The translations under genes were made by a program, and so were the position numbers. From a virus: DNA of 58,378 nt. Below, piece after piece: positions 1-58,378 of the stretch. Where the stretch lies: the IMG/VR virus record IMGVR_UViG_3300032249_000138, positions 1 to 58,378 of that record. One strand, written 5' to 3'. Within the stretch, counting starts at the first letter, position 1. The number at the start of each line of letters is the position of its first letter. Below the pieces are notes generated by a model, which was not told the origin of the DNA, did no database searches, and saw only the letters and a list, made by a program, of their open reading frames with translations.

Positions 1-86
1 TTACGAATCTGCTTATTACGAGATTCGATAGACTCTGCTGCTCCTGTAGAGAAGCCAGCAACTAATGCTCCGAAGTCAAATGCCAT
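1..86 (-). CDS. N-terminal fragment of the 426-aa virion protein (duplicate of the right end)
   Basis: The first 28 codons of the gene fully present at 57061-58341 are repeated here because the circular sequence was opened inside it. The start codon is at 84-86, one base after the stop of the 88-603 gene, showing that the two genes are adjacent in the circular genome. Not an independent gene. Confidence 0.9.
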   Translation of the reverse strand, partial: MAFDFGALVAGFSTGAAESIESRNKQIR

Positions 87-123
87 ATTATTCTACCATC
101 CCTTTCTGTGGTCTAGACATCAA
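1..123. repeat. terminal direct repeat, left copy (circular closure)
   Basis: Identical, base for base, to the last 123 bases of the window (58256-58378). It lies across the N-terminal codons of the 57061-58341 gene and the last codons of the 88-603 gene. Physical phage terminal repeats usually avoid splitting structural genes, so this most likely marks the overlap of a circular or circularly permuted assembly rather than true DNA ends. Confidence 0.95.
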
Positions 124-603
124 CCCCATCGGTTCCGTCATAGGAGGTTCTTCTGGTAGTGCTGTTGTTTCTTCTTCTGGTTCAGCCATTGATTTCTCTA
201 GGTCTCTCATAGCCATTCTTACAGCACGAGGATTAGCCACAAAGCCTTCCATGATCTGATCCATAGACTCGGCATAACGAATACCATACATATCTGCTAC
301 AGCCATAATCATTTCTTCTACTGCTGGGGCAACAAGGATTCCTACATCAATAGTGTGTAGTCCTTCCATGACACTAGTCTTCTGGAGAATGTTAGCTACG
401 TTCTGTACTGGAACTTGTAGCTCTAGCATTTCAAGAATAGCATCATGGCTATCTGTGTCAGAGATTAATCTATTGGCATAGAACTCAAGAGCATCCTCAA
501 CTGTTACAAGCATAGGAGGATTTTCCCATGGACGATTGCCCGGCTCTGTCGTTAAAGACATTCCGGGGATTGGGGCATTTACAAAGCCAGCATCAGCAGC
601 CAT
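88..603 (-). CDS. putative virion-associated protein, 171 aa
   Basis: Unassigned 171-aa protein in the late operon between a 76-aa protein and the 426-aa virion protein. The N-terminal half is mixed alpha/beta-like with no membrane segment. The C-terminal ~35 residues are rich in Pro, Glu and Met (PEEE, PEEPP), suggesting a flexible tail. Its ATG overlaps the stop of the upstream gene by one base (TAATG), so it is translationally coupled. Position among ejection-protein genes suggests a minor structural or internal protein; this is inference from context only. Confidence 0.75.
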   Translation of the reverse strand: MAADAGFVNAPIPGMSLTTEPGNRPWENPPMLVTVEDALEFYANRLISDTDSHDAILEMLELQVPVQNVANILQKTSVMEGLHTIDVGILVAPAVEEMIMAVADMYGIRYAESMDQIMEGFVANPRAVRMAMRDLEKSMAEPEEETTALPEEPPMTEPMGLMSRPQKGMVE

Positions 604-833
604 TATTTAGATCCCTTCTTCTTCATATTATTCTGTTGGAACTCTAATCTCTTTTGACGAAGGGCATATACAAATTCACCAATGGTAGCTATGGCATCCT
701 TCTGTTCTGGAGTACCTCTAGCCATAGAATTCTTAGGAGATAACAGTCCCTTAGAATCATTACCCTTGGAAGCAGCACCATCCTTCTGCTTGATGTATGC
801 TTCAATCTTTTTCTTGTATGTCTTAACGCTCAT
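603..833 (-). CDS. small basic late protein, 76 aa
   Basis: Lysine-rich 76-aa protein (N-terminal KTYKKKIEAYIKQ, C-terminal MKKKGSK) with predicted helices and no membrane segment. It follows the 654-aa virion protein by 10 bases and overlaps the next gene at TAATG. No family recognised. A basic co-packaged or assembly protein would fit, but the sequence does not show a function. Confidence 0.7.
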   Translation of the reverse strand: MSVKTYKKKIEAYIKQKDGAASKGNDSKGLLSPKNSMARGTPEQKDAIATIGEFVYALRQKRLEFQQNNMKKKGSK

Positions 834-843
834 TGTTTATTCC

Positions 844-2808
844 TCAATCGAAATCACGGCTAGGACTAGACTCAAAGAAGCTACCTACCCACTTAGCACC
901 TTCATCCCATACTTTACCTCCAATTGAGGTAAGTTTACTCAGGGCATCTGCAGGTAAGCTAGTTCCAGATATAATACTTGCAGCAGACTTACCAATAGCC
1001 ATTGTAATCTCAGCATCTTTAGCCATAGTAGCAGCTAAGATAGTAGCGTTAGCAGCAATCTCTTGTTTAGCAATTGCATTGACACGCTCTTTGGCACTCT
1101 CAGAAGACTTCCATGAATACTCAATCTCATCACGGGTCTGCTGCCACATATTGTTGTATTCTACCATGGTAACTTCCATAGCCTTGGTAGCATTAAACTC
1201 ATTAGCCCTGTTGATAGCTGCAGTGTTAGCAGTAGAAATCTCTCTACGCCACTGGGCATTTGACTGGTCAATCACAAGTCTATTCTGAGCATTGAACTGA
1301 TCACGCTGGTTCTGTACTTCGGAATTAAATTTAGCTACAGTATTTGCTTGGTCAGTATTAAACTGTGACATAGCATTGGTTTGTGTAGTATTAAACTGTC
1401 CTACCTGTGTAGTAAGATTAGCAAAGAACTGGTCCGTCTGATTCTGACTGGAGGCATTGAACTGCCTAGAGGCATTAACAGCAGCTGTATCTGTTAGGAT
1501 AGACTGTACATTTGACTGGGCTTTAAACATCTCAGTCTGCTGTTCATTAGCTAAGTTAGCCATATCCATCTGTAAGAAAGACTGAGCATTAACTACAGCA
1601 GCTTGCTGACGGTTGTTAAGGTTAGCAGATTCTAAGTTAGCTATCTGTGCAGCATTAGCCATGACTAACGCTTGACTATTAGATAAGTTAGCTAGATCCA
1701 TAGTCTGTGTAAGACGGGCATTCTCTAAAGCAATCTGTTGCTGTGCACTAAAGTTTACGTTAGCTATATCCGATACCTTAGCTGCATTCATAACCCGTGT
1801 CTGGAAAGACTGATCAAACTCTTGACCTAAGAATTGGGCACGTTGCTGAGCATTAAGAATAGCAACCTGCTGTCTATTAGATAAGTTCTGTAATCCCATC
1901 TGTTGGAATACAGCAGCATCCTGAGCAGCGATGGGTGTAGCAGCTTCAAGTGTAGCTTGGATAATAGCTTGACCTGCTAAGCTAGAAGCACCTAAACCCC
2001 TTGCAGCCATCTGTGCAGTAGCATTACGCAATGAAGCAGCTGCCCATGTTGGGGGATTACCTGCTTCAAAGTTAACCAGTAACTTACTTAGCTGACCTTG
2101 AACTGTCATGTCTTCTGTTACAACACCTTGAGCAGCTTCATTCTTAGCGAGGTTAGTTTCTACAGTAGCCATGTCTACAGCAGGACCTGCTACTGTTTCA
2201 CCAGCCTGTAGTGTACGAGTAGGTGCACCAGTTACTTGTGTAGCAGTTCCCTGTGCAGCTTGTAAGTTACTGACAGCTGTAGTGGTAGGAGTCATCTGTG
2301 CTGCTTGTACCTGTGCTTGAGGTGCTACTGTGCCTTGTGCTGGAGCTACATTTTGAAGTGCAGCACTTACATCTGGGGCAGCCGTAGCTGTAGTCATTGT
2401 AGCTGCAGGAGTAACAGTAGGAGCAGCAGTCGTAGCAGCTGTAACTGGAGCAGCCGCTGTGACAGTAGTTGCCTGTGTAGGGGCAAGTGTGGTGGCAAGT
2501 GTTTCATCTGCACCTACAGTTTGAATTGCTGGGGCTACCTGTGCAGCATTAGGCTGAATAGGTAAACCTGTAGTAGCATCAACTGTGGTAGTACCTGCAG
2601 CTTGTGATGTAGGTGTAACATCTCCACCAACAGCATACTTATTAACCATACCACCCCTAGCCATAAACTTCTCTGTAATCAAACCATACCTCTGAGCATC
2701 AGCAGGAGTGGACTTAAGGTACTTATCAAACATATTCATAGGTCCTTCATAGCCCATCTTACGAGCTACTATTTCCCGTTGCTTTTCTGTGAATGTTTTA
2801 TCTGCCAT
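844..2808 (-). CDS. large Ala/Gln/Thr-rich virion protein, 654 aa (probable internal/ejection protein)
   Basis: Three parts are visible. Residues 1-60 form a helical head ending in MARGGMVNKYAVGGD, a Gly-Gly motif shared with several other proteins of this phage. Residues about 65-230 are low-complexity Ala/Thr/Val/Pro. From about 235 to the end there is a long helical region with repeated NAQ, NLxNxQQ and Q-N-F words, as in coiled-coil shafts. Such long alpha-helical, repeat-bearing proteins near the end of podovirus late operons are typically internal core or DNA-ejection proteins. That role is inferred from composition and position. No enzymatic motif seen. Confidence 0.8.
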   Translation of the reverse strand: MADKTFTEKQREIVARKMGYEGPMNMFDKYLKSTPADAQRYGLITEKFMARGGMVNKYAVGGDVTPTSQAAGTTTVDATTGLPIQPNAAQVAPAIQTVGADETLATTLAPTQATTVTAAAPVTAATTAAPTVTPAATMTTATAAPDVSAALQNVAPAQGTVAPQAQVQAAQMTPTTTAVSNLQAAQGTATQVTGAPTRTLQAGETVAGPAVDMATVETNLAKNEAAQGVVTEDMTVQGQLSKLLVNFEAGNPPTWAAASLRNATAQMAARGLGASSLAGQAIIQATLEAATPIAAQDAAVFQQMGLQNLSNRQQVAILNAQQRAQFLGQEFDQSFQTRVMNAAKVSDIANVNFSAQQQIALENARLTQTMDLANLSNSQALVMANAAQIANLESANLNNRQQAAVVNAQSFLQMDMANLANEQQTEMFKAQSNVQSILTDTAAVNASRQFNASSQNQTDQFFANLTTQVGQFNTTQTNAMSQFNTDQANTVAKFNSEVQNQRDQFNAQNRLVIDQSNAQWRREISTANTAAINRANEFNATKAMEVTMVEYNNMWQQTRDEIEYSWKSSESAKERVNAIAKQEIAANATILAATMAKDAEITMAIGKSAASIISGTSLPADALSKLTSIGGKVWDEGAKWVGSFFESSPSRDFD

Positions 2809-2821
2809 GTTATCTGAAACC

Positions 2822-3256
2822 TTAAGAGAATATTCTAGTACCAGCTTTGTCTATAATTAGTGCTTGTTTACGTGGTGGTCTTGCAGCAGTGTCAGGAACG
2901 CTTATATGGGTCCATGAGCCGAATTCTTCTATGATCTGATCATACCCTATGTCCGATGCAATGACAGCCTCTACGACCTGTTTAGGGGTCATGCCGGGGA
3001 CACGGATGTCAGCAGCACACCCGATACGATGTTGGCTGGTGTCTTTCGATCCAACCGAATCATTCACAGCCTTAGACCTGAAGCCTGAGTTTAACAGAAT
3101 AGGTTTGTTAAGTAAAGATCTAACCTCTTCCAGTAGTACAGCTAAACGAACTAGATTAGAAACCTCTAAAGCATTAGGGGTATTATCTAAGTTCTTACGC
3201 TCCGCTACTTCCGAGTGAGTTAGTTCTTCAAGGGTAAAGTGTTCACTTAAATTCAC
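2822..3256 (-). CDS. M15-family peptidase endolysin (D-Ala-D-Ala carboxypeptidase-like), 144 aa
   Basis: Peptidase M15A-like zinc enzyme that cuts the peptide part of peptidoglycan for host lysis. The hallmark SGFRS is at residues 57-61. Zinc ligands are expected at His76 and Asp83 in SQHRIGCAADIR and at His117 in WTHIS. The length is usual for single-domain phage M15 endolysins, with no cell-wall-binding domain and no signal peptide, so export needs the adjacent holin. The start is GTG at 3254-3256, overlapping the stop of the holin gene (GTGA), so holin and endolysin are translationally coupled. Confidence 0.93.
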   Translation of the reverse strand: MNLSEHFTLEELTHSEVAERKNLDNTPNALEVSNLVRLAVLLEEVRSLLNKPILLNSGFRSKAVNDSVGSKDTSQHRIGCAADIRVPGMTPKQVVEAVIASDIGYDQIIEEFGSWTHISVPDTAARPPRKQALIIDKAGTRIFS

Positions 3257-3654
3257 TTAGCTTTGCTCCTAATTTCTGTTACCTTCTCTAATGTACGTGA
3301 TCCGAAATATGCACCAAAGACGAGCATGCCCCAGTTCCCTAGCAAAGTTACGTAACTTTCGTTAGCATTCAATCCAAAGGCTGACATCATAGCAAAGACA
3401 AAGTAGCCGCCAAGGATTGCTATCAGAGCCATTGGTCTTATGTTCTTAGATAGCCACGAATCGGAAGACATATCCGCTTTCCATCTGTCGGATACATTGT
3501 TCTGCTCATTCATGTCAGCTTGAAGGTCAGCAAGTTTACCCTCTTGAGCCAACTTAGCTAGGTCTAATTGTGCTTGTGCTTTAGCAGCGGGGTCAGGAAT
3601 TAGTTTATCAACTAACTTCATTCCTACGCTAATGATGTCATCTATGCCAAACAT
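3253..3654 (-). CDS. holin of the GTA/3TM superfamily, 133 aa
   Basis: Resembles GTA_holin_3TM proteins, including the signature region DRWKADMSSDSWLSKNIRP at residues 56-74. An amphipathic N-terminal segment with a charged linker (residues 1-70) is followed by membrane spans at about 74-93 and 102-118 and a basic C terminus. It should form inner-membrane lesions that time lysis and release the M15 endolysin encoded immediately downstream, with which it overlaps by four bases. Confidence 0.88.
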   Translation of the reverse strand: MFGIDDIISVGMKLVDKLIPDPAAKAQAQLDLAKLAQEGKLADLQADMNEQNNVSDRWKADMSSDSWLSKNIRPMALIAILGGYFVFAMMSAFGLNANESYVTLLGNWGMLVFGAYFGSRTLEKVTEIRSKAK

Positions 3655-3655
3655 A

Positions 3656-4102
3656 TTATCTCCACATTCCCCAAGTACATTCGTATGCTATCCAACTAGC
3701 AAATATGTAACAGAGCAACATAACACTTTTCATTACTCGTCTGTCGTGTTGTTCTAAATACCTATCTTGCCGTTCTTCCCATTGCTTTCTTGCTTTAATA
3801 CCTTGTATTTCATCCCAAGCGTGACTGCCGTACTTCTTAGTAATCTGCTCTTGAATCTTAGCTTCTGACTGCCGTGCTATTAAAAGTCTTTGCCACTCGT
3901 CCACTGCTTCAATAATGGTTGCATTGTCCGGGTTAACTTGCCTAGCTTTTTTCCTAGACTCAGTTCTTTCTTTTGCTGCTGAGTCTGCTAACTCTAAGAC
4001 ACCGTCAATTGCTTTAGATAATTCTTTGCTTGCTTTTACTGATTCATTAATTGAACTAGTAACGGCTTTAACGCCCTCGGTTATTCCAAATGGATCGGGC
4101 AT
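3656..4102 (-). CDS. lysis-cassette membrane protein, 148 aa
   Basis: Mostly charged helical protein (residues 8-120, strongly Glu/Lys/Arg/Gln, coiled-coil-like) with one C-terminal hydrophobic span at about 124-141. The gene ends one base before the holin start and so belongs to the lysis cassette. A tail-anchored protein of this kind could be an antiholin, spanin-like or scaffolding partner of the holin. No lipobox and no classical Rz orientation are present, so no specific role is assigned. Confidence 0.75.
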   Translation of the reverse strand: MPDPFGITEGVKAVTSSINESVKASKELSKAIDGVLELADSAAKERTESRKKARQVNPDNATIIEAVDEWQRLLIARQSEAKIQEQITKKYGSHAWDEIQGIKARKQWEERQDRYLEQHDRRVMKSVMLLCYIFASWIAYECTWGMWR

Positions 4103-4108
4103 AGGAAA

Positions 4109-4315
4109 TCATTTTCTAAAAACCATTTCAGTCATGTAGCTGATAAAAGCACCAGCAACAGAAGCAACACCCATCAATGCCCACAGAGAACCTTTACTAC
4201 GCTCTGCCATAGCAACTAACTTCTTGATGTCTACTTCCATAGCATCCACCTTACGCTCTAAGTTCTCTACAGAATTAACTAACTTGCCGTACTCTACTGG
4301 GTCTATGTCTGTCAT
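4109..4315 (-). CDS. small coiled-coil/TM protein, 68 aa (XhlA-like lysis accessory)
   Basis: Residues about 10-38 form a coiled coil (VNSVENLERKVDAMEVDI), followed by one transmembrane helix at 43-60 and a short basic tail. This architecture matches XhlA/hemolysin-type phage lysis accessory proteins, which dock to the membrane beside the holin. The start ATG overlaps the upstream stop (ATGA). Function is inferred from topology and position next to holin and endolysin. Confidence 0.75.
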   Translation of the reverse strand: MTDIDPVEYGKLVNSVENLERKVDAMEVDIKKLVAMAERSKGSLWALMGVASVAGAFISYMTEMVFRK

Positions 4316-4572
4316 GCTGGCATCCTTGCGGCTTGTTCCGCTTTAAATGTTTCGTATGCGGCTTTAACTGCATCAGTCCATGCAACATTGCAAATGTCTT
4401 TTACTTTTTGTTCTTGACCGCTAATGTCGGAATCAGGATTTAATACCCAACGATGGAATGTTCTTGATACAAATTCACCATCTCGTTCAATGATGGTAGC
4501 TTGGCGAACTTGAATAAATCCATGTTCTATTACTTCAATGCGGTCAATGCTTGTATTTTCTGTAAGTGCCAT
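4312..4572 (-). CDS. conserved small phage protein, 86 aa
   Basis: Resembles small proteins often found after tail-fibre genes: the N-terminal half carries IDRIEVIEHGFIQVRQATIIERDGE-like beta strands (quoted in part) and the C-terminal half a WTDAVKAAYETF helix. No membrane segment or catalytic motif. It sits between the last fibre-tip gene and the lysis cassette with ATGA coupling downstream. A fibre chaperone or minor virion role is possible but not demonstrated. Confidence 0.75.
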   Translation of the reverse strand: MALTENTSIDRIEVIEHGFIQVRQATIIERDGEFVSRTFHRWVLNPDSDISGQEQKVKDICNVAWTDAVKAAYETFKAEQAARMPA

Positions 4573-4581
4573 TTGTATTCC

Positions 4582-5079
4582 TTAAGCCGTAATATAAGTA
4601 ACTGTTAACCAAACATATTTTCCCGTACCAGCAGAAATAGTTTCTTGATTCCATCCTGCACTATTATGAACATGATAAAGGTTTAACTCACTACCCAATA
4701 TATACCAAACATTATAGTTTCCTGTAGCTGGTAAGCTATATAACATAGGTGGACAACCGACTTGTGGAACTCCTCCGTCAGCAGCAAAAGGTAATCCCGT
4801 TACATATAAAGCACCTGAAGCTCCTGTAGTATTTACATTACTAAAACCAGCCGAACAAGTTATGTGTTTCCCAATTTTTACGTATTTTCCAGATACAGTA
4901 ACAGGAGTTGTTGGAGCAGTAGTACCACCAGTTAATGTTGCTGTCCAAGTACCTTCCTCGTAATCATCTAATGTATTAGCATCAGCACTAGGTACGGCAG
5001 TAGCAGGGAAGGTAACACCGTTAAGCGAAAAGGTTTGCGCTGGGGCAATCATGCCCGATGGTACTTGTGTTAACGCCAT
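4582..5079 (-). CDS. tail fibre tip / adhesin-like protein, 165 aa
   Basis: Short fibre-like protein. Residues about 36-50 contain the word NTLDDYEEGTWT, frequent at the start of C-terminal fibre domains in phages. Gly/Thr/Ser-rich beta-strand sequence follows, probably a trimeric beta-sandwich head. It lacks its own long shaft or virion anchor, so it may attach to another fibre or act as an exchangeable receptor-binding tip. It is the last adhesin of the 4582-10055 array. Confidence 0.78.
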   Translation of the reverse strand: MALTQVPSGMIAPAQTFSLNGVTFPATAVPSADANTLDDYEEGTWTATLTGGTTAPTTPVTVSGKYVKIGKHITCSAGFSNVNTTGASGALYVTGLPFAADGGVPQVGCPPMLYSLPATGNYNVWYILGSELNLYHVHNSAGWNQETISAGTGKYVWLTVTYITA

Positions 5080-5264
5080 TATGCTGCTCCTTCTGTATTC
5101 TCGCCTGTCGGCTGCGATTCTGCTGGTAATGGGGTGTTGCCTTTAGCCAGCCACTCAAGGTAGGCTTGGTAGTCTGTGTTGGCTAGGTCGAATGGAATAG
5201 ATGCGTTATCAGATAAACGAATAACATTTGTATCACCAAAACAATTTCTATATAGTTTATACAT
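5079..5264 (-). CDS. small fibre-associated protein, 61 aa (paralogue of 8223-8387)
   Basis: The start chosen is ATG at 5262-5264, giving an MYKLYRN N terminus one base after the stop of the upstream fibre gene and preceded by a GGAG Shine-Dalgarno. The longer in-frame start would overlap the fibre gene. The core [20 protein letters not shown] is nearly identical to that of the 54-aa protein at 8223-8387. Both follow a fibre gene, so the protein is probably a fibre-specific assembly factor. The exact function is not known. Confidence 0.8.
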
Positions 5265-5265
5265 T

Positions 5266-6345
5266 TTATAACTCCGCAGATTCGTAGATGCGAGCATTTG
5301 CGTTTGTAGTAAATACTGCTCCAGCTTGTCCAGCAGTTAATCCGCTTGCAACAGTAAATTCTATACTCATAGAAAAAGGTGATGTCCTGTTTTGCACAGC
5401 AGCTGTTGGTGTTAAAGTTCCTGCACTACCACTAAAAACTTGCCAATCACTTATTGTTGAAGTTGTAAGTGTTGGAGATGCTCGCATTTGAACAGGTCGC
5501 AAACAAGCTACAACAGTTGCGGTTGTAGAAAATGACCATGCGACACCTAAAATTTGAGAAGTTGTTTGACCCCAAACTTGTAGATAGCGTTGGCAAAGAA
5601 GCAGTTCTGTTGTGTATTGTCTGTATTCAAATGAAGTAGCTTGTGTGCCTACCTCTAGCTGAACTCCAGTAATATAGAAGGTAGCACCGTTTGTACCGAC
5701 TACAGATGTTGCACCTGTTGCTGAACGATAATTAGCTCCAGCCCATGCACCCGCAGTTCCACTTAATGTAGAACCAACACCTAATCCAAAACCAAGAGCA
5801 ATGCCAACTGTGTTAGTTGAACTCCATGTTCCGCTAGTATCACCAGCGATAGTTACTGTTTTGTATTCCCAAGTGTTTGCGGCATTGATGGTGTAAGTAA
5901 ATGGGTAAGACCTATCAGCAGAGGAGTTACGCAAAGACCCACCAAAAGTACCAGTTAATGAAGAATAAACCCAAAATGACAAGGTTACAGTTTTAGCGTT
6001 TGCAGTTCCCCAATTAAGGTCTGCCACGTTAAAACCTTCTATTCCTTGTTGAATAGTGAAGAAATCAGTAGAAGTAATTGAGTATGCAGAACTTGAAGTA
6101 TAGCCAAGGTATTTGCTAAATCCTACTGGTGGAGTAACAGAGCCAGCACTTTGTTGTGCAGTTAATTTAGATGATTGAGATGCAGCAGTTTTAAATCTAT
6201 CAAGAGCATAAGTATCATCGTTAGCAGTAATAGATGCACCAGCATTTCTTTGGTCAATAACCATCGCACCGTTTATGATTCTGTTCTTTAATGCCTGAGA
6301 TACCCCTGTTGAGGCTTGTTGGGCTAAAGCTACGGCTTGTGTCAT
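5266..6345 (-). CDS. tail fibre / receptor-binding protein, 359 aa
   Basis: Fibre protein with the block [16 protein letters not shown] at about 21-36, beta-rich jelly-roll-like sequence, and the C-terminal signature [14 protein letters not shown] typical of phage carbohydrate-binding fibre domains. It is a paralogue of the C-terminal ~330 residues of the 8388-9719 protein, with diverged extreme C termini. Unlike that protein it has no virion-anchor domain at the N terminus. The start ATG overlaps the stop of the 59-aa gene upstream. Confidence 0.85.
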
Positions 6346-6521
6346 TCTGTTGCTCCTTGTAGTACAGCTATCTGCTCTTGCAGTTTAGCAATCTGTTCTT
6401 CTTTGGTTGGCTGTGCGGCTAACCATTCTTGATACTGAGCTTGTGCTTGTGCAACTTCTTCAGCAGTTAGTTCAATAACTTTACGCTCGCCAGTCATCAC
6501 ATCAATTTCTATTCTGTCCAT
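6342..6521 (-). CDS. small fibre-assembly-like protein, 59 aa
   Basis: A 59-codon frame begins MDRIEIDVMTGERK and continues as a Glu/Gln/Ala-rich helix ending EQIAKLQEQIAVLQG, a coiled coil. It starts three bases after the stop of the 353-aa fibre gene, and its TGA overlaps the ATG of the next fibre gene (ATGA). Similar short helical proteins between fibre genes act as fibre chaperones in other phages; that role is inferred. Confidence 0.8.
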   Translation of the reverse strand: MDRIEIDVMTGERKVIELTAEEVAQAQAQYQEWLAAQPTKEEQIAKLQEQIAVLQGATE

Positions 6522-6524
6522 GAT

Positions 6525-7586
6525 TTACTCGTAAAGAATGTTAATTGAACCAGCATCAAAGGTTGGCGTTCCTGTTGTTGTGGTAATTCTAATTTGTGTA
6601 AGAACACCGCTTAAAGTTACTGTGCCGCCCAAATATCTTATGTAAGCTGGGGATGGAACGCCAACTATTCCACTTACAACCCAAACATTTGATGACGAAT
6701 TTAACAAAGAAAAAGTAATTGACCCAGAATAAGCAGAGCCTGCGGAATCGTTATATATTTCAAACCCTGTAGACATATCAGTAGATGCTGGAGTACCGCC
6801 AACATATCCCTGTACCCCTACATACCCCGAAGACACAAAACCGCCCGAAGTTCCAAGTCGCATAGTTATTGGAACGGTGCTATTTGTACTAACCCCCGCA
6901 AACATCACTGTAATGCGTTTTACCCAACTAGGTATGCTAGTAAAGTCAATGCTAGTTCCGCTTGTAGAAGCTACTGCAGTTCCGCTAGTTAAGGGTTGAC
7001 TTAATTTGGCAGGAGTAACATTGGCATCTGCAATCTTTGCAGTAGTTACAGCACCATCATTAATATACGAAGTTGTTACAGCATTTGCTACAGCTGGGAT
7101 TGCATTAAGCACTGAGCTTACAAAGAACGATACGGTCTCTACTAAGTCACCCGAAGATGCTGGGTTGGTCAATACGACTGTAGTTCCACTGGTTGCAGTA
7201 AAGTCTGCAGAGCCTAACAATACACCGTTACGATACACATCGATATACCCTACTGTGTAGGATGGTACGGAGAAAGTAGTCTGTCCTGCTGTAGCTGTGA
7301 ACTCAGTCTGGGTACGGTAGGCAGTAGTTGTTACACCTGAAGCAGGTATGCCCAAGTAACGTACCGATATATTACCTGTAGCACTTGGAGGTGCTGCACT
7401 GAATGTGAGGGTTAAACCTGAGACAGAATAAGTGGTAGGGTCCTGTAAGACACCTGAAACTGCCACAAGGATAGATGCAGTATTGGCAGGTGCAGCACTT
7501 AATGTGAAGGCTGTCTGTGATCCAGTGCCACTGAATTGATCTGTGAGAAAGGCTACGGATGTAGGTTGATTACCAATATAGCTCAT
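6525..7586 (-). CDS. tail fibre protein with virion-anchor repeats, 353 aa
   Basis: The N terminus (MSYIGNQPTSVAFLTDQFSG) and two following beta modules containing FTLSAAP, YSVSG and VRYLG words match the anchoring repeats of podovirus side fibres; the 443-aa fibre starts in the same way. A linker with SYINDGAVTTAKIADANVTPAKL, typical of fibre necks (quoted 23-residue region at about 170-192, key words INDGAVTT and AKIADANV), leads to a unique beta-rich C-terminal head. Its ATG overlaps the stop of the small XkdW-like gene. Confidence 0.83.
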   Translation of the reverse strand: MSYIGNQPTSVAFLTDQFSGTGSQTAFTLSAAPANTASILVAVSGVLQDPTTYSVSGLTLTFSAAPPSATGNISVRYLGIPASGVTTTAYRTQTEFTATAGQTTFSVPSYTVGYIDVYRNGVLLGSADFTATSGTTVVLTNPASSGDLVETVSFFVSSVLNAIPAVANAVTTSYINDGAVTTAKIADANVTPAKLSQPLTSGTAVASTSGTSIDFTSIPSWVKRITVMFAGVSTNSTVPITMRLGTSGGFVSSGYVGVQGYVGGTPASTDMSTGFEIYNDSAGSAYSGSITFSLLNSSSNVWVVSGIVGVPSPAYIRYLGGTVTLSGVLTQIRITTTTGTPTFDAGSINILYE

Positions 7587-7747
7587 GCTAATTCCTCATC
7601 TGTTGGGCGAGGTAATGTTGGGTGTTCCCATTTAGCAATGTAATCGCCTTTGCCGTCTGAATCGTTTTGAAGTTTAATACTTCCAAATAAAAAATCTTCT
7701 ATTGTTAGGCTGGGATATAAAGCCATAATCTTTTCAGTTAGTGTCAT
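7583..7747 (-). CDS. XkdW-like small tail protein, 54 aa
   Basis: The start chosen is ATG at 7745-7747 (MTLTEKIMALYPSLTIEDF), which overlaps the stop of the upstream gene as TAATG; a longer in-frame start would lie inside that gene. The pattern YPSLT, DF, I-LQ-DSDGKGDYIAKW and a final PTDEEL matches the phage XkdW family found beside tail-fibre genes. It probably assists fibre assembly. Confidence 0.82.
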   Translation of the reverse strand: MTLTEKIMALYPSLTIEDFLFGSIKLQNDSDGKGDYIAKWEHPTLPRPTDEELA

Positions 7748-8223
7748 TACGCACTCCTTACCAAACAACCATTGAAATAACAATTTTCCGCTCCGGTACC
7801 TAGTGTTACGCTAGAACCATTTACAAAATAAAATTCAACATAATCAGTAGACCCATTTAAATATACGAGCGTAGATACACATGATGAGTTCACTGCACCG
7901 CTACCATTTGTTCCACTTTTGTAGACGCTACCATTTTTAAAAATAGCAGAATTTGCGTAGTTTGAGGCTGGAGTATTAGAGCCAGCATTAACTTGGTAGT
8001 AACCAGCTACAGTTGGTGTAAATGTAGATGATGCAAAATTATTGTTGGTATCAAACTCTTCCACATTTTGGGTAACTTTTGTAAAAACACCACCAGAAAT
8101 TGATGTTGCTGTGCTTGCGTAAGCACTAAACGCTGGACCAAGGACAGTTGTTCCTGTACCACCATTAGCTACGGGCAAAGTGCCGCTAACAGCACTTGCT
8201 GCTGGGATTGTACTAACAGCCAT
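7747..8223 (-). CDS. C1q/TNF-like fibre head protein, 158 aa
   Basis: The start chosen is ATG at 8221-8223 (MAVSTIPAASAVSG), coupled by TAATG to the 54-aa gene upstream; the longer frame has no support. A VANGGTGTT neck motif at about 19-27 is followed by FTPTVAGYYQVNAG, the characteristic strand of C1q-like trimeric heads. The protein probably caps a fibre and binds a host surface ligand. Confidence 0.82.
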   Translation of the reverse strand: MAVSTIPAASAVSGTLPVANGGTGTTVLGPAFSAYASTATSISGGVFTKVTQNVEEFDTNNNFASSTFTPTVAGYYQVNAGSNTPASNYANSAIFKNGSVYKSGTNGSGAVNSSCVSTLVYLNGSTDYVEFYFVNGSSVTLGTGAENCYFNGCLVRSA

Positions 8224-8387
8224 TATGTATTCTCCGCTGGTAATGGGGTGTTGCCTTCTGCTACCCATTTTAGGTAGGCTTGGTAGTCTGTGTTGGCTGG
8301 GTCAAATGGGATATAAGCACTGTCCGCAATACGCAAAACCGTTTTTGAATCTTGACCAAATTCGTTTTTAGGTAATAATTTATACAT
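8223..8387 (-). CDS. small fibre-associated protein, 54 aa (paralogue of 5079-5264)
   Basis: The frame starts MYKLLPKNEFGQDSK directly after the stop of the 443-aa fibre and carries [20 protein letters not shown], closely matching the 61-aa protein at 5079-5264. Its TAA overlaps the ATG of the C1q-like gene. The repeated arrangement of fibre gene followed by this small gene suggests a partner function. No characterised activity recognised. Confidence 0.85.
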   Translation of the reverse strand: MYKLLPKNEFGQDSKTVLRIADSAYIPFDPANTDYQAYLKWVAEGNTPLPAENT

Positions 8388-9719
8388 TTATAACTCCGCA
8401 GAAAAAGTTACACCAACAGAAGCACTGTCTGTATAAAATCCAGCATCTCCTGCGGCAGTAGCCGCACCAAAAATATAAGCAGCTTCGGTTGTTATACCAC
8501 TAAATGCAGGTTGCCCTGTTATATTAAAAGTTATCCATGTTCCAACAATCGTTGCAGTTGGGGCGGTTCTCATAGATACTTTAAATAATATTAAAAGTGG
8601 CGCTCCACTACCTGCGCTTGGTGCGTAAATTCGACCCAAATAAAGAGTTGCACTATTTTGTCCAAAATTTCTCTGAAAATACCGCTGACACAAAGCTAAC
8701 TCTGTACCATACTGTCTGTATTCAAATGAAGTAGCACTACTTCCTACTTCTAGCTGAACTCCAGTAATATAGAAGCTAGCACCGTTTGTACCGACTACGG
8801 ATACTGCGCCTGTGGCAGAAGTATAGTTTGCAGAAGCCCATGCACCAGCAGTTCCGCTAAATGTAGAACCAGCACCTAAATTAATCCAAAGCCTTGCACC
8901 AATGCCGTTAGTAGCACCTACCCAAGTTCCGCTTGTATCGCCAGCAATAGTAATTGACTTTTGTTCCCAAGTGTTTGCAACAGATATTGTGTAGGTAAAT
9001 GGGTATGTTCTGTCTCCTGCTGAATTACCTAAAACACCGCCAAAAGTTCCTGTGAGGCTAGAACGAACCCAAAACGATAATGTTACAGTTTTAGCGTTAG
9101 CAGTTCCAAACCCTAAATCTGCCCAATTAAAACCTTCAATAAATTGATTAATGTTGAAATAATCAGTAGAAAGTACTGAATATGCAGATAAAGAAGTTAC
9201 ACCTAAATAATTAGTAAACCCTGCTGGCGGGGTTACTGAACCAGCATTTTGTTGAACACTAAATTTTGATGCTTGAATTAAACCAGCTACCCATCTATCT
9301 AAAGTGTAAGTAAAGTTTGCAGTAGGTGTAACACTAGCACCAGCGTTTCTTTGGTCAATAACCATTGCACCGTTTATGATGCGATTACGACCCACAGCAA
9401 CAGATTGCAAGTTACTGTCTAATTGATTACGAGTAATACTATTAGCAGGAACAGTAAAGCTCTGCATCGTAGTTGAAAGATAACGTACATAAATGTTGCT
9501 AGTGCCTGAACTAGGTGCAGAAGTAAACGTAATAGTTGTACCACTGAGGGTATAAGCAGAGTTAGGTTGTTGCACTACATTGTTGACTACTGCCTCAATG
9601 TCGTTAACTGAATTGACAGTACGAGTTAAAGTAAAAGCAGTCTGTGATCCTGTACCATTAAAGTAATCAGTACCAGAGATAAAGCTCTGACTTGTTGGTG
9701 TGTTTCCTAGGTATGGCAT
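8388..9719 (-). CDS. tail fibre / receptor-binding protein, 443 aa
   Basis: The N-terminal anchor module (MPYLGNTPTSQSFISGTDYF, then FTLTRTVNSV and VRYLS strands) is followed by a neck around residue 95 (VPANSITRNQL) and a large beta-rich head. The head begins [16 protein letters not shown] and includes [17 protein letters not shown]. The head is paralogous to the 359-aa fibre at 5266-6345, while the last ~100 residues differ, consistent with selection on receptor specificity. This is the most complete fibre in the array, joining anchor and head in one chain. Confidence 0.87.
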   Translation of the reverse strand: MPYLGNTPTSQSFISGTDYFNGTGSQTAFTLTRTVNSVNDIEAVVNNVVQQPNSAYTLSGTTITFTSAPSSGTSNIYVRYLSTTMQSFTVPANSITRNQLDSNLQSVAVGRNRIINGAMVIDQRNAGASVTPTANFTYTLDRWVAGLIQASKFSVQQNAGSVTPPAGFTNYLGVTSLSAYSVLSTDYFNINQFIEGFNWADLGFGTANAKTVTLSFWVRSSLTGTFGGVLGNSAGDRTYPFTYTISVANTWEQKSITIAGDTSGTWVGATNGIGARLWINLGAGSTFSGTAGAWASANYTSATGAVSVVGTNGASFYITGVQLEVGSSATSFEYRQYGTELALCQRYFQRNFGQNSATLYLGRIYAPSAGSGAPLLILFKVSMRTAPTATIVGTWITFNITGQPAFSGITTEAAYIFGAATAAGDAGFYTDSASVGVTFSAEL

Positions 9720-9728
9720 TTAAACCTC

Positions 9729-10055
9729 TTAGGTAATGTTCAGAACAGAAGTAACAACGTCTACAGAACTAGCAGTAGAGCTAAGTACTTTAAGTGCATC
9801 ACTAGCAATGAGAACAACTTTCTGATCTCCACCAACAATGACTAGTGAGCCACCCACAGGTACTGTTGCACCCTCAACTAAATAGTAGTTAACTGCAGAG
9901 CGAGTAATGTAAGCATCTACAGTAACAGGGCTAGTAGTAGTATTAGCACATGACATGCCAATCACAGTAGTCTGTGTAGATGCACCCACAGTTACAACTG
10001 TAGCAGCAGAAGTGCCAACATCTTTATTCATGTATGATGTAAATGTATTTGCCAT
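9729..10055 (-). CDS. small beta-rich virion protein, 108 aa
   Basis: Beta-rich protein with TSAATVVTVGAS and VPVGGSLVIVGGD words. It resembles small virion surface proteins encoded near the tail genes of aquatic phages. A distantly similar organisation is seen in the 24877-25212 protein. No membrane segment or enzyme motif. It may decorate the tail or head; the role is inferred. Confidence 0.72.
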   Translation of the reverse strand: MANTFTSYMNKDVGTSAATVVTVGASTQTTVIGMSCANTTTSPVTVDAYITRSAVNYYLVEGATVPVGGSLVIVGGDQKVVLIASDALKVLSSTASSVDVVTSVLNIT

Positions 10056-10081
10056 TTGTGTTCCTTGTTATAAATTAGTAC

Positions 10082-11572
10082 TTAGCCCAATGCGATAGCT
10101 AATGCCACTGCAGTGCCAGCTGGATCAAAGTCAGTTGTATCTGCTACAGCAGCAGAGCCTAAACCTAAACTGGTTCTTGCTGTTGCTCCAGACTCAGCTA
10201 CAAAGTTAGTTCCATTGCCTACAATAAAGTTATTGTCGGATGGTGTTAGTCCTGCAATGTCAGCTAACTGTGCATCATAAGCCTGTATGTCAGTACCGAC
10301 AGTAAGACCTAAAGAAGTCTTCAAGGTAGCACCAGACTCCACTACGAAGTTAGTACCATTGCCGATGATAACACCATTATCTGTAGGTGTCAATCCGGCA
10401 ACATCAGCTAACTGGGCATCATAGGCTTGTACATCGGTACCAATAGCTAAACCTAGGAAGGAACGAGCAGAGGATCCACCTGCACCTAGAGTAGTTAAGT
10501 CAGCATCATAAGCCTGTACATCGGTACCGATTGCTAGACCTAAACTTGTTCTAGCTGTAGCTCCTGTTTCAACTACAAAGTTACTGCCGTTACCAATAAC
10601 GATACCATTGTCAGTAGGAGTTAAACCAGCGATGTCAGCTAACTGTGCGTCATAGGCTTGTACGTCTGTGCCGATAGCTAAGCCTAAAGAAGTCCTAGCT
10701 GTAGCACCTGACTCAGTTACAAAGGTAGTTCCGTTACCTACAATGATTGCATTGTCTGTTGGGGTAAGACCAGATAGGGCAGCAAGTTCAGCATCATAAG
10801 CCTGTACGTTGGTGCCAATCACTAAACCTAAAGTTGTACGTGCTGTAGCTGCATCTGCATCATCTATTAAGCTACGACCAAAGGAAGTGAGGTCTGCTAC
10901 AGAAGCAGTACCTGAGCCAGTAAAGTAGGGGAGTTTATCTGCTGCAGAAGTTACACCTGCTAAAGCTGCAAGCTCAGCATCATAGGCTTGTACGTTAGTT
11001 CCAATTACTAGACCGAGGGTACTTCTTGCTGTAGCTGCATCTGCATCATCTACCAGTGTCCTACCAAATGCAGTGAAGTCTGCTACTGCTGCTGTGCCTG
11101 AGCCAGTGAAGTAGGGCACCTTATTAGCTGCTGATGTGAGTCCTGCAATGGCAGTTAAGTCAGCATCAAGGGGTTGCTTATTATCTAGCTGAGTTTGAAT
11201 AGCAGAGGTAACACCATCAACAAAGTTTAACTCTGTGGCTGTTGGAGTTACCAGAGTACCATTTAAATCTAAGGCATCAATGTATGCAGTGCCATCAATG
11301 TAGGCATCTTTATACTGGAATGTAGCAGAACCTAAGTCTACTGTATTAGTAGTCTTAGGAATAACCCCACCACTTGTTACTACGATATCTTGTGTAGGAC
11401 CAACCTTAGTAATTGGTGCACCTTCAGAATTACTGCCATCATGTGTATGCCCTGAAGCTTCATCAAATGCAGCAGCAAGAGCATCAAACTCTAAATCTAA
11501 ATCCGATGCATTGATAATATTACCGTCAGCAATATTGTTAACGGTATCAGCACGATTATAACCTGTAGACAT
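10082..11572 (-). CDS. repeat-containing tail fibre, 496 aa
   Basis: The N-terminal ~110 residues ([42 protein letters not shown]) form a fibre-anchor and neck region seen in podovirus fibres. From about residue 125 to 475 there are six or more tandem repeats built around [17 protein letters not shown] and [19 protein letters not shown], giving a long fibrous shaft. There is no obvious globular tip, so it probably forms a shaft onto which the separate adhesins at 4582-9719 attach. Confidence 0.85.
10150..11190 (-). repeat. tandem coding repeats in the fibre shaft
   Basis: Imperfect coding repeats of roughly 40-65 codons, each containing a QAYDA word, occur six times within the fibre gene. 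Near-identical DNA stretches between copies make this a likely site for recombination-driven length change of the fibre. Boundaries are approximate. Confidence 0.8.
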
Positions 11573-11581
11573 ATCTTTACC

Positions 11582-13561
11582 TTATCGTCTGTCGAATGTT
11601 GCGTATTCTAAAGTTGCAGCATCAAGTGAAAATGCAGGATCAGTACTCTCTGAAACAAACTGAAGTGACACAGTAAAACCAGATCCTACAACCTGTGTTT
11701 GAAATAGTTTCTTTAACTTAGTTCCGTATCTAGCGGATCCGTATGTAGCTGTTGGTGATCCATAAAAACCTACAGCACCCGTGTCATTTGATAATGTTAT
11801 GGTATCTGGTTGTATCACACCTTCATCATCAAAGTCAAGCTTTAAGTTAGCAGATGTGGTAACACTACCTGTTGGATCTGTGTATAAGAACATTTTATAA
11901 AAGGTCTTACGTAGTCTAGGATCCGTCATAGGTACAAATGGAGTAGAGAAGGTAGCTATAATATTAGCCCCATCAAAGCTACTTCCCGATTCCATCTTAT
12001 ATACATAGCCATCTGTCTGAGCAAAGACTATAGTCTCAAGGCGAGAGAAGTAATCACTGTCTGCTACAAAGGCTTTAATACCTCGCATCTCAGCCCAAGA
12101 GATTTCACCTGTCTCATTCCCTACAGTCTGTGTACCTAAAATACCTATGGCATTCTGGGTAGTAACAGCAGCACTAAATCCAAACAAACGATACTGTGAC
12201 TTCTCTCTAATAACAACACTACAGAAGGAAGAAGATGAAGCAATGAAGCTAGTCATCTCACTCTGGATAGACTTTGATACTACTGCTAAACTAAAGTCAC
12301 CGAACTTATCAGTACCAGTCAATAGTCTTAGACCGTCAGGACCCAAGAACATAATGTCTGAACCAATCTCTTGGATGGTGTCAGTATCAATACATCCAAT
12401 GTTTAATGTGATAGGTTGTAACTGAAAGTCAGCAATCGTATTACCTACTAACCTTGATATCTTTTGCTGACTAAAAATAATCAACTGCTCACGGAATACA
12501 ATCAAACCAGTAATTGCACTACCAATATTAATACTACCAGCACCATTGGCTGCACTAAAGTCATCATCACTAAAAGGTGCAGTGAAAGTTAGTATGTCAC
12601 CTTTAGCAAAGAACATTTGATTCTTAAACCAGCAAATGTGTTCTGCAGCTAGTACTTCACTTGGTGCTTCATTCAATGCTCTGAAAGTAGTATTGTCGTA
12701 GAGGAATGGGGCATTGACACTATCAACACCAGCAACCTTCTCCGTAGTACCAATACGATACTTCTCAAATCTGTTCTTTGAACTGCCTGTTCTATTAGCA
12801 GTTAAGAAAGTAACAACAGCATTGTCTGCTGGACTAGATGCTAGATTTGGACTGATACTTAAAGTAGCACCACCTGCTGTGACAGTTGCATCTGCTAGTA
12901 CTGTGTATACTAGATTTACTCCAGCTATTGTAAATGTATCACCCTCTTGTGGGGCAGAGGTAAGACCATCAACAATTAAACTAGCACCTGTTTGTGATCC
13001 ACCGTTAACGAGTACAGTACCATAGCTAGGTATATTAATCTGAGTCCAACCAAAGCTAGAACTTTTAAATACAGAATTATTACGTACTGCAAGAACATTA
13101 CTACGCCATGCAGCTAATCCAATAATTGTTCCCGTGTTACTTGTTACAGTAATTACTGCAGCATTTGCTGGGCTGGATGCAAGACTAGTTGTAAGTGTTA
13201 ATGTTGCACGTTTAAAAGTAGAGTTGTACGAAACACCACCTGATGCTATAGTATATGTTCCTGCTACACCTGCAATAGTAAATGTAGTTCCTTCTGCAGG
13301 TGAGGTATATAAATTTGCTACTATTAAAGTTGTTCCTGTTTGACCACTACCATGAACTCGGATACTGGCATACGAAGGAACAACAGCAGTATCATACTTT
13401 TCAAACCCTTCAATCCTACGATAACCACCCTCAACAGACGGTTCAAAGTTACGTAGTACCCTAGCACTACCCGGCAAAGATATACCATGCTGTAGTGGGG
13501 ACAAGTTTGTTACTAGACCACCCCTAAACTCAAACGGGTATGTCTGCCATTTATCTGCCAT
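11582..13561 (-). CDS. tail nozzle / tubular protein B-like, 659 aa
   Basis: The opening MADKWQTYPFEFRGGLVTNL and the conserved region around residues 25-60 (PGSARVLRNFEPSVEGGYRR) are typical of the large tail-tube protein in T7/P22-like environmental podoviruses, where it forms a beta-propeller nozzle. Two inserted Ig-like segments share the words GTTLIVANLYTSPAEGTTF and ASLIVDGLTSAPQEGDTF (residues ~70-130 and ~185-245), an internal duplication. It overlaps the adaptor gene by one base. Function rests on gene order plus these N-terminal features. Confidence 0.75.
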   Translation of the reverse strand: MADKWQTYPFEFRGGLVTNLSPLQHGISLPGSARVLRNFEPSVEGGYRRIEGFEKYDTAVVPSYASIRVHGSGQTGTTLIVANLYTSPAEGTTFTIAGVAGTYTIASGGVSYNSTFKRATLTLTTSLASSPANAAVITVTSNTGTIIGLAAWRSNVLAVRNNSVFKSSSFGWTQINIPSYGTVLVNGGSQTGASLIVDGLTSAPQEGDTFTIAGVNLVYTVLADATVTAGGATLSISPNLASSPADNAVVTFLTANRTGSSKNRFEKYRIGTTEKVAGVDSVNAPFLYDNTTFRALNEAPSEVLAAEHICWFKNQMFFAKGDILTFTAPFSDDDFSAANGAGSINIGSAITGLIVFREQLIIFSQQKISRLVGNTIADFQLQPITLNIGCIDTDTIQEIGSDIMFLGPDGLRLLTGTDKFGDFSLAVVSKSIQSEMTSFIASSSSFCSVVIREKSQYRLFGFSAAVTTQNAIGILGTQTVGNETGEISWAEMRGIKAFVADSDYFSRLETIVFAQTDGYVYKMESGSSFDGANIIATFSTPFVPMTDPRLRKTFYKMFLYTDPTGSVTTSANLKLDFDDEGVIQPDTITLSNDTGAVGFYGSPTATYGSARYGTKLKKLFQTQVVGSGFTVSLQFVSESTDPAFSLDAATLEYATFDRR

Positions 13562-14283
13562 TAGGAAACCCTAGAGCCAGCAATAGTACGTTTGTTATTT
13601 GCTAGTGCAGTTCCTCTTACGTAGTCATACCGATTGATCAGTATGATACGCATATGCTTAATGCCCTCGTCAAACTTAGCTTTAGCGATAGCTGCTGCTT
13701 GTTCGTTACTACGGAACATATAAGCATAGTACATAGCACCTTCGTCAATGATGTGACGGTACATCTCAGGAATGATAGGTGTATCTGTAGCATTCTCTAG
13801 AGGAGTAGTACTAGCGTAGTATTCGTACACTAAAGTAAAAGCTTCTTTAGGTGAAGGCACAACCCCGTATTCACGATCAGGAGTTTGGAATACATATTGG
13901 GGGATGCTACGAACACTAGTGTCAGATGTGTACTCTTGATCAGCAAACTTCTCTAAGTACTCTTCATAAGCAATAATACGAAGTTTAACTGTATCGTTAT
14001 TAAATGTAGAACTCTTCTTAATGCGGAAAGTATCGAAGTCAATAGTTTTCGCATTAGCAGGATAAGCATAGCGAGTAGTACCCGCAACGAGTGGAGTTTC
14101 TTGTGTAACATGATTCCAGTGCCATTGAAACTGCAACTGGTTGATATCTTGTATTGCTGAATTTACTGCATCTTTAGCATGTGAATAGAATCCTTTAGCA
14201 CTAGCAAAGTTAGCACTTGTCAACTCTACTTCATTAAGACGTTTGTTAACGTCATTAACTAAACCTAAGAAGTTATAAGCCAC
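13561..14283 (-). CDS. head-tail adaptor / tail tubular protein A-like, 240 aa
   Basis: Alpha-helical N-terminal half (LVNDVNKRLNEVEL, SHAKDAVNSAIQDINQLQF), a beta-rich middle, and a helical C terminus (IIDEGAMYYAYMFRSNEQA) match gp11/gp4-like adaptors that join the portal ring to the nozzle. It lies directly between the capsid genes and the nozzle gene, with TAATG coupling to the latter. Confidence 0.78.
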   Translation of the reverse strand: MAYNFLGLVNDVNKRLNEVELTSANFASAKGFYSHAKDAVNSAIQDINQLQFQWHWNHVTQETPLVAGTTRYAYPANAKTIDFDTFRIKKSSTFNNDTVKLRIIAYEEYLEKFADQEYTSDTSVRSIPQYVFQTPDREYGVVPSPKEAFTLVYEYYASTTPLENATDTPIIPEMYRHIIDEGAMYYAYMFRSNEQAAAIAKAKFDEGIKHMRIILINRYDYVRGTALANNKRTIAGSRVS

Positions 14284-14299
14284 GCTATTGCCTTTATTC

Positions 14300-14331
14300 T
14301 AAAGAAAGAAAGATGGGGGCTTTTGACCCCC
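14300..14331 (-). terminator. rho-independent terminator after the capsid unit
   Basis: On the minus strand a GGGGG/CCCCC stem at 14315-14331 with a short loop is followed by a T-rich run (TCTTTCTTTCTTT, 14301-14313). It lies 20 bases after the stop of the 162-aa gene and should end the coat/decoration transcript started at the promoter near 16206-16233. Confidence 0.75.
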
Positions 14332-14351
14332 ACCCCACTACATTAGCCAGA

Positions 14352-14840
14352 TTAGGCTAATTGATCACGATCAACTTCATCAGCCAAGATACGACCATCT
14401 ACATTCATGAGCACAGCCCAAACACGGGCTACACCAGAAGTAGGAGCGGTTGTAGCTGTAGCAATCGTAATGTCGATTGTGTCAGCAGTTGCACCAACTA
14501 CGAGAGGCTGAAATGCAGCGGCATTTTGTGCATAAGCACCAGCAGCAGCAGCATCAGCATCGAAGCCGTCAACAAAGTTATCAGCATCAACGCCAGTGCC
14601 TAAGTCAAATGTGGTATCGCTTGACTCACCACCTAAAACTGTGGTGATTTCAATACCAGCATTTAAAATGACTGTGTTAACGGGTACAGAGATAGCTTCA
14701 ATAACATCGCTTGCAGCAAGGGCAGAACCCTTTGCAGTAGCAGCTGCAGCGAAGTCAACGAGTTTATCTACTAAGTAAGGTACAGAACCAGCGGTACGAC
14801 CTGCTGATGCTCCACCTGCGAGAGTGGTAATAGTTGCCAT
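14352..14840 (-). CDS. putative capsid decoration / minor head protein, 162 aa
   Basis: Ala/Thr/Asp-rich beta-strand protein (for example VPVNTVILNAGIEITTVLGG) lying 17 bases downstream of the coat gene and before a strong terminator, so it shares the coat transcript. Size, acidic beta-rich character and position suit a head decoration or stabilising protein. No family match is certain. Confidence 0.72.
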   Translation of the reverse strand: MATITTLAGGASAGRTAGSVPYLVDKLVDFAAAATAKGSALAASDVIEAISVPVNTVILNAGIEITTVLGGESSDTTFDLGTGVDADNFVDGFDADAAAAGAYAQNAAAFQPLVVGATADTIDITIATATTAPTSGVARVWAVLMNVDGRILADEVDRDQLA

Positions 14841-14857
14841 TTATGTTTCTCCTTTAA

Positions 14858-15928
14858 TTAAGCTGCGTTGTACTTGGCGGTAACAATAGCCTCTGGACGG
14901 AGGATCTTGCGACCATAGAGATGCATACCACGAACAATGTCAGCGAAGCTGTCAGGATCACGATAGCTCTCTGTCTTGGTGATTTGCTGAGCGGAAGCAA
15001 CAGCTGCGTCATGACCAGCAACGATAACACCAAAGTTAGATGACTGTGCAGATGCGCCGGTTGTGCCGGGACCTGTACCAATCTTTGGTAGGTTGTTGGA
15101 AACATAAACACGGAAGCCATGGAGATTATTTAAAATCAAACCATTTTGCAATCCAGAGCCACCAAAGTCACCGTTCAATAAACGGCTGTCTTCGTCTTTC
15201 AACATCTCAACAAACACTGGGTCAACAACTAACCAACGACCATTTGTGTCTACGAACTGTTGATCAAGTAAACGACCCATACGAGCGAGTACTGTTAGTG
15301 GTGATACAAGAGTTGCTGATACTGCAGTCTGACCGGGGAAACGTGGGGACAAAGGAATCGAGTCGCCTGTAGAACCAGCAGATGTCAAGTTACCAAAGTT
15401 AGGACGGCTTAACTGCATAGCAGATAACAACTCGTTAGAACCAGCAGAGCTTACAGCCTTGGTGCCGGGGAAAGTTGTACGTGCTGTGTCAGGTGAACTG
15501 TGCTTAGCTGATTGGCTAAAACCAGACAAGTAACCTAATACGTCTTGGTCATACTGGTCACGCAAACGATAAGCTGCACGATCAGAAGCCATGCTCATGA
15601 AGTTAACGTGGCTATGTGCTGCTTCGATATCGTCAATCTTGAATGCGAAGTAGTTAGCTTGGTCAACAACAAGAGTGAAGTCTTCGTCATCGAGGTCTTG
15701 TGCTGTGATCTGTGTGCCACGAGCATAAGCCTGAACTGAAACTTCTGGCTCTTTGATGATCTTAACAGAGTCACCCATGTTAGCGATTTCACCGAAGTAA
15801 TCGCTGTTAGTGATAGCTTCAACAGTAGAAGCTTTACGGAATGCAAGTTGTACTTGCTTGGAATAGATTACTGGGCTAAAATTACCATTAGGTAAATTGC
15901 CGTAACCTGATGCTGATGGAAATGCCAT
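14858..15928 (-). CDS. major capsid protein, 356 aa
   Basis: Coat protein forming the icosahedral shell. The N-terminal third contains the conserved run FRKASTVEAITNSDYFGEIA and ITAQDLDDEDFTLVVDQA, the E-loop and P-domain type of sequence found in podovirus coats of aquatic phages. YLSGFSQS and LARMGRLLDQQFVD follow. It is encoded directly after the scaffold and before the adaptor, as in T7-like head modules. Its own promoter, a ~270-base structured leader and a downstream terminator suggest high-level separate expression. An HK97 fold is inferred from the family, not shown directly. Confidence 0.9.
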   Translation of the reverse strand: MAFPSASGYGNLPNGNFSPVIYSKQVQLAFRKASTVEAITNSDYFGEIANMGDSVKIIKEPEVSVQAYARGTQITAQDLDDEDFTLVVDQANYFAFKIDDIEAAHSHVNFMSMASDRAAYRLRDQYDQDVLGYLSGFSQSAKHSSPDTARTTFPGTKAVSSAGSNELLSAMQLSRPNFGNLTSAGSTGDSIPLSPRFPGQTAVSATLVSPLTVLARMGRLLDQQFVDTNGRWLVVDPVFVEMLKDEDSRLLNGDFGGSGLQNGLILNNLHGFRVYVSNNLPKIGTGPGTTGASAQSSNFGVIVAGHDAAVASAQQITKTESYRDPDSFADIVRGMHLYGRKILRPEAIVTAKYNAA

Positions 15929-16163
15929 TTTAGATTTCTCCTAAATTGAATGAATGTATTGCTACAAAATACGCTTACATATATTCATGGAGCCTCGTCT
16001 ATTAGGTGCATATAACTTAGAGTTCTAGATCCGCTAAGGTATATGGGCTAACGCTGTAGGGTAGTCCGTTGAAATACAATGCTGCGTTATACAGATACTA
16101 CTAAGGTTTTTGCCTGACTTAGATGGTTGGCTTAGCTAAAGCGGCATCATTAGGCGATTTAAG

Positions 16164-16196
16164 AAGGGTAAGTAAGCCGAAGCTTACCTATCCCTT
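16164..16196 (-). promoter_or_regulatory. 5-prime hairpin of the coat transcript
   Basis: The core stem is GTAAGC/GCTTAC with a TTCG loop on the minus strand (16172-16187). It is extended by AAGGG/CCCTT pairing with one bulge. It lies at the very start of the RNA expected from the promoter at 16206-16233. It could stabilise the coat mRNA against 5-prime decay, or terminate read-through from the scaffold gene since a short T-rich stretch follows. Confidence 0.6.
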
Positions 16197-16205
16197 TGTA
16201 CTACA

Positions 16206-16233
16206 GTTATAAACTTATTTCTAAGTTTGTCAA
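16206..16233 (-). promoter_or_regulatory. sigma70-like promoter for the coat gene
   Basis: The minus strand reads TTGACA (16233-16228), a 16-base spacer, then TATAAC (16211-16206). This is a perfect -35 and a 5/6 -10. It lies between the scaffold stop and the coat gene and points toward the coat gene. Confidence 0.7.
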
Positions 16234-16236
16234 GCT

Positions 16237-17109
16237 TTATCGTGCTGAACCCGACTTATCATAGATAAACTTACCAGATTGAATAGCAGCTACAATAGCC
16301 TCTTGGTTTCTTTCGTATTCTGATGTAGACATACGCTCTACTTCTGACTCACGGAAAGTACCCTGTTCAGATGAAGCATCAAAGCCCGTTTTACGAGAAG
16401 AGCCTACAGCTGAAGCTGCTGCCTTATCATCCGACTTACGGGTACGCTTAGAGGCAGTAATACCCTTATCTGCCTTATACAAATCAATAGCACGAGCAGC
16501 AGATACTGCATCATTCTCATTCTCGTACAGAGCACTTTGGACCCACTTAGGCTGTACTTCTACCCAGTCATGGAACTCGTCTTGCTCACGGATCTGATCA
16601 AAGTCGGGATGTAAGCGGAGTAAGTCTGCCTCAGCTTTCTCCTTAGCAGTCTGTGCTTCACGCCGATCTAAGGCTTTGAATCGCTCCTCTAGTACAGCAC
16701 TTTGTTCCTTTGCTTTCTTCAGGGCTATAGTTTCTACAATCTTAGCTACCTCGGGGAACTCCCGTGACCACTGCTCTAGCTCTTCTTCAGACTTGGGCAG
16801 CTTAATCTGCTGACTAGCTGTCTGTTCTAGGGAAGCCTTTAAATCTTCAATTTGTTTCTGCATCTCAACTTGTTGCTTTTGAGTATGCCTACGTAGATCA
16901 CCGTAACGCTTCTTAAAGCTTTTCTCTTCTGCACTTAACCCCTCGTCACTTCCAGTGTCCTCATCTTCAGGATTTTTAGGAGGTGCTGAGTTAGCTTCAG
17001 CCAGCGTCTTAAGTTCTTCTTCTTCTTGTTTAATTCGGGCTTCATTGGCATTACGTGTTGCAAAGCCAGCCATGACTTTCTTAGGTGTTTCTACTTGTGT
17101 GAGTTCCAT
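16237..17109 (-). CDS. capsid scaffolding protein, 290 aa
   Basis: Highly charged helical protein. Coiled-coil segments (about 20-36 and 85-115, KKRYGDLRRHTQKQQVEMQ), a Glu/Lys-rich centre, and a Ser/Lys-rich C terminus match T7/P22-type scaffolds that guide procapsid assembly and then leave. Position immediately upstream of the coat gene supports the call. No protease domain is fused. Confidence 0.87.
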   Translation of the reverse strand: MELTQVETPKKVMAGFATRNANEARIKQEEEELKTLAEANSAPPKNPEDEDTGSDEGLSAEEKSFKKRYGDLRRHTQKQQVEMQKQIEDLKASLEQTASQQIKLPKSEEELEQWSREFPEVAKIVETIALKKAKEQSAVLEERFKALDRREAQTAKEKAEADLLRLHPDFDQIREQDEFHDWVEVQPKWVQSALYENENDAVSAARAIDLYKADKGITASKRTRKSDDKAAASAVGSSRKTGFDASSEQGTFRESEVERMSTSEYERNQEAIVAAIQSGKFIYDKSGSAR

Positions 17110-17183
17110 CTTTTCCTCTTTTGTTGGGGCTAACAGTTGCCAGTGTTTAACTGGGGTATTAGGTAGCCATGAATAAGGGGTAG

Positions 17184-18425
17184 TTATTTTGTCCTAACTG
17201 CCAGCCCCTTTCTGGTAGTTACTTTCTTTTCTACGTCTGGCTTACGTTTTGCCAGTAGTGGTTTCTTACTGTATTTTACCATGTTTGTACTTATTAGTCC
17301 ACCCTCAGCTGCACCAATAGTCTCTACTGGTTCGTAGCCTGAGGGGATAGGCTGTTGAGGTTTGTCATCTTTGAAAGAGATTAAAGTACTCTGTCCTTCT
17401 GCGTTAGCGTACTTACGTAGTTCAAACTTATCGGGTTGAACCTGAGTTAGATTTAAACTGGTATCGGCTGCATCGTCAAACATCTCAGTGCCCAGAGTCT
17501 TTCCTCGTCTACGGAAAGTGAGGAACGCCATTGGATCTTCAGGAGTACTACTGCCATAAATATCATTTAGAATAGTGCCACTAATAACGTCTTTGGCTAA
17601 CTTCTTGCCGGACTTTTCTAATGCATTATCCGTAATCGGAGGTGGAGTATAAATTTCTCCCGGCTGATATGAACCTGCAATGTTTTGAGCTACTGCCTTT
17701 TCTCCAATGCCTTGATTCGTCAGAGTAGAAATGTCTTTGGCTACGAAAGGATCCATACCCTCTTGAGTTAATACCTTTGCCATGTATTCATCACTAACTC
17801 CACCGGGCTGTGCACGTAAGCTTTCTGCCTGTGCAGCAGCAAAGTCTGCGTCTGCCTGAACAGGGGGAGGTGCAGATTGTCCATAACCCATTTCACTGCG
17901 AAAGGCATCGTAGCCCTCATTTACACCATACCCAACACCACCCGCAACACTACCAACCACAGTGCCTCGTAAGACGGCTTCACCAATATCTTCTCCTCGA
18001 GCAATAGCTGTAGCACCAGAAGTCCCAGCACCTACTACTGCGCCAGTAGCTACTGCCGATGCAGCTGCACTTCCAGTAGCACCAAGAACACCTTCCGATA
18101 CCCCCGGAGCAGCAGCACTAGCTGCATAAGACACCGCAAACGACAAAGCTATATCTTCTAATTTACCACCTTTAATGGCAGTATTGGCTGCAGTAATATA
18201 AGGTATGTATGTTAAGGATGCACCGCCCGTTACTGGAGCTAGTGCAATAGCACCTATAGTGGCTACTGTGCCTATGTCTACTTGTTGCAATACCTCTTTA
18301 TCAAAACTTGCAAAAGCATCACCTACTGACTCTGCTGTATCCTCTACAAAATCGCCTATTGAAGATACTGTATTTTCTGCGAACTTCGCAACATCAGATA
18401 CAATTGGAATATTACTGCCGCTCAT
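17184..18425 (-). CDS. Ala/Gly-rich hydrophobic virion protein, 413 aa
   Basis: Residues about 50-170 form a long Ala/Gly/Val-rich hydrophobic stretch (IALAPVTGGASLTYIPYITA, ASAVATGAVVGAG) resembling glycine-zipper membrane-interacting segments. The rest is acidic and Pro-rich. The C terminus has AAEGGLIST followed by a Lys/Arg-rich tail (KKPLLAKRKPDVEKK), another Gly-Gly motif of the type repeated across this phage. Encoded between head assembly genes and overlapping its upstream neighbour (ATGA). A membrane-active or ejection role is possible; unassigned. Confidence 0.72.
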   Translation of the reverse strand: MSGSNIPIVSDVAKFAENTVSSIGDFVEDTAESVGDAFASFDKEVLQQVDIGTVATIGAIALAPVTGGASLTYIPYITAANTAIKGGKLEDIALSFAVSYAASAAAPGVSEGVLGATGSAAASAVATGAVVGAGTSGATAIARGEDIGEAVLRGTVVGSVAGGVGYGVNEGYDAFRSEMGYGQSAPPPVQADADFAAAQAESLRAQPGGVSDEYMAKVLTQEGMDPFVAKDISTLTNQGIGEKAVAQNIAGSYQPGEIYTPPPITDNALEKSGKKLAKDVISGTILNDIYGSSTPEDPMAFLTFRRRGKTLGTEMFDDAADTSLNLTQVQPDKFELRKYANAEGQSTLISFKDDKPQQPIPSGYEPVETIGAAEGGLISTNMVKYSKKPLLAKRKPDVEKKVTTRKGLAVRTK

Positions 18426-19828
18426 TTGCCTATCTCCATAGTCAATTTGAACATGCCGTTATCTTCTTGCACAGACATGGGATACTGCAATTTCTTTAGC
18501 ATACTTAACAGGTTAGGATTTTTAGTAGTAGTCTGAATACGTGTAGTGCCTACATTTTGTAATGTCTGTATCCCTGCTTTAATAGAGTCTTGTAACTTCT
18601 TTGGATCATCCTTAGTAAACAGATGCACTTCCATTGTTGACTCGTCTACTGGCATACCAACAAAGATAGTGTCGGAGAATCTAACGATTGCAGCTTCCTT
18701 CTTAGCAGCACGGGCAGATAATGAACGTAAGAATACTTCTGGCTTTCCTTTGTATCCTTCCATAGCTAAACTATCAACAACAATTTTAGAAGGAGTCAGA
18801 CCCTCAGTAGGAGGATGTAACAGTGTCTGATCTAGGTTTATCTTCCTGTTCTGCAGACTCTTTGCCGTGTCTTGAATCGTAGCCATCTGCTCTGGTGTTA
18901 GAGTAGGCGGTCCTTCAGTGGCAGGTGCTGCAGTAGGAATAGCTTCAGGTGTCTGCTGCATAGCAGCTGTAGGAGCTTGTTCTACAGGAGCTTGCTCCAT
19001 AGGCATTACATCCCCGCCTACTGCCATCTTCCTTTCTTCACCTTCACCTTCCATCTCACCCATGATCTCATCGATCTGGGATTCAAATGCACCATCATCT
19101 TCTTCCGTAGCTTCGTCAGCATTAGACATCTGCCCCATGGCTTCCATCTTGCCAAGACCTTCCTTAGCTGCTTGACGCATCATCATTAAACGCTCAAGAC
19201 CAATGAAGCGTACTACGTCAGCTGGGAATACAAACTCGCCTTCACTTAACTGTGCAGGGATATCATCTCTTACTTCTTCTTGCATTGCACCTGTAGGTAC
19301 ATCATTCCCGCTGACGGGATCAACTGTACCACCCTCCTGCATCATGCCGCCTTCTTTTAGCATTCGTTGTGTTTGTGATATCACTTGTCCACCTTTAGCC
19401 ATTCCTGCTTGTTCTTTAGTTACCCCAGCCTCGTCAGGATTCTTACCCGTCTTACGCATGTACTCTTCTTTCCATGCAGTTGGGTGATCTTTTGATTTCA
19501 GCATTTCCCCTGTCTTTGGATCAGAAGAACCCCAGTGATACTTGTTGTTATCGTAGGGATCTCGCTCTGGTCTTACTCCTGCTTTCCATGCTTTTCGATA
19601 GTCATACTCAGTAGTATTTAAATCAGGTGCTTCTCCATACTCTTTAACATATTCTTTGTACCAGCCAGTCTTCTTAATTTCTTTTTGAAACTCAGCTTCT
19701 TCTTTGCTAATCACATCACCACCTGCCTGAAAAGTAGGCATCTTAATTACTGGGGTAGTAGACTGCTGATGTCCAATAGGTTCAGAGCTATCCAGTGTTA
19801 CTTGCTGTGGTTCTATCTTATTCAACAT
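18422..19828 (-). CDS. head-region structural/assembly protein, 468 aa
   Basis: The N-terminal region has WYKEYVKEYGEAPDLNT and DYRKAWKAGVRPERDP, a Trp/Tyr-rich module. The middle contains several Gly-Gly motifs (MAKGGQV, EGGMMQEGG, MAVGGDV) and the block DIPAQLSEGEFVFPADVVRF, seen in many environmental phage virion proteins. A very acidic, Met-rich segment and a C-terminal alpha/beta domain follow. Role unknown; encoded between portal and scaffold, so head assembly is likely. Confidence 0.75.
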   Translation of the reverse strand: MLNKIEPQQVTLDSSEPIGHQQSTTPVIKMPTFQAGGDVISKEEAEFQKEIKKTGWYKEYVKEYGEAPDLNTTEYDYRKAWKAGVRPERDPYDNNKYHWGSSDPKTGEMLKSKDHPTAWKEEYMRKTGKNPDEAGVTKEQAGMAKGGQVISQTQRMLKEGGMMQEGGTVDPVSGNDVPTGAMQEEVRDDIPAQLSEGEFVFPADVVRFIGLERLMMMRQAAKEGLGKMEAMGQMSNADEATEEDDGAFESQIDEIMGEMEGEGEERKMAVGGDVMPMEQAPVEQAPTAAMQQTPEAIPTAAPATEGPPTLTPEQMATIQDTAKSLQNRKINLDQTLLHPPTEGLTPSKIVVDSLAMEGYKGKPEVFLRSLSARAAKKEAAIVRFSDTIFVGMPVDESTMEVHLFTKDDPKKLQDSIKAGIQTLQNVGTTRIQTTTKNPNLLSMLKKLQYPMSVQEDNGMFKLTMEIGK

Positions 19829-20048
19829 TGACTTGATCCCTTAAGTACTTTAATTTTCTAAGAGCATGAATGGCACCCTGAGCTTGATACATCTCAATGG
19901 GATCTACCGACTGCTCTAGCTTTGTACGTTGCATTTCAATCTCATAATCAATAGCTTCGATAAAACCTTGCCACTGATTGTTATTAGATACAAAACCTTT
20001 TAACTTAGATAAAAAGGCTTTAGCTGGTTGAGTGTCTGTTTGTGCCAT
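19818..20048 (-). CDS. small helical head-assembly protein, 76 aa
   Basis: Entirely helical-looking 76-aa protein (FIEAIDYEIEMQRTKLEQS, GAIHALRKLKYLRDQ), six bases after the portal stop and overlapping the start of the 468-aa gene by 11 bases. Similar tiny helical proteins beside portal genes are seen in T7-like phages. No confirmed function. Confidence 0.75.
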   Translation of the reverse strand: MAQTDTQPAKAFLSKLKGFVSNNNQWQGFIEAIDYEIEMQRTKLEQSVDPIEMYQAQGAIHALRKLKYLRDQVNVE

Positions 20049-20054
20049 GGGTTA

Positions 20055-22166
20055 TTATTGCATTCCGGGTGGAGGGGCAGCTGGAGGTGTACCCTGTGGT
20101 GTTATGTTACCACTAAAGCCTTGCTCTCCGGGTACTGGTGCTGCACCCACTCCGATATTGCCCCCGCCACCACCTGTCATATCCTGAACACCGGGTACTC
20201 CGGGTACTCCACCTGCTGGTGCTGGAGGTGCAGGAGGTTGATTCTGTTGCAATAGAACCATCTGACGTGTAGCCTCATCTATGTTGTTGGTTACTTTGTC
20301 TGGATCTAAATCCATTGACTTGGCAATCTCACGAATGATGTAAGGGAACTTGGCATAAGGGGCAAGAGCAGGATTACTTGCTACTTGCAAGAACTGCATT
20401 AGTCGTTGACTACGCACTTCATTTGCCATGAGGCTTTCTGTACCACGAGCTTTAACTTCTAAGTCACCCTTGATTTCTGCATCAAAGTCAAACTGCATAT
20501 TGAAACTAAAGAATGCCTCACCTAATGGGCGTAACAAGTAGTCATCTAAGTTCTTGATAACAGTCTTAACACTACCCGAAGCAGCATTCATCAACATGCT
20601 AATACCACTAGCAGTACGACCTACTCCTGATACACCCGTCTGTCCATGTGAGAACGAAGGTAAGCCTGTAGACTCATCTGCTAAGATACGAGCTTTATCA
20701 AATAGTTGCAGGTTCTCATTGGATACGTTAGGGAACTTGGTACCAAAGATAGCTTGACCGGGAGCACCACCCTGTCTACGGAATACTTTACCGGGATAGA
20801 CTGACAGATCTTGACCGGGAGTCAAGTTAGTCTCATCGACCTCGAATACAAGGTTGCCAGATAGGACAGCATTATCTACCGCCATACGCATAAACCCGTT
20901 CATTAAAGTTTGTGTATCGTCCATGTTTTCTGCGATACCGATGCCAAATAGCGAGTATGGGTTTAATTCGTAGGGGACAGCGTAATACGGAATCCTAGCT
21001 GGCTTGAAAGGATTTAATACCATGCGAAGAATACGACCATTACAGTACCAGATGTTGGCTTGTAATTCATCGGCATTCTCTAACTCTTTAGGAATCGTAA
21101 CTTCATTCTCTTCTAACAGTTCACGCTCAACTGCACCCCAGAACTCGAGGACTTCAAAGCGATCAATGCCTTGGTCAGTACGATAATCCATCAAGTCATC
21201 TTCCCAATACTTCTTGGTATACGACTCACCTTGTGCAACTACATCATCAATAACTTTCTTGCGGAAGAAGGGACGCTTCTTAAGAGCACGTATCTGAGTA
21301 CGGCTCATCTTGTGACGCTCAATAATGTACTGTGCTTCATCCATGTTAATTGCATCTGGATCAGCATAGAAGTTCCATACGCTAACATGGGAGGTGGAAG
21401 GTACAGTCTTAATCAGTGGACTGTACTCACCTTCATTTGACCAGTTAGGATACTCTTTATCAATAGCAAAAGGACCCTTCATAATGCCTGTACCAAAGAG
21501 TGCCATCTCAAAAGCTGTGGATCTTAACTGCTTACTTGCATTGGATTCATCTAGCTGATCATGAATCTTCTTCTCCATCTTCTTAGCAGCTACCATCGCT
21601 GGGCTAAAGGTGGCAGATCCGGGTGTTACACCGGGACCTTCGTTTAGATTCTGAATACCAGAGAGTTCATCGGCTAGAGGACCTAGACGTTCTTGGAGTG
21701 TAGCAAAGGTAGCACCGGGAGGTAAGTCATTACCGTCACCCTTGTAACCATAGGGAGAAAAATCAGGAATAGCATCTCGTAACTTAGCTTCATTCGGATC
21801 AAAGCTAACCTCTGCTGCTACACCATCGGGTAATACGGTTGGGTCTACGCTGATGGGGAAACTGTTGTTTGAAAACAATACATCAACGATTTGACCGTAG
21901 GCGGCTAGAGTCTTAGTCTTAGTAACTTTGATAAAGACACGGCTCTTCTCAGTTTCAGTGAACTGAACGTCAGGACCATAGATACCTCGATAGTTACGAT
22001 AGGCACGTAGCCATCTCTCTTCGTCTATCCTGCGGGTTGTCTCTGCCTTGGTGTATTTTTCCATAAGCAACTGGACAATAGGACCAGTTACTTTATCTTC
22101 TGCATTGATGTTATCGACATCTCCTAAATTAATGGAGTCTGTTTCAATAAAATTTTTATCTATCAT
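20055..22166 (-). CDS. portal protein, 703 aa (P22/T7-like)
   Basis: Dodecameric vertex channel for DNA packaging and exit. Follows terminase directly. The N-terminal part contains RWLRAYRNYRGIYGPDV and SRVFIKVTKTKTLAAYGQI, typical of P22-type portal clip/wing regions. ESTGLPSFSHGQTGVSG and GRTASGISMLMNAASGSVK near residues 490-525 are the conserved portal stretch before the crown. The extreme C terminus is Pro/Gly/Gln-rich and probably disordered. The length is usual for podovirus portals. Confidence 0.92.
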   Translation of the reverse strand: MIDKNFIETDSINLGDVDNINAEDKVTGPIVQLLMEKYTKAETTRRIDEERWLRAYRNYRGIYGPDVQFTETEKSRVFIKVTKTKTLAAYGQIVDVLFSNNSFPISVDPTVLPDGVAAEVSFDPNEAKLRDAIPDFSPYGYKGDGNDLPPGATFATLQERLGPLADELSGIQNLNEGPGVTPGSATFSPAMVAAKKMEKKIHDQLDESNASKQLRSTAFEMALFGTGIMKGPFAIDKEYPNWSNEGEYSPLIKTVPSTSHVSVWNFYADPDAINMDEAQYIIERHKMSRTQIRALKKRPFFRKKVIDDVVAQGESYTKKYWEDDLMDYRTDQGIDRFEVLEFWGAVERELLEENEVTIPKELENADELQANIWYCNGRILRMVLNPFKPARIPYYAVPYELNPYSLFGIGIAENMDDTQTLMNGFMRMAVDNAVLSGNLVFEVDETNLTPGQDLSVYPGKVFRRQGGAPGQAIFGTKFPNVSNENLQLFDKARILADESTGLPSFSHGQTGVSGVGRTASGISMLMNAASGSVKTVIKNLDDYLLRPLGEAFFSFNMQFDFDAEIKGDLEVKARGTESLMANEVRSQRLMQFLQVASNPALAPYAKFPYIIREIAKSMDLDPDKVTNNIDEATRQMVLLQQNQPPAPPAPAGGVPGVPGVQDMTGGGGGNIGVGAAPVPGEQGFSGNITPQGTPPAAPPPGMQ

Positions 22167-22175
22167 TCGTTACCT

Positions 22176-23771
22176 TTAGTATCCGAAAACATTGTCTGCA
22201 ATTGCAGGACCACTACGTTGGCTCAAGGGATTATAATCGAATAGACTACTTCTAGGTCTACTCATTACTCCGTATCGCAGAGAATCGTATAAGTGATCCT
22301 CTGACTTAGTATCTATATCCTCTGGGTTATTTTTATCCAAAGGTAAGATGGGCAATTGTGCAATCAGGTTTGTGCAGTTACTAGTTATAACAAGTCTTGG
22401 CTCTTCTGTAAAGGGGTCAACCTGTAATCTTCGATGTATTTCATTCTTTCCTGCAATACGGCTACCTGCACTTCTATCTGCTGGTCTCCATCTGCAGCCA
22501 GCTTGAATCATCTGCTCTGCTAATGAGGGACCCGTGTCTCCACGCTTGTGCCAACAGGAACTATCCAGTACACCATAGCGAATAGTACCGTCATTCTTCT
22601 CTGCTTCTAGTACCATACCCGCTAAATCCTTGGCTAATACCTTACTTACGTACAGTTCACGGTACACAATTAGCTGTTCACTGGGGCTAACTGCAAACCA
22701 AACAACAGCTGAATACGACCCATAACCGTAGTCACAAGCCCTGAATCTAGCCCAATCTCGGGGTATTTCAATAGGGTCAATGACGTGAATCTGCCTGTTA
22801 AACTCTGAAAATGCAGCACCTTCTGCTACATCCCAGTTACCTTCTAGCAATTGCTTGCGTTGATGCTCTGGTAATGACAGCAACATGGTCTCATAGTCAC
22901 CCTGTTGTGCTAAATATGGGTTATCTATCAGCATAGCTGGGATAAACCTACGCTTAAACAGGGGTTGTCCTGCCTTACTGTGCCCTGCAGGGTACTCTAA
23001 TCGCTTACCTGTCTCCACATCGGTAGCCCAATAGGACTTTCCCGGGGGTGAGGGGTCAATAAACATCTTTTTAACCCATGCATGACCCGGTCCACCGGGG
23101 TTAGTCGTAGCTCTCATGAAGATTGGTAGGTCTGGTGCTGTACTACGCAGACGAGAACGCATGTAATTCCATGCAAATGGGGTAGACCACTGCGTTAACT
23201 CGTCAAACCCTACCCAACTAAACGCTAAACCCTGATATCTGAGTACATCTTCGTCTCTATCGAGGTAAGAGAACCACAATCTAGCACCACTAGGGGCTAC
23301 CCACTGCATCTTTCGCTCTGACCACTTGATACCCGGGTATATCTTCGGGTACATTTCCTGTGATTTCCAGATTAATTCTCGAAGTTCCTCAGTAGTATGA
23401 CGCAACAGAAGACCGCTAAAGGAAGGATGACCCATATATCTGAGAGGGTCAGCAAGCATGGCATAAGATTTACCTCCTCCGGCTGCTCCCCCATACAATA
23501 CTTCCCGCTCTGGTGCTGCTAAGAAGTAGGTCTGGGGTCCATCATTAGGTTTGAAGATAATGTTCTGCCCCTCAATACTAGGAACATGCATCTCTTCACC
23601 ATCAATCTGTGATTCCGTGTTCGAGGTCAACATCTGCGATGATGTCTTTGGCTCGTTTGATTCCTTTGTTACCAATTCTTTTTTCGTACTTCTCCGCTTC
23701 TTCAATGGCTTTTTTGTATTTGGTAGCCCAGCTTCGGAGAGTAGAAGCTTTTGTCTTGTTTCGCTGCTCAT
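22176..23771 (-). CDS. terL: terminase large subunit, up to 531 aa
   Basis: ATP-driven DNA packaging motor and headful/cos nuclease. Walker A GGAAGGGKS is at residues 94-102 and Walker B WVGFDE at 186-191. The coupling segment ATTNPGGPGHAW is at about 222-233. Nuclease acidic residues are expected in ACDYGYGSYSAVVWF, GVLDSSCW and DHLYDSLRY. The first ~60 residues are Lys/Ser-rich and overlap the preceding gene by 170 bases in another frame, so the true start may be an internal ATG (residue 47 or 61); the Shine-Dalgarno sites do not decide. Function is certain, start is not. Confidence 0.93.
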   Translation of the reverse strand: MSSETRQKLLLSEAGLPNTKKPLKKRRSTKKELVTKESNEPKTSSQMLTSNTESQIDGEEMHVPSIEGQNIIFKPNDGPQTYFLAAPEREVLYGGAAGGGKSYAMLADPLRYMGHPSFSGLLLRHTTEELRELIWKSQEMYPKIYPGIKWSERKMQWVAPSGARLWFSYLDRDEDVLRYQGLAFSWVGFDELTQWSTPFAWNYMRSRLRSTAPDLPIFMRATTNPGGPGHAWVKKMFIDPSPPGKSYWATDVETGKRLEYPAGHSKAGQPLFKRRFIPAMLIDNPYLAQQGDYETMLLSLPEHQRKQLLEGNWDVAEGAAFSEFNRQIHVIDPIEIPRDWARFRACDYGYGSYSAVVWFAVSPSEQLIVYRELYVSKVLAKDLAGMVLEAEKNDGTIRYGVLDSSCWHKRGDTGPSLAEQMIQAGCRWRPADRSAGSRIAGKNEIHRRLQVDPFTEEPRLVITSNCTNLIAQLPILPLDKNNPEDIDTKSEDHLYDSLRYGVMSRPRSSLFDYNPLSQRSGPAIADNVFGY

Positions 23772-24057
23772 GTTTTATTCTTTTCAGTAACCCTGCATGC
23801 GATATCGATCTGCCTGTAATTTTAGTAAGCCAAGCTGCTACATACCGAGACGGGTACTGCTTAAGATACTTCTTAGCTTTCTCTAAAGCCTCAAGTTCAT
23901 GAGGTATAGGATCTAAGACGTGATCATCAGTCTCACAAATCTTATACCCAAATGGAACCTGTATCCTTGCAATACGGGGTATCGGTACGTATTCCCCAGT
24001 CTCTGGTGCATCTAGCGGTTGGGGTAGAATCCACTTGCCAGCCGTAGCACGTACCAT
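23602..24057 (-). CDS. packaging-associated protein, 151 aa (possible terminase partner)
   Basis: Contains RIQVPFGYKICETDDHVLDP followed by ELEALEKAKKYLKQYPSRYV, a helix-turn-helix-like section (TKITGRSISHAGLLKRIKHE) and a basic coiled-coil C terminus. This pattern occurs directly before terL in related environmental phages and looks like a DNA-binding packaging factor. Its last 170 bases overlap the annotated 5-prime end of terL in a different frame. Confidence 0.75.
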   Translation of the reverse strand: MVRATAGKWILPQPLDAPETGEYVPIPRIARIQVPFGYKICETDDHVLDPIPHELEALEKAKKYLKQYPSRYVAAWLTKITGRSISHAGLLKRIKHEQRNKTKASTLRSWATKYKKAIEEAEKYEKRIGNKGIKRAKDIIADVDLEHGITD

Positions 24058-24059
24058 AC

Positions 24060-24437
24060 TTACTCGTCTTCTTCGTTATCTCGTTCTTTAGGTGGAAGAA
24101 TCATTAGACCATTCGTAGCTTCAACCTGTAACTTCTCAGTCTTGACTAAACCAACACGGTCTAAGAGATCCTTAGCTGCATTGATTTTATCACGTAATCC
24201 TAGTTCTGTGGGATCAACCATACCAGATACAATCGACATGGCTGCACGAGGAGCATTACGTGCCATGTACAACTGGGTACGCTCCATGATCTCTTCCTTG
24301 ATACCTTTAACTAAATCAGTAGTAGAGTACTCACGGGAATATCCAGCTAGTTCTTTAGCACGAATAGGATCTCCACCTGCTTCTTCAAACAGGACTTCTA
24401 GAAACTTAGCTTGCTTTTCAGTTAACTCTTTTGCCAT
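24060..24437 (-). CDS. terminase small subunit-like protein, 125 aa
   Basis: The N-terminal LTEKQAKFLEVLFEEAGGDPIRAKELAGYS has the helix-turn-helix character of phage terminase small subunits (key words LTEKQAKFLE and AKELAGYS). It is followed by oligomerisation-like helices (AARNAPRAAMSIVSG-type region) and an acidic tail. Encoded just upstream of terL. It should recognise packaging sites on phage DNA; the assignment rests on motif style and position. Confidence 0.72.
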   Translation of the reverse strand: MAKELTEKQAKFLEVLFEEAGGDPIRAKELAGYSREYSTTDLVKGIKEEIMERTQLYMARNAPRAAMSIVSGMVDPTELGLRDKINAAKDLLDRVGLVKTEKLQVEATNGLMILPPKERDNEEDE

Positions 24438-24685
24438 TATGTTTTCCTAAATGGTTTTACTTTCTTGGCTATTGCTTTTGGCTGGGCTACAAACTGTTTT
24501 CCAGCTTTAGTGCCCTCACGTTTAGCCTTAGATGTAGCTGCATATTCTGCAGAGCTTAACGACTTAATTGCTTTCTCAGGTAAGTAACGCTCTCCAGTCT
24601 CAGAAGACTTCTTACCAGATTTAGTAGTCCACTTCTGTTTACCCCAAGCCTTTAAGGACTCTTGTGGTTTCTTTAGTGCACTCAC
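24437..24685 (-). CDS. DUF5872-like small basic protein, 82 aa
   Basis: Carries the family pattern KKWxxQKWxTKSGKxS...TGERYLPEKAIKSLSSAEYA (seen here as WGKQKWTTKSGKKSS and GERYLPEKAIKSLSS). Very basic, no membrane segment. Such proteins are widespread in phages and environmental genomes with unknown function. Starts overlap on both sides (ATGA, TAATG). Confidence 0.82.
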   Translation of the reverse strand: MSALKKPQESLKAWGKQKWTTKSGKKSSETGERYLPEKAIKSLSSAEYAATSKAKREGTKAGKQFVAQPKAIAKKVKPFRKT

Positions 24686-24867
24686 TTATATCCTCCACCT
24701 GCAGCTTTATACTTCTTAGCTACTAGCTGTGCTTTTCTAGCAGACCATTCTCCAGCCCCAGTTCCCTGTGTCGCTGCAGACTTTACCTGCGATACAATCT
24801 TCTTACGTAACTCCGGCTTTGTGTAGTTACCTGCAGCATTAACAGTTGATTTCTTTTTAGTTGCCAT
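24682..24867 (-). CDS. small basic protein, 61 aa
   Basis: Lys-rich protein of the type KKKSTVNAAGNYTKPELRKKI ending GEWSARKAQLVAKKYKAAGG (two separate words). It recurs in aquatic phages next to the DUF5872-like gene and may act with it. Function unknown; strong basicity suggests DNA contact. Confidence 0.8.
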   Translation of the reverse strand: MATKKKSTVNAAGNYTKPELRKKIVSQVKSAATQGTGAGEWSARKAQLVAKKYKAAGGGYK

Positions 24868-24876
24868 TAGTCTTCC

Positions 24877-25212
24877 TTAAACTGCAGTTGCAAATTCTTC
24901 TTGTACCTTAATAGATACCGTGATTGCACTGTTAGATCCTGCTAAACCTCTTATCTTATCCCCTGCCTGCAGCACAAGAGGCTCATCTGAAATTTGCAGA
25001 ATGCTATTTGCATTTACTGAAACAGCTTTCATGATGGCATAGAATGTGCCACTAGCTGAATCATACCAGTCTAGTGAGATAGTGGTAGCTGTGGCAGCTT
25101 CGTTTGAAACAAGAATGCTAAAGATATACCCCGTGTACCTACTAGGTACTGTATATATATCAGCGTTACTAGTAGTTAAAAGTTTACCGAGGGTTCTATT
25201 CTTGGATATCAT
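24877..25212 (-). CDS. small beta-rich virion-type protein, 111 aa
   Basis: The start chosen is ATG at 25210-25212 (MISKNRTLGKLL); an upstream in-frame TTG is weaker. Beta-strand protein with YTVPSRYTGYIFSILVSN and ISLDWYDSASGTFYAI, a build seen in small head or tail surface proteins. The N-terminal 17 bases overlap the 42-aa gene upstream. Probable minor structural protein, inferred. Confidence 0.72.
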   Translation of the reverse strand: MISKNRTLGKLLTTSNADIYTVPSRYTGYIFSILVSNEAATATTISLDWYDSASGTFYAIMKAVSVNANSILQISDEPLVLQAGDKIRGLAGSNSAITVSIKVQEEFATAV

Positions 25213-25324
25213 AAGTCTCAACTAGTGTTTGAGTTGATGTAACAACGCCTGTTGCCTCATCTAAAAAAGATTCACAAAGCCACAAGCCTTGTTCGTCACG
25301 GTAGTATACTTCGCCCGTTTTCAT
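25196..25324 (-). CDS. tiny conserved-context protein, 42 aa
   Basis: A 42-codon frame begins MKTGEVYYRDEQGLWLCES and ends TLVETYDIQE. Its ATG overlaps the stop of the 778-aa gene (ATGA), and the frame runs into the start of the next gene. It has an aromatic-rich head and no membrane segment. Function unknown. Confidence 0.65.
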   Translation of the reverse strand: MKTGEVYYRDEQGLWLCESFLDEATGVVTSTQTLVETYDIQE

Positions 25325-27657
25325 TTGCCAACCCCTTTAACCATGACATAGCCAAGGGTTGCGCCAGAACCAGCTGTCTTAACAAGCAGTCTAGAAAAAC
25401 GAGCTTGAGCGTTGCTTACTTGAAGAATGCTTGTTGTACTTGCTGCAGTCGTAATGTCTGCGCCTAGTTGTACAAAGTTTGTATTGTCAACAGATACTTG
25501 CAAAGCAAAAACAGGCGCAGTAGTGGTAATAGCACCCATATTAACCATTACAACTAAGTCCGCACAACCCTCTGTAAAGAAAACTGCGCTGGTGCTGTTT
25601 AATGTGTTTGGCACAACTGTTCGGTCAAAGAATTGCCGTTGTACTGGGTTGGACGTATGCGACTGAATACGGTTAATTGAACTAGTAAAGCTTGGACTTG
25701 TTCCACCAATGGTACGTATGTATCTAACCCTGTTTCCAGTTAAAGGGATCAAAGGAGTGCGATACTGTCCTGCAGCTGTAATCCTAGGTAATTGATATAC
25801 ATCATAAAAGTTTGTGCCCGAGTCATCTGATTCTTGAACTGTAAAGTCTAGCGTTGGGTTTGTGCCAGATACCGCAGTAACAATAATATTAAATTCCTGA
25901 GATAAAGAACTTGCAGCGGGTGTAATCGTTGCAGATGTTGACGTACTTGTAAGTGCTCCAGAAGAAATATCGTTAACAATTAAGTTAGCCGCAAGAGATG
26001 CTGTAGATACGGTAGTTACAGTAGATACAGAAGTACTACCACCGTTAGGAATAACAGGAATTGCACTAAAGCTATCGCTCTTATTTAATACTTCAACTTT
26101 TTCACGCAGGTACTCAAACAAACGAATATACGAAATACGAGCATCTGTACGTTTAATTAAAGCACCCCCGCAAGCAGTTGATCCGAATGCAGCAGGAAGC
26201 ACTGTTGTACTAATTGGTTCTAATATTGCTGTAGTTGTTACTACGCTGACTACTTTGTAAACACCGTCAACGCCTAAATCTGCGCCAGTAGAGTTATCTC
26301 GACATCCATAGACGTTTGCATAATCACCAACAACTACAGCAATGGTACCTGATGATGTTAGTGTTAATTGTGTGCTGGTTACTGTTGCTGTTTGTAAGGC
26401 TGCACCTGATCCAGCACCAGCAAAACCAGTTGGTAAATTTCCACCATTAGCTCTTGCAACTAATCCACCGTAGCTAGTTGTTGTTGCTGATGTTCCACCA
26501 TATATAAGAGTAAAGGTAGTCGATGTTGGGGTTGATGCGACAGCTACAGCTGTTGTAATAGGTATAAAATCAGTACCGTTTCTAATGCCAGTGATGTAAA
26601 CAAAATCACCAGTGGTTAAACCATGAGCCGTGGCAGTAGTTATTGTTGCGGTAGTTGATCCTGCTTTAGACGCAGAAACAATTTTAGCGGTTGGTACAGT
26701 TAATGCTTTGTCGTTAGTAAAACGGAAACGGATTTTATAGTTTTCTGTTATTTTTGGTATAACTTGCGTTACGTTTCTACGGGCTGTAGGTTGACCAGTA
26801 GAATCAATACCAATATCATAATATTGAACTCTGTCAACTTGTAATAAAGACCTATATTCATTAGTTGGTACAAACGCATAACTGTAGTTAGCTGCAACAG
26901 CTTGAACAGACGCAGTTGAACCAATTGTTACTGAATGGTTTCCTGCAAAGGTACCTGATGGATATACATCTCCAGAGTCTGATCGCACATACATAGATGC
27001 GTTAGTCGCTGTTGCGTTTTCAAATATCTGACTGTAGCCGTCTGGTGCGCCACCCATAGCGGAACGAAAATACACAAAACCTTGGCTAGTGTATGGTCCA
27101 ACACTTAAAGAAGTAATTGTTCCCATTGGACCTGCTGTAGCTGTAAATACGGTAGAGCTTGTAATATTAGCCACAACTAAGCATGGGTAGTTTAATCGGC
27201 TATCACTTGTAATTCCAAGGATACCAATACGTGCACCTGCAACTAATCCGTGTGCAGTAGAGGTTGTTACGGTTAGAGTAGTGGTTGCTTGTTGAATACT
27301 TGAAATTGCAATATTTGATGGTAAAGCAATTGGTGTTTCCGAACTTACATACTCAATAGATAGCTCTTGTCCTAGCACTCTCTGAGACATACCTAAACCC
27401 ACAATTGCTTCTAACGGAACGGGAAAGGTAGACTGTGTTTCTATATACGTTTCGGTGTTTGCTGTTAGTGGGTCTTTTGAAATAACCAAATACGATGCAG
27501 ATACGGCATTACCGTCTAGCTGAACAATGTCTCCAGCAGCTTTTGATTCAGTCCACGTTGTTGCTGTGCTGTATGTCTCAAACGATTCACGAAACTGTGT
27601 AGTTACATTTTGTGGTTGAACTGACAAATCATCGTCTGGGAATCGAGAGATTGTCAT
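25321..27657 (-). CDS. large beta-rich virion protein, 778 aa
   Basis: Beta-rich protein containing two related modules: TLTVTTSTAHGLVAGARIGI (~128-147) and TATITTATAHGLTTGDFVYI (~338-357). These AHGL repeats are typical of phage surface fibres and spikes. The C-terminal 200 residues are further beta strands. It is encoded far from the tail-fibre array, between terminase and the small basic cluster, so a head fibre, whisker or separate adsorption protein is as likely as a tail part. No catalytic residues recognised. Confidence 0.78.
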   Translation of the reverse strand: MTISRFPDDDLSVQPQNVTTQFRESFETYSTATTWTESKAAGDIVQLDGNAVSASYLVISKDPLTANTETYIETQSTFPVPLEAIVGLGMSQRVLGQELSIEYVSSETPIALPSNIAISSIQQATTTLTVTTSTAHGLVAGARIGILGITSDSRLNYPCLVVANITSSTVFTATAGPMGTITSLSVGPYTSQGFVYFRSAMGGAPDGYSQIFENATATNASMYVRSDSGDVYPSGTFAGNHSVTIGSTASVQAVAANYSYAFVPTNEYRSLLQVDRVQYYDIGIDSTGQPTARRNVTQVIPKITENYKIRFRFTNDKALTVPTAKIVSASKAGSTTATITTATAHGLTTGDFVYITGIRNGTDFIPITTAVAVASTPTSTTFTLIYGGTSATTTSYGGLVARANGGNLPTGFAGAGSGAALQTATVTSTQLTLTSSGTIAVVVGDYANVYGCRDNSTGADLGVDGVYKVVSVVTTTAILEPISTTVLPAAFGSTACGGALIKRTDARISYIRLFEYLREKVEVLNKSDSFSAIPVIPNGGSTSVSTVTTVSTASLAANLIVNDISSGALTSTSTSATITPAASSLSQEFNIIVTAVSGTNPTLDFTVQESDDSGTNFYDVYQLPRITAAGQYRTPLIPLTGNRVRYIRTIGGTSPSFTSSINRIQSHTSNPVQRQFFDRTVVPNTLNSTSAVFFTEGCADLVVMVNMGAITTTAPVFALQVSVDNTNFVQLGADITTAASTTSILQVSNAQARFSRLLVKTAGSGATLGYVMVKGVGK

Positions 27658-27660
27658 CTG

Positions 27661-28095
27661 TTATTTCTTCTTTAGCTTACGTGCTTCAGATAAGGCAATA
27701 GCAATAGCCTGCTTAGGGTTATTGACTACAGGACCACCCTTACCAGAGTGTAATCCTTTGTCTTTGAACTCACCCATAACCTTACCCACTTTAGCTGTTT
27801 GCTTTTTAGTTAAACTTTTGCTCGCTGTCGCTACGCCACCTTCAGCTAACTTAGTAGTTTTTACGGGAGAGAACTTAGTAACACCAGCCTTAGCAGCTTT
27901 GGAACCTGACTTCTTAATCACACTTCCCCCTTTAGCCATGGCAGTTATAGCACCTGTACGCTTACGGCTTATCATACCTTCTACCTCTGCAATACGCTTA
28001 GCAATCCGAGGATCTTGTACAGATCTCCCGGACTGTGCATTACGTAAGGAAACTAATTCAGCCTTAAGTTGATTAATTTCAAGGTCTTCTGCCAT
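27661..28095 (-). CDS. DUF6496-like protein with MAKGG motif, 144 aa
   Basis: N-terminal coiled coil (ELVSLRNAQSGRSV region), a central basic segment with AMAKGGSVIKKSGSK and KLAEGGVATASK, then the C-terminal conserved block VGKVMGEFKDKGLHSGKGG with NPKQAIAIALSEARK. This block matches a small DUF6496-type module found in many phages and bacteria. Coupled by TAATG to the gene upstream. Function unknown. Confidence 0.8.
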   Translation of the reverse strand: MAEDLEINQLKAELVSLRNAQSGRSVQDPRIAKRIAEVEGMISRKRTGAITAMAKGGSVIKKSGSKAAKAGVTKFSPVKTTKLAEGGVATASKSLTKKQTAKVGKVMGEFKDKGLHSGKGGPVVNNPKQAIAIALSEARKLKKK

Positions 28096-28415
28096 TACTT
28101 CTTCTTACCCTTAGGTACGCCAATCATGATAGCCAGTATAGGTTTTTTAGAAGCAGAGCCACCTTTAGCCATCTTCTTAGCTAAACACTTACCTGCAGCC
28201 TTACACTTAGCTGGGGAGGGGCAAGCATCACAGGGTTTAAACTTCTTTGCATCTCCACCCTTAGCCATCTTAGTCTTCTCTTCGGTTGGTGTTTCTTTTT
28301 CTTTCTTACGCTTAGAAGCTGCATCCATACGCTCTTGAGCCATACGATTCTGTTCTGGGGTACCTAAGATGTTTTCTTTAAGGCGGGTAATGGGGTTAGT
28401 CGCTTTAGATGCCAT
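28095..28415 (-). CDS. Cys4 MAKGG-motif protein, 106 aa
   Basis: Two MAKGG motifs (residues 50-54 and 82-86) flank a cysteine cluster CDACPSPAKCKAAGKC (Cys62, 65, 71, 77), a plausible zinc knuckle. Extremely Lys-rich throughout. It belongs to the tandem cluster of small basic genes that opens the late operon. No named family recognised. Confidence 0.8.
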   Translation of the reverse strand: MASKATNPITRLKENILGTPEQNRMAQERMDAASKRKKEKETPTEEKTKMAKGGDAKKFKPCDACPSPAKCKAAGKCLAKKMAKGGSASKKPILAIMIGVPKGKKK

Positions 28416-28417
28416 GA

Positions 28418-28831
28418 TTATTTCTTAGCCTTTTGAGCAGGTTTCATAGAAGCACCACAGTTAGCCATGCCACCCATATTCATTTTCTTAGTAGAGTATC
28501 CACCCTTAGCCATCTTCTTAACTGCACCACCTTTGCTGAATTCTAAAGACTTCTGTAATTCTTTCTTTTCTTTCTCAGTCAAAGGACCCTTCTTACCCGC
28601 TGGCTTCTCTTTACCCATAGCAGAAGCATAAGCCTCTTTATCGGCAGCAGCTTCTTCCTTCTTGGTCAGCTTCTTAGACTTCTCTACATCCTTCTCTTTC
28701 ATGAACTCTTTTTGAGCAGCAATGGTGTCATCATCATAACCGGGGCTACCAGCAGCTTTCTTAGCAGCTTCATCCATCTTCTTGACTTCTGCTTTAGAGA
28801 AAAACTTTGACATACGTGAGGAGAGTGACAT
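28418..28831 (-). CDS. Lys/Glu-rich MAKGG-motif protein, 137 aa
   Basis: A charged helical body (residues ~10-100, alternating Lys and Glu) leads to a C-terminal tail with three Gly-Gly motifs: FSKGGAVKK, MAKGGYSTKK and MNMGGMANCG. The same tail style occurs in neighbouring proteins. Function unknown; abundance in the first late genes suggests early-late expression or packaging with DNA. Confidence 0.78.
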   Translation of the reverse strand: MSLSSRMSKFFSKAEVKKMDEAAKKAAGSPGYDDDTIAAQKEFMKEKDVEKSKKLTKKEEAAADKEAYASAMGKEKPAGKKGPLTEKEKKELQKSLEFSKGGAVKKMAKGGYSTKKMNMGGMANCGASMKPAQKAKK

Positions 28832-28853
28832 GATTTGATTCCTTTAGTTAAAA

Positions 28854-29210
28854 TTATTTACCGTAAAACTTATTGAGTGGGTGACTACGTGATTTGGTTA
28901 CCATACCACCGTCAGCAAAATATTCTTTATCTTCTGGGTAACCTTCACGAAGATCTTTGTAGGTTGTTTGTCTTTTCTCTGGCTCTCCTGCTTTTCTTTT
29001 TTGTTTATTACTTTCTCTGCGTTTTAACTCATCTTCGGCATATGATGCGTCATCTTTTTTTGAAGCAACTTTTTTTTCTAGCTCAGCTTTTGACATCTTT
29101 CCTAGCTCTACATCTTCTGCAGCAGTCATAAAATCCTCTCGATTGTGCCCCTTAGGATACTTTTTAGCGAGGTTTTTTACAAACTCAGCTGCTTTTTTTG
29201 TTATTGGCAT
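28854..29210 (-). CDS. basic helical protein with DGGMV motif, 118 aa
   Basis: Charged helical protein with YPKGHNREDFMTAAEDVEL and a C-terminal YFADGGMVTKSR motif related to the MAKGG words of its neighbours. No membrane span. Member of the small basic late cluster; function unknown. Confidence 0.77.
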   Translation of the reverse strand: MPITKKAAEFVKNLAKKYPKGHNREDFMTAAEDVELGKMSKAELEKKVASKKDDASYAEDELKRRESNKQKRKAGEPEKRQTTYKDLREGYPEDKEYFADGGMVTKSRSHPLNKFYGK

Positions 29211-29237
29211 GTTACTACTCCATAATTAAAATTGATA

Positions 29238-29507
29238 TTACCACTTGACCTTGTCAGCCCAGTACGCAGCTGATAACTTACCCTTTGAAATATTCTTAGC
29301 GTGTCTTGCCTTGAATGACTTTTGTCTAGCCTTATCAGCTGTGGTGCTAGGATTCTTACCTGCTCCAGATACACCCTGCTGACCAAAGCGTATTAGCTTC
29401 TCTGTACTACCTTCTTTCGCTAACACAGCATGTGACTTAGTTGGATGACCGGGAGTCTTCTTTGGCTTATTGTAGCCACTGAACTCTTCTTTACCCTTCT
29501 TAATCAT
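29238..29507 (-). CDS. DUF6321-like conserved phage protein, 89 aa
   Basis: Highly recognisable sequence pattern: FSGYNKPKKTPGHPTKSHAV, IRFGQQGVSGAGKNP and FKARHAKNISKGKLSAAYWA, followed by DKVKW. The pattern is shared by many phages and phage-like elements. Basic and compact; no proven function. It directly abuts the gene upstream with no spacer. Confidence 0.85.
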   Translation of the reverse strand: MIKKGKEEFSGYNKPKKTPGHPTKSHAVLAKEGSTEKLIRFGQQGVSGAGKNPSTTADKARQKSFKARHAKNISKGKLSAAYWADKVKW

Positions 29508-29798
29508 TTACCGTGACTTAGTTTTAATTGCTGGCTTCTTAGCTACTGTTTTTTTAGCTACAGTTTTCTTAGCTGCAGGCTTCTTAACCATGCCACCTTT
29601 TTTGTATTCTTCAAATGGCTCTTTTTCAGTGCCATATTTTTTTGTTTCTTTATTACTTTGCCGTCTCATTAATTCATTACGAGCAGCCATACCATCAACA
29701 GTATCTTCTGATCGTTTATCTTTAATTTGTACTAGCTCTTTGTTAGTTTTTTTAAACATGTCGTTTAGGGACTTTAGTACTTTTGCAGATAGTGCCAT
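29508..29798 (-). CDS. Lys-rich protein with KKGGMVKK motif, 96 aa
   Basis: A helical N-terminal domain (LNDMFKKTNKELVQIKDKR, DGMAARNELMRRQSNKE) is followed by YKKGGMVKK and a tail of repeated KKTVAKK units, similar to histone-like alanine/lysine tails. Likely nucleic-acid-binding by composition. Member of the MAKGG-type cluster. Confidence 0.78.
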   Translation of the reverse strand: MALSAKVLKSLNDMFKKTNKELVQIKDKRSEDTVDGMAARNELMRRQSNKETKKYGTEKEPFEEYKKGGMVKKPAAKKTVAKKTVAKKPAIKTKSR

Positions 29799-29813
29799 GT
29801 CAATTTTCTCTCT

Positions 29814-30122
29814 TTAGTTAAATGTGTATCGTTTTGGTACAAGTACTCTGGATTCATTCCAGCCTTCTGCTCTCATAGCAGCTTCTACATCCTTGAGTTT
29901 AAACTTCATCCCTAAGTGATGCTCCATAGCTGCCTTCACAAAGAATACATCACTGTGGGGTACATGTATAGAATCTAGTCTGTTATTCCTAACTGCAGAA
30001 TAGAAATCTTCCAGTACGTAATCATCACGTAACTGGATCTTCTTTTTAATCCTTCTTGGTACAGCTGTAGTCCTCGAGCTATGCTCTGCGGGTACAGATA
30101 GTTTTACTTGTTTTTCAGACAT
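29814..30122 (-). CDS. first late-arm gene, 102 aa, unknown
   Basis: The start chosen is ATG at 30120-30122 (MSEKQVKLSVPAEHSS); a TTG six bases upstream is less likely. The N-terminal basic arm RRIKKKIQLRDDY is followed by LEDFYSAVRNNRLDSIHV and a C-terminal helix-turn-like segment (KLKDVEAAMRAEGW). The sequence suggests a small regulatory or DNA-binding protein, and it is the first gene after the leftward promoter. No family recognised. Confidence 0.7.
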   Translation of the reverse strand: MSEKQVKLSVPAEHSSRTTAVPRRIKKKIQLRDDYVLEDFYSAVRNNRLDSIHVPHSDVFFVKAAMEHHLGMKFKLKDVEAAMRAEGWNESRVLVPKRYTFN

Positions 30123-30233
30123 TGTCAATCTTTATTATTGTTCTTGTTTGACTGCACCCTCGTCTTAACAGACTCGGTCTTAGTGGGCACAGAGAGTGTA
30201 TCTCATTCTATACAAAACTTAGTACAAGTGTAT

Positions 30234-30262
30234 ATCTTAGGATACAGTTAAATGTAGTTCAA
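30234..30262 (-). promoter_or_regulatory. sigma70-like leftward promoter of the late arm
   Basis: The minus strand reads TTGAAC (30262-30257), 17 bases, TAAGAT (30239-30234); 4/6 matches in each box. It points toward the 29814-30122 gene. A TTAACT word in reverse orientation lies between the two boxes, suggesting control by whatever binds the repeats. Confidence 0.5.
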
Positions 30263-30375
30263 AGGTTACTCACTTAACTGTAACACTCTAAGTGTCTTTT
30301 AGTTTAACTATCTTTTACATTTAACTGTATTTACACTTAACTATGTTTTTATAGTTTAACTATATACAGTTAACT
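30246..30375. repeat. cluster of seven TTAACT(G/A)T words
   Basis: TTAACT cores sit at 30246-30251 (reverse), 30274, 30304, 30321, 30337, 30356 and 30370 (forward), most followed by G/A-T. The last forms the palindrome TACAGTTAACTGTA. Spacings are 30, 17, 16, 19 and 14 bases in the forward series. Looks like an iteron or multi-site operator next to the late promoter. Confidence 0.75.
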
Positions 30376-31034
30376 GTATCACTTTAAGTGAGTCTGTTAG
30401 ACGTAGTTTTGCATTAATCTAAATACTTGTCAAGTACTATTTTTAATTGTGTAGTTTAAGTACCACATCTACAACTGCCCACTCGTTATCTGCTAACACA
30501 CTAGAACCTCTTCTAAGCTGTTACAGTTATCTGGTGCACCCTAGGTATCACCTTATGTGAGATCACGTCTTGTAGGCACCTCTAATGCCCTGCAATCAGA
30601 TTGTACCACATAACCTAAGTACATTAAGTGATATGTTTTATGTGGAGTGGTTTACGTGTAGCATTTAAAGTGATGTTCAAAGGTGAGACAGGAAATGTGT
30701 GAGGGGGCATGTGTGTATATGTGAGTGTACACTAACCCTTTTAAATACCTGATCTGTGGGTATAGCCATATACAACTAACGCTACCCACCCCCATGACCC
30801 ACACGCACCCCCACAGCCGCCAGCACAATCACGTCATGACCTGCAGATGTGCAGATAATGCATAATGATGCAGATATATGTATCTCAAGAAGCTTTAAAA
30901 ACAAGGACTTAGAAGCTTAGTCTAACTGATTGTTTATCAGTTCAAGGGTAAAAGGTGCTTAAAAAATAGGCAATTTGAGTGATGGTGAAACCATAACCCC
31001 TAGTCGGTGTATGGCTTTTTACCCTATCCCCTTT

Positions 31035-31158
31035 CACCGAAGGTGTTTCACTTATCCTGCTTTTCACCTTTGGTGTTTAGTTTGATGTGTCGATTGTTTG
31101 CCGATTGTTCGACATATCACCTTTGGTGTTTTCACAAATCGTTACTTCACCTTTGGTG
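31035..31158. repeat. four CACCTTTGGTG-type dyads in two 30-bp-phased pairs
   Basis: CACCGAAGGTG at 31035-31045, and CACCTTTGGTG at 31065-31075, 31118-31128 and 31148-31158, each followed by TTT. Pairs are exactly 30 bp apart, about three helical turns, and the pairs lie 53 bp from each other. The perfect CACC/GGTG symmetry is that of a dimeric protein operator. Confidence 0.85.
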
Positions 31159-31224
31159 TTTTTGTGTTGAATGTTGGTCACTAAATCCCCATTCAAGGGT
31201 CATGTAGGTTTTTAATGGGGAACA

Positions 31225-31241
31225 TTCAAGCAAAGCTTGAA
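31225..31241 (+). repeat. short inverted repeat TTCAAGC / GCTTGAA
   Basis: Perfect 7-bp arms separated by AAA, followed on the plus strand by an A-rich stretch rather than a T-tract, so it is not a standard terminator in the rightward direction. Possible operator or AT-rich origin element. Confidence 0.6.
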
Positions 31242-31293
31242 AAAATATATTAAAAATAAAAAGGGAAGATTGGCACGAATCTTTTACTAAAGT

Positions 31294-31322
31294 AACTTTT
31301 CCTCGGCAAACTTTTCTCGGCA
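31294..31322 (+). repeat. tandem repeat AACTTTTC(C)TCGGCA
   Basis: Two adjacent copies (31294-31308 and 31309-31322) differing by one extra C. They lie 160 bases before the first early gene and next to a terminator-like hairpin. Confidence 0.75.
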
Positions 31323-31332
31323 GATCTACCCT

Positions 31333-31354
31333 TTAGCCTTTAGGCTAACTTTTT
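31333..31354 (+). terminator. terminator/attenuator-like hairpin before the first early gene
   Basis: TTAGCC (31333-31338) pairs with GGCTAA (31343-31348) over a TTTA loop, followed by CTTTTTG. Since no gene lies upstream on the plus strand, it could attenuate transcripts started further left near the dyads. Confidence 0.5.
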
Positions 31355-31368
31355 GAAGGTCTAAAAAA

Positions 31369-31460
31369 TAGTTTTACTTATTTACGTGAATATATTTACC
31401 CTTTAACTGAAAGTGAAAGGGGATATAAATATATTCACTTTTAGTAAATAAGTTAAACTA
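31369..31460 (+). repeat. large near-perfect inverted repeat
   Basis: Left arm words ACTTATTTAC, GTGAATATATTTA and CCCTTT (31376-31404) are mirrored by AAAGGG, TAAATATATTCAC and GTAAATAAGT (31417-31453). A TAGTTT/AAACTA extension occurs on both sides and one 5-base bulge (TTTTA, 31439-31443) lies in the right arm. The end is 18 bases before the ATG of the first early gene. May be a replication-origin cruciform, an operator or a leader hairpin. Confidence 0.85.
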
Positions 31461-31478
31461 AATAAAGGAAAAATCATC

Positions 31479-32231
31479 ATGGCAAAATCAATCCGTCAAG
31501 CTCTTTTGGCTAACGAAGTTAGTAATTTGGCAATCTTTCAAGCCAAAGGCTTAATCCCTGAAATTTCAGTTGAGCCGATCACCACTTCAACTGTAAAAGT
31601 TGATAGCAAGTTGAAACCAAAAAAGCATTCAAATGCAGAATTAGCGAAAGACTCTAAGAGTCGGCATAAATTCAGCGAGATTATGAATCGACAATTCGGT
31701 GAAAAGGGTTTTACCCTTGGAGATGCTATTGAACATTCAGCTAGTGTTTACACTAGTATTTTGAAACAAAAACGCAATCAGCTTGAAAAGCTGTGTGAAA
31801 TCGGCAAGGTTTTACAGGAACTTCGTTCCGTAATTGGCAAGTCTGACAAGGAATTTGGTCAAGCAGTAAAGTCTACGGCTCTTAAAAACATGAGCCGTCA
31901 AGACCGTAGTGATGCCATGTGGTTATCCGAAAACTGGATAACAATCAAAGGCAAAATGAAAGAGTTAGATATTAACTCTTGCAGTGCTAGTTATCTTCGT
32001 CAGTTACTTCGTAAAGAAGCAAAATCTGCTGATAGCGAAGCTACTGTTAGCGAAGCTACTGAGTCAGATCAAGACTCTACCGAAGGTAGTTCTACTGTCG
32101 AATCTTCGTCACTAGAATTGTCTGGTGATGATGCTGAAAGCATAGCAGTTGCAGTCATCCAATTAGCGAAGCTAAAAGGTGTGTCACTTTCTGAAATAGC
32201 TACGCTAATTCTCGCAGAATCAGCTATCTAA
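31479..32231 (+). CDS. first early gene: 250-aa candidate regulator/initiator
   Basis: No family firmly recognised. The N terminus (MAKSIRQALLANEVSNLA) and the central helical region (residues ~60-165) resemble DNA-interacting proteins; LCEIGKVLQELRSVIG followed by EFGQAV recalls DUF3102-like plasmid/phage proteins. Residues ~180-215 are a Ser/Glu/Asp linker. The C-terminal helix AVIQLAKLKGVSLSEIATLI has a helix-turn-helix feel. It stands alone between an inverted repeat and a terminator, with AAAGGAAAAATC as RBS. A regulator or origin-binding protein is likely. It contains one copy of the 20-bp early element at 32093-32112 within its coding sequence. Confidence 0.8.
   Translation: MAKSIRQALLANEVSNLAIFQAKGLIPEISVEPITTSTVKVDSKLKPKKHSNAELAKDSKSRHKFSEIMNRQFGEKGFTLGDAIEHSASVYTSILKQKRNQLEKLCEIGKVLQELRSVIGKSDKEFGQAVKSTALKNMSRQDRSDAMWLSENWITIKGKMKELDINSCSASYLRQLLRKEAKSADSEATVSEATESDQDSTEGSSTVESSSLELSGDDAESIAVAVIQLAKLKGVSLSEIATLILAESAI
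32093..32112 (+). repeat. intragenic copy of the 20-bp early element
   Basis: Matches TACTGTCGAATGTTCGTCAC with a single change (G to C at the centre), inside the acidic linker of the 250-aa gene where it encodes part of STVESSSL. Confidence 0.8.
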
Positions 32232-32260
32232 AACCTACGGTTTATCCTGCAGTACACATT

Positions 32261-32279
32261 AGCCCCTTATGGGGCTTTT
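32261..32279 (+). terminator. rho-independent terminator of the first early gene
   Basis: AGCCCC (32261-32266), TTAT loop, GGGGCT, TTTT. It lies 30 bases after the stop of the 250-aa gene and isolates it from the downstream early operon. Confidence 0.85.
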
Positions 32280-32280
32280 G

Positions 32281-32365
32281 TGCTATGTAAGGTCATGATG
32301 TCATCACCTTGCTATGTAGTGTGCTATGCCCTGTGCTATGAAGTGTGACATGTATGTGATGTCAC
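32281..32365 (+). repeat. TGCTATG 12-bp repeats and GTGACAT dyad
   Basis: TGCTATG occurs at 32281 and then at 32310, 32322 and 32334, exactly 12 bases apart. It is followed by the perfect dyad GTGACAT (32345-32351) / ATGTCAC (32359-32365) with a 7-base spacer. Operator-like, just before the second early transcription unit. Confidence 0.7.
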
Positions 32366-32430
32366 GCCATGATGTATGTATGTGTTTCATGTCAATGGCA
32401 CAGGGTACGTGGCACAGTATTCAGGGTTTC

Positions 32431-32450
32431 TACTGTCGAATGTTCGTCAC
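32431..32450 (+). promoter_or_regulatory. 20-bp early element, copy before the 40-aa gene
   Basis: Exact TACTGTCGAATGTTCGTCAC, preceded by TC and followed by TAAATCGGAGG, which supplies the RBS of the next gene. Contains a CGAA-TG-TTCG dyad. Confidence 0.8.
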
Positions 32451-32467
32451 TAAATCGGAGGTTATCA

Positions 32468-32590
32468 ATGCCAACTTATCAAGACTATGTAGCGTATGCA
32501 AAAGCCAAAGGCTTTATCCCTTTCACCAAATCCACCTTCAATGCTTTTATCAAAGCAAAGATCAATCCCATCACTTCAACCACACTTTAA
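32468..32590 (+). CDS. small early protein, 40 aa
   Basis: Begins MPTYQDYVAYAKAKGFIPFT, with ATG at 32468 placed seven bases after a strong TCGGAGG Shine-Dalgarno; longer in-frame starts have no RBS and would run into the repeat element. Aromatic and basic, possibly helical. Function unknown. Confidence 0.75.
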   Translation: MPTYQDYVAYAKAKGFIPFTKSTFNAFIKAKINPITSTTL

Positions 32591-32603
32591 TCGGAGATTA
32601 ACT

Positions 32604-32837
32604 ATGTTAAATGAAATTCAAATAGCAGACCTCAGCGTAGCTGATAAGTCGCACGGTAGTCCATATGATCGGGGTAGGGCTGATAGCTACTACCACAGAC
32701 CTGAATGCCCACACTATTATCCACAGGGTACATACAACGGGGATCGCATCACAGACCTTACACCCGAGGAAGTGAGAGCGTACCTCGCAGGATATGCACA
32801 CAATGAAAGGTACGGGGATAAGAAAGATTGGAGCTAG
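32604..32837 (+). CDS. conserved small phage protein, 77 aa
   Basis: Start ATG 32604 after TCGGAGATTAACT. Contains SPYDRGRADSYYHRPECPHY and ITDLTPEEVRAYLAGYAHNE, ending KKDW. This pattern recurs as a small protein in many podoviruses and siphoviruses; no biochemical function is known. Acidic and basic patches, no membrane segment. Confidence 0.82.
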   Translation: MLNEIQIADLSVADKSHGSPYDRGRADSYYHRPECPHYYPQGTYNGDRITDLTPEEVRAYLAGYAHNERYGDKKDWS

Positions 32838-32847
32838 TACATAGTAC

Positions 32848-32945
32848 TAAGGGAAAGTCCCTATTTACAGGGAAAATTGTAGCTACGACAATGGAAGCCA
32901 AGCAGTCGAATTCTACTGTCGAATGTTCGTCACTAAAACTGGAGG
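32848..32945 (+). promoter_or_regulatory. leader cassette 1 (hairpin, GTAGCTACGA block, early element, RBS)
   Basis: After the stop of the 77-aa gene come AGGGA/TCCCT (hairpin near 32852-32864), TTGTAGCTACGA, the exact early element at 32914-32933 and AACTGGAGGT. The same order of blocks recurs at 35774-35870. Confidence 0.7.
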
Positions 32946-32952
32946 TAACACC

Positions 32953-33672
32953 ATGTCTGAAATCACCTTATTATCCACTGTCGCTAATGCCAAGATCGAG
33001 AAGACGAATGCCCTTGTAGGTGGCAATCATCTGTATGCTGAGATGAGCATGATGCCTAACAATGTCATCTGTGCAGGTAGTAAAGCTGCACAGTGTATGA
33101 CCCCATGCCTTAAGAATGCTGGTCGGGGTGTCTTCTCGAATGTTCAGTTATCCCGTCAACGGAAGACAGATTTTTGGATGTCCAATCCTACTGAATTCAA
33201 GGCTCAATTAGTAGGTGAATTGGAAGCCCTAATCAGGAAGGCTCAGAGACAGGGTAAAACGGCTCGTGTAAGGCTCAATTGCTTCTCGGATATATCTTGG
33301 GAGCTTCAAGCTTGTAATCGCAATGGCAAGCCATTTAAGGGCATTCCACAGGCTTTCCCCGAGATCGAGTTCTACGACTACACAAAGCATGCATCACGTT
33401 TAGGTAAGACACCTAGCAATTACACATTGACATTCTCATACTCTGGTGTATCCACCTATGTGAATCAAGTCAAACTGGCACAGGGTTCTAGCGATACCAA
33501 TATGGCAGTGGTATTCCATGGTAAGGAATTGCCTGTCACTTTCATGAATCGGAAGGTAATCGATGGTGACTTGCACGATGCCCGTATCGATGATCCTAAG
33601 GGTGTGATTGTGGGACTACGTGCCAAGGGTCCTGCTCGTAAGGATGTATCAGGTTTTGTAGTCCACATTTAA
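32953..33672 (+). CDS. GP88-like phage protein, 239 aa
   Basis: Resembles the phage gene product 88 family. A Cys-rich N-terminal part (CAGSKAAQCMTPCLKNAGRG, residues ~40-60) is followed by VRLNCFSDISWE and FYDYTKHASRLGK. The late part has DARIDDPKGVIVGLRAKGPA. The start ATG 32953 follows CTGGAGGT; a longer frame upstream overlaps the leader and is rejected. Family function is unknown; the conserved Cys and Asp/Arg residues hint at a metal-binding enzyme. Confidence 0.85.
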   Translation: MSEITLLSTVANAKIEKTNALVGGNHLYAEMSMMPNNVICAGSKAAQCMTPCLKNAGRGVFSNVQLSRQRKTDFWMSNPTEFKAQLVGELEALIRKAQRQGKTARVRLNCFSDISWELQACNRNGKPFKGIPQAFPEIEFYDYTKHASRLGKTPSNYTLTFSYSGVSTYVNQVKLAQGSSDTNMAVVFHGKELPVTFMNRKVIDGDLHDARIDDPKGVIVGLRAKGPARKDVSGFVVHI

Positions 33673-33683
33673 TCGGAGGATAT

Positions 33684-33719
33684 ATGACAGTTCAGAGCTT
33701 AATCGGAGGATACCTATGA
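33684..33719 (+). CDS. 11-codon mini-ORF between duplicated RBS linkers
   Basis: ATG 33684 follows TTAATCGGAGGATAT and the frame reads MTVQSLIGGYL, with its TGA overlapping the ATG of the next gene (ATGA). A second copy of the TTAATCGGAGGATA linker lies inside it. It may couple translation of the downstream gene, or be the scar of a gene lost by recombination between linkers. Confidence 0.4.
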   Translation: MTVQSLIGGYL

Positions 33720-34054
33720 TTATCGTTATTCGTACCCAATACATGGAGAACTATGGGGCACATGACTGGGATGGGGAAGGTGTGTGTCCACAATACTGGA
33801 AGTATAAGGGTGGCTCAGAGTACAAGGTTCGGAATATCCCTAGTGATATCGACACATACCCCAGCATTGTAGGTATGGTAAGCAAGGATGTAGCTAGGGA
33901 TGATGACTACTGCAGGGAGTATGTACTGGAGTGGTTCGTAGAAGCAGATGACTATCTGTCATGGTTCGAGAAGTCCCAGCTTGAGCAGGATGGGTCTATC
34001 ACCTACGGTGAACCCGAGATTGACTATCGCAGTTTAATTACGGAGGGTGTATGA
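33716..34054 (+). CDS. conserved small phage protein, 112 aa
   Basis: Starts MIIVIRTQYMENYGAHDWDG and contains CPQYWKYKGGSEYKV, a pattern found in small proteins of diverse phages. Acidic C-terminal half with many Asp/Tyr. RBS TCGGAGGATA. No known activity; ATGA coupling to the next gene. Confidence 0.8.
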   Translation: MIIVIRTQYMENYGAHDWDGEGVCPQYWKYKGGSEYKVRNIPSDIDTYPSIVGMVSKDVARDDDYCREYVLEWFVEADDYLSWFEKSQLEQDGSITYGEPEIDYRSLITEGV

Positions 34055-34218
34055 CAGACACACAAAGAAGTGCATTACGCTGTGCATATCTTGACCTTAA
34101 AGGGGCATTGGAAGCTGCTGAAATGGCTGACATTCATGCTCATGATTGGAAGGCACACAAGCAGAGCATTCAGGAAATTGAACAACACTTTGCCGATGTT
34201 ATCGGTGACTTAACTTAG
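34051..34218 (+). CDS. small helical early protein, 55 aa
   Basis: A 55-codon frame begins MTDTQRSALRCAYLDL and runs through AHDWKAHKQSIQEIEQHF, a helical segment common in tiny phage proteins. It overlaps the previous stop (ATGA). Function unknown. Confidence 0.75.
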   Translation: MTDTQRSALRCAYLDLKGALEAAEMADIHAHDWKAHKQSIQEIEQHFADVIGDLT

Positions 34219-34226
34219 GAGGATGT

Positions 34227-34418
34227 ATGGATATTACTAAAGCAATCGAGATCATCAAGGAGTATGGCAATGGCATCGGTACTACCGATATCCTGCTCAC
34301 ACTCAATGAGATGTTGGATGACGAAGACCTACCCAACAAGGATCGTGCCGCATTGAACCTGTTTATGCATGAGGGTAGGAAGATGTTTGAATCTGTAAAG
34401 ATTCGATTAGAAGTATGA
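34227..34418 (+). CDS. small early protein, 63 aa
   Basis: RBS TTAGGAGGATGT. Helical, acidic protein MDITKAIEIIKEYGNGIG with LNEMLDDEDLPNKDRAAL and a basic C terminus. ATGA coupling to the next gene. No family recognised. Confidence 0.73.
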   Translation: MDITKAIEIIKEYGNGIGTTDILLTLNEMLDDEDLPNKDRAALNLFMHEGRKMFESVKIRLEV

Positions 34419-34837
34419 GAGTCACACCAGTAGCACCCGTCTACCCTGTGTCCAAGTTCAATAGGCACAGGGAACAAGCAGTATATACACCCAAACCCAA
34501 GGAGAAAATTGTGCAATATATTACACATAATGAAGATGATTCCATCCGTACCTGTGGCACTTGCCTACGAGGTCACATCAATACCAGCTACGCTAATCTA
34601 GTGGATGCATTTGGTCAGCCCATGAAGGATGGGTTCGATGACTACAAGTCAGATGCCGAGTGGATAGTACAGTTTGAGGATGGTCTTGTGGCTACAATTT
34701 ATAACTATAAAAATGGTATCAATTACTGTGGCTCAGAGCATGGCACACCTACACATCTGATCCATGACTGGAACATAGGTGGATATGATACAGCCGTAGT
34801 TACCTACATCATTGATGCATTGAAGGAGACAGCATGA
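34415..34837 (+). CDS. early protein with conserved C-terminal domain, 140 aa
   Basis: Basic Pro-rich N terminus, then CGTCLRGHINTSYANLVDAF, KSDAEWIVQFEDGLVATIYN and IHDWNIGGYDTAVVTYI. The region from about residue 50 to 130 matches a small domain seen in many phage accessory proteins. Cys47/Cys50 (CGTC) could bind metal. Function unknown. Confidence 0.78.
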   Translation: MRVTPVAPVYPVSKFNRHREQAVYTPKPKEKIVQYITHNEDDSIRTCGTCLRGHINTSYANLVDAFGQPMKDGFDDYKSDAEWIVQFEDGLVATIYNYKNGINYCGSEHGTPTHLIHDWNIGGYDTAVVTYIIDALKETA

Positions 34838-35028
34838 AAATCGTAGTGTACTTTGAGACACCAAAGGTGTTATATGCAGAGGTGGTAGCCCAGTTTGCAA
34901 GTGAGGAGATGTACCATGCTTGCCTACCTATACTCGAAGACATGGCACAGAGAGACGGGTTCATCGTTACAGAATCTGTGCGTGAAGAAGATGTAGTTAC
35001 GGATAAATTTGACACGGAGGATGTATGA
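34834..35028 (+). CDS. small early protein, 64 aa
   Basis: MKIVVYFETPKVLYAEVVAQ then MYHACLPILEDMAQRDG, a possible ferredoxin-like alpha/beta fold. ATGA couplings at both ends. It contains the word CACCAAAGGTG (34859-34869), the reverse complement of the hub dyads, in its coding region. Function unknown. Confidence 0.73.
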   Translation: MKIVVYFETPKVLYAEVVAQFASEEMYHACLPILEDMAQRDGFIVTESVREEDVVTDKFDTEDV

Positions 35029-35207
35029 AAAAGTATGAGGTGCTTATAGCAAGAAATGAAACCACAATCTATACGATTGAGGTGATGGCTAAGTCAGAAG
35101 ACGAAGCAGAGAAGAAGGCATATGTAAAGTTCGCCAAGAATGACATCGAAGATGAAGAAGTAGTGTATGGCGAGGAAGAAACTTACGAGATCAACGAGCT
35201 TGAATAG
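35025..35207 (+). CDS. small acidic early protein, 60 aa
   Basis: MKKYEVLIARNETTIYTIEV then KSEDEAEKKAYVKF and a Glu/Asp-rich tail; beta-beta-alpha pattern shared with the next gene. ATGA overlap with the previous gene. Function unknown. Confidence 0.73.
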   Translation: MKKYEVLIARNETTIYTIEVMAKSEDEAEKKAYVKFAKNDIEDEEVVYGEEETYEINELE

Positions 35208-35215
35208 GAGGATGT

Positions 35216-35392
35216 ATGAAAAAAACATATCGGGTTGTCGCTTCGTATGTTGTTGAATGCTACTGTGACATACAAGCAGAATCGAAGGATGAAGCGTGGG
35301 ATCTTGCCTATCACATAGATGGGGGAGACTATCGCCAAAGAAAAAACTTTGACGGAGACTGGCAGATCGAAAGAATCGAGGAGGTAGAATGA
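35216..35392 (+). CDS. small early protein, 58 aa (likely paralogue of the previous gene)
   Basis: Frame MKKTYRVVASYVVECYCDIQ with AESKDEAWDLAYHIDG resembles the preceding 60-aa protein (MKKYEV..., SEDEAEKKA), suggesting tandem duplication. RBS AGGAGGATGT; TGA overlaps the next ATG. Confidence 0.77.
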   Translation: MKKTYRVVASYVVECYCDIQAESKDEAWDLAYHIDGGDYRQRKNFDGDWQIERIEEVE

Positions 35393-35778
35393 GAGTATTC
35401 GTATACTGGAATTTACACAAGGACTGCTGGTCAGTGAAGGCACTCGAGGGTGAGAACAAGGGCAGGGTCATACGCCATGCCAACAACATCAACCTCACTC
35501 ACTGCACATTCAAGGTGTCCAAGGCTGGCAGGGAGCGTGTGCTTAGGGAGAAGCGTAAGAATGTCCATGCTGGTGTAGTAGGTACACTCAGCTTTGTAGG
35601 TGAGATGGGTGACACAGGATTGTGGAAATGTGCCAGCACCTATCCTGCATTCGTACCTGTTACCTACAACCCATACAAGTACAGCACATTTGTTCGTAAG
35701 AACAATGACTACATGGAAATGCACACATCCCCCGATGTATTTTTAAATCAGGATCGGAGTGTGTTTGCAATGGTCTAA
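35389..35778 (+). CDS. conserved phage protein, 129 aa
   Basis: Starts MRVFVYWNLHKDCWSVKALE, contains GRVIRHANNINLTHCTFKVS and RERVLREKRKNVHAGVVG, a strongly conserved pattern in small proteins of many phages. Basic and aromatic, with no membrane segment. Function unknown. Ends just before leader cassette 2. Confidence 0.82.
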   Translation: MRVFVYWNLHKDCWSVKALEGENKGRVIRHANNINLTHCTFKVSKAGRERVLREKRKNVHAGVVGTLSFVGEMGDTGLWKCASTYPAFVPVTYNPYKYSTFVRKNNDYMEMHTSPDVFLNQDRSVFAMV

Positions 35779-35870
35779 GGGTTTGTCCCTATTGACGGAG
35801 GTTTATTGTAGCTACGATACTAGCAAGGCTTTATGTTTCTACTGTCGAATGTTCGGCACTAACTTGGAGA
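35774..35870 (+). promoter_or_regulatory. leader cassette 2 (hairpin, GTAGCTACGA block, early element, RBS)
   Basis: AGGG/CCCT hairpin overlapping and following the stop of the 129-aa gene, GACGGAGG, ATTGTAGCTACGA, then the early element at 35840-35859 (one mismatch, T to G) and TTGGAG. Same order of blocks as at 32848-32945. Confidence 0.7.
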
Positions 35871-35877
35871 TACACAA

Positions 35878-36303
35878 ATGAAGATCAGCAAAGTGGAAGT
35901 AGAAGTACCAGCAGGTCACTACATACTAGGTGATCCGTGCTATGTAGTACCCGATAGTGATTGGGATTCCTTACTGCAGTCATGCAATTACTTTGAGAAT
36001 CCTATCGGCTATGTCAAGGATGGAATACAGGAGTTCCCCGTACTTGCATTCAGTACCCTTTGGGGTGATGGTTGCTATAAGGGTACGGACGGCAACACAT
36101 ACCCAGTAGATGCAGGATTGATAGGGCTAGTGCCTGTAGAAATATTGGGCAAGGATGTCCACAACTTGAGGGGTGACCTATCGAAGATAGTCACATTCGA
36201 TAAGACGATTAAGTGCAGCAGGGACAGTGATGGCAAGCTACGCTTTGGTCACATCACAATCGACACAGATCCTGCACAGGATGAGGAGGAGGAAGAAGAA
36301 TGA
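35878..36303 (+). CDS. conserved phage protein, 141 aa
   Basis: Characteristic HYILGDPCYVVPDSDW, FSTLWGDGCYKGTDG and YPVDAGLIGLVPVEI words, followed by a highly acidic tail (DEEEEEE). This type occurs in many phage and bacterial accessory regions; function unknown. RBS TTGGAG in leader cassette 2. Confidence 0.82.
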   Translation: MKISKVEVEVPAGHYILGDPCYVVPDSDWDSLLQSCNYFENPIGYVKDGIQEFPVLAFSTLWGDGCYKGTDGNTYPVDAGLIGLVPVEILGKDVHNLRGDLSKIVTFDKTIKCSRDSDGKLRFGHITIDTDPAQDEEEEEE

Positions 36304-36473
36304 AAGGACTACGACTAACCATAGAGATAACAGCAGACGATGGTCTTGCATTAGGCGAAGCAATCCAAGCAGTGGTAGATAAGATAGGCACAGGAACTAC
36401 TGACACTGCAAGTGCAACAGATGAGTGGTTCTACAGGTACACATTAGAAAATCATGGGAGGATCGATGAGTAA
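36300..36473 (+). CDS. small early protein, 57 aa
   Basis: Frame MKGLRLTIEITADDGLALGE, later DEWFYRYTLENHG. ATGA overlap with the 141-aa gene, and its own end overlaps the next small gene. Beta-alpha pattern; function unknown. Confidence 0.73.
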   Translation: MKGLRLTIEITADDGLALGEAIQAVVDKIGTGTTDTASATDEWFYRYTLENHGRIDE

Positions 36474-36561
36474 CTTTGATATTGGATTCAGCCTAGTGCT
36501 TACTGGTGTAGCACTGGCTGTGTGTATAGGGGCGGTATACATGATGGTGTTTGTACTATGA
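36466..36561 (+). CDS. single-span membrane microprotein, 31 aa
   Basis: MSNFDIGFSLVLTGVALAVC plus IGAVYMMVFVL: almost the whole protein is one transmembrane helix. RBS GGGAGGATCG inside the previous gene. Its TGA overlaps the next start. Possible host-membrane modifier. Confidence 0.65.
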   Translation: MSNFDIGFSLVLTGVALAVCIGAVYMMVFVL

Positions 36562-36710
36562 GAGGATCGAATGATATGAGAGATGATCGGACACAACAGG
36601 AAAAAAACACACAGTATTTTTATGTGGCACTGGCTGGGCTAGGACTACTGGTAGTAATGGCACAGGTTTGTATGTATGTAGGTTACATGATAGGGGAGTG
36701 GTTGCTATGA
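36558..36710 (+). CDS. small membrane protein, 50 aa
   Basis: ATG 36558 overlaps the preceding TGA. A charged N terminus (RDDRTQQEKNTQ) precedes one hydrophobic helix (YFYVALAGLGLLVVMAQVCM). Likely inner-membrane; function unknown. Confidence 0.68.
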   Translation: MRGSNDMRDDRTQQEKNTQYFYVALAGLGLLVVMAQVCMYVGYMIGEWLL

Positions 36711-36970
36711 CGATTACAAGTACAGATGTACAGATGTTTGGATGCACACAGCAGGCAATGGATAACATGATGGAGGACAGCCTGTACAGATCCATGCTGG
36801 GTGATACGAATGGGGCATTGATGCTGGCTATGGGTATCCTCAGTGATGCACAGCATGTGATGGCATGCGGTAACACAGAGCAGGCTAGGCAGTTCATCAA
36901 CAAGTCTAAGTATGTGATCAGTAAGGTAATGGATCAACACGATAACCGAGGAGAGGAGGAAGCAGCATGA
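36707..36970 (+). CDS. early protein, 87 aa
   Basis: The start chosen is ATG 36707 (MTITSTDVQMFGC), coupled by ATGA; the longer frame overlaps the membrane gene. Met-rich helices (AMDNMMEDSLYRSML, GALMLAMGILSDAQHVM). Function unknown. Confidence 0.73.
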   Translation: MTITSTDVQMFGCTQQAMDNMMEDSLYRSMLGDTNGALMLAMGILSDAQHVMACGNTEQARQFINKSKYVISKVMDQHDNRGEEEAA

Positions 36971-37194
36971 GCAGAGAGATACATTTCAATGGTCGTAAGC
37001 CTAGCAAGGCACAGGTAATGAAGCATGTCCGTACCCTAGTACGAGAAGGATGGGAACACATCGAAGTATTTTGGGGTGAGAACTGGATCGAGCTTGAGAA
37101 AATGCAAGGCTATTGGTATGGCAGTGGATGGATCAGGGACATCTCTGGTCAGGACATAGCTAGGTTTGAATTGAATGAAAGGAGAGCAGCATAA
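36967..37194 (+). CDS. small early protein, 75 aa
   Basis: MSREIHFNGRKPSKAQVMKH with aromatic-rich ENWIELEKMQGYWYGSGW. ATGA and TAATG junctions link it to both neighbours. Basic N terminus, no family recognised. Confidence 0.72.
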   Translation: MSREIHFNGRKPSKAQVMKHVRTLVREGWEHIEVFWGENWIELEKMQGYWYGSGWIRDISGQDIARFELNERRAA

Positions 37195-37508
37195 TGGGTA
37201 CATATGTATACAGAGTGACAGGTGTCAAGGTTAAGTGTAGCGATGGAGTGCTGGCTAATGTAGCTAAGTTTGCATACAAACCCTACTGGGGTATGGGTTC
37301 AGACTCAGCGAATGCTAAGCTGCACTTCAGGTCTGGTGCTACATCAAGTGATGCACAAGCATGGAAGGGCAAGATCACTGAGCGATTTGTAATTGAAGAC
37401 ACAGTGTATGTAAATACAACAGGGCGAGGTACATTCTATGATGACTACCTAGGTTCCGATCAGTATCCCGTACTCAAGGATGTAACTGCACAAGGAGAAA
37501 CAGCATGA
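37194..37508 (+). CDS. early protein, 104 aa
   Basis: MGTYVYRVTGVKVKCSDGVL then ANVAKFAYKPYWGMGSDSAN and a beta-rich remainder. TAATG and ATGA couplings. Resembles small proteins of unknown function in other phages; no assignment. Confidence 0.73.
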   Translation: MGTYVYRVTGVKVKCSDGVLANVAKFAYKPYWGMGSDSANAKLHFRSGATSSDAQAWKGKITERFVIEDTVYVNTTGRGTFYDDYLGSDQYPVLKDVTAQGETA

Positions 37509-37708
37509 CAGGCAAGAAAGTATTGTGGGTAATACAAACCAAGAAGACGGATCACATCTTCCCTACACTCAAGGCAGCAAGGGCATCTAATGCCGGGCTT
37601 GATCCGTGGAAAAGTGGGGAGCAGTTGCGTATCATTAGTCGGATAGTGCTGGATAAAATCTCACGGAAAGGATCACATGTTAGAAGCACTCGAAGTGGTA
37701 GTACCTAA
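37505..37708 (+). CDS. small basic early protein, 67 aa
   Basis: MTGKKVLWVIQTKKTDHIFP followed by a basic, Ser/Arg-rich C terminus. It overlaps the next gene by 32 bases, which is unusual in this operon. Function unknown. Confidence 0.65.
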   Translation: MTGKKVLWVIQTKKTDHIFPTLKAARASNAGLDPWKSGEQLRIISRIVLDKISRKGSHVRSTRSGST

Positions 37709-38147
37709 TCATCCCAAGGCACGAGAGCGTAACAAGTTCGATGCCCCCGTGGATGTGAAGGAGCATGACTGGGTACATACGAATGTCAAGTTTGTAGGTA
37801 CACCAGTGCAGTATGGCACAGTGTACAAGGCATTCAAAGGTACGACACCCTTCACTGATCTAGGATACAAGGCACAGGCTGATTGCCCTACACACACCAT
37901 CAGTAGATGGTCGGTAAGGGAATGTCCTGTAGCTAAGTACGATGGTGATAGTTTGTGGGTAGCATTCGAGTCACGGGGTGGTACACCTCACCAGTTCTTG
38001 CAGTATGTAGCAGATACACAGGAGGTAAAGGTTGTAGGTACACATTTACCTGTGTATTCAATTAGATGGAAGCAGACGATCTACTCTAAGGGTTTACCCC
38101 CATTGACAAGTAGTTACGGTAGGTCTGATACTAGCAGTGCAATTTAG
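37677..38147 (+). CDS. early protein, 156 aa
   Basis: RBS GGAAAGGATCAC. Beta-rich protein with VDVKEHDWVHTNVKFVGTPV and TVYKAFKGTTPFTDLGY. Function unknown. A TTGACA-18-GATACT promoter-like pair lies in its last codons (38103-38132), reading into the DUF932 gene. Confidence 0.72.
   Translation: MLEALEVVVPNHPKARERNKFDAPVDVKEHDWVHTNVKFVGTPVQYGTVYKAFKGTTPFTDLGYKAQADCPTHTISRWSVRECPVAKYDGDSLWVAFESRGGTPHQFLQYVADTQEVKVVGTHLPVYSIRWKQTIYSKGLPPLTSSYGRSDTSSAI
38103..38132 (+). promoter_or_regulatory. possible promoter for the DUF932 gene
   Basis: TTGACA (38103-38108), 18-base spacer, GATACT (38127-38132). Perfect -35, 4/6 -10; located ~60 bases before the DUF932 ATG. Confidence 0.4.
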
Positions 38148-38191
38148 TTTCGTAGTTCAATTTCAATCATACATTTTATAAGGAAATAAAT

Positions 38192-39067
38192 ATGTTAGTT
38201 ACATCAAACAGTGGTATCCCAGCATTGCCAGCACACTTGGACTTTGACCCAGTGCGTGAGCCACAGATGCGTAATGGCATTGCAATCCCTAACAAGTTCT
38301 GGACAGTCAATCCCCTCACAGATACGGTGATCGGAGATGGCAAGTCAGTGCATAACCCAGTCAACTTCCGTACCGTATGGGACAACATGCGTACTGGCTT
38401 GAGCCTAGCTAAGCTGGACACCAGCAATGTGGATGTCAAGTTCTCATCCATGAATAATGGTGCAGCATTCTCTGCTCAGATCATCCTCAAGCAGTACAAC
38501 TTCGAGAAGAAGTTGGGTGAGCCAGCGAAGATGGTGATGCATGTCCGTGACTCACACGATCAGTCAGTCAAGATGCAGATCAGTGCTATGATCTACCGCC
38601 TTGCTTGCTTGAACGGTATGATTGCACCACGAGAGCGTGTCGGTATCTCACAGAAGCACACCACGTTCTATGATCCTGAGGTCATCGGCAAGGTAGCTTC
38701 CCAGTTCCCTGAGAAGTTAGAGCGTGATGCAGAGGTGATGTATCAGATGCAAGGTGTCAAGGTGAATCGTGATACAGCTATCGAGTTCTTCCGCAAGAAC
38801 GTAGCTACATACGTTACGAAGACTGGTGCCAAGATCAATAACAAATGGCTTGAGCGTATCATCGGTATCTACGATAGCTACAACACCATGAATGGTACTG
38901 CGTATCAGGTCTACAACACACTGACACACATCAGTACTCACGTTGAAGCACAGCGTGATGGCACTGAGGTAGAGCGTAAGCGTATCCGTATTGAGCAGGA
39001 CATCGAGTCTGTCATTCAAGGTGCTGACTTCCAGCACATGATTGCACCTCAAGTAGAATACGCTTAA
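38192..39067 (+). CDS. DUF932-family phage/plasmid protein, 291 aa
   Basis: Recognisable DUF932 features: an N-terminal region leading to KFSSMNNGAAFSAQIIL, NSHDQSVKMQ-like RDSHDQSVKMQISAMIYRL and CLNGMI (about 130-150), then a charged helical C-terminal half. The family is common on phages and plasmids, and its biochemical role is unresolved. RBS AAGGAAATAAAT. It is followed by a terminator and thus seems to be a separately controlled unit. Confidence 0.88.
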   Translation: MLVTSNSGIPALPAHLDFDPVREPQMRNGIAIPNKFWTVNPLTDTVIGDGKSVHNPVNFRTVWDNMRTGLSLAKLDTSNVDVKFSSMNNGAAFSAQIILKQYNFEKKLGEPAKMVMHVRDSHDQSVKMQISAMIYRLACLNGMIAPRERVGISQKHTTFYDPEVIGKVASQFPEKLERDAEVMYQMQGVKVNRDTAIEFFRKNVATYVTKTGAKINNKWLERIIGIYDSYNTMNGTAYQVYNTLTHISTHVEAQRDGTEVERKRIRIEQDIESVIQGADFQHMIAPQVEYA

Positions 39068-39070
39068 TGG

Positions 39071-39103
39071 TAGGGGAGGGTAACACCTCCCTTACTTTTC
39101 TTT
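39071..39103 (+). terminator. rho-independent terminator after DUF932
   Basis: GGGAGG (within 39073-39079) pairs with CCTCCC (39086-39091) across a six-base loop, followed by TTACTTTTCTTT. Confidence 0.8.
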
Positions 39104-39124
39104 AATTAAATCAAGGAGTTACAT

Positions 39125-39367
39125 GTGATTAATGAACATGATCTAGCAGACATGTGTAGTCTGTTCGAGTTACACAAGGGTGACAAGTTCAAGCTTGCAC
39201 CTGAAGAAGAAGCAGGCGAAGAGGTACGAGTACCGCCTGCACACGAGGACCCTAACTTTGACTTAGAGTATTTGTTTGATCACATCGATGGCATGTACAG
39301 CTACTGTAAGAATAAAGCTGGACAGGTCGTACACTTTGCAGCATGGACTAAGGTATATAAACTATGA
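39125..39367 (+). CDS. acidic early protein, 80 aa
   Basis: GTG start at 39125 after AAGGAGTTACAT; the ATG two bases earlier is immediately stopped. MINEHDLADMCSLFELHKGD, strongly acidic middle, aromatic end. Function unknown; ATGA to the next gene. Confidence 0.75.
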   Translation: MINEHDLADMCSLFELHKGDKFKLAPEEEAGEEVRVPPAHEDPNFDLEYLFDHIDGMYSYCKNKAGQVVHFAAWTKVYKL

Positions 39368-39735
39368 CTAAGAAATTAAGTTCGTTACAACAAGAGTGGG
39401 ATGCCATCACATCTGTGGCTACTAAAAAATACGTAGCTATAAAGGATCGTATGGATGTAGAGGATGCAATCCAACACGTAGAAACTACAGTGCAGGACAT
39501 TGACGCACTCATTGAACGGTACGTAGACAGACCCGATCACATCAGTGAGGATGAGATGTGGAACTACCTCGAAGGTATCAAGTGTGTACTCAAGCTGCGT
39601 ATAGATGGGCTATGGGATGCACACAGACAGCGTGAATGCATTGATGGGTATGCACCTATAGATGAGGTCATGCGTCAGCGATTCGAGGACATACTGGTAG
39701 TGCCTGATCCTAAGAAGAAGAGTAAAAAGAAATGA
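39364..39735 (+). CDS. coiled-coil early protein, 123 aa
   Basis: Helical throughout (QQEWDAITSVATKKYVAI, DAIQHVETTVQDIDALIERY) with a Lys-rich C terminus KKKSKKK. ATGA couplings. Function unknown. Confidence 0.75.
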   Translation: MTKKLSSLQQEWDAITSVATKKYVAIKDRMDVEDAIQHVETTVQDIDALIERYVDRPDHISEDEMWNYLEGIKCVLKLRIDGLWDAHRQRECIDGYAPIDEVMRQRFEDILVVPDPKKKSKKK

Positions 39736-39854
39736 GCTTCACTATCTATGAACCCAGTGGGCAGCGTTTTATCCAGTGGTTTCCTACTATTGATGCCCTG
39801 ATTAAATCCATGCTCAAGAATCCCACTCACACATATCACAGGAACCCAACATGA
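39732..39854 (+). CDS. small early protein, 40 aa
   Basis: Frame MSFTIYEPSGQRFIQWFPTI ending HTYHRNPT, closed by ATGA overlaps at both ends. Function unknown. Confidence 0.72.
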   Translation: MSFTIYEPSGQRFIQWFPTIDALIKSMLKNPTHTYHRNPT

Positions 39855-40039
39855 ACATACGAGTTGAAGAAGTTACAGAAAATCCAGATGGAAGTGCGAA
39901 TGCAGTTATCTATTTTGATAACGAAGGTTTAAAGTTCCTGATTCAGTACGGAGTACTAGACATTCTTACTAAGTATTCTGAACAGAACCCTATTCCACAG
40001 CCTGAACCTGTTAAGAAGCGAAGGGCTAAGGCTAAATGA
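39851..40039 (+). CDS. conserved small phage protein, 62 aa
   Basis: MNIRVEEVTENPDGSANAVI then YFDNEGLKFLIQYGVLDIL and a basic tail; pattern common in small proteins of diverse phages. Function unknown. Confidence 0.77.
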   Translation: MNIRVEEVTENPDGSANAVIYFDNEGLKFLIQYGVLDILTKYSEQNPIPQPEPVKKRRAKAK

Positions 40040-40269
40040 TAGGGCTATGTAAGCAGGTGTTTGTACTGGCTGTGTTTATCTTGGGTGTATTCCTAGGGTA
40101 CATGGCAGGTCAGTCTGAGTACAAGCATGACAGTTGTTACGATGCGACAGGTACGTACACTGACTACACAGCGTGGCTGTCTGTACGAGATGGAATTTAC
40201 AGATGCTTTTGGATAGAGAAGAACTACCCATGGAGGGTAAGACAACAGGGGATAATCGATGTCAAATAA
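40036..40269 (+). CDS. membrane/secreted protein, 77 aa
   Basis: Hydrophobic N-terminal helix (residues ~5-25, VFVLAVFILGVFLGYMA) then a polar domain with two Cys and several Trp/Tyr. Signal anchor facing the periplasm is likely. Function unknown. Confidence 0.72.
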   Translation: MIGLCKQVFVLAVFILGVFLGYMAGQSEYKHDSCYDATGTYTDYTAWLSVRDGIYRCFWIEKNYPWRVRQQGIIDVK

Positions 40270-40624
40270 TGTTGGTGATATTAACAGTGATGACAAGGGC
40301 ACTGGGGCTAGGTACATCAGTGGTAAGGCAGACCTAAGCCTTATCCCTCTGAGTACGTTAGAGGAAGAAGCAAGGGTATGGATGTACGGTACCAAGAAGT
40401 ACAAGGCATTTAACTGGATGAAGGGTATGCCTTGGTCAGTACCACTGGGCTGTGCACTAAGGCACATAGCTGCATGGCAAGAGGGGGAGGATTTGGATCA
40501 AGAGTCTGGGCACCATCACCTAGCACATGCTATGTGTAACCTGCGTATGCTCATGCTGTACAGCAAGGCATACAAGGCAGGGGATGACAGACCACCGAGG
40601 GAATACTTCAGTGAAGGAAGTTAA
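40259..40624 (+). CDS. dATP/dGTP diphosphohydrolase-type protein, 121 aa
   Basis: Matches the phage dATP/dGTP diphosphohydrolase N-terminal family: GARYISGKADLSLIPL, KKYKAFNWMKGM, CALRHIAAWQEGEDLDQESG and HHLAHAMCNLRML. The Glu/Asp/His set of EGEDLDQESGHHHLAHA is the expected metal and active-site region. The enzyme would hydrolyse deoxynucleoside triphosphates and adjust nucleotide pools, complementing nrdJ. Some relatives belong to aminoadenine-genome pathways, but no purZ-like gene was seen. Overlaps its neighbour by 11 bases. Confidence 0.85.
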   Translation: MSNNVGDINSDDKGTGARYISGKADLSLIPLSTLEEEARVWMYGTKKYKAFNWMKGMPWSVPLGCALRHIAAWQEGEDLDQESGHHHLAHAMCNLRMLMLYSKAYKAGDDRPPREYFSEGS

Positions 40625-40826
40625 GTGGGCAGGTACAATCCTCTGTCTATTAGGCATAGGATTGACCAGCTTTAACGTATACCCACTCAACATATTCCTA
40701 AGCCTGATTGGTAGTGGACTGTGGACATGGGCAGGATGGAAGCAAAGAGATGCACCGTTGACTTTGGTTGAGGGTGTTGCAGTTACATTATATTTTATAG
40801 GAGTAATAACATGGCTGATGAATTAA
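40611..40826 (+). CDS. two-to-three-span membrane protein, 71 aa
   Basis: GTG start at 40611 preferred (VKEVKWAGTILCLLGIGL), overlapping the end of the diphosphohydrolase gene by 14 bases. Hydrophobic helices at about 8-26, 28-44 and 52-68. Resembles small membrane proteins of aquatic phages. Function unknown. Confidence 0.7.
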   Translation: MKEVKWAGTILCLLGIGLTSFNVYPLNIFLSLIGSGLWTWAGWKQRDAPLTLVEGVAVTLYFIGVITWLMN

Positions 40827-41005
40827 AGATACCCCAGTTTAGTAAGCAAAAGAAAATCAAAGAGAACCCACCCATAGTGGAAGTATCCATGGTCGATTAT
40901 GTACCACTAACAGATGAGCAGATCGAGTCATGCCGTAAGGGTCAGGACATCTTTGACTTTGCCCGTGACATTGAAGAACTTGTACGCATCAACAACAAGA
41001 TCTAA
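40811..41005 (+). CDS. small early protein, 64 aa
   Basis: MADELKIPQFSKQKKIKENP then VPLTDEQIESCRKGQDIFDF. Charged, no membrane segment. Starts inside the end of the previous gene and TAATG-couples to the next. Confidence 0.73.
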   Translation: MADELKIPQFSKQKKIKENPPIVEVSMVDYVPLTDEQIESCRKGQDIFDFARDIEELVRINNKI

Positions 41006-41151
41006 TGTACGTTTTGATCGGAGCATTCCTGCTGTACCAGTTCAATGCAAGCCCAATGTGGTGGGCTGCGTATGGCATCGTGTTAGTACTTAACTTTTTA
41101 ACTGCCTTCATTCAAGGCTACAGACAACGAGGTATTGAAAATGGATTATAA
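41005..41151 (+). CDS. small membrane protein, 48 aa
   Basis: Frame MYVLIGAFLLYQFNASPMWW then AAYGIVLVLNFLTAFIQGYR: two short hydrophobic segments around an aromatic turn and a basic end. TAATG coupling upstream. Function unknown. Confidence 0.68.
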   Translation: MYVLIGAFLLYQFNASPMWWAAYGIVLVLNFLTAFIQGYRQRGIENGL

Positions 41152-41428
41152 ATTTACATTAAGTTTAGATGGTGATCAGGTAGATGAACTGGTAGTAGCC
41201 AGTCTACAGGAAACCTACGAAGAGTGTGTCAAGACGTTGCTGTGCCCTACCCGTCAGTGGTATGACCCCGTTGAAGATGTAATCCGCAGGCAAGAGGCAC
41301 TGACTGAACTGCTGCAGTATTACATGGCACCTGAAGCCTACCGTACTTACGTTAACTATTGGAATGCATACACCCTACAGGAAGGAACAGTAAATGAAAA
41401 AGATAAAGATGCAGGAGTTGATGACTGA
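41141..41428 (+). CDS. early protein, 95 aa
   Basis: ATG 41141 chosen after GAGGT (MDYKFTLSLDGDQVDELVV); an in-frame upstream TTG is weaker. Acidic helical protein with ASLQETYEECVKTLLCPT. Its end overlaps the recombinase start by 35 bases. Function unknown. Confidence 0.73.
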   Translation: MDYKFTLSLDGDQVDELVVASLQETYEECVKTLLCPTRQWYDPVEDVIRRQEALTELLQYYMAPEAYRTYVNYWNAYTLQEGTVNEKDKDAGVDD

Positions 41429-42299
41429 GTACTACGCATCACTTGACTACCGTTCTTTATCTGATTCAGCTAAGCGTGACTATCGCTACTGCCTGAACAC
41501 ATTCCTTGCTACAGTTGTACGTAACAGATCTGTGTCCAAGATGTATGCACAGTCTATGGATACTCCCTTAGCCCAAGTTGCTTACAACATCTGGGCTGAG
41601 AGGGGTGTCTCATTTGCTAACCACACCCATGCTGTAGCCAGTAAGCTGTACAACTTTGGAATACAGCTAGGCTACCTAGATATGAATCCCTTCAGCAAGG
41701 TGTCTAAACGCACCGCTAAGCCACGCAAAGTGGTATGGACAAGGGAGCATATCAACTTGTTCTTAGACACAGCCTACAGCCGTTTTAAGTGGCGTAGCGT
41801 AGGGCTTATAGTTCAGATGGCATACGAGTGGTGTCAGAGACTAGGTGACATGGCTAACCTGACATGGGATATGTATGACCCTGAGACTAGGGTCTTGTAC
41901 CTAGAACAGTCTAAGCGTAGGGCTAAGGTAGAGTTACCTACCACAGATGAACTGCATGAGATGTTGATGCAGCAGAAGGCAGACGTAGACTTCCAGTCTT
42001 ATGTAGCACCTAGGTGTATGGAACGTAGGATCCTTAGCAGACCTTACGATAAGTATGCACTGTCGTATGTAGCTAGGGAAATCATCAAGGCTGCTGGGTT
42101 GCCGGATGAGTTACAGATTATGGACATGCGTAGGACTGGTACCATGGAGATGGTTGAAGCAGGGGTATCCCTTCCTCAGATCATGAGTATCACAGGTCAT
42201 GCCAATCCGCAGTCAGTAAAACCCTACATGAAAAATACATTGACAAGTGCTAGGAAAGCTGCTACGCTTCGCTTTAACACCGCCAGTGATACAGTATAA
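41394..42299 (+). CDS. tyrosine recombinase/integrase-like protein, 301 aa
   Basis: The N-terminal SAM-like core-binding domain (residues ~5-105) is followed by the catalytic domain. Arg149 lies in YEWCQRLGDMANLTW, the beta-hairpin Lys is at 174 or 178 (SKRRAK), and box II Arg246 in DMRRTGTMEMV lacks the usual preceding His (Met243). His269 is in GHANPQS and the nucleophile is Tyr278 in KPYMK. It is encoded in the replication arm, not beside an obvious att site or repressor, so genome resolution/concatemer processing or integration are both possible. Confidence 0.88.
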   Translation: MKKIKMQELMTEYYASLDYRSLSDSAKRDYRYCLNTFLATVVRNRSVSKMYAQSMDTPLAQVAYNIWAERGVSFANHTHAVASKLYNFGIQLGYLDMNPFSKVSKRTAKPRKVVWTREHINLFLDTAYSRFKWRSVGLIVQMAYEWCQRLGDMANLTWDMYDPETRVLYLEQSKRRAKVELPTTDELHEMLMQQKADVDFQSYVAPRCMERRILSRPYDKYALSYVAREIIKAAGLPDELQIMDMRRTGTMEMVEAGVSLPQIMSITGHANPQSVKPYMKNTLTSARKAATLRFNTASDTV

Positions 42300-42308
42300 G
42301 GATATGCA

Positions 42309-42446
42309 ATGAAAGTAAAATTACTCATAACTCACTGGCACAAGGGTGGTGTATTCCACTGGGGTGACTGGAAGTTTAATGGAGGAGATAGCTACCTAAG
42401 CTACCGCCTTGGTCCCCTGTTAGTACACATAAGGAAAGAGGCATGA
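42309..42446 (+). CDS. small early protein, 45 aa
   Basis: Frame MKVKLLITHWHKGGVFHWGD with many Trp/His/Gly, ATGA-coupled to the primase. Function unknown. Confidence 0.7.
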   Translation: MKVKLLITHWHKGGVFHWGDWKFNGGDSYLSYRLGPLLVHIRKEA

Positions 42447-43219
42447 ATATTCGTGCATACGTAGAAGGATTAGAACTATCCCTAGGTCGAGTACACAGGG
42501 GGAACTGCCCAGTATGCCAGCGTAAGAACACCTTCACTGCCATCAATGATATGGGTACCGTGATGTGGAACTGTTACTCCAATGGTTGCAATGTGGCAGG
42601 GGCTATCAAAACATTTATACCTGCTGCAGATTTAATGAGGTTAATGCATGTGAATTGTGTACATACAGATTTACCTATCGACTTTGAGTTTCCTGACTGG
42701 ATCATTGTTGACTATGAACGCAAGGGATTGAAAGACTTGTGCCATCGCTGGCAGTTAGATCCACACTGGCTTGACCTACGATACGACATCCGAGAAGAGC
42801 GTGTGGTATTTCCTGTACGTGAGGGTGGCAAGTTAGTAGACGGAGTAGGTAGAGGCATACACCATGGCATCACACCTAAGTGGAAACGCTACGGTGTAGC
42901 ACGTTCAGCGTATGTGGTAGGTGACATGGATGTAGCTGTCGTAGTAGAGGATTGCATTAGTGCTGCAGTTGTGGATACATTAGGTGGCACAGGCTTTGCC
43001 CTACTGGGTACAGCGTTACTCGAGGAACACAAACGATTGCTTGCCAAGTACAAGAAGGTTGTGGTAGCATTAGATCCAGACGCAATGAGTAAGACACTTG
43101 TATATACCCGTGAACTAAAGGCTATTGGAATCGAAGCAGTAGCCATGAATTTGCTGGATGATTTAAAGTACCGTGTCCCAGAGGATATAGCCCAGTTGAA
43201 AAATAGAATGAGGAGTTAG
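42443..43219 (+). CDS. TOPRIM DNA primase, T7 gp4 N-domain-like, 258 aa
   Basis: An N-terminal zinc-binding domain with Cys22, Cys25, Cys44 and Cys49 (NCPVCQRKN, WNCYSNGC) is followed by a TOPRIM fold with Glu169 (VVVEDCISAAV) and the DxD pair Asp211/Asp213 (VVVALDPDAM). It makes RNA primers on the lagging strand. The gene ends one base before the helicase gene, so the two halves fused in T7 gp4 are separate here. Confidence 0.92.
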   Translation: MNIRAYVEGLELSLGRVHRGNCPVCQRKNTFTAINDMGTVMWNCYSNGCNVAGAIKTFIPAADLMRLMHVNCVHTDLPIDFEFPDWIIVDYERKGLKDLCHRWQLDPHWLDLRYDIREERVVFPVREGGKLVDGVGRGIHHGITPKWKRYGVARSAYVVGDMDVAVVVEDCISAAVVDTLGGTGFALLGTALLEEHKRLLAKYKKVVVALDPDAMSKTLVYTRELKAIGIEAVAMNLLDDLKYRVPEDIAQLKNRMRS

Positions 43220-43220
43220 T

Positions 43221-44444
43221 ATGGAATTGACATTGATTAGAAGTTTGATGGACAAAGACTTCTACGATGAGACAAGAGGTAACCGTTGTCCAGATAAGTT
43301 GTTCAGTAAAGATACACGTAAGATCAAATCAACCATCGACACAGCGATGGAACAGTACCAAAGAAATTTAACAGTAGACGAAGTACAAGCACTATTCTTT
43401 GCAGCAAATCCCACACTTACTACAGCACAGAAACAATCATACGAATTGCAGTTCAATAAGATTCGTAAGGAAGATATCATGGGTGCTGATGTTGCAACAG
43501 AAGTATTAAGCAACATGTTCCGGCAAGTGGTGGGTGAGGAGGTAGCTAACCTTGGATTCCAGTATGTCAATGGTGACCAGACTACAATGGAACCACTGAG
43601 ACATATCCTTGATATGTACCAAGATGATTTTACACCAAGCATTCGTATCAAGTACGTAGACAATAGCATTGAGAACTTGATTGAGAGTGCAGCAAACAAT
43701 ACCAAGTGGCAGTTTAATATTCCATCACTACATCATTCAGTCAATGGCTTAGACAATGGAATGTTATTTGTTATTGGTGCACGTAGTAACGTAGGTAAGT
43801 CAAGCTTCCACTCCACCTTGTGTGCAGGTCCTAATGGCTGGGCATATCAAGGTGCAAAGATACTTGTGCTGTGTAATGAAGAGAAGCCGGAGCGTGTAGC
43901 ATCCCGCTACATGACTGCTTGTACGGGCATGACGATACAGCAGATCGTGGCTGACAAGATCACAGCACACAGATCATATGATCCTATCAAGGACAACTTA
44001 AAGTTTGTAGATGCAACAGGCAGGACAATGAAATGGGCTGAGTCAGTCATCAAGAAACATAAGCCTGACATTGTTGTGCTTGACATCGGCAGTAAGTTCT
44101 CAGAGGAAGGTGCTTCAACTAATAACCATGAGACACTGAAAGCTAATGCAGTCTATGCCCGTAACATCGGTAAGATCTATGGCTGCTTAGTTGTGTATTG
44201 CACACAGTTGAGTGCTGAAGCAGAAGGCAAGATCGTATTGTCTCAGGCTATGATTGAAGGCAGTAAGACTGGCTTGGCAGGTGAGTCAGACTTGATGATC
44301 CTAGTTGCACGTAACCCGCCCATGAATGATCAGACAGAGGATGATGGTATGCGTTACCTAAACATTGTAAAGAACAAGATCAGTGGCATCCATCGTATTA
44401 TAAATTGTGAGTTTGACTATCACACTGGTGCATACTCATCATGA
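43221..44444 (+). CDS. replicative DnaB/gp4-like helicase, 407 aa
   Basis: RecA-fold helicase: Walker A GARSNVGKS (187-195), catalytic CNEE (218-221), Walker B IVVLDIG (284-290), motif H3 region VYCTQLS (325-331), and KNKISG (385-390), the likely arginine-finger/H4 region. The N-terminal ~160 residues form the collar that contacts primase. Probably hexameric on single-stranded DNA. ATGA coupling to the polymerase. Confidence 0.92.
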   Translation: MELTLIRSLMDKDFYDETRGNRCPDKLFSKDTRKIKSTIDTAMEQYQRNLTVDEVQALFFAANPTLTTAQKQSYELQFNKIRKEDIMGADVATEVLSNMFRQVVGEEVANLGFQYVNGDQTTMEPLRHILDMYQDDFTPSIRIKYVDNSIENLIESAANNTKWQFNIPSLHHSVNGLDNGMLFVIGARSNVGKSSFHSTLCAGPNGWAYQGAKILVLCNEEKPERVASRYMTACTGMTIQQIVADKITAHRSYDPIKDNLKFVDATGRTMKWAESVIKKHKPDIVVLDIGSKFSEEGASTNNHETLKANAVYARNIGKIYGCLVVYCTQLSAEAEGKIVLSQAMIEGSKTGLAGESDLMILVARNPPMNDQTEDDGMRYLNIVKNKISGIHRIINCEFDYHTGAYSS

Positions 44445-46492
44445 TTATCACACTTGACGTGGAGAACACAGTCAGTAACAGAGGGGGTAAGAAACACCTT
44501 GATCCCTTTGAGACTGGCAATACGCTGGTGATGGTTGGGTACAAGGTATTAGATGGTGTGTATGGTGTGTATACATTTGATCACTCCGAAGTGCAAGAAG
44601 ATTGTGCCAAGAATAGACAAGACCTACAGGCTGTACTGGATCAGACTACCCTCATGATTGGACACAACTTAAACCATGACTTAGTGTGGCTATGGGAGTC
44701 TGGCTTTAAGTATGATGGGCTTATCTTCGATACCATGATCAGTGACTATGTGTTACAGCGTGGAGTCAAGCTGCCATCAGACTTGGGTTCAGTTGCTATG
44801 CGCCATGGCTGTGAGATCCTTAAGCAAGACACACTCAAGACTTACTTTAAGAATGGGTACAGTACTCGTGACATCCCTCATGCTGAGCTAGTCGAGTACC
44901 TTGAGCATGACCTAGGTTCCACTGAGGGTATCTACAAATCAATACAGGCTAAGCTGTTGACACCTCAGGATGCAGGTCTACGTGAGACGATTGAGATGTC
45001 CAACGAAGTTGCTATGGTTCTGTCAAGGATCTATCACACGGGTATCAAGGTAGACTTGTCAGCACTGGATGCAGTACGGCTACAGTTCGAGACAGAGCGA
45101 GATGAGATTGTGAAGTTACTGCAGTCTCATGTACGTACACTGATGGGTGATACACCAATCAATCTCAATAGCCCCGAGCAGTTGTCATGGATTGTGTACA
45201 GTCGTAAGCCCCACAACAAGGGTGCATGGATGACTGCCATTACTCCTTACATGAAAGACACAGAGTTCAAGGAAGCAGTCAAGCGACACTTCAGTAATGT
45301 GTACAAGACCAAGGCAGTTAAGTGTGCTGGCTGTGATGGCAAGGGCTTTACATTCAAGACCAAGAAGGATGGTAGCCCATTCAAGAAGTCCACTAAGTGT
45401 GTTACATGTAACGGTGTAGGGTTTGAGTTCAAGCCTACTAAGGAACTGGCAGGGTTAAAGTTCACAGCACCTAATGCTAAGTGGGCTAGTGCTAATGGCT
45501 TTGGTACAGGCAAGGATAACCTTGAGACCCTTGAACGAGTAGCTGTATCCAAGGGTATGACGGATGCTGTTGAATTCCTAGGTAAGCTACGTAGGCTGTC
45601 AGCATTGGATAGTTACCTAAGTAACTTCGTTGAGGGTATTGCTTCTTACCTTAAGCCGGATGGTCTATTGCATGTACGATTAAACCAACATGTCACTTCG
45701 ACTGGTAGGTTCAGTGGGTCTAACCCTAACATGCAGAACATGCCTAGGGGTGGTACCTTCCCAGTGAAGCGGGTATTTGTATCTCGCTTTGAGGGTGGTA
45801 AGATTATGGAAGCAGACTTTGCCCAGCTAGAGTTTCGTGTAGCTGCATTCTTATCCCAAGATCAACGGGCTATGCAGGAAGTAGCTGAAGGGTTTGATGT
45901 GCACTCGTATACTGCCAAGGTTATTACGGATGCAGGTCAGCCTACCAGTAGACAGGATGCCAAGGCACATACCTTTGCCCCACTCTATGGTGCTACTGGG
46001 TATGGTCGTACCCCGTCTGAGGCTGCATACTACAAGCACTTCCTAGAGAAGTACACAGGCATTGCCAAGTGGCACAGTGTTCTAGCCAAGCAAGCCTTGA
46101 ATTATAAGTACATAAAGATACCTAGCAATAGGGAGTTTGCATTCCCTGATGTACAGCGTAAGCGGGATGGGACAGTGACACACTTTACTGCCATCAAGAA
46201 CTACCCAGTTCAAGCCTTCGCTACAGCAGACATAGTACCTTTAGCCCTAGTAGAAATCTACAATAGGCTGAAGCCGTACAAGAGCAGAGTAGTAAATTCT
46301 GTCCATGATTCTATCGTGATTGATGTTCACCCCGATGAGATAGAAGAAGCGGTCAGAGTAATTGATGGAGTACAGCGGGATCTAGTGGGTTTGATCAATA
46401 AAAAATGGTCAATAGATTTCAATGTACCCCTTGCATTAGATAGTAAAATGGGTGATAATTGGTTAGAGCAAAAAGATGTACACGTTAATTAA
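44441..46492 (+). CDS. polA: family A DNA polymerase with DnaJ-type zinc insert, 683 aa
   Basis: The 3'-5' exonuclease domain has Asp6/Glu8, Asp80 (NLNHD) and Asp157 (YLEHD). Palm motif A is ADFAQLEFR (Asp459); motif B runs Arg504, Lys508, Phe512, Tyr516, with Phe at the position equivalent to E. coli 762; motif C is His622-Asp623. Between thumb-region residues ~290-330 lies an insert with two CxxCxGxG units (CAGCDGKG, CVTCNGVG; Cys295/298/320/323), a zinc-knuckle not normal for T7-type polymerases. Replicates the phage genome with the primase and helicase encoded upstream. Confidence 0.95.
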   Translation: MIITLDVENTVSNRGGKKHLDPFETGNTLVMVGYKVLDGVYGVYTFDHSEVQEDCAKNRQDLQAVLDQTTLMIGHNLNHDLVWLWESGFKYDGLIFDTMISDYVLQRGVKLPSDLGSVAMRHGCEILKQDTLKTYFKNGYSTRDIPHAELVEYLEHDLGSTEGIYKSIQAKLLTPQDAGLRETIEMSNEVAMVLSRIYHTGIKVDLSALDAVRLQFETERDEIVKLLQSHVRTLMGDTPINLNSPEQLSWIVYSRKPHNKGAWMTAITPYMKDTEFKEAVKRHFSNVYKTKAVKCAGCDGKGFTFKTKKDGSPFKKSTKCVTCNGVGFEFKPTKELAGLKFTAPNAKWASANGFGTGKDNLETLERVAVSKGMTDAVEFLGKLRRLSALDSYLSNFVEGIASYLKPDGLLHVRLNQHVTSTGRFSGSNPNMQNMPRGGTFPVKRVFVSRFEGGKIMEADFAQLEFRVAAFLSQDQRAMQEVAEGFDVHSYTAKVITDAGQPTSRQDAKAHTFAPLYGATGYGRTPSEAAYYKHFLEKYTGIAKWHSVLAKQALNYKYIKIPSNREFAFPDVQRKRDGTVTHFTAIKNYPVQAFATADIVPLALVEIYNRLKPYKSRVVNSVHDSIVIDVHPDEIEEAVRVIDGVQRDLVGLINKKWSIDFNVPLALDSKMGDNWLEQKDVHVN

Positions 46493-46513
46493 CAACAGAA
46501 AAGGAATAGACAC

Positions 46514-47407
46514 ATGTCTAATATAACTCTCGCAGCAGGTGGTAACTTTGCACAGATGGCTGAAGCCATGGGCATGGCAGTTGATATTGCTAAGCCTAAG
46601 AAGCAAAGCAATCTAGCCCGATTGAAGTTGGATCACAAGGGCATCATGGGTGAAGAGGTTGTCGGTGGTAAGAAGAAGAAGGTTGAAGTAGTGTCAGCAG
46701 GTAGCTACGTACTTGATCGTCCTAACCTAGATCCAGTCTATGGTAATGATGTAACCATTCGCCTGTTTAACCAACGCTTTATGTACAAGAAATATATCCA
46801 AGGTTCAGGTGACACGAAGTCTAAGTACGTCAAGACCATCATGGACAAAGACCTGAACGGTGACTTGCGTGATAACGATGGTGGCTTTAACTGTGGCAAA
46901 CCTTCCGGCTGGATCGAAGACTACAGTGCATTGCCAGCAGAGACAAAGGCTTTACTGAAGTCTATCAAGCGGGTACGTGTATTGTTTGGTGAGATTACAA
47001 TGAAGGACCCAGTCAATGCTAAAGGCGAAGCCTTAGGTTTGATTGAGGCTGTGCCTTTTATTTGGGAGATTGATAACCGTGATGCATTTAAAACTTTGGG
47101 TGCACCTATTGCACAGATGGCTAAGCAAAACCGCATCCTTCCACAACACCGCATCATCTTGGGTGCAGAAGAACAGTCTCTCCCAACAGGGGCAATTTAC
47201 TTCTTACCTACAGCAGTACTCGATCTATCTAGCACCCTTGAGTTGACAGATGCAGACAGTACTTTGTTCGGGGACTTTAATGCTTGGGTTGATAACTACA
47301 ACGAGTACATCGTTAAGGAGTTCAACAAGCTAAGTCAACCATCAGAAGCTAGTGCAGATGAACTTGCGATTGCTCAAGAGTTTGTTGACGTAGAAGTAGA
47401 AGCCTAA
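46514..47407 (+). CDS. single-stranded DNA-binding-like protein, 297 aa
   Basis: No motif decides the family, but it lies between polymerase and recombination exonuclease, has a large beta-rich core with VTIRLFNQRFMYKKY and a C-terminal acidic tail (DVEVEA) typical of phage SSBs such as T7 gp2.5 and T4 gp32. CGKPSGW near residue 128 may be structural. SSB role is inferred from position and tail. Confidence 0.72.
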   Translation: MSNITLAAGGNFAQMAEAMGMAVDIAKPKKQSNLARLKLDHKGIMGEEVVGGKKKKVEVVSAGSYVLDRPNLDPVYGNDVTIRLFNQRFMYKKYIQGSGDTKSKYVKTIMDKDLNGDLRDNDGGFNCGKPSGWIEDYSALPAETKALLKSIKRVRVLFGEITMKDPVNAKGEALGLIEAVPFIWEIDNRDAFKTLGAPIAQMAKQNRILPQHRIILGAEEQSLPTGAIYFLPTAVLDLSSTLELTDADSTLFGDFNAWVDNYNEYIVKEFNKLSQPSEASADELAIAQEFVDVEVEA

Positions 47408-48264
47408 TGAATCATCCTGCCGAGTTAAAGATACACCAGTATCTGAGTAAGGTAAGACACGGGGACAGTACCCTGAGCGAGGAAGTAGTAGAACAGATCG
47501 TCTCAGATGTTCGTGCTGCCCTTACTCGGCAGTTTGTAGACAAGCGGGATAACAAGTTCTCACTGAGAATGTCAAACGTAGGGCGTGACTACTGTCAGCT
47601 TTGGTTTGATAAGAACAGTCCTGAGGATGCAGTACCCCACTCTACAAACTTCATTATCAATATGATGATGGGTGACATTGCTGAGGCAGTGTTCAAAGGT
47701 TTACTGACACAGTCTGGTGTGGCTTATGCTAACGGAGATAAGGTAACACTGGTGGCAGGTGAGCACACTATCCATGGCACACCCGACTTAAGCACTGAGG
47801 GTGCAGTAGATGACGTGAAGTCTGCTAGTCCTTGGTCATACACCAATAAGTTTGTTGACTATCAAACTCTACACGACAATGATTCCTTTGGCTATGTGGG
47901 TCAGCTTGCTGGCTACGCTAAGGCGATGGGCATCAAGCCGGGTGGTTGGTGGGTAATCAACAAGGCTAACGGTGAGTTTAAATATGTAGCTGCTGAGGGT
48001 ATTGATCTTGATGCAGAAGTAAAGAAGATCGAACAGAAGGCAGACAAGCTAAAGGAGAATACCTTTGAACGATGCTACGAAGCAATACCTGAAACCTATC
48101 GCAAGAAAGAAACAGGGAACCTTGTACTGGGGCGGGAGTGTAGCTGGTGCTCTTACAGGTATAAATGTTGGGAAGGACTACAAGAGAAACCCTCCCTTGT
48201 ATCTAAAGCAGCAAACCCTCCAATGGTTTCCTACGTTAAGATAATGCCGAAGGAAATAGAGTAA
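47407..48264 (+). CDS. Cas4/AddB-like Fe-S PD-(D/E)XK exonuclease, 285 aa
   Basis: Nuclease core: Glu93 (GDIAEAVF), Asp127 (HGTPD), Asp136 and Lys138 (DDVKSA), Gln166 (GQLAGY). Cys63 near the N terminus plus Cys245, Cys248 and Cys254 (CSWCSYRYKC) give the split four-cysteine pattern of Cas4/AddB iron-sulfur nucleases. Likely resects ends for recombination or degrades host DNA. TAATG coupling to the SSB-like gene. Confidence 0.88.
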   Translation: MNHPAELKIHQYLSKVRHGDSTLSEEVVEQIVSDVRAALTRQFVDKRDNKFSLRMSNVGRDYCQLWFDKNSPEDAVPHSTNFIINMMMGDIAEAVFKGLLTQSGVAYANGDKVTLVAGEHTIHGTPDLSTEGAVDDVKSASPWSYTNKFVDYQTLHDNDSFGYVGQLAGYAKAMGIKPGGWWVINKANGEFKYVAAEGIDLDAEVKKIEQKADKLKENTFERCYEAIPETYRKKETGNLVLGRECSWCSYRYKCWEGLQEKPSLVSKAANPPMVSYVKIMPKEIE

Positions 48265-48265
48265 C

Positions 48266-48724
48266 GTGCCTAAGTTTAATGCCAAGCATTACGCTGCTTC
48301 TAAGGCAAATGGGTACCGCAGTGGGTTAGAAGAACTCGTCCAGTCGGATTTGATACAAGCGAATGTTGATGCATCGTATGAATCAATTAAGATTGAATGG
48401 GAAGATCTAACCTACCGTAGGTACACACCGGACTTTCTATTACCCAATGGTATTATCGTTGAGACTAAAGGATTGTTTACTACAGAAGATAGACGTAAGC
48501 ATACATTAGTTAAGAAGCAACACCCCACGCTAGACATTCGGTTTGTATTTCAAAGTAGTAAACGCAGAATCAGTAAGACATCTAAGACTACGTATGCAGG
48601 TTGGTGTGAGAAGCAAGGCTTCTTGTATGCGGATAAGACAGTACCAGAGTCATGGATTAAAGAGCCAAAGAAAAAAGATATGCCCCTAAAATTCAATCCA
48701 TTTAAAGGAACTAAACATGAGTAA
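48266..48724 (+). CDS. T7 endonuclease I-like Holliday-junction resolvase, 152 aa
   Basis: GTG start at 48266. Motifs GYRSGLEE (Glu22/23), YTPDF (Asp56) and VETKG (Glu66, Lys68) are the T7 endonuclease I active site. Cleaves branched DNA before packaging. The extended C terminus is Lys-rich. Confidence 0.93.
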   Translation: MPKFNAKHYAASKANGYRSGLEELVQSDLIQANVDASYESIKIEWEDLTYRRYTPDFLLPNGIIVETKGLFTTEDRRKHTLVKKQHPTLDIRFVFQSSKRRISKTSKTTYAGWCEKQGFLYADKTVPESWIKEPKKKDMPLKFNPFKGTKHE

Positions 48725-49049
48725 TGCAATTAAGAAAGATGACATCGTACTAATCATTCGACCTAACTTCAATGAAGCTAAGTGGGCAGGTACTGTAGAT
48801 CTTAATGTGATGTACATGCCCTCGGATAAGTTAGACGAAGAGTCATACGAAGAACTCATGGGATTGATGCATGGGGTTATTACTTGCTTTCACCTGCTTA
48901 ATAACGATGCCGAGTTTGGTAAGAAGGTATCAGAAGAGATGGACAAGATGATTGAATCAGGTAAGTTAACTGTGAGTCAGCTAGATGAGAACACCTTAGG
49001 TGAAGTCATTGACTTAACCGAGTGGACACAGACACGGGGGAATGCATAA
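48717..49049 (+). CDS. acidic early protein, 110 aa
   Basis: Overlaps the endonuclease gene by 8 bases. MSNAIKKDDIVLIIRPNFNE then acidic helices. Possible DNA-mimic or partner; unassigned. TAATG coupling to the next gene. Confidence 0.73.
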   Translation: MSNAIKKDDIVLIIRPNFNEAKWAGTVDLNVMYMPSDKLDEESYEELMGLMHGVITCFHLLNNDAEFGKKVSEEMDKMIESGKLTVSQLDENTLGEVIDLTEWTQTRGNA

Positions 49050-49477
49050 TGGGAACCTTGGATGATCGTAACAAGCCAGTCGATCTGTCTAATACACGCA
49101 AGTCTATTGATGATTGTTCAGGGGAAGAGTGGAGTGCTGCCAATCGTGCATTCTGGAAACAGATGGAGGAAGATCCACGGTATCAAAAGCAAGAGAGTCT
49201 ATTCGATGGTGACTCTTTGTTTGAAGATCCGTTAAGACAAGATGAAGACGAGCATGCAATGGAAACTCAATTCATGCTTGACGATGAGAGACAGTTTGAA
49301 CAGATAGTAGAGGTGCTAGGTCCTTACGATGCCATTAGCTATTGTCATGGTGCAGCACTAGAGATCCTACTTAACTTGGATACCTGCTTAAACAATTCTG
49401 CAGCTATCCGTAAGGCTAGTCGTGCATTAGATCGTATGGCTAGACTGACAGACGAAACACGAGGAGTTAACTGGTGA
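49049..49477 (+). CDS. acidic protein with helical C-terminal domain, 142 aa
   Basis: ATG 49049 chosen by TAATG coupling (MGTLDDRNKPVDLS). Acidic N-terminal half, then ISYCHGAALEILLNL and AIRKASRALDRMARL. A MazG/HEPN-like partner role cannot be excluded, but no motif decides. Function unknown. Confidence 0.75.
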   Translation: MGTLDDRNKPVDLSNTRKSIDDCSGEEWSAANRAFWKQMEEDPRYQKQESLFDGDSLFEDPLRQDEDEHAMETQFMLDDERQFEQIVEVLGPYDAISYCHGAALEILLNLDTCLNNSAAIRKASRALDRMARLTDETRGVNW

Positions 49478-49665
49478 GTACAGAACCTACTATCTTTGTA
49501 GAGGTACGCTTTGAATTAGTATTAGATCCAGAGTCTGCCCCTCCAACATATAAAGATCCAGACTACCTGCAAGAAGTATTGGAAGAGGCAATCAAGGATG
49601 CAGTCTACGACATTGGTGCTGAAGAAGTTAATGAATTCTTTATTGAACTAGAAACAGATCTATGA
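49474..49665 (+). CDS. small acidic protein, 63 aa
   Basis: GTG start 49474 overlapping the upstream TGA. MSTEPTIFVEVRFELVLDPE, very acidic, beta-beta-alpha pattern. Function unknown. Confidence 0.72.
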   Translation: MSTEPTIFVEVRFELVLDPESAPPTYKDPDYLQEVLEEAIKDAVYDIGAEEVNEFFIELETDL

Positions 49666-50111
49666 ATGCACCAGTTCGTAAGCGATTCGATAGAGAACTA
49701 TTTAATGAAACAGATGGTACTGCTAGAGATTCCGCTAGGATATACTGGACATCCTTGGGTCATACAGTAGAGGATCACCCCGATAGATACGCAGTAGATC
49801 TTATTGTAGACACAGGATTAGAGACATTCTATTGTGAGGTAGAGATCAAACGGGTATGGACAGGTGCTACGTTTAAGTACGATACCCTGCAGATACCTGA
49901 ACGTAAAGCTAAGTTTGCTAAGCTGGATAAGCCTACATACTTTATGATCTTTAATAATGAACGTAGTCGTGCATTCATATGCAGTCACACAGACCTGTTA
50001 GATTCCCCTGTAGTGGAGGTGCCTAACAAGTATGTGTATAAGGGAGAGATGTTCTTCCAAGTACCGATTACGAAGTTACAGCTAGTGGAGATTCCAAGTG
50101 GCAACCCGTAA
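49662..50111 (+). CDS. PD-(D/E)XK nuclease-like protein, 149 aa
   Basis: VDLIVDTGLETFYCEVEIKR shows the D-(x)n-ExK pattern of restriction-type nucleases (Asp in VDLIV, Glu and Lys in EVEIK), followed by beta-rich sequence. Plausibly a nicking or structure-specific endonuclease; partner unknown. Confidence 0.65.
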   Translation: MNAPVRKRFDRELFNETDGTARDSARIYWTSLGHTVEDHPDRYAVDLIVDTGLETFYCEVEIKRVWTGATFKYDTLQIPERKAKFAKLDKPTYFMIFNNERSRAFICSHTDLLDSPVVEVPNKYVYKGEMFFQVPITKLQLVEIPSGNP

Positions 50112-50685
50112 ACATGAACAGTCAGCAGTAGATCGAATCGATAACCTATTGCTGGATAGTCATATGTTCTTTCTCCATGGAGAGTTGGAGGTGGAGAACA
50201 TTGATCGATGCATTAAGTGGATCGAGTACGAGAACATTGACAGCAGTAAGCCTAAGCTACTCACGCTGTATGTCAACACAGGTGGTGGAGATTTGTATCA
50301 GACCTTTGCCTTGATTGACATTATGCGTAGCAGTAAGCATCCTATCCGTACCATTGGGCTAGGCAACATTATGAGTGGTGGCTTCTTGATCTTTGTGTGT
50401 GGTACTAAAGGTGAGAGATACATTGCACCGAATGCTGGCATCATGTGCCACCAATTGTCAGATGACATTACAGATAAGTACCATGACATTAAGTCAGCAG
50501 TAAAGGAAGTAGAGAACTGTAATGCTAAGATGATTAAAATACTTCGTGATGCAACAGGCTTAAGTGCATTGAAGATTTCTTCTAAGCTACTACCAGCAAG
50601 TGATGTATACTTGACTGCAAAGGAATTGATACAGTTAAATGCAGCAGACTATATACTAGGAGAAGATGATGGCACACCTGCCTGA
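50098..50685 (+). CDS. ClpP-like serine protease, 195 aa
   Basis: GTG start 50098. Fold and triad of ClpP: oxyanion loop VNTGGGDLY (~59-67), nucleophile Ser93 in GNIMSGGFLIF, His118 in IMCHQLSD, Asp169 in PASDVYLT. Family length is about 195-207 aa. It sits in the early/metabolic arm, far from the head genes, so it may target host or phage regulators rather than process capsid. No ClpX-like partner is present, so host ClpX/ClpA may be recruited, or it may act as a SppA-like oligomer. Confidence 0.9.
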   Translation: MATRKHEQSAVDRIDNLLLDSHMFFLHGELEVENIDRCIKWIEYENIDSSKPKLLTLYVNTGGGDLYQTFALIDIMRSSKHPIRTIGLGNIMSGGFLIFVCGTKGERYIAPNAGIMCHQLSDDITDKYHDIKSAVKEVENCNAKMIKILRDATGLSALKISSKLLPASDVYLTAKELIQLNAADYILGEDDGTPA

Positions 50686-51055
50686 TGAATTGTTTGATGA
50701 CAGTTTAGTAAAGTTAAAACGGGCATTGGGTATTGCTACCTGTGCTATGTCTGCAACTGCAAACTCAGAATGGCTTGAGCATAGACCTGCTATCGAGTAT
50801 GCTTTGTGGCAAGTGCAAGAGAATCTATGTGATGTTATTCTTAACGTAGAAGAAGCAGTAGAGTTTCACACAGGCTATCAGAAAGTAGCCCGAGTAAAAG
50901 CATTGTTTGAAGCAGCACGTTTAGTAGAAAGATTTAATGATTCACCAGTAGTAATACCAGCCAATGAAAGTTTTGCATCGGTCATAGCTAGAGCAATCAA
51001 GCAACTAGCTACCACACAGGAGAGTGATGATGACATCGAAGATTATGAAGGGTAG
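50666..51055 (+). CDS. early protein, 129 aa
   Basis: Overlaps the ClpP gene by 20 bases. Helical, acidic C terminus. DELFDDSLVKLKRALGIATC then EEAVEFHTGYQKVARVKALF. Function unknown. Confidence 0.73.
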   Translation: MMAHLPDELFDDSLVKLKRALGIATCAMSATANSEWLEHRPAIEYALWQVQENLCDVILNVEEAVEFHTGYQKVARVKALFEAARLVERFNDSPVVIPANESFASVIARAIKQLATTQESDDDIEDYEG

Positions 51056-51314
51056 TATTGCAGTAGGCATTGCAGCAGTAGTTTTAGGCATTACAGGGTG
51101 TGCATCTTCACCCTACGGTTCTGAGTCTAAGCTGGTAGTACAGAAGAGAGCACAAGCTATGAGTAGGCAGGAAGTAATTCAAGCGATACAGGATTGTGAA
51201 GTATCCAGAATGAGACCTGTTCTCATTATGGCTAAGCGTAGGGTGAATGATTGGGATACAGACATCATCATTGATGTGACTTGTGCCCCACGTAATCCAA
51301 CCTATCACTTTTAA
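51030..51314 (+). CDS. small lipoprotein, 94 aa
   Basis: ATG 51030 chosen by distance from ACAGGAGAG. Signal peptide (residues 4-20, IMKGSIAVGIAAVVLGITG) ends in a lipobox ITGC with Cys24. The mature part has RQEVIQAIQDCE and RPVLIMAKRRVNDW. Likely lipid-anchored in the envelope; could be an o-spanin-like or superinfection-exclusion protein. The same style recurs in other phages. Confidence 0.82.
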   Translation: MTSKIMKGSIAVGIAAVVLGITGCASSPYGSESKLVVQKRAQAMSRQEVIQAIQDCEVSRMRPVLIMAKRRVNDWDTDIIIDVTCAPRNPTYHF

Positions 51315-51344
51315 TATAATAAAAACAAGTACATACAAAGGCAG

Positions 51345-51372
51345 TTGCTTTAAGGGGAATTTTAAGTATAAC
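51345..51372 (+). promoter_or_regulatory. possible promoter before nrdJ
   Basis: TTGCTT (51345-51350), 16 bases, TATAAC (51367-51372). It fires into the hairpin at 51387-51420, so it may make a short RNA or a leader for nrdJ. Confidence 0.4.
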
Positions 51373-51386
51373 TAAAGTCCCCCCAT

Positions 51387-51421
51387 GGGAGTACAGATTT
51401 TACTGTGCTCCTATTTTTTTC
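51387..51421 (+). terminator. terminator/attenuator between lipoprotein and nrdJ
   Basis: GGAGTACAG (51388-51396) pairs with CTGTGCTCC (51403-51411, one G-T pair) and is followed by TATTTTTTTT. It ends the early operon or attenuates nrdJ. Confidence 0.8.
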
Positions 51422-51449
51422 AATAGAATCAACAACATAGGTATACTTC

Positions 51450-53357
51450 ATGACGAAATACACAATGACTCCTTACAATGACTTCATTGCCAAGAGCAGA
51501 TACTCTCGTTACATAGACGAGCTTGGCAGACGAGAGCATTGGAGTGAGACAGTAACAAGATACTTTGACTTTATGACAGAGCATCTAAAGGATAAAAAGA
51601 ATTACACTCTAACTCCTGAGCTACGTGCAGAGTTAGAACAAGCAGTAAGAGATTTAGATGTAGTGCCATCCATGAGAGCCGTCATGACCTCTGGACCAGC
51701 ACTAGAGAGACAGAACGTAGCAGCATTCAATTGTTCCTACCTACCTATCGATGACCCTAAGGCATTCGATGAAGCTATGTACATCCTCCTGTGTGGTACA
51801 GGTGTAGGATTTAGTGTGGAGAAGAAGTATGTATCTAGATTACCTGAAGTCCCTGATCGCATGTTTAGTAGTCAAACTACTATTGTTGTTTCGGATTCTA
51901 AAGAAGGATGGGCTAAATCTCTTCGACAACTCATTGCTCTTCTGTACTCTGGCGAAGTGCCACAGTACGACATACATAAAGTCCGTGAGGCAGGTGCAAG
52001 ACTCAAGACCTTTGGAGGCAGGGCATCTGGACCAAAACCCTTGGAAGACTTATTTAAGTTTGTCATTAGCAAATTCAAAGGTGCAACTGGTAGACGTTTA
52101 TCTTCCCTCGAATGCCATGACATTCTGTGCAAGATCGGGGAAGTTGTTGTTGTGGGTGGAGTACGTAGGTCAGCAATGATCTCACTGTCAGACTTAACAG
52201 ATGACAACATGGCTCATGCTAAAGCAGGTGCATGGTGGGATGGTCAAGGACAACGTGCTTTGGCTAACAACTCTGCTGTGTACGAAGAGAAGCCAAGCAT
52301 TGGACACTTCATGCGGGAGTGGACATCTATTTATGAATCACATTCAGGTGAGAGAGGAATCTTCAGTCGTGATGCATCTCAAAGACAAGCAGCAAAAAAC
52401 GGAAGGCGTGATCCTACATATGAGTTTGGTACTAATCCTTGCTCAGAAATTATTTTACGCCCTTATCAATTCTGTAATCTGTCTAGCTGCATTGTGCGTA
52501 GCACTGATAGCTTTGATTCTTTATCCACCAAGATTCGCTTGGCAACTATTCTCGGAACATTTCAAGCGACCTTAACAGACTTCCCGTACCTACGTAAGAT
52601 CTGGCAGAAGAATACAGAAGAAGAAGCATTGCTTGGTGTGTCAATGACTGGTATCCTTGACAATGCTTTATTAAATAACCCAGATGATCTGGAACTACCT
52701 AAACGATTGGAGGCTCTACGTGATATTGCTATTGCTACTAACGCTGAATACGCTGCTGCTATTGGAATCAATCAGAGTGTTGCGGTTACGGCTGTTAAGC
52801 CCGAAGGAACTGTATCACAACTCTGTTCTACCGCATCTGGCATTCACCCTCAGCATAGTAAATATTACATACGTAGGGTACGTGCTGATAACAAAGATCC
52901 TTTAACACAGTTTATGATTCAGGCTGGGTTCGTAGCAGAGCCATGCTTCATGAAACCTGATAGCACTACTGTGTTTAGTTTCCCAGTGAAGGTTGCAGAT
53001 GGTGCACTGTTACGTGAAGACTTGTCTGCTATCCAGCACTTGAAACTGTGGCTACTATTCCAACGTCACTACTGTGAGCACAAGCCATCTGTCACAATCT
53101 CTGTGAAGGAAGACGAGTGGATGCAGGTAGGTGCTTGGGTATATGAACACTTTGATGAGGTTACAGGGGTATCTTTCCTACCTATGGATGGTGGCACATA
53201 CAAGCAAGCCCCGTATGAAGAGTGTACAGAGGAAGAGTACAACAAGTTAAAGCTGTTAGTACCTGAGTCAGTAGACTGGAGTAACTTCCAAGAGTATGAT
53301 GATAATGTGGAAGGTGCACAGATGTTATCTTGCACAGCAGGCGGGTGCAGCATTTAA
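51450..53357 (+). CDS. nrdJ: class II (B12-dependent) ribonucleotide reductase, monomeric type, 635 aa
   Basis: Makes deoxynucleotides for phage DNA. Key residues align with Lactobacillus RTPR: Cys95 (FNCSY), Asn329, thiyl Cys331 and Glu333 (NPCSE), Cys342 (FCNLSS) and C-terminal shuttle Cys628/Cys633 (SCTAGGC). Monomeric RTPR-like length. Adenosylcobalamin dependence implies a host that makes or imports B12. It is preceded by its own leader with a terminator-like hairpin. Confidence 0.95.
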   Translation: MTKYTMTPYNDFIAKSRYSRYIDELGRREHWSETVTRYFDFMTEHLKDKKNYTLTPELRAELEQAVRDLDVVPSMRAVMTSGPALERQNVAAFNCSYLPIDDPKAFDEAMYILLCGTGVGFSVEKKYVSRLPEVPDRMFSSQTTIVVSDSKEGWAKSLRQLIALLYSGEVPQYDIHKVREAGARLKTFGGRASGPKPLEDLFKFVISKFKGATGRRLSSLECHDILCKIGEVVVVGGVRRSAMISLSDLTDDNMAHAKAGAWWDGQGQRALANNSAVYEEKPSIGHFMREWTSIYESHSGERGIFSRDASQRQAAKNGRRDPTYEFGTNPCSEIILRPYQFCNLSSCIVRSTDSFDSLSTKIRLATILGTFQATLTDFPYLRKIWQKNTEEEALLGVSMTGILDNALLNNPDDLELPKRLEALRDIAIATNAEYAAAIGINQSVAVTAVKPEGTVSQLCSTASGIHPQHSKYYIRRVRADNKDPLTQFMIQAGFVAEPCFMKPDSTTVFSFPVKVADGALLREDLSAIQHLKLWLLFQRHYCEHKPSVTISVKEDEWMQVGAWVYEHFDEVTGVSFLPMDGGTYKQAPYEECTEEEYNKLKLLVPESVDWSNFQEYDDNVEGAQMLSCTAGGCSI

Positions 53358-53368
53358 TATAGGCTGTG

Positions 53369-53423
53369 TCCCTACCTAATGTAACATAAACGATACATAA
53401 AGTAGGGATACTGTAACAAATAT
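53369..53423 (+). other. inverted repeat TCCCTAC / GTAGGGA after nrdJ
   Basis: TCCCTAC (~53370-53376) and GTAGGGA (~53401-53408) with a ~25-base loop, without a clear T-tract. Weak terminator or leader for the last early gene. Confidence 0.35.
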
Positions 53424-53440
53424 GTACAAAAGGAAACACT

Positions 53441-53698
53441 ATGAATCGCTACAGAATTGAAGAAGAATACCCAGACGTACCCCTCCTGCTGCTAGAGCCT
53501 CACTACTTTGATAAAGCTATTGTGGGGGTAGTACAAAGGACGAATCAAGTGCAAGCCATTTGCTACGATGCAAACAAGTGCATTAAGCTATTAGCTAAGT
53601 ATGAGGATATGTCGGAGGAAGAAGCAGTGGAGTACTTCGAGTACAACACACAGGGTGCATTCGTAGGTGAACACACACCTGTGTTTTTATATAAGTGA
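53441..53698 (+). CDS. last early-arm protein, 85 aa
   Basis: MNRYRIEEEYPDVPLLLLEP then NQVQAICYDANKCIKLLAKY; pattern of small conserved phage/bacterial proteins. RBS AAAGGAAACACT. It ends exactly where the oppositely transcribed internal virion gene ends (53698/53699), so the arms converge here. Confidence 0.78.
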   Translation: MNRYRIEEEYPDVPLLLLEPHYFDKAIVGVVQRTNQVQAICYDANKCIKLLAKYEDMSEEEAVEYFEYNTQGAFVGEHTPVFLYK

Positions 53699-56600
53699 TT
53701 ATCTAAACCGTTGGATCAGTGCTTCGTACTTATAGACTTGGCTGTACTCTTTAGTCTCATCCATTGTCTTGCCATCATTCTCTTCAGCATACAGTTCATT
53801 GATAGCTCTACGTGCAACAGCAGGTAGCTTATCAAACCGCATCTTATTCACACGATCCCTATCTTCAACTGTCATCTTAGCTTGAGTAATCTCACGAGCC
53901 ATGCTTAGTGTCTCTTGCAGATTAGTAGCCATAGCAATGCGCTGTTGATCCCGAGTAAAACCTTTGTATCTCTCACTGTTAATCAAACCAGTGATACGAT
54001 TCTCTACATAGGGGATAGATGTTTTAATGAAGGCACGATCATAGACCTTATCTCCAGTAGCACCAAAGAATGTATACGGGTCTAGCTTCAGCTTAACAAA
54101 CTCACGTTCAATAAGATTCTTCTCTGGGGTTAAACGTACACCAGATAAGCTGTTAAAGAATTCACCAGCACGAACAGGTGCCTTGTCAGAGAAGTAAGGT
54201 TGGAATCCCGGTAACTCTTCTTTGAGTTCAGGTATCTTAGCCATTACCCTTTGAACAGCAGCTTGACCAATAGTAGGAAGAGCAGTAACAGTCTTCTCTA
54301 TGTCGGATACTTCGCCTGCTTCAGTGCGTCTCTTTAGTTCTTTGGCAGAAGAGTATGGTCCTATTATATTAGGGTCTCTAGCAATCTGACCACCTTCATC
54401 AAACAAATCTAAGTACTCAAAGACAGCCTTGCCGGGGGTAGTAAAGCGACCAGCAAAGTCACCTAACAATCTACCGATTGCTTTGTTAACACGCTCTACT
54501 CCCTTGCCCTCTTCACCTGCTATAAGATTAGGCAGTTCATCAATCAAAGAAGCCTGTGATCCAGCTGGCATCTTCATGCCGATAATAGCTGTGAGCAATT
54601 CAGATACCTTAGCATCTTCTGTTCTACCTAGCTTTTGCTTAGCAAGGAAATCACCTACTGCCATGTACGGACCAATAGGAAATACACCACGGATATCTAC
54701 GGTACTGCCATCTTCATTAGTGACGTTGAACCACTCACCGTCTTGGTTTTCTAGACGATACTTGTAGGCAGCATAGATAGCTGCTGTACCTACAACACCT
54801 TTACTCATCTTCTCTAAACCTTTATTAAGCTGAGCTTGACCTCCATCTTCACCCTTAGCTATCCGCATTGCACCATTAGCAATATCACCTACACCAGCAG
54901 CACCACCCAGTGGGCTGTTACGATACTGGAATGCAATAGCATTAGACATAAACCGAGGGAAGGTAACCATTAAAGATCCACCCGGTAACTTCTCAAAAAA
55001 ACTAACGAAGTTACTAGCCAATCCCTCTGCGGCTGCTTCTACGCCCTTCTGAGACGCTTTCTGCTGCTTAGGGGTGTAGGCAAAGGTAGCCTTCAAAGTC
55101 TCGTCTGCAGCGTTTTTAAGCACGTCTGTGGGGATTGCTTTATTGTTGGCTAACATCTCTGTCATATCCAAACCAACCCGCCTTAACTGACGCTCTACAC
55201 TAGAGGCAAAGATAGCCCGTCTAAAGAAGGCATCCTGTGCTACGTTTAATGTGTTCACTACACGAGCAACTTTACTTAAGTCACCCGTCTGATTCTCTTG
55301 CAGTGCACTAAAGATCTGATTCTGGATACGTGGGTTATCCTTTAATAGCAGATCAACTGTCTCAGCAGTCAAGCCTGTATCAGCTAAGTTACCTAAAGTA
55401 TTAAAGGTATCTTTAATGGTGTCACTTAAGCCACGAGTAATGTCACCCTGCTTGTAGCTACCTGTGACTACACCCGTTACTGCCTTACCTGTAGTGTAGA
55501 TAGCACCTTCGATTAGTTTAGATGCAGCATCAAATGTGATAGCCGTACCTGTACCAAGGATGTTACGTACCGTAGTACCAATACCAGAAACTACAAAAGC
55601 TTTAGACTCACGCTCTAACCTATTGATTACTCTAATGAAATTACCAGTCATTGAAACCATCTCATGGTCTCTGCCGTACATATCATCTACTAGTTTCTGT
55701 GCTTCAGGATCTAAGCTAGATACTTTCTTTAGAGTACGAGCCAGTGCAGAGTATCCCTGTAGGATGGTACCTGCATCAGCTACAGTGGTACGAGTAGCCT
55801 GAGCAAATTCTGCTGGGGTTAGATTGGCTTTATTTAAAGCAGCTTGAATGACATCATCATCTACTGTGTCAATAGATTGGAAGATATTCTTAACTGCATC
55901 ACTGACCTTCTGTCCATTCGCAGGACGGAACTCAGGTGCTAGTAACATCACGTACTTAGCTACATCAATAGCTCGTCTGTTAATGTCAGTACGGATTTGT
56001 GATTGGGTTAAATCTGTGGGGCTATCGATTGTATCAAGAGTACGTCTACCTTCAAAGATATCAAACTCATTAAGCAAGTCTTCTTGTGACTTATCAAAGG
56101 CTTTATTCAAAGCATCTGTAGCTGGGTCTGCTGCTTCTTTACCTGCTCTCTTACTAGCTAACTTATCTTCTAACTGCTTCTTGGTAGTGATAGTACCCTT
56201 ACCTGCAATAGCAGTACCTGCTTCAAAGGCACCACCAAAAGCACTTAAGCCTGAGGCAATACCCAACTCAATTAAATTTAATTCATCCTTCTGAACACCA
56301 GTCTTACGTCTTACATCCTGATCAATCACATTTTGACCAGCACCGATAACTGTTTCAGCTGCAGCTGCTGCACCCATAGCTTTGACTTTAGAGCTAAGGA
56401 CATTCTTAATTGCTTCACGAGCAAATGCATACCTAGCACTAGCACCAATGCCAGCACTTAGGATGTTAGTAGGTTCACTGATTGCAGATAGAACTGCCTC
56501 ACCGAAAGGTCTAGCACCCGGCTGTCCACCTTTTTCATAGAACGAAGGTACAGCATCATAGAGATTGTGGGCACGAGCAGCCTTGAGTACAGCATCAGGC

Positions 56601-57040
56601 TTAGCATTGTTAAGCCAGTTTAATTCTGGGATAGCATTCAGAGAAGTGTTCCACTCTACCTGACGCATAGCTGTCATGAAACGCTTAGCATAGTCCTCGT
56701 CAGATTCATTCTTCTGTTGCTTACCTGCTTCACCATAACGGGCTTCAGCATAGTCACGAATAACCTTTAGATTCTCTGGACTCTTATAGAGGGATTCAAA
56801 TGGTACTTCTTTAGCCTTACCTGCTTCACGTTCAGCTGGTGTACCCTTGATCCGCTGGATAGTAAGATCTTGCTGATATTTAAACTCAGCCTTAGGGGGT
56901 TCTCCGATTAGAGGTAAATCAAATTCAGATTGTTGTGTCGATGTAGGTAAAGCAGGTGCATCCTTAAATTCTTCAGGAGCACCTTCAACCGATACAGAAC
57001 CTACATAAGGTAAATCAAATTCACTAGCTGGCGTAGCCAT
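53699..57040 (-). CDS. large internal virion/ejection protein, 1113 aa
   Basis: The longest gene. The N terminus repeats SEFDLP (residues 6-11 and 38-43). Long helical regions with Ala-rich stretches (EAIKNVLSSKVKAMGAAAAA), GASARYAFAREAIKNV and MVTFPRFMSNAIAFQYRN suggest a core-stack protein that helps eject DNA, like T7 gp16 or P22 gp16/gp20. No lytic transglycosylase signature was found by eye. Last gene of the late arm. Confidence 0.82.
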   Translation of the reverse strand: MATPASEFDLPYVGSVSVEGAPEEFKDAPALPTSTQQSEFDLPLIGEPPKAEFKYQQDLTIQRIKGTPAEREAGKAKEVPFESLYKSPENLKVIRDYAEARYGEAGKQQKNESDEDYAKRFMTAMRQVEWNTSLNAIPELNWLNNAKPDAVLKAARAHNLYDAVPSFYEKGGQPGARPFGEAVLSAISEPTNILSAGIGASARYAFAREAIKNVLSSKVKAMGAAAAAETVIGAGQNVIDQDVRRKTGVQKDELNLIELGIASGLSAFGGAFEAGTAIAGKGTITTKKQLEDKLASKRAGKEAADPATDALNKAFDKSQEDLLNEFDIFEGRRTLDTIDSPTDLTQSQIRTDINRRAIDVAKYVMLLAPEFRPANGQKVSDAVKNIFQSIDTVDDDVIQAALNKANLTPAEFAQATRTTVADAGTILQGYSALARTLKKVSSLDPEAQKLVDDMYGRDHEMVSMTGNFIRVINRLERESKAFVVSGIGTTVRNILGTGTAITFDAASKLIEGAIYTTGKAVTGVVTGSYKQGDITRGLSDTIKDTFNTLGNLADTGLTAETVDLLLKDNPRIQNQIFSALQENQTGDLSKVARVVNTLNVAQDAFFRRAIFASSVERQLRRVGLDMTEMLANNKAIPTDVLKNAADETLKATFAYTPKQQKASQKGVEAAAEGLASNFVSFFEKLPGGSLMVTFPRFMSNAIAFQYRNSPLGGAAGVGDIANGAMRIAKGEDGGQAQLNKGLEKMSKGVVGTAAIYAAYKYRLENQDGEWFNVTNEDGSTVDIRGVFPIGPYMAVGDFLAKQKLGRTEDAKVSELLTAIIGMKMPAGSQASLIDELPNLIAGEEGKGVERVNKAIGRLLGDFAGRFTTPGKAVFEYLDLFDEGGQIARDPNIIGPYSSAKELKRRTEAGEVSDIEKTVTALPTIGQAAVQRVMAKIPELKEELPGFQPYFSDKAPVRAGEFFNSLSGVRLTPEKNLIEREFVKLKLDPYTFFGATGDKVYDRAFIKTSIPYVENRITGLINSERYKGFTRDQQRIAMATNLQETLSMAREITQAKMTVEDRDRVNKMRFDKLPAVARRAINELYAEENDGKTMDETKEYSQVYKYEALIQRFR

Positions 57041-57060
57041 GCATTAATTCCTTAATGTTA

Positions 57061-58341
57061 TTACTGGAGAGACCTGCCATTCCATATTTTAATATTGCCT
57101 TGGCTATCTTTAATTTTCTTGCCGGGAGGGTACGCTTTTGCCATAGCAGCGACATCAATCCCCTTTCCATCCGCTGTTTTTATAACAGTGCCGGGAGTCT
57201 CAAGGTCTGTTGATGCTGCAGGTGTAGCCGTAGCAGCTGCAGGTGCATCAGCAGTTTTATCTTTAGTATCTTTAGCAGTGACAGACTTCCATGAGACTAC
57301 TTTGCCATCTTTAATATTTGCATACGGCAATAAAGCATCACTAGCATTCCGTCCACCTATGATATTGTTATCTTTGTCTAAGATACCTAGTGCTCTAGCT
57401 TGTTCTTGAATCAACTTGTTCTTGTGATCCATGAAGTTCTTAATAGCTTCTGCATCGCCTGTGACAGGAACATAATCATTAACATTAGGATCAAAACGAA
57501 CAACACCCTTAATCACAAAAGGATCTAAGCCAGCACGTAAAGACTTATCCATGACAGAATTAATAGCAGCCGTAGTACGTGGCTTGCCATCTTCACCTTT
57601 CTCTTTAAACATGTCTTTGATGATAGAGTCAGCACGTAATTGAGCCAACAAAGGTTTAGCTTTTTCTGAGTTAAGATCTTCACCCTTAGCCATCAGATCC
57701 CGTAGTTTATTCTGTACATTAGATAACGATTCTGGATTACCAAACTGAGACAGATCAAGTGTTCCAACCGTAGGTTTAAAGTCAGCACCAAGATCCACAC
57801 GACCTCGAGCAATAGCCCTAACTTCAGCAGCAGTTCTACCTGCGACAGATTCAAACTCTTTTTCAGCCTGTGCTACACCGGGAGATGCAAAGCCAAATGC
57901 TCCACGTACAACTGGAGTAGGCTTACCCGCATCTTGATCAACAGCAATGCTAGTTTTCTTACGTACAAATTCTTCTGGGTCCATCTCAGTACCGGGCTTA
58001 GTAACTTTAAAGATACTTGCAAAGTCTACATCCCGTAAATCTTTTTTATTGTTTAGATCTTCAATTAGTTTCTTAGCTACAGGAGGCTGTTGAATAAGAC
58101 CTAAGATCTGACTCTTAGTAAATCCAACACCTTGTGCATTTACGTAAGTAGACAATTGCTTAGCCTGTTCAGATAGAGTATCACGCTCTGTCTTCATACC
58201 CTTTTCTTTAGCCGAAGCCTCTTGAACTAGCTGATCTAATTCTTTAGTAGCCCCATTACGAATCTGCTTATTACGAGATTCGATAGACTCTGCTGCTCCT
58301 GTAGAGAAGCCAGCAACTAATGCTCCGAAGTCAAATGCCAT
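57061..58341 (-). CDS. virion structural protein, 426 aa
   Basis: MAFDFGALVAGFSTGAAESI then long helical sequence with Lys/Glu and a C-terminal Ala/Thr/Pro-rich linker (DAPAAATATPAASTD) before a small end domain KDSQGNIKIWNGRSLQ. Adjacent to the 1113-aa gene; probable internal core or ejection partner. Complete across the circular join (start at 58339-58341, equivalent to 84-86). Confidence 0.8.
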   Translation of the reverse strand: MAFDFGALVAGFSTGAAESIESRNKQIRNGATKELDQLVQEASAKEKGMKTERDTLSEQAKQLSTYVNAQGVGFTKSQILGLIQQPPVAKKLIEDLNNKKDLRDVDFASIFKVTKPGTEMDPEEFVRKKTSIAVDQDAGKPTPVVRGAFGFASPGVAQAEKEFESVAGRTAAEVRAIARGRVDLGADFKPTVGTLDLSQFGNPESLSNVQNKLRDLMAKGEDLNSEKAKPLLAQLRADSIIKDMFKEKGEDGKPRTTAAINSVMDKSLRAGLDPFVIKGVVRFDPNVNDYVPVTGDAEAIKNFMDHKNKLIQEQARALGILDKDNNIIGGRNASDALLPYANIKDGKVVSWKSVTAKDTKDKTADAPAAATATPAASTDLETPGTVIKTADGKGIDVAAMAKAYPPGKKIKDSQGNIKIWNGRSLQ

Positions 58342-58378
58342 ATTATTCTACCATCCCTTTCTGTGGTCTAGACATCAA
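58256..58378. repeat. terminal direct repeat, right copy
   Basis: Identical to 1-123. Holds the start of the 57061-58341 gene and the last codons of the 88-603 gene, so the sequence closes on itself. Confidence 0.95.

Follow-up and report, generated by a model that had tools for sequence, protein, structure and literature searches.

A conserved palindrome at early control points of HMO-2011-type phages is probably a switch site for a phage control protein not described before

Dimeric phage repressors such as lambda cI and P22 c2 recognise palindromes of 16–18 bp made of half-sites, and in the lac (O2) and gal systems a repressor site within the coding sequence of the target gene aids repression. 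Immunity repressors of L5-clade mycobacteriophages bind as monomers with two DNA-binding domains, and their operators and stoperators, which lie at promoters, between genes and around the regulator gene, are 13-bp, asymmetric sites oriented with transcription and numbering 20–30 per genome (PMC6550527, PMC9283540). In cluster K mycobacteriophages, short conserved start-associated repeats (SAS, and ESAS with inverted repeats) stand just upstream of the start codons of several genes; the SAS reads GGGATAGGAGCCC, is asymmetric and, in the available part of that account, is not linked to a binding protein (PMC3203893). HMO-2011-type phages are described as a dominant and broadly distributed marine viral group (PMC9038755). 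The main text of that paper contains neither the word repressor nor the word promoter, and we found no description of early regulation in these phages in the literature.

The window analysed here is the whole 58,378-nt stretch of viral DNA. Its helicase matches those of HMO-2011, CRP-1 and CRP-345 at 53–55%, and its DNA polymerase combines PF00476 with a weak match to PF00684, the DnaJ-like insert annotated in HMO-2011. This pairing places the window among HMO-2011-type phages, the link to the three isolates running only through the helicase and a profile search. Among GenBank phages, DNA comparison gave nothing useful, and a simple protein search did not match the candidate regulator described below.

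The initial annotation had reported a 20-bp repeat, TACTGTCGAATGTTCGTCAC, and we recovered it where it had been placed: exact copies lie at 32431–32450 and 32914–32933, single-mismatch copies at 32093–32112 (TCTTCG) and 35840–35859 (TTCGGC), and a 16/20 match at 31162–31181. Dinucleotide shuffles lead one to expect 0.01 copies against the four observed with no more than a single mismatch. A chance origin was rejected for clusters of sites. Beyond these four, no match with up to three mismatches exists in the window. All copies are on the + strand. The near-constant spacing noted earlier also stood, but the range is tighter than the 12–24 bases claimed, with 17, 19 and 18 bases between the 20-mer and the start codons at 32468, 32953 and 35878, each an ATG with an SD before it. 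For the second of these genes the longest-ORF start, 32923, falls within the element; translation probably does not begin there, because a GGAGG lies between 32923 and 32953. Likewise, the CGAA-TG-TTCG dyad is present but forms only the centre of a longer palindrome, TGTCGAA-NN-TTCGWCA. With an additional degenerate copy, the window holds four good and two degenerate sites (Table 1), and the rest of the 58 kb contains no related ones.

Table 1. Predicted operators and associated features in the window.
Feature	Positions	Strand	Sequence and context
Degenerate upstream operator (predicted)	31099..31114	.	TGCCGATTGTTCGACA; 2 mismatches; also in G001, G006
Degenerate upstream operator (predicted)	31165..31180	.	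TGTTGAATGTTGGTCA; 3 mismatches; better copy at this position in relatives L028, L031, L011, L004
250-aa gene, candidate regulator	31479..32231	+	Family co-occurs with operator sites
Intragenic operator (predicted)	32096..32111	.	TGTCGAATCTTCGTCA; in 250-aa gene, 133 nt before frame end
Leader operator (predicted)	32434..32449	.	TGTCGAATGTTCGTCA; before SD of 40-aa ORF; counterparts in L007, L010
40-aa ORF	32468..32590	+	3' of operator site; similar ORF after operator in L026
Sigma-70-like promoter	32864..32892	+	TTTACA-17-GACAAT; ends 24 bp before palindrome 32917; layout same in relatives
Leader operator (predicted)	32917..32932	.	TGTCGAATGTTCGTCA; before SD of GP88-family gene; counterparts before same gene in L004, L007, L010, L011, L028, L031, L091
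GP88 gene (Pfam PF17338)	32953..33672	+	3' of operator site
Sigma-70-like promoter	35792..35821	+	TTGACG-18-GATACT; ends 21 bp before palindrome 35843; layout same in relatives
Leader operator (predicted)	35843..35858	.	TGTCGAATGTTCGGCA; before SD of 141-aa gene; counterparts in G001, G007, G008
141-aa gene, PHROG 20074	35878..36303	+	3' of operator site

Looking for the element in related phages had been proposed at the outset, with its absence there named as a refuting result; the element is kept in them rather than absent. In relatives it resolves into a full DNA palindrome, TAS-TGTCGAA-NN-TTCGACA-STA, with several copies per phage, dispersed over early control points: upstream of the 250-aa gene, inside it, and directly ahead of ribosome-binding sites in the early genes. 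Across 85 sites from the window and its relatives, 11 of the 14 core positions are invariant, mismatches fall nearly all at the symmetric positions 3 and 14, and the weaker half may be on either side. The palindrome stands directly before an SD and start codon in 41/42 downstream sites. The earlier view that the element precedes early genes and looks functional was borne out. Sites also occur on 12 contigs where no homologue of the 250-aa protein was seen; most of the sites on these contigs are near a contig end, so that the gene may lie off the contig. About 30 contigs without a homologue carry a lone perfect palindrome and look like background. A relation to the gram-positive SOS/LexA box, GAACN4GTTC, was considered and rejected, its internal spacing being different from that of this palindrome.

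The element had been suggested to be a transcript-processing signal, a translational operator or a novel promoter-like element. An RNA element would suit the leader copies, which are in sense orientation directly before the SD and, when perfect, could form a 6-bp hairpin. However, the hairpin pair 3/14 is broken (U-U, A-A or C-A) in 31/85 sites and compensated in none, the three leader RNAs of the window fold no better than shuffles (z from -0.20 to +0.40), and no match was found in Rfam. Furthermore, in L148 and L149 the upstream copy is followed by a promoter-like TTGAC sequence and would thus be outside that transcript. We regard processing or translational control at the RNA level as extremely improbable. 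A novel promoter is not supported either: 14 of the 42 leader sites have a sigma-70-like motif, chosen after the leaders had been seen, that ends 21–24 bp before the palindrome, and the motif was found before none of the 25 intragenic and none of the 18 upstream sites. Since ordinary promoter motifs end at this distance in those 14 leaders, the element there appears to lie inside the transcribed region, from about +15 onward. A plain promoter scan gave no enrichment. A few relatives (L010 at 4960, L014 and L018) have a shortened promoter upstream, and there the operator could serve as a 17-bp spacer.

The 250-aa protein consists of an N-terminal region, a helical core (residues ~72–184; five predicted helices, pLDDT 91), a disordered linker (187–211), within which the operator site is encoded, and a C-terminal helix pair (219–248). 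No relative of it was found in Pfam, PHROG or the PDB, structure searches returned no significant match, and none of 21 family members has a convincing Pfam match. Two of the weak viral structure matches bear the name DUF3102 (E 0.8 and 3.4), but they are not significant and Pfam DUF3102 gave no hit in the 21 members. A scan of genome contigs found no prophage or host relatives.

The copy inside this gene provides the strongest evidence for a conserved DNA site. It is present in 26/26 clade-1 homologues from the protein search with the linker on the contig, its synonymous codons fixed around one free central codon. Among non-redundant ORFs it is found in 24/25, the remaining one being truncated, against a mean of 0.75 of 25 and a maximum of 4 under synonymous-codon shuffling. 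Intragenic copies occur again, with other palindrome sequences, in L153 and in the Roseobacter phages CRP-1 and CRP-345. The idea that this copy was the source of the leader copies is therefore not supported, as it is maintained at the DNA level in its own right in all clade-1 homologues and has another sequence in CRP-1 and CRP-345. Its alternative reading, as a feedback site, would fit. Related phages thus appear to keep one site at the end of the regulator gene, usually inside it, including in phages whose site sequence differs. We give even chances to a more general proposal, namely that in the HMO-2011-type regulator family an own operator at the 3' end, usually in frame, provides delayed feedback, is re-created as specificity shifts and dictates part of the linker. 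In the literature searched, no paper on operators lying inside phage repressor genes turned up.

The palindrome sequence co-varies with the clade of the 250-aa protein, also between phages of related hosts. A distant clade of the family has the dispersed palindrome TGTCGGA-N3-TCCGACA; CRP-1 and CRP-345 have GTCCAA-NN-TTGGAC, in 5–6 perfect copies including one inside the regulator gene; and HMO-2011 has AGTCCG-N4-CGGACT. These palindromes stand at matching places. Repeated palindromes were found in 3/3 isolates with a homologue and in 0/7 HMO-2011-type isolates without one (first 14 kb examined). It is unlikely, in our view, that the operators are real but have another reader, from the host or from among the other early phage proteins, and that the 250-aa protein is a co-regulated neighbour. 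Further early genes are common to these phages, and the protein's tie to the sites is drawn from sequence. Nevertheless, the palindrome follows this protein's clade and site presence tracks it across the 10 isolates, its gene stands between the sites and has one within it, and a search of the window for HTH_3 proteins found none. Sister phages that share a host genus yet lack sites would also be unexpected under a host factor.

We consider it probable that the palindrome serves as a DNA operator, most likely recognised by the 250-aa protein as a dimer, which would repress. The protein would bind through its helical, probably helix-turn-helix, core and dimerise through its C-terminal helices. 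At leader sites, protein bound from about +15 would block RNA polymerase as it departs or passes. On the upstream and intragenic sites, the protein would act as a roadblock limiting transcription of the regulator itself, in negative feedback, and also read-through into the early genes. Counting against this proposal, no database or significant structure match marks the protein as DNA-binding, the plain promoter scan is not enriched, 12 contigs have sites but showed no homologue, and the upstream sites of the window itself are degenerate. Activation or anti-termination by the 250-aa protein is very improbable: the sites do precede early genes and the direction of regulation is not fixed by sequence, but where promoters are recognisable the sites are downstream of the start, and one is within the regulator gene, the usual places for repression or a roadblock. 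A primary role in genome maintenance (a ParB-like centromere, nucleoid-like organisation or replication control), with secondary effects on transcription, seems decidedly unlikely. The 16-bp palindromes do flank an origin-like region with CACCTTTGGTG repeats, and dispersed palindromes, within genes as well as outside them, are used by certain partition and KorB-type proteins. However, the ParA-type ATPase of a ParABS system (PF13614) has no match in the window, a record that may be incomplete, and placement before the SD is not needed for maintenance.

The 250-aa protein is thus most likely a repressor that binds DNA at dispersed operators and, through one of them, would feed back on its own gene, and the repeat is probably a conserved palindromic switch site that it reads. 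If so, HMO-2011-type phages gain a candidate regulator, operators and a target gene list. The linker offers a clear natural case of a coding sequence constrained by a predicted operator inside it, and several operator-specificity variants within one protein family provide material for mapping protein–DNA recognition.

Among known systems, the locus resembles a dispersed palindromic operator regulon: a palindrome recurs at its control points and is tied to a protein that the phage encodes. It shares with the L5 system dispersed sites, also around the regulator gene, whose sequence diverges with that of the repressor. In contrast to L5, the sites are palindromes rather than asymmetric and oriented, number 4–6, mainly in the early region, rather than more than 20 per genome, and include one within the regulator's coding sequence; the proteins have no recognisable relation. 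Like the SAS, the element is a short conserved repeat near the starts of several genes, but it differs in sequence and symmetry, ends before the SD, and also occurs within and upstream of the regulator gene. With lambda cI and P22 c2 it has in common a palindrome with half-sites, a probable dimer and likely autoregulation, whereas PF01381 (the lambda-type HTH_3 domain) is unmatched in the window, and the sites, instead of forming clusters in two operator regions, are single and dispersed, one of them in the putative repressor gene. Finally, as in lac O2 and gal, an operator lies within a coding sequence, there that of a target gene and here that of the presumed regulator itself.

The initial annotation had described a recurring 20-bp early element in the window. 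We found its two exact and two one-mismatch copies where it had placed them, along with the fifth, more degenerate copy it had reported; no further copies with up to 3 mismatches occur elsewhere in the window (0.01 expected). The gaps from the 20-mer to an SD-preceded ATG are 17, 19 and 18 bases, and the window's sites end at 35858. A collection scan found copies of the 20-mer in 19 IMG/VR DNA stretches, several per contig in some, and mismatch-tolerant comparison of these records gave TGTCGAA-NN-TTCGACA as the full palindrome, of which the window copies are imperfect versions. Scanning for the perfect palindrome widened the contig set; many of its members have 3–5 clustered copies. In a non-redundant set of 85 sites, none with more than one mismatch, the core shows no variation at 11 of its 14 positions; 83 sites have T at position 1, and the flanking bases carry the symmetry outward to TAS...STA. 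Mismatches fall almost exclusively at symmetric positions 3 and 14 (T/A 45, T/T 25, T/G 9, A/A 5, C/A 1), and the swapped A/T pair, which an RNA helix would permit, was seen in 0 of the 85. Judged from these sequences, the pattern is that of a symmetric-dimer operator, with one half good and the other sometimes weaker.

Next to these sites lies the gene for a 250-aa candidate regulator, whose product matched nothing in Pfam or PHROG. A profile search of fetched loci found homologues in contigs with clustered sites; where contigs had sites and no homologue, the sites were mostly near a contig end, and those contigs carry no weight for or against linkage. A protein-only scan returned 27 same-clade loci and 7 more distant ones. 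The site order is conserved: one site ~250–500 bp upstream of the gene (degenerate in the window itself), one within it, usually a third 120–850 bp past it and ahead of the next gene, and often one more beyond. The seven distant homologues (L148–L154, ~26–34% identical) lack TGTCGAA palindromes and bear TGTCGGA-N3-TCCGACA at corresponding places, namely upstream, ~70–115 bp past the stop (inside the linker in L153), and then before the SDs of later genes. In a separate scan with an extended form of this motif, 5 of 5 contigs with at least 4 sites encode the protein, and five single-site contigs do not.

The window helicase is 53–55% identical to those of HMO-2011-type phages and its polymerase shares the DnaJ-like insert annotated in HMO-2011, so we assign the window to this type; besides the helicase and this polymerase, a DNA polymerase A, its genes include an integrase, primase and ribonucleotide reductase. 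Of 10 isolates of this type compared, HMO-2011, CRP-1 and CRP-345 encode a remote homologue of the 250-aa protein in the leading early position (profile-profile probability 97, E 5e-11). Perfect copies of GTCCAA-NN-TTGGAC number 5 in CRP-1 and 6 in CRP-345 (0.03 and 0 in shuffles), one copy in each phage lying within gp01 in a reading frame that differs from the window clade's. In HMO-2011 the palindrome is AGTCCG-N4-CGGACT, and the counterpart copy lies directly past the stop of the homologue gene. For the other 7 isolates, the whole record gave no protein match, and the first 14 kb contains no palindrome that recurs three times. Unlike the window, CRP-1 and CRP-345 have extra palindromes near the integrase gene end and inside a gene beyond the polymerase.

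Counting non-redundant homologues that extend into the linker, 24 carry the intragenic site, and a degenerate pair occurs in L132. Many loci were retrieved by motif, which may bias this count; in the protein-only scan, no same-clade member in which the site would be visible lacked it. It lies 127–196 nt ahead of the frame end (64 in one homologue truncated where its contig stops), without exception in one frame, and encodes (T/S)-(V/D)-E-x-S-(T/S), the middle residue being any of seven amino acids. Its codons are GTC (25/26), GAA, NNT, TCG and then ACA or TCA, whereas elsewhere in these genes GTC, TCG and ACA account for only 19, 10 and 16% of the codons for the respective amino acids. Synonymous shuffling within each ORF left the site in a mean of 0.75 of 25 ORFs (maximum 4). 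What is conserved is the DNA word and not the peptide.

A sigma-70-like motif ends 21–24 bp ahead of the palindrome in 14 of 42 downstream sites, which puts the candidate operator from about +15; at that spacing the motif was found at 0 of 25 intragenic and 0 of 18 upstream sites. Because the motif was picked after inspection of the leaders, which are related to each other, this layout is support rather than proof. A plain promoter scan showed no enrichment. We infer both the binder of the palindromes, the 250-aa protein, and the sign of regulation: a dimer on a leader site would block initiation or escape, and at sites within the regulator gene or in intergenic positions it would be a roadblock. 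A further copy of the promoter region lies before a DUF932 gene with no operator; the two modules, promoter and operator, are therefore separable. The AGGG-N-CCC(T) dyad, found at the same place in relatives, is possibly an activator site or a weak terminator of the preceding unit.

The predicted core of the protein has five helices (pLDDT 91), one of which begins with an invariant SRQDRSD segment; we read this modelled core, that helix included, as a helix-turn-helix. The model gave no significant match to solved or viral structure models. DUF3102-named proteins were among the better, non-significant viral matches, and we treat this resemblance as a lead only.

The 98-nt hairpin before the regulator gene is far more stable than its shuffles and has no Rfam match. 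Similar hairpins (apical ACCCyUU...GUGAAAGGGGAU) precede homologues in L004, L011, L017, L028, L091 and HMO-2011 gp74, and in L009 and L117 they precede a different gene; at one position of the stem the pair is U-A, G-C or A-U depending on the phage, and automatic alignment of the relatives retrieved the apical stem only. The hairpin appears to be a novel, conserved leader RNA. The TTCACC repeats, 11-bp palindromes (CACCTTTGGTG or CACCGAAGGTG) that adjoin the upstream operator in relatives too, may be iterons of an origin or else a second operator. Between a 40-aa ORF and the N-terminal part of the 250-aa protein there is weak similarity (10/33 identical, E 0.003, single pairwise comparison); the ORF also has the 20-bp DNA repeat AAGCCAAAGGCTT(A/T)ATCCCT in common with the 250-aa gene and may be a derived regulator fragment.

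Positions of features in the window and of extra palindromes in two isolate records
Feature	Position	Detail
TTCACC(TTT/GAA)GGTGTTT, four copies	31033-31161	spacing 30, 53, 30 bp
Fifth 20-mer copy	31162-31181	16/20
Hairpin	31369-31466	98 nt, directly before 250-aa gene start; -34.4 kcal/mol, z -7.6 vs shuffles
250-aa gene	31479-32231 (+)	
40-aa ORF	32468-32590	
AGGG-N-CCC(T) dyad	32849-32863, 35778-35791, 38088-38102	adjoins each early promoter's -35 box, upstream side
Second promoter-region copy	38085-38136	TTGACA-18-GATACT; DUF932 gene at 38192
Extra palindromes, L158 (CRP-1/CRP-345 records)	6868, 13621	
Extra palindromes, L157 (CRP-1/CRP-345 records)	7079, 14469	

Searches of the window for a ParA-type and for an HTH_3 protein found neither. 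The SAS elements known from cluster K phages (PMC3203893) have a near-start position in common with the palindromes and differ in sequence and symmetry. In behaviour the palindromes come closest to the L5 repressor/stoperator system, in which dispersed sites likewise diverge along with the repressor (PMC6550527), although there the sites lack symmetry and a monomer binds them (PMC9283540).
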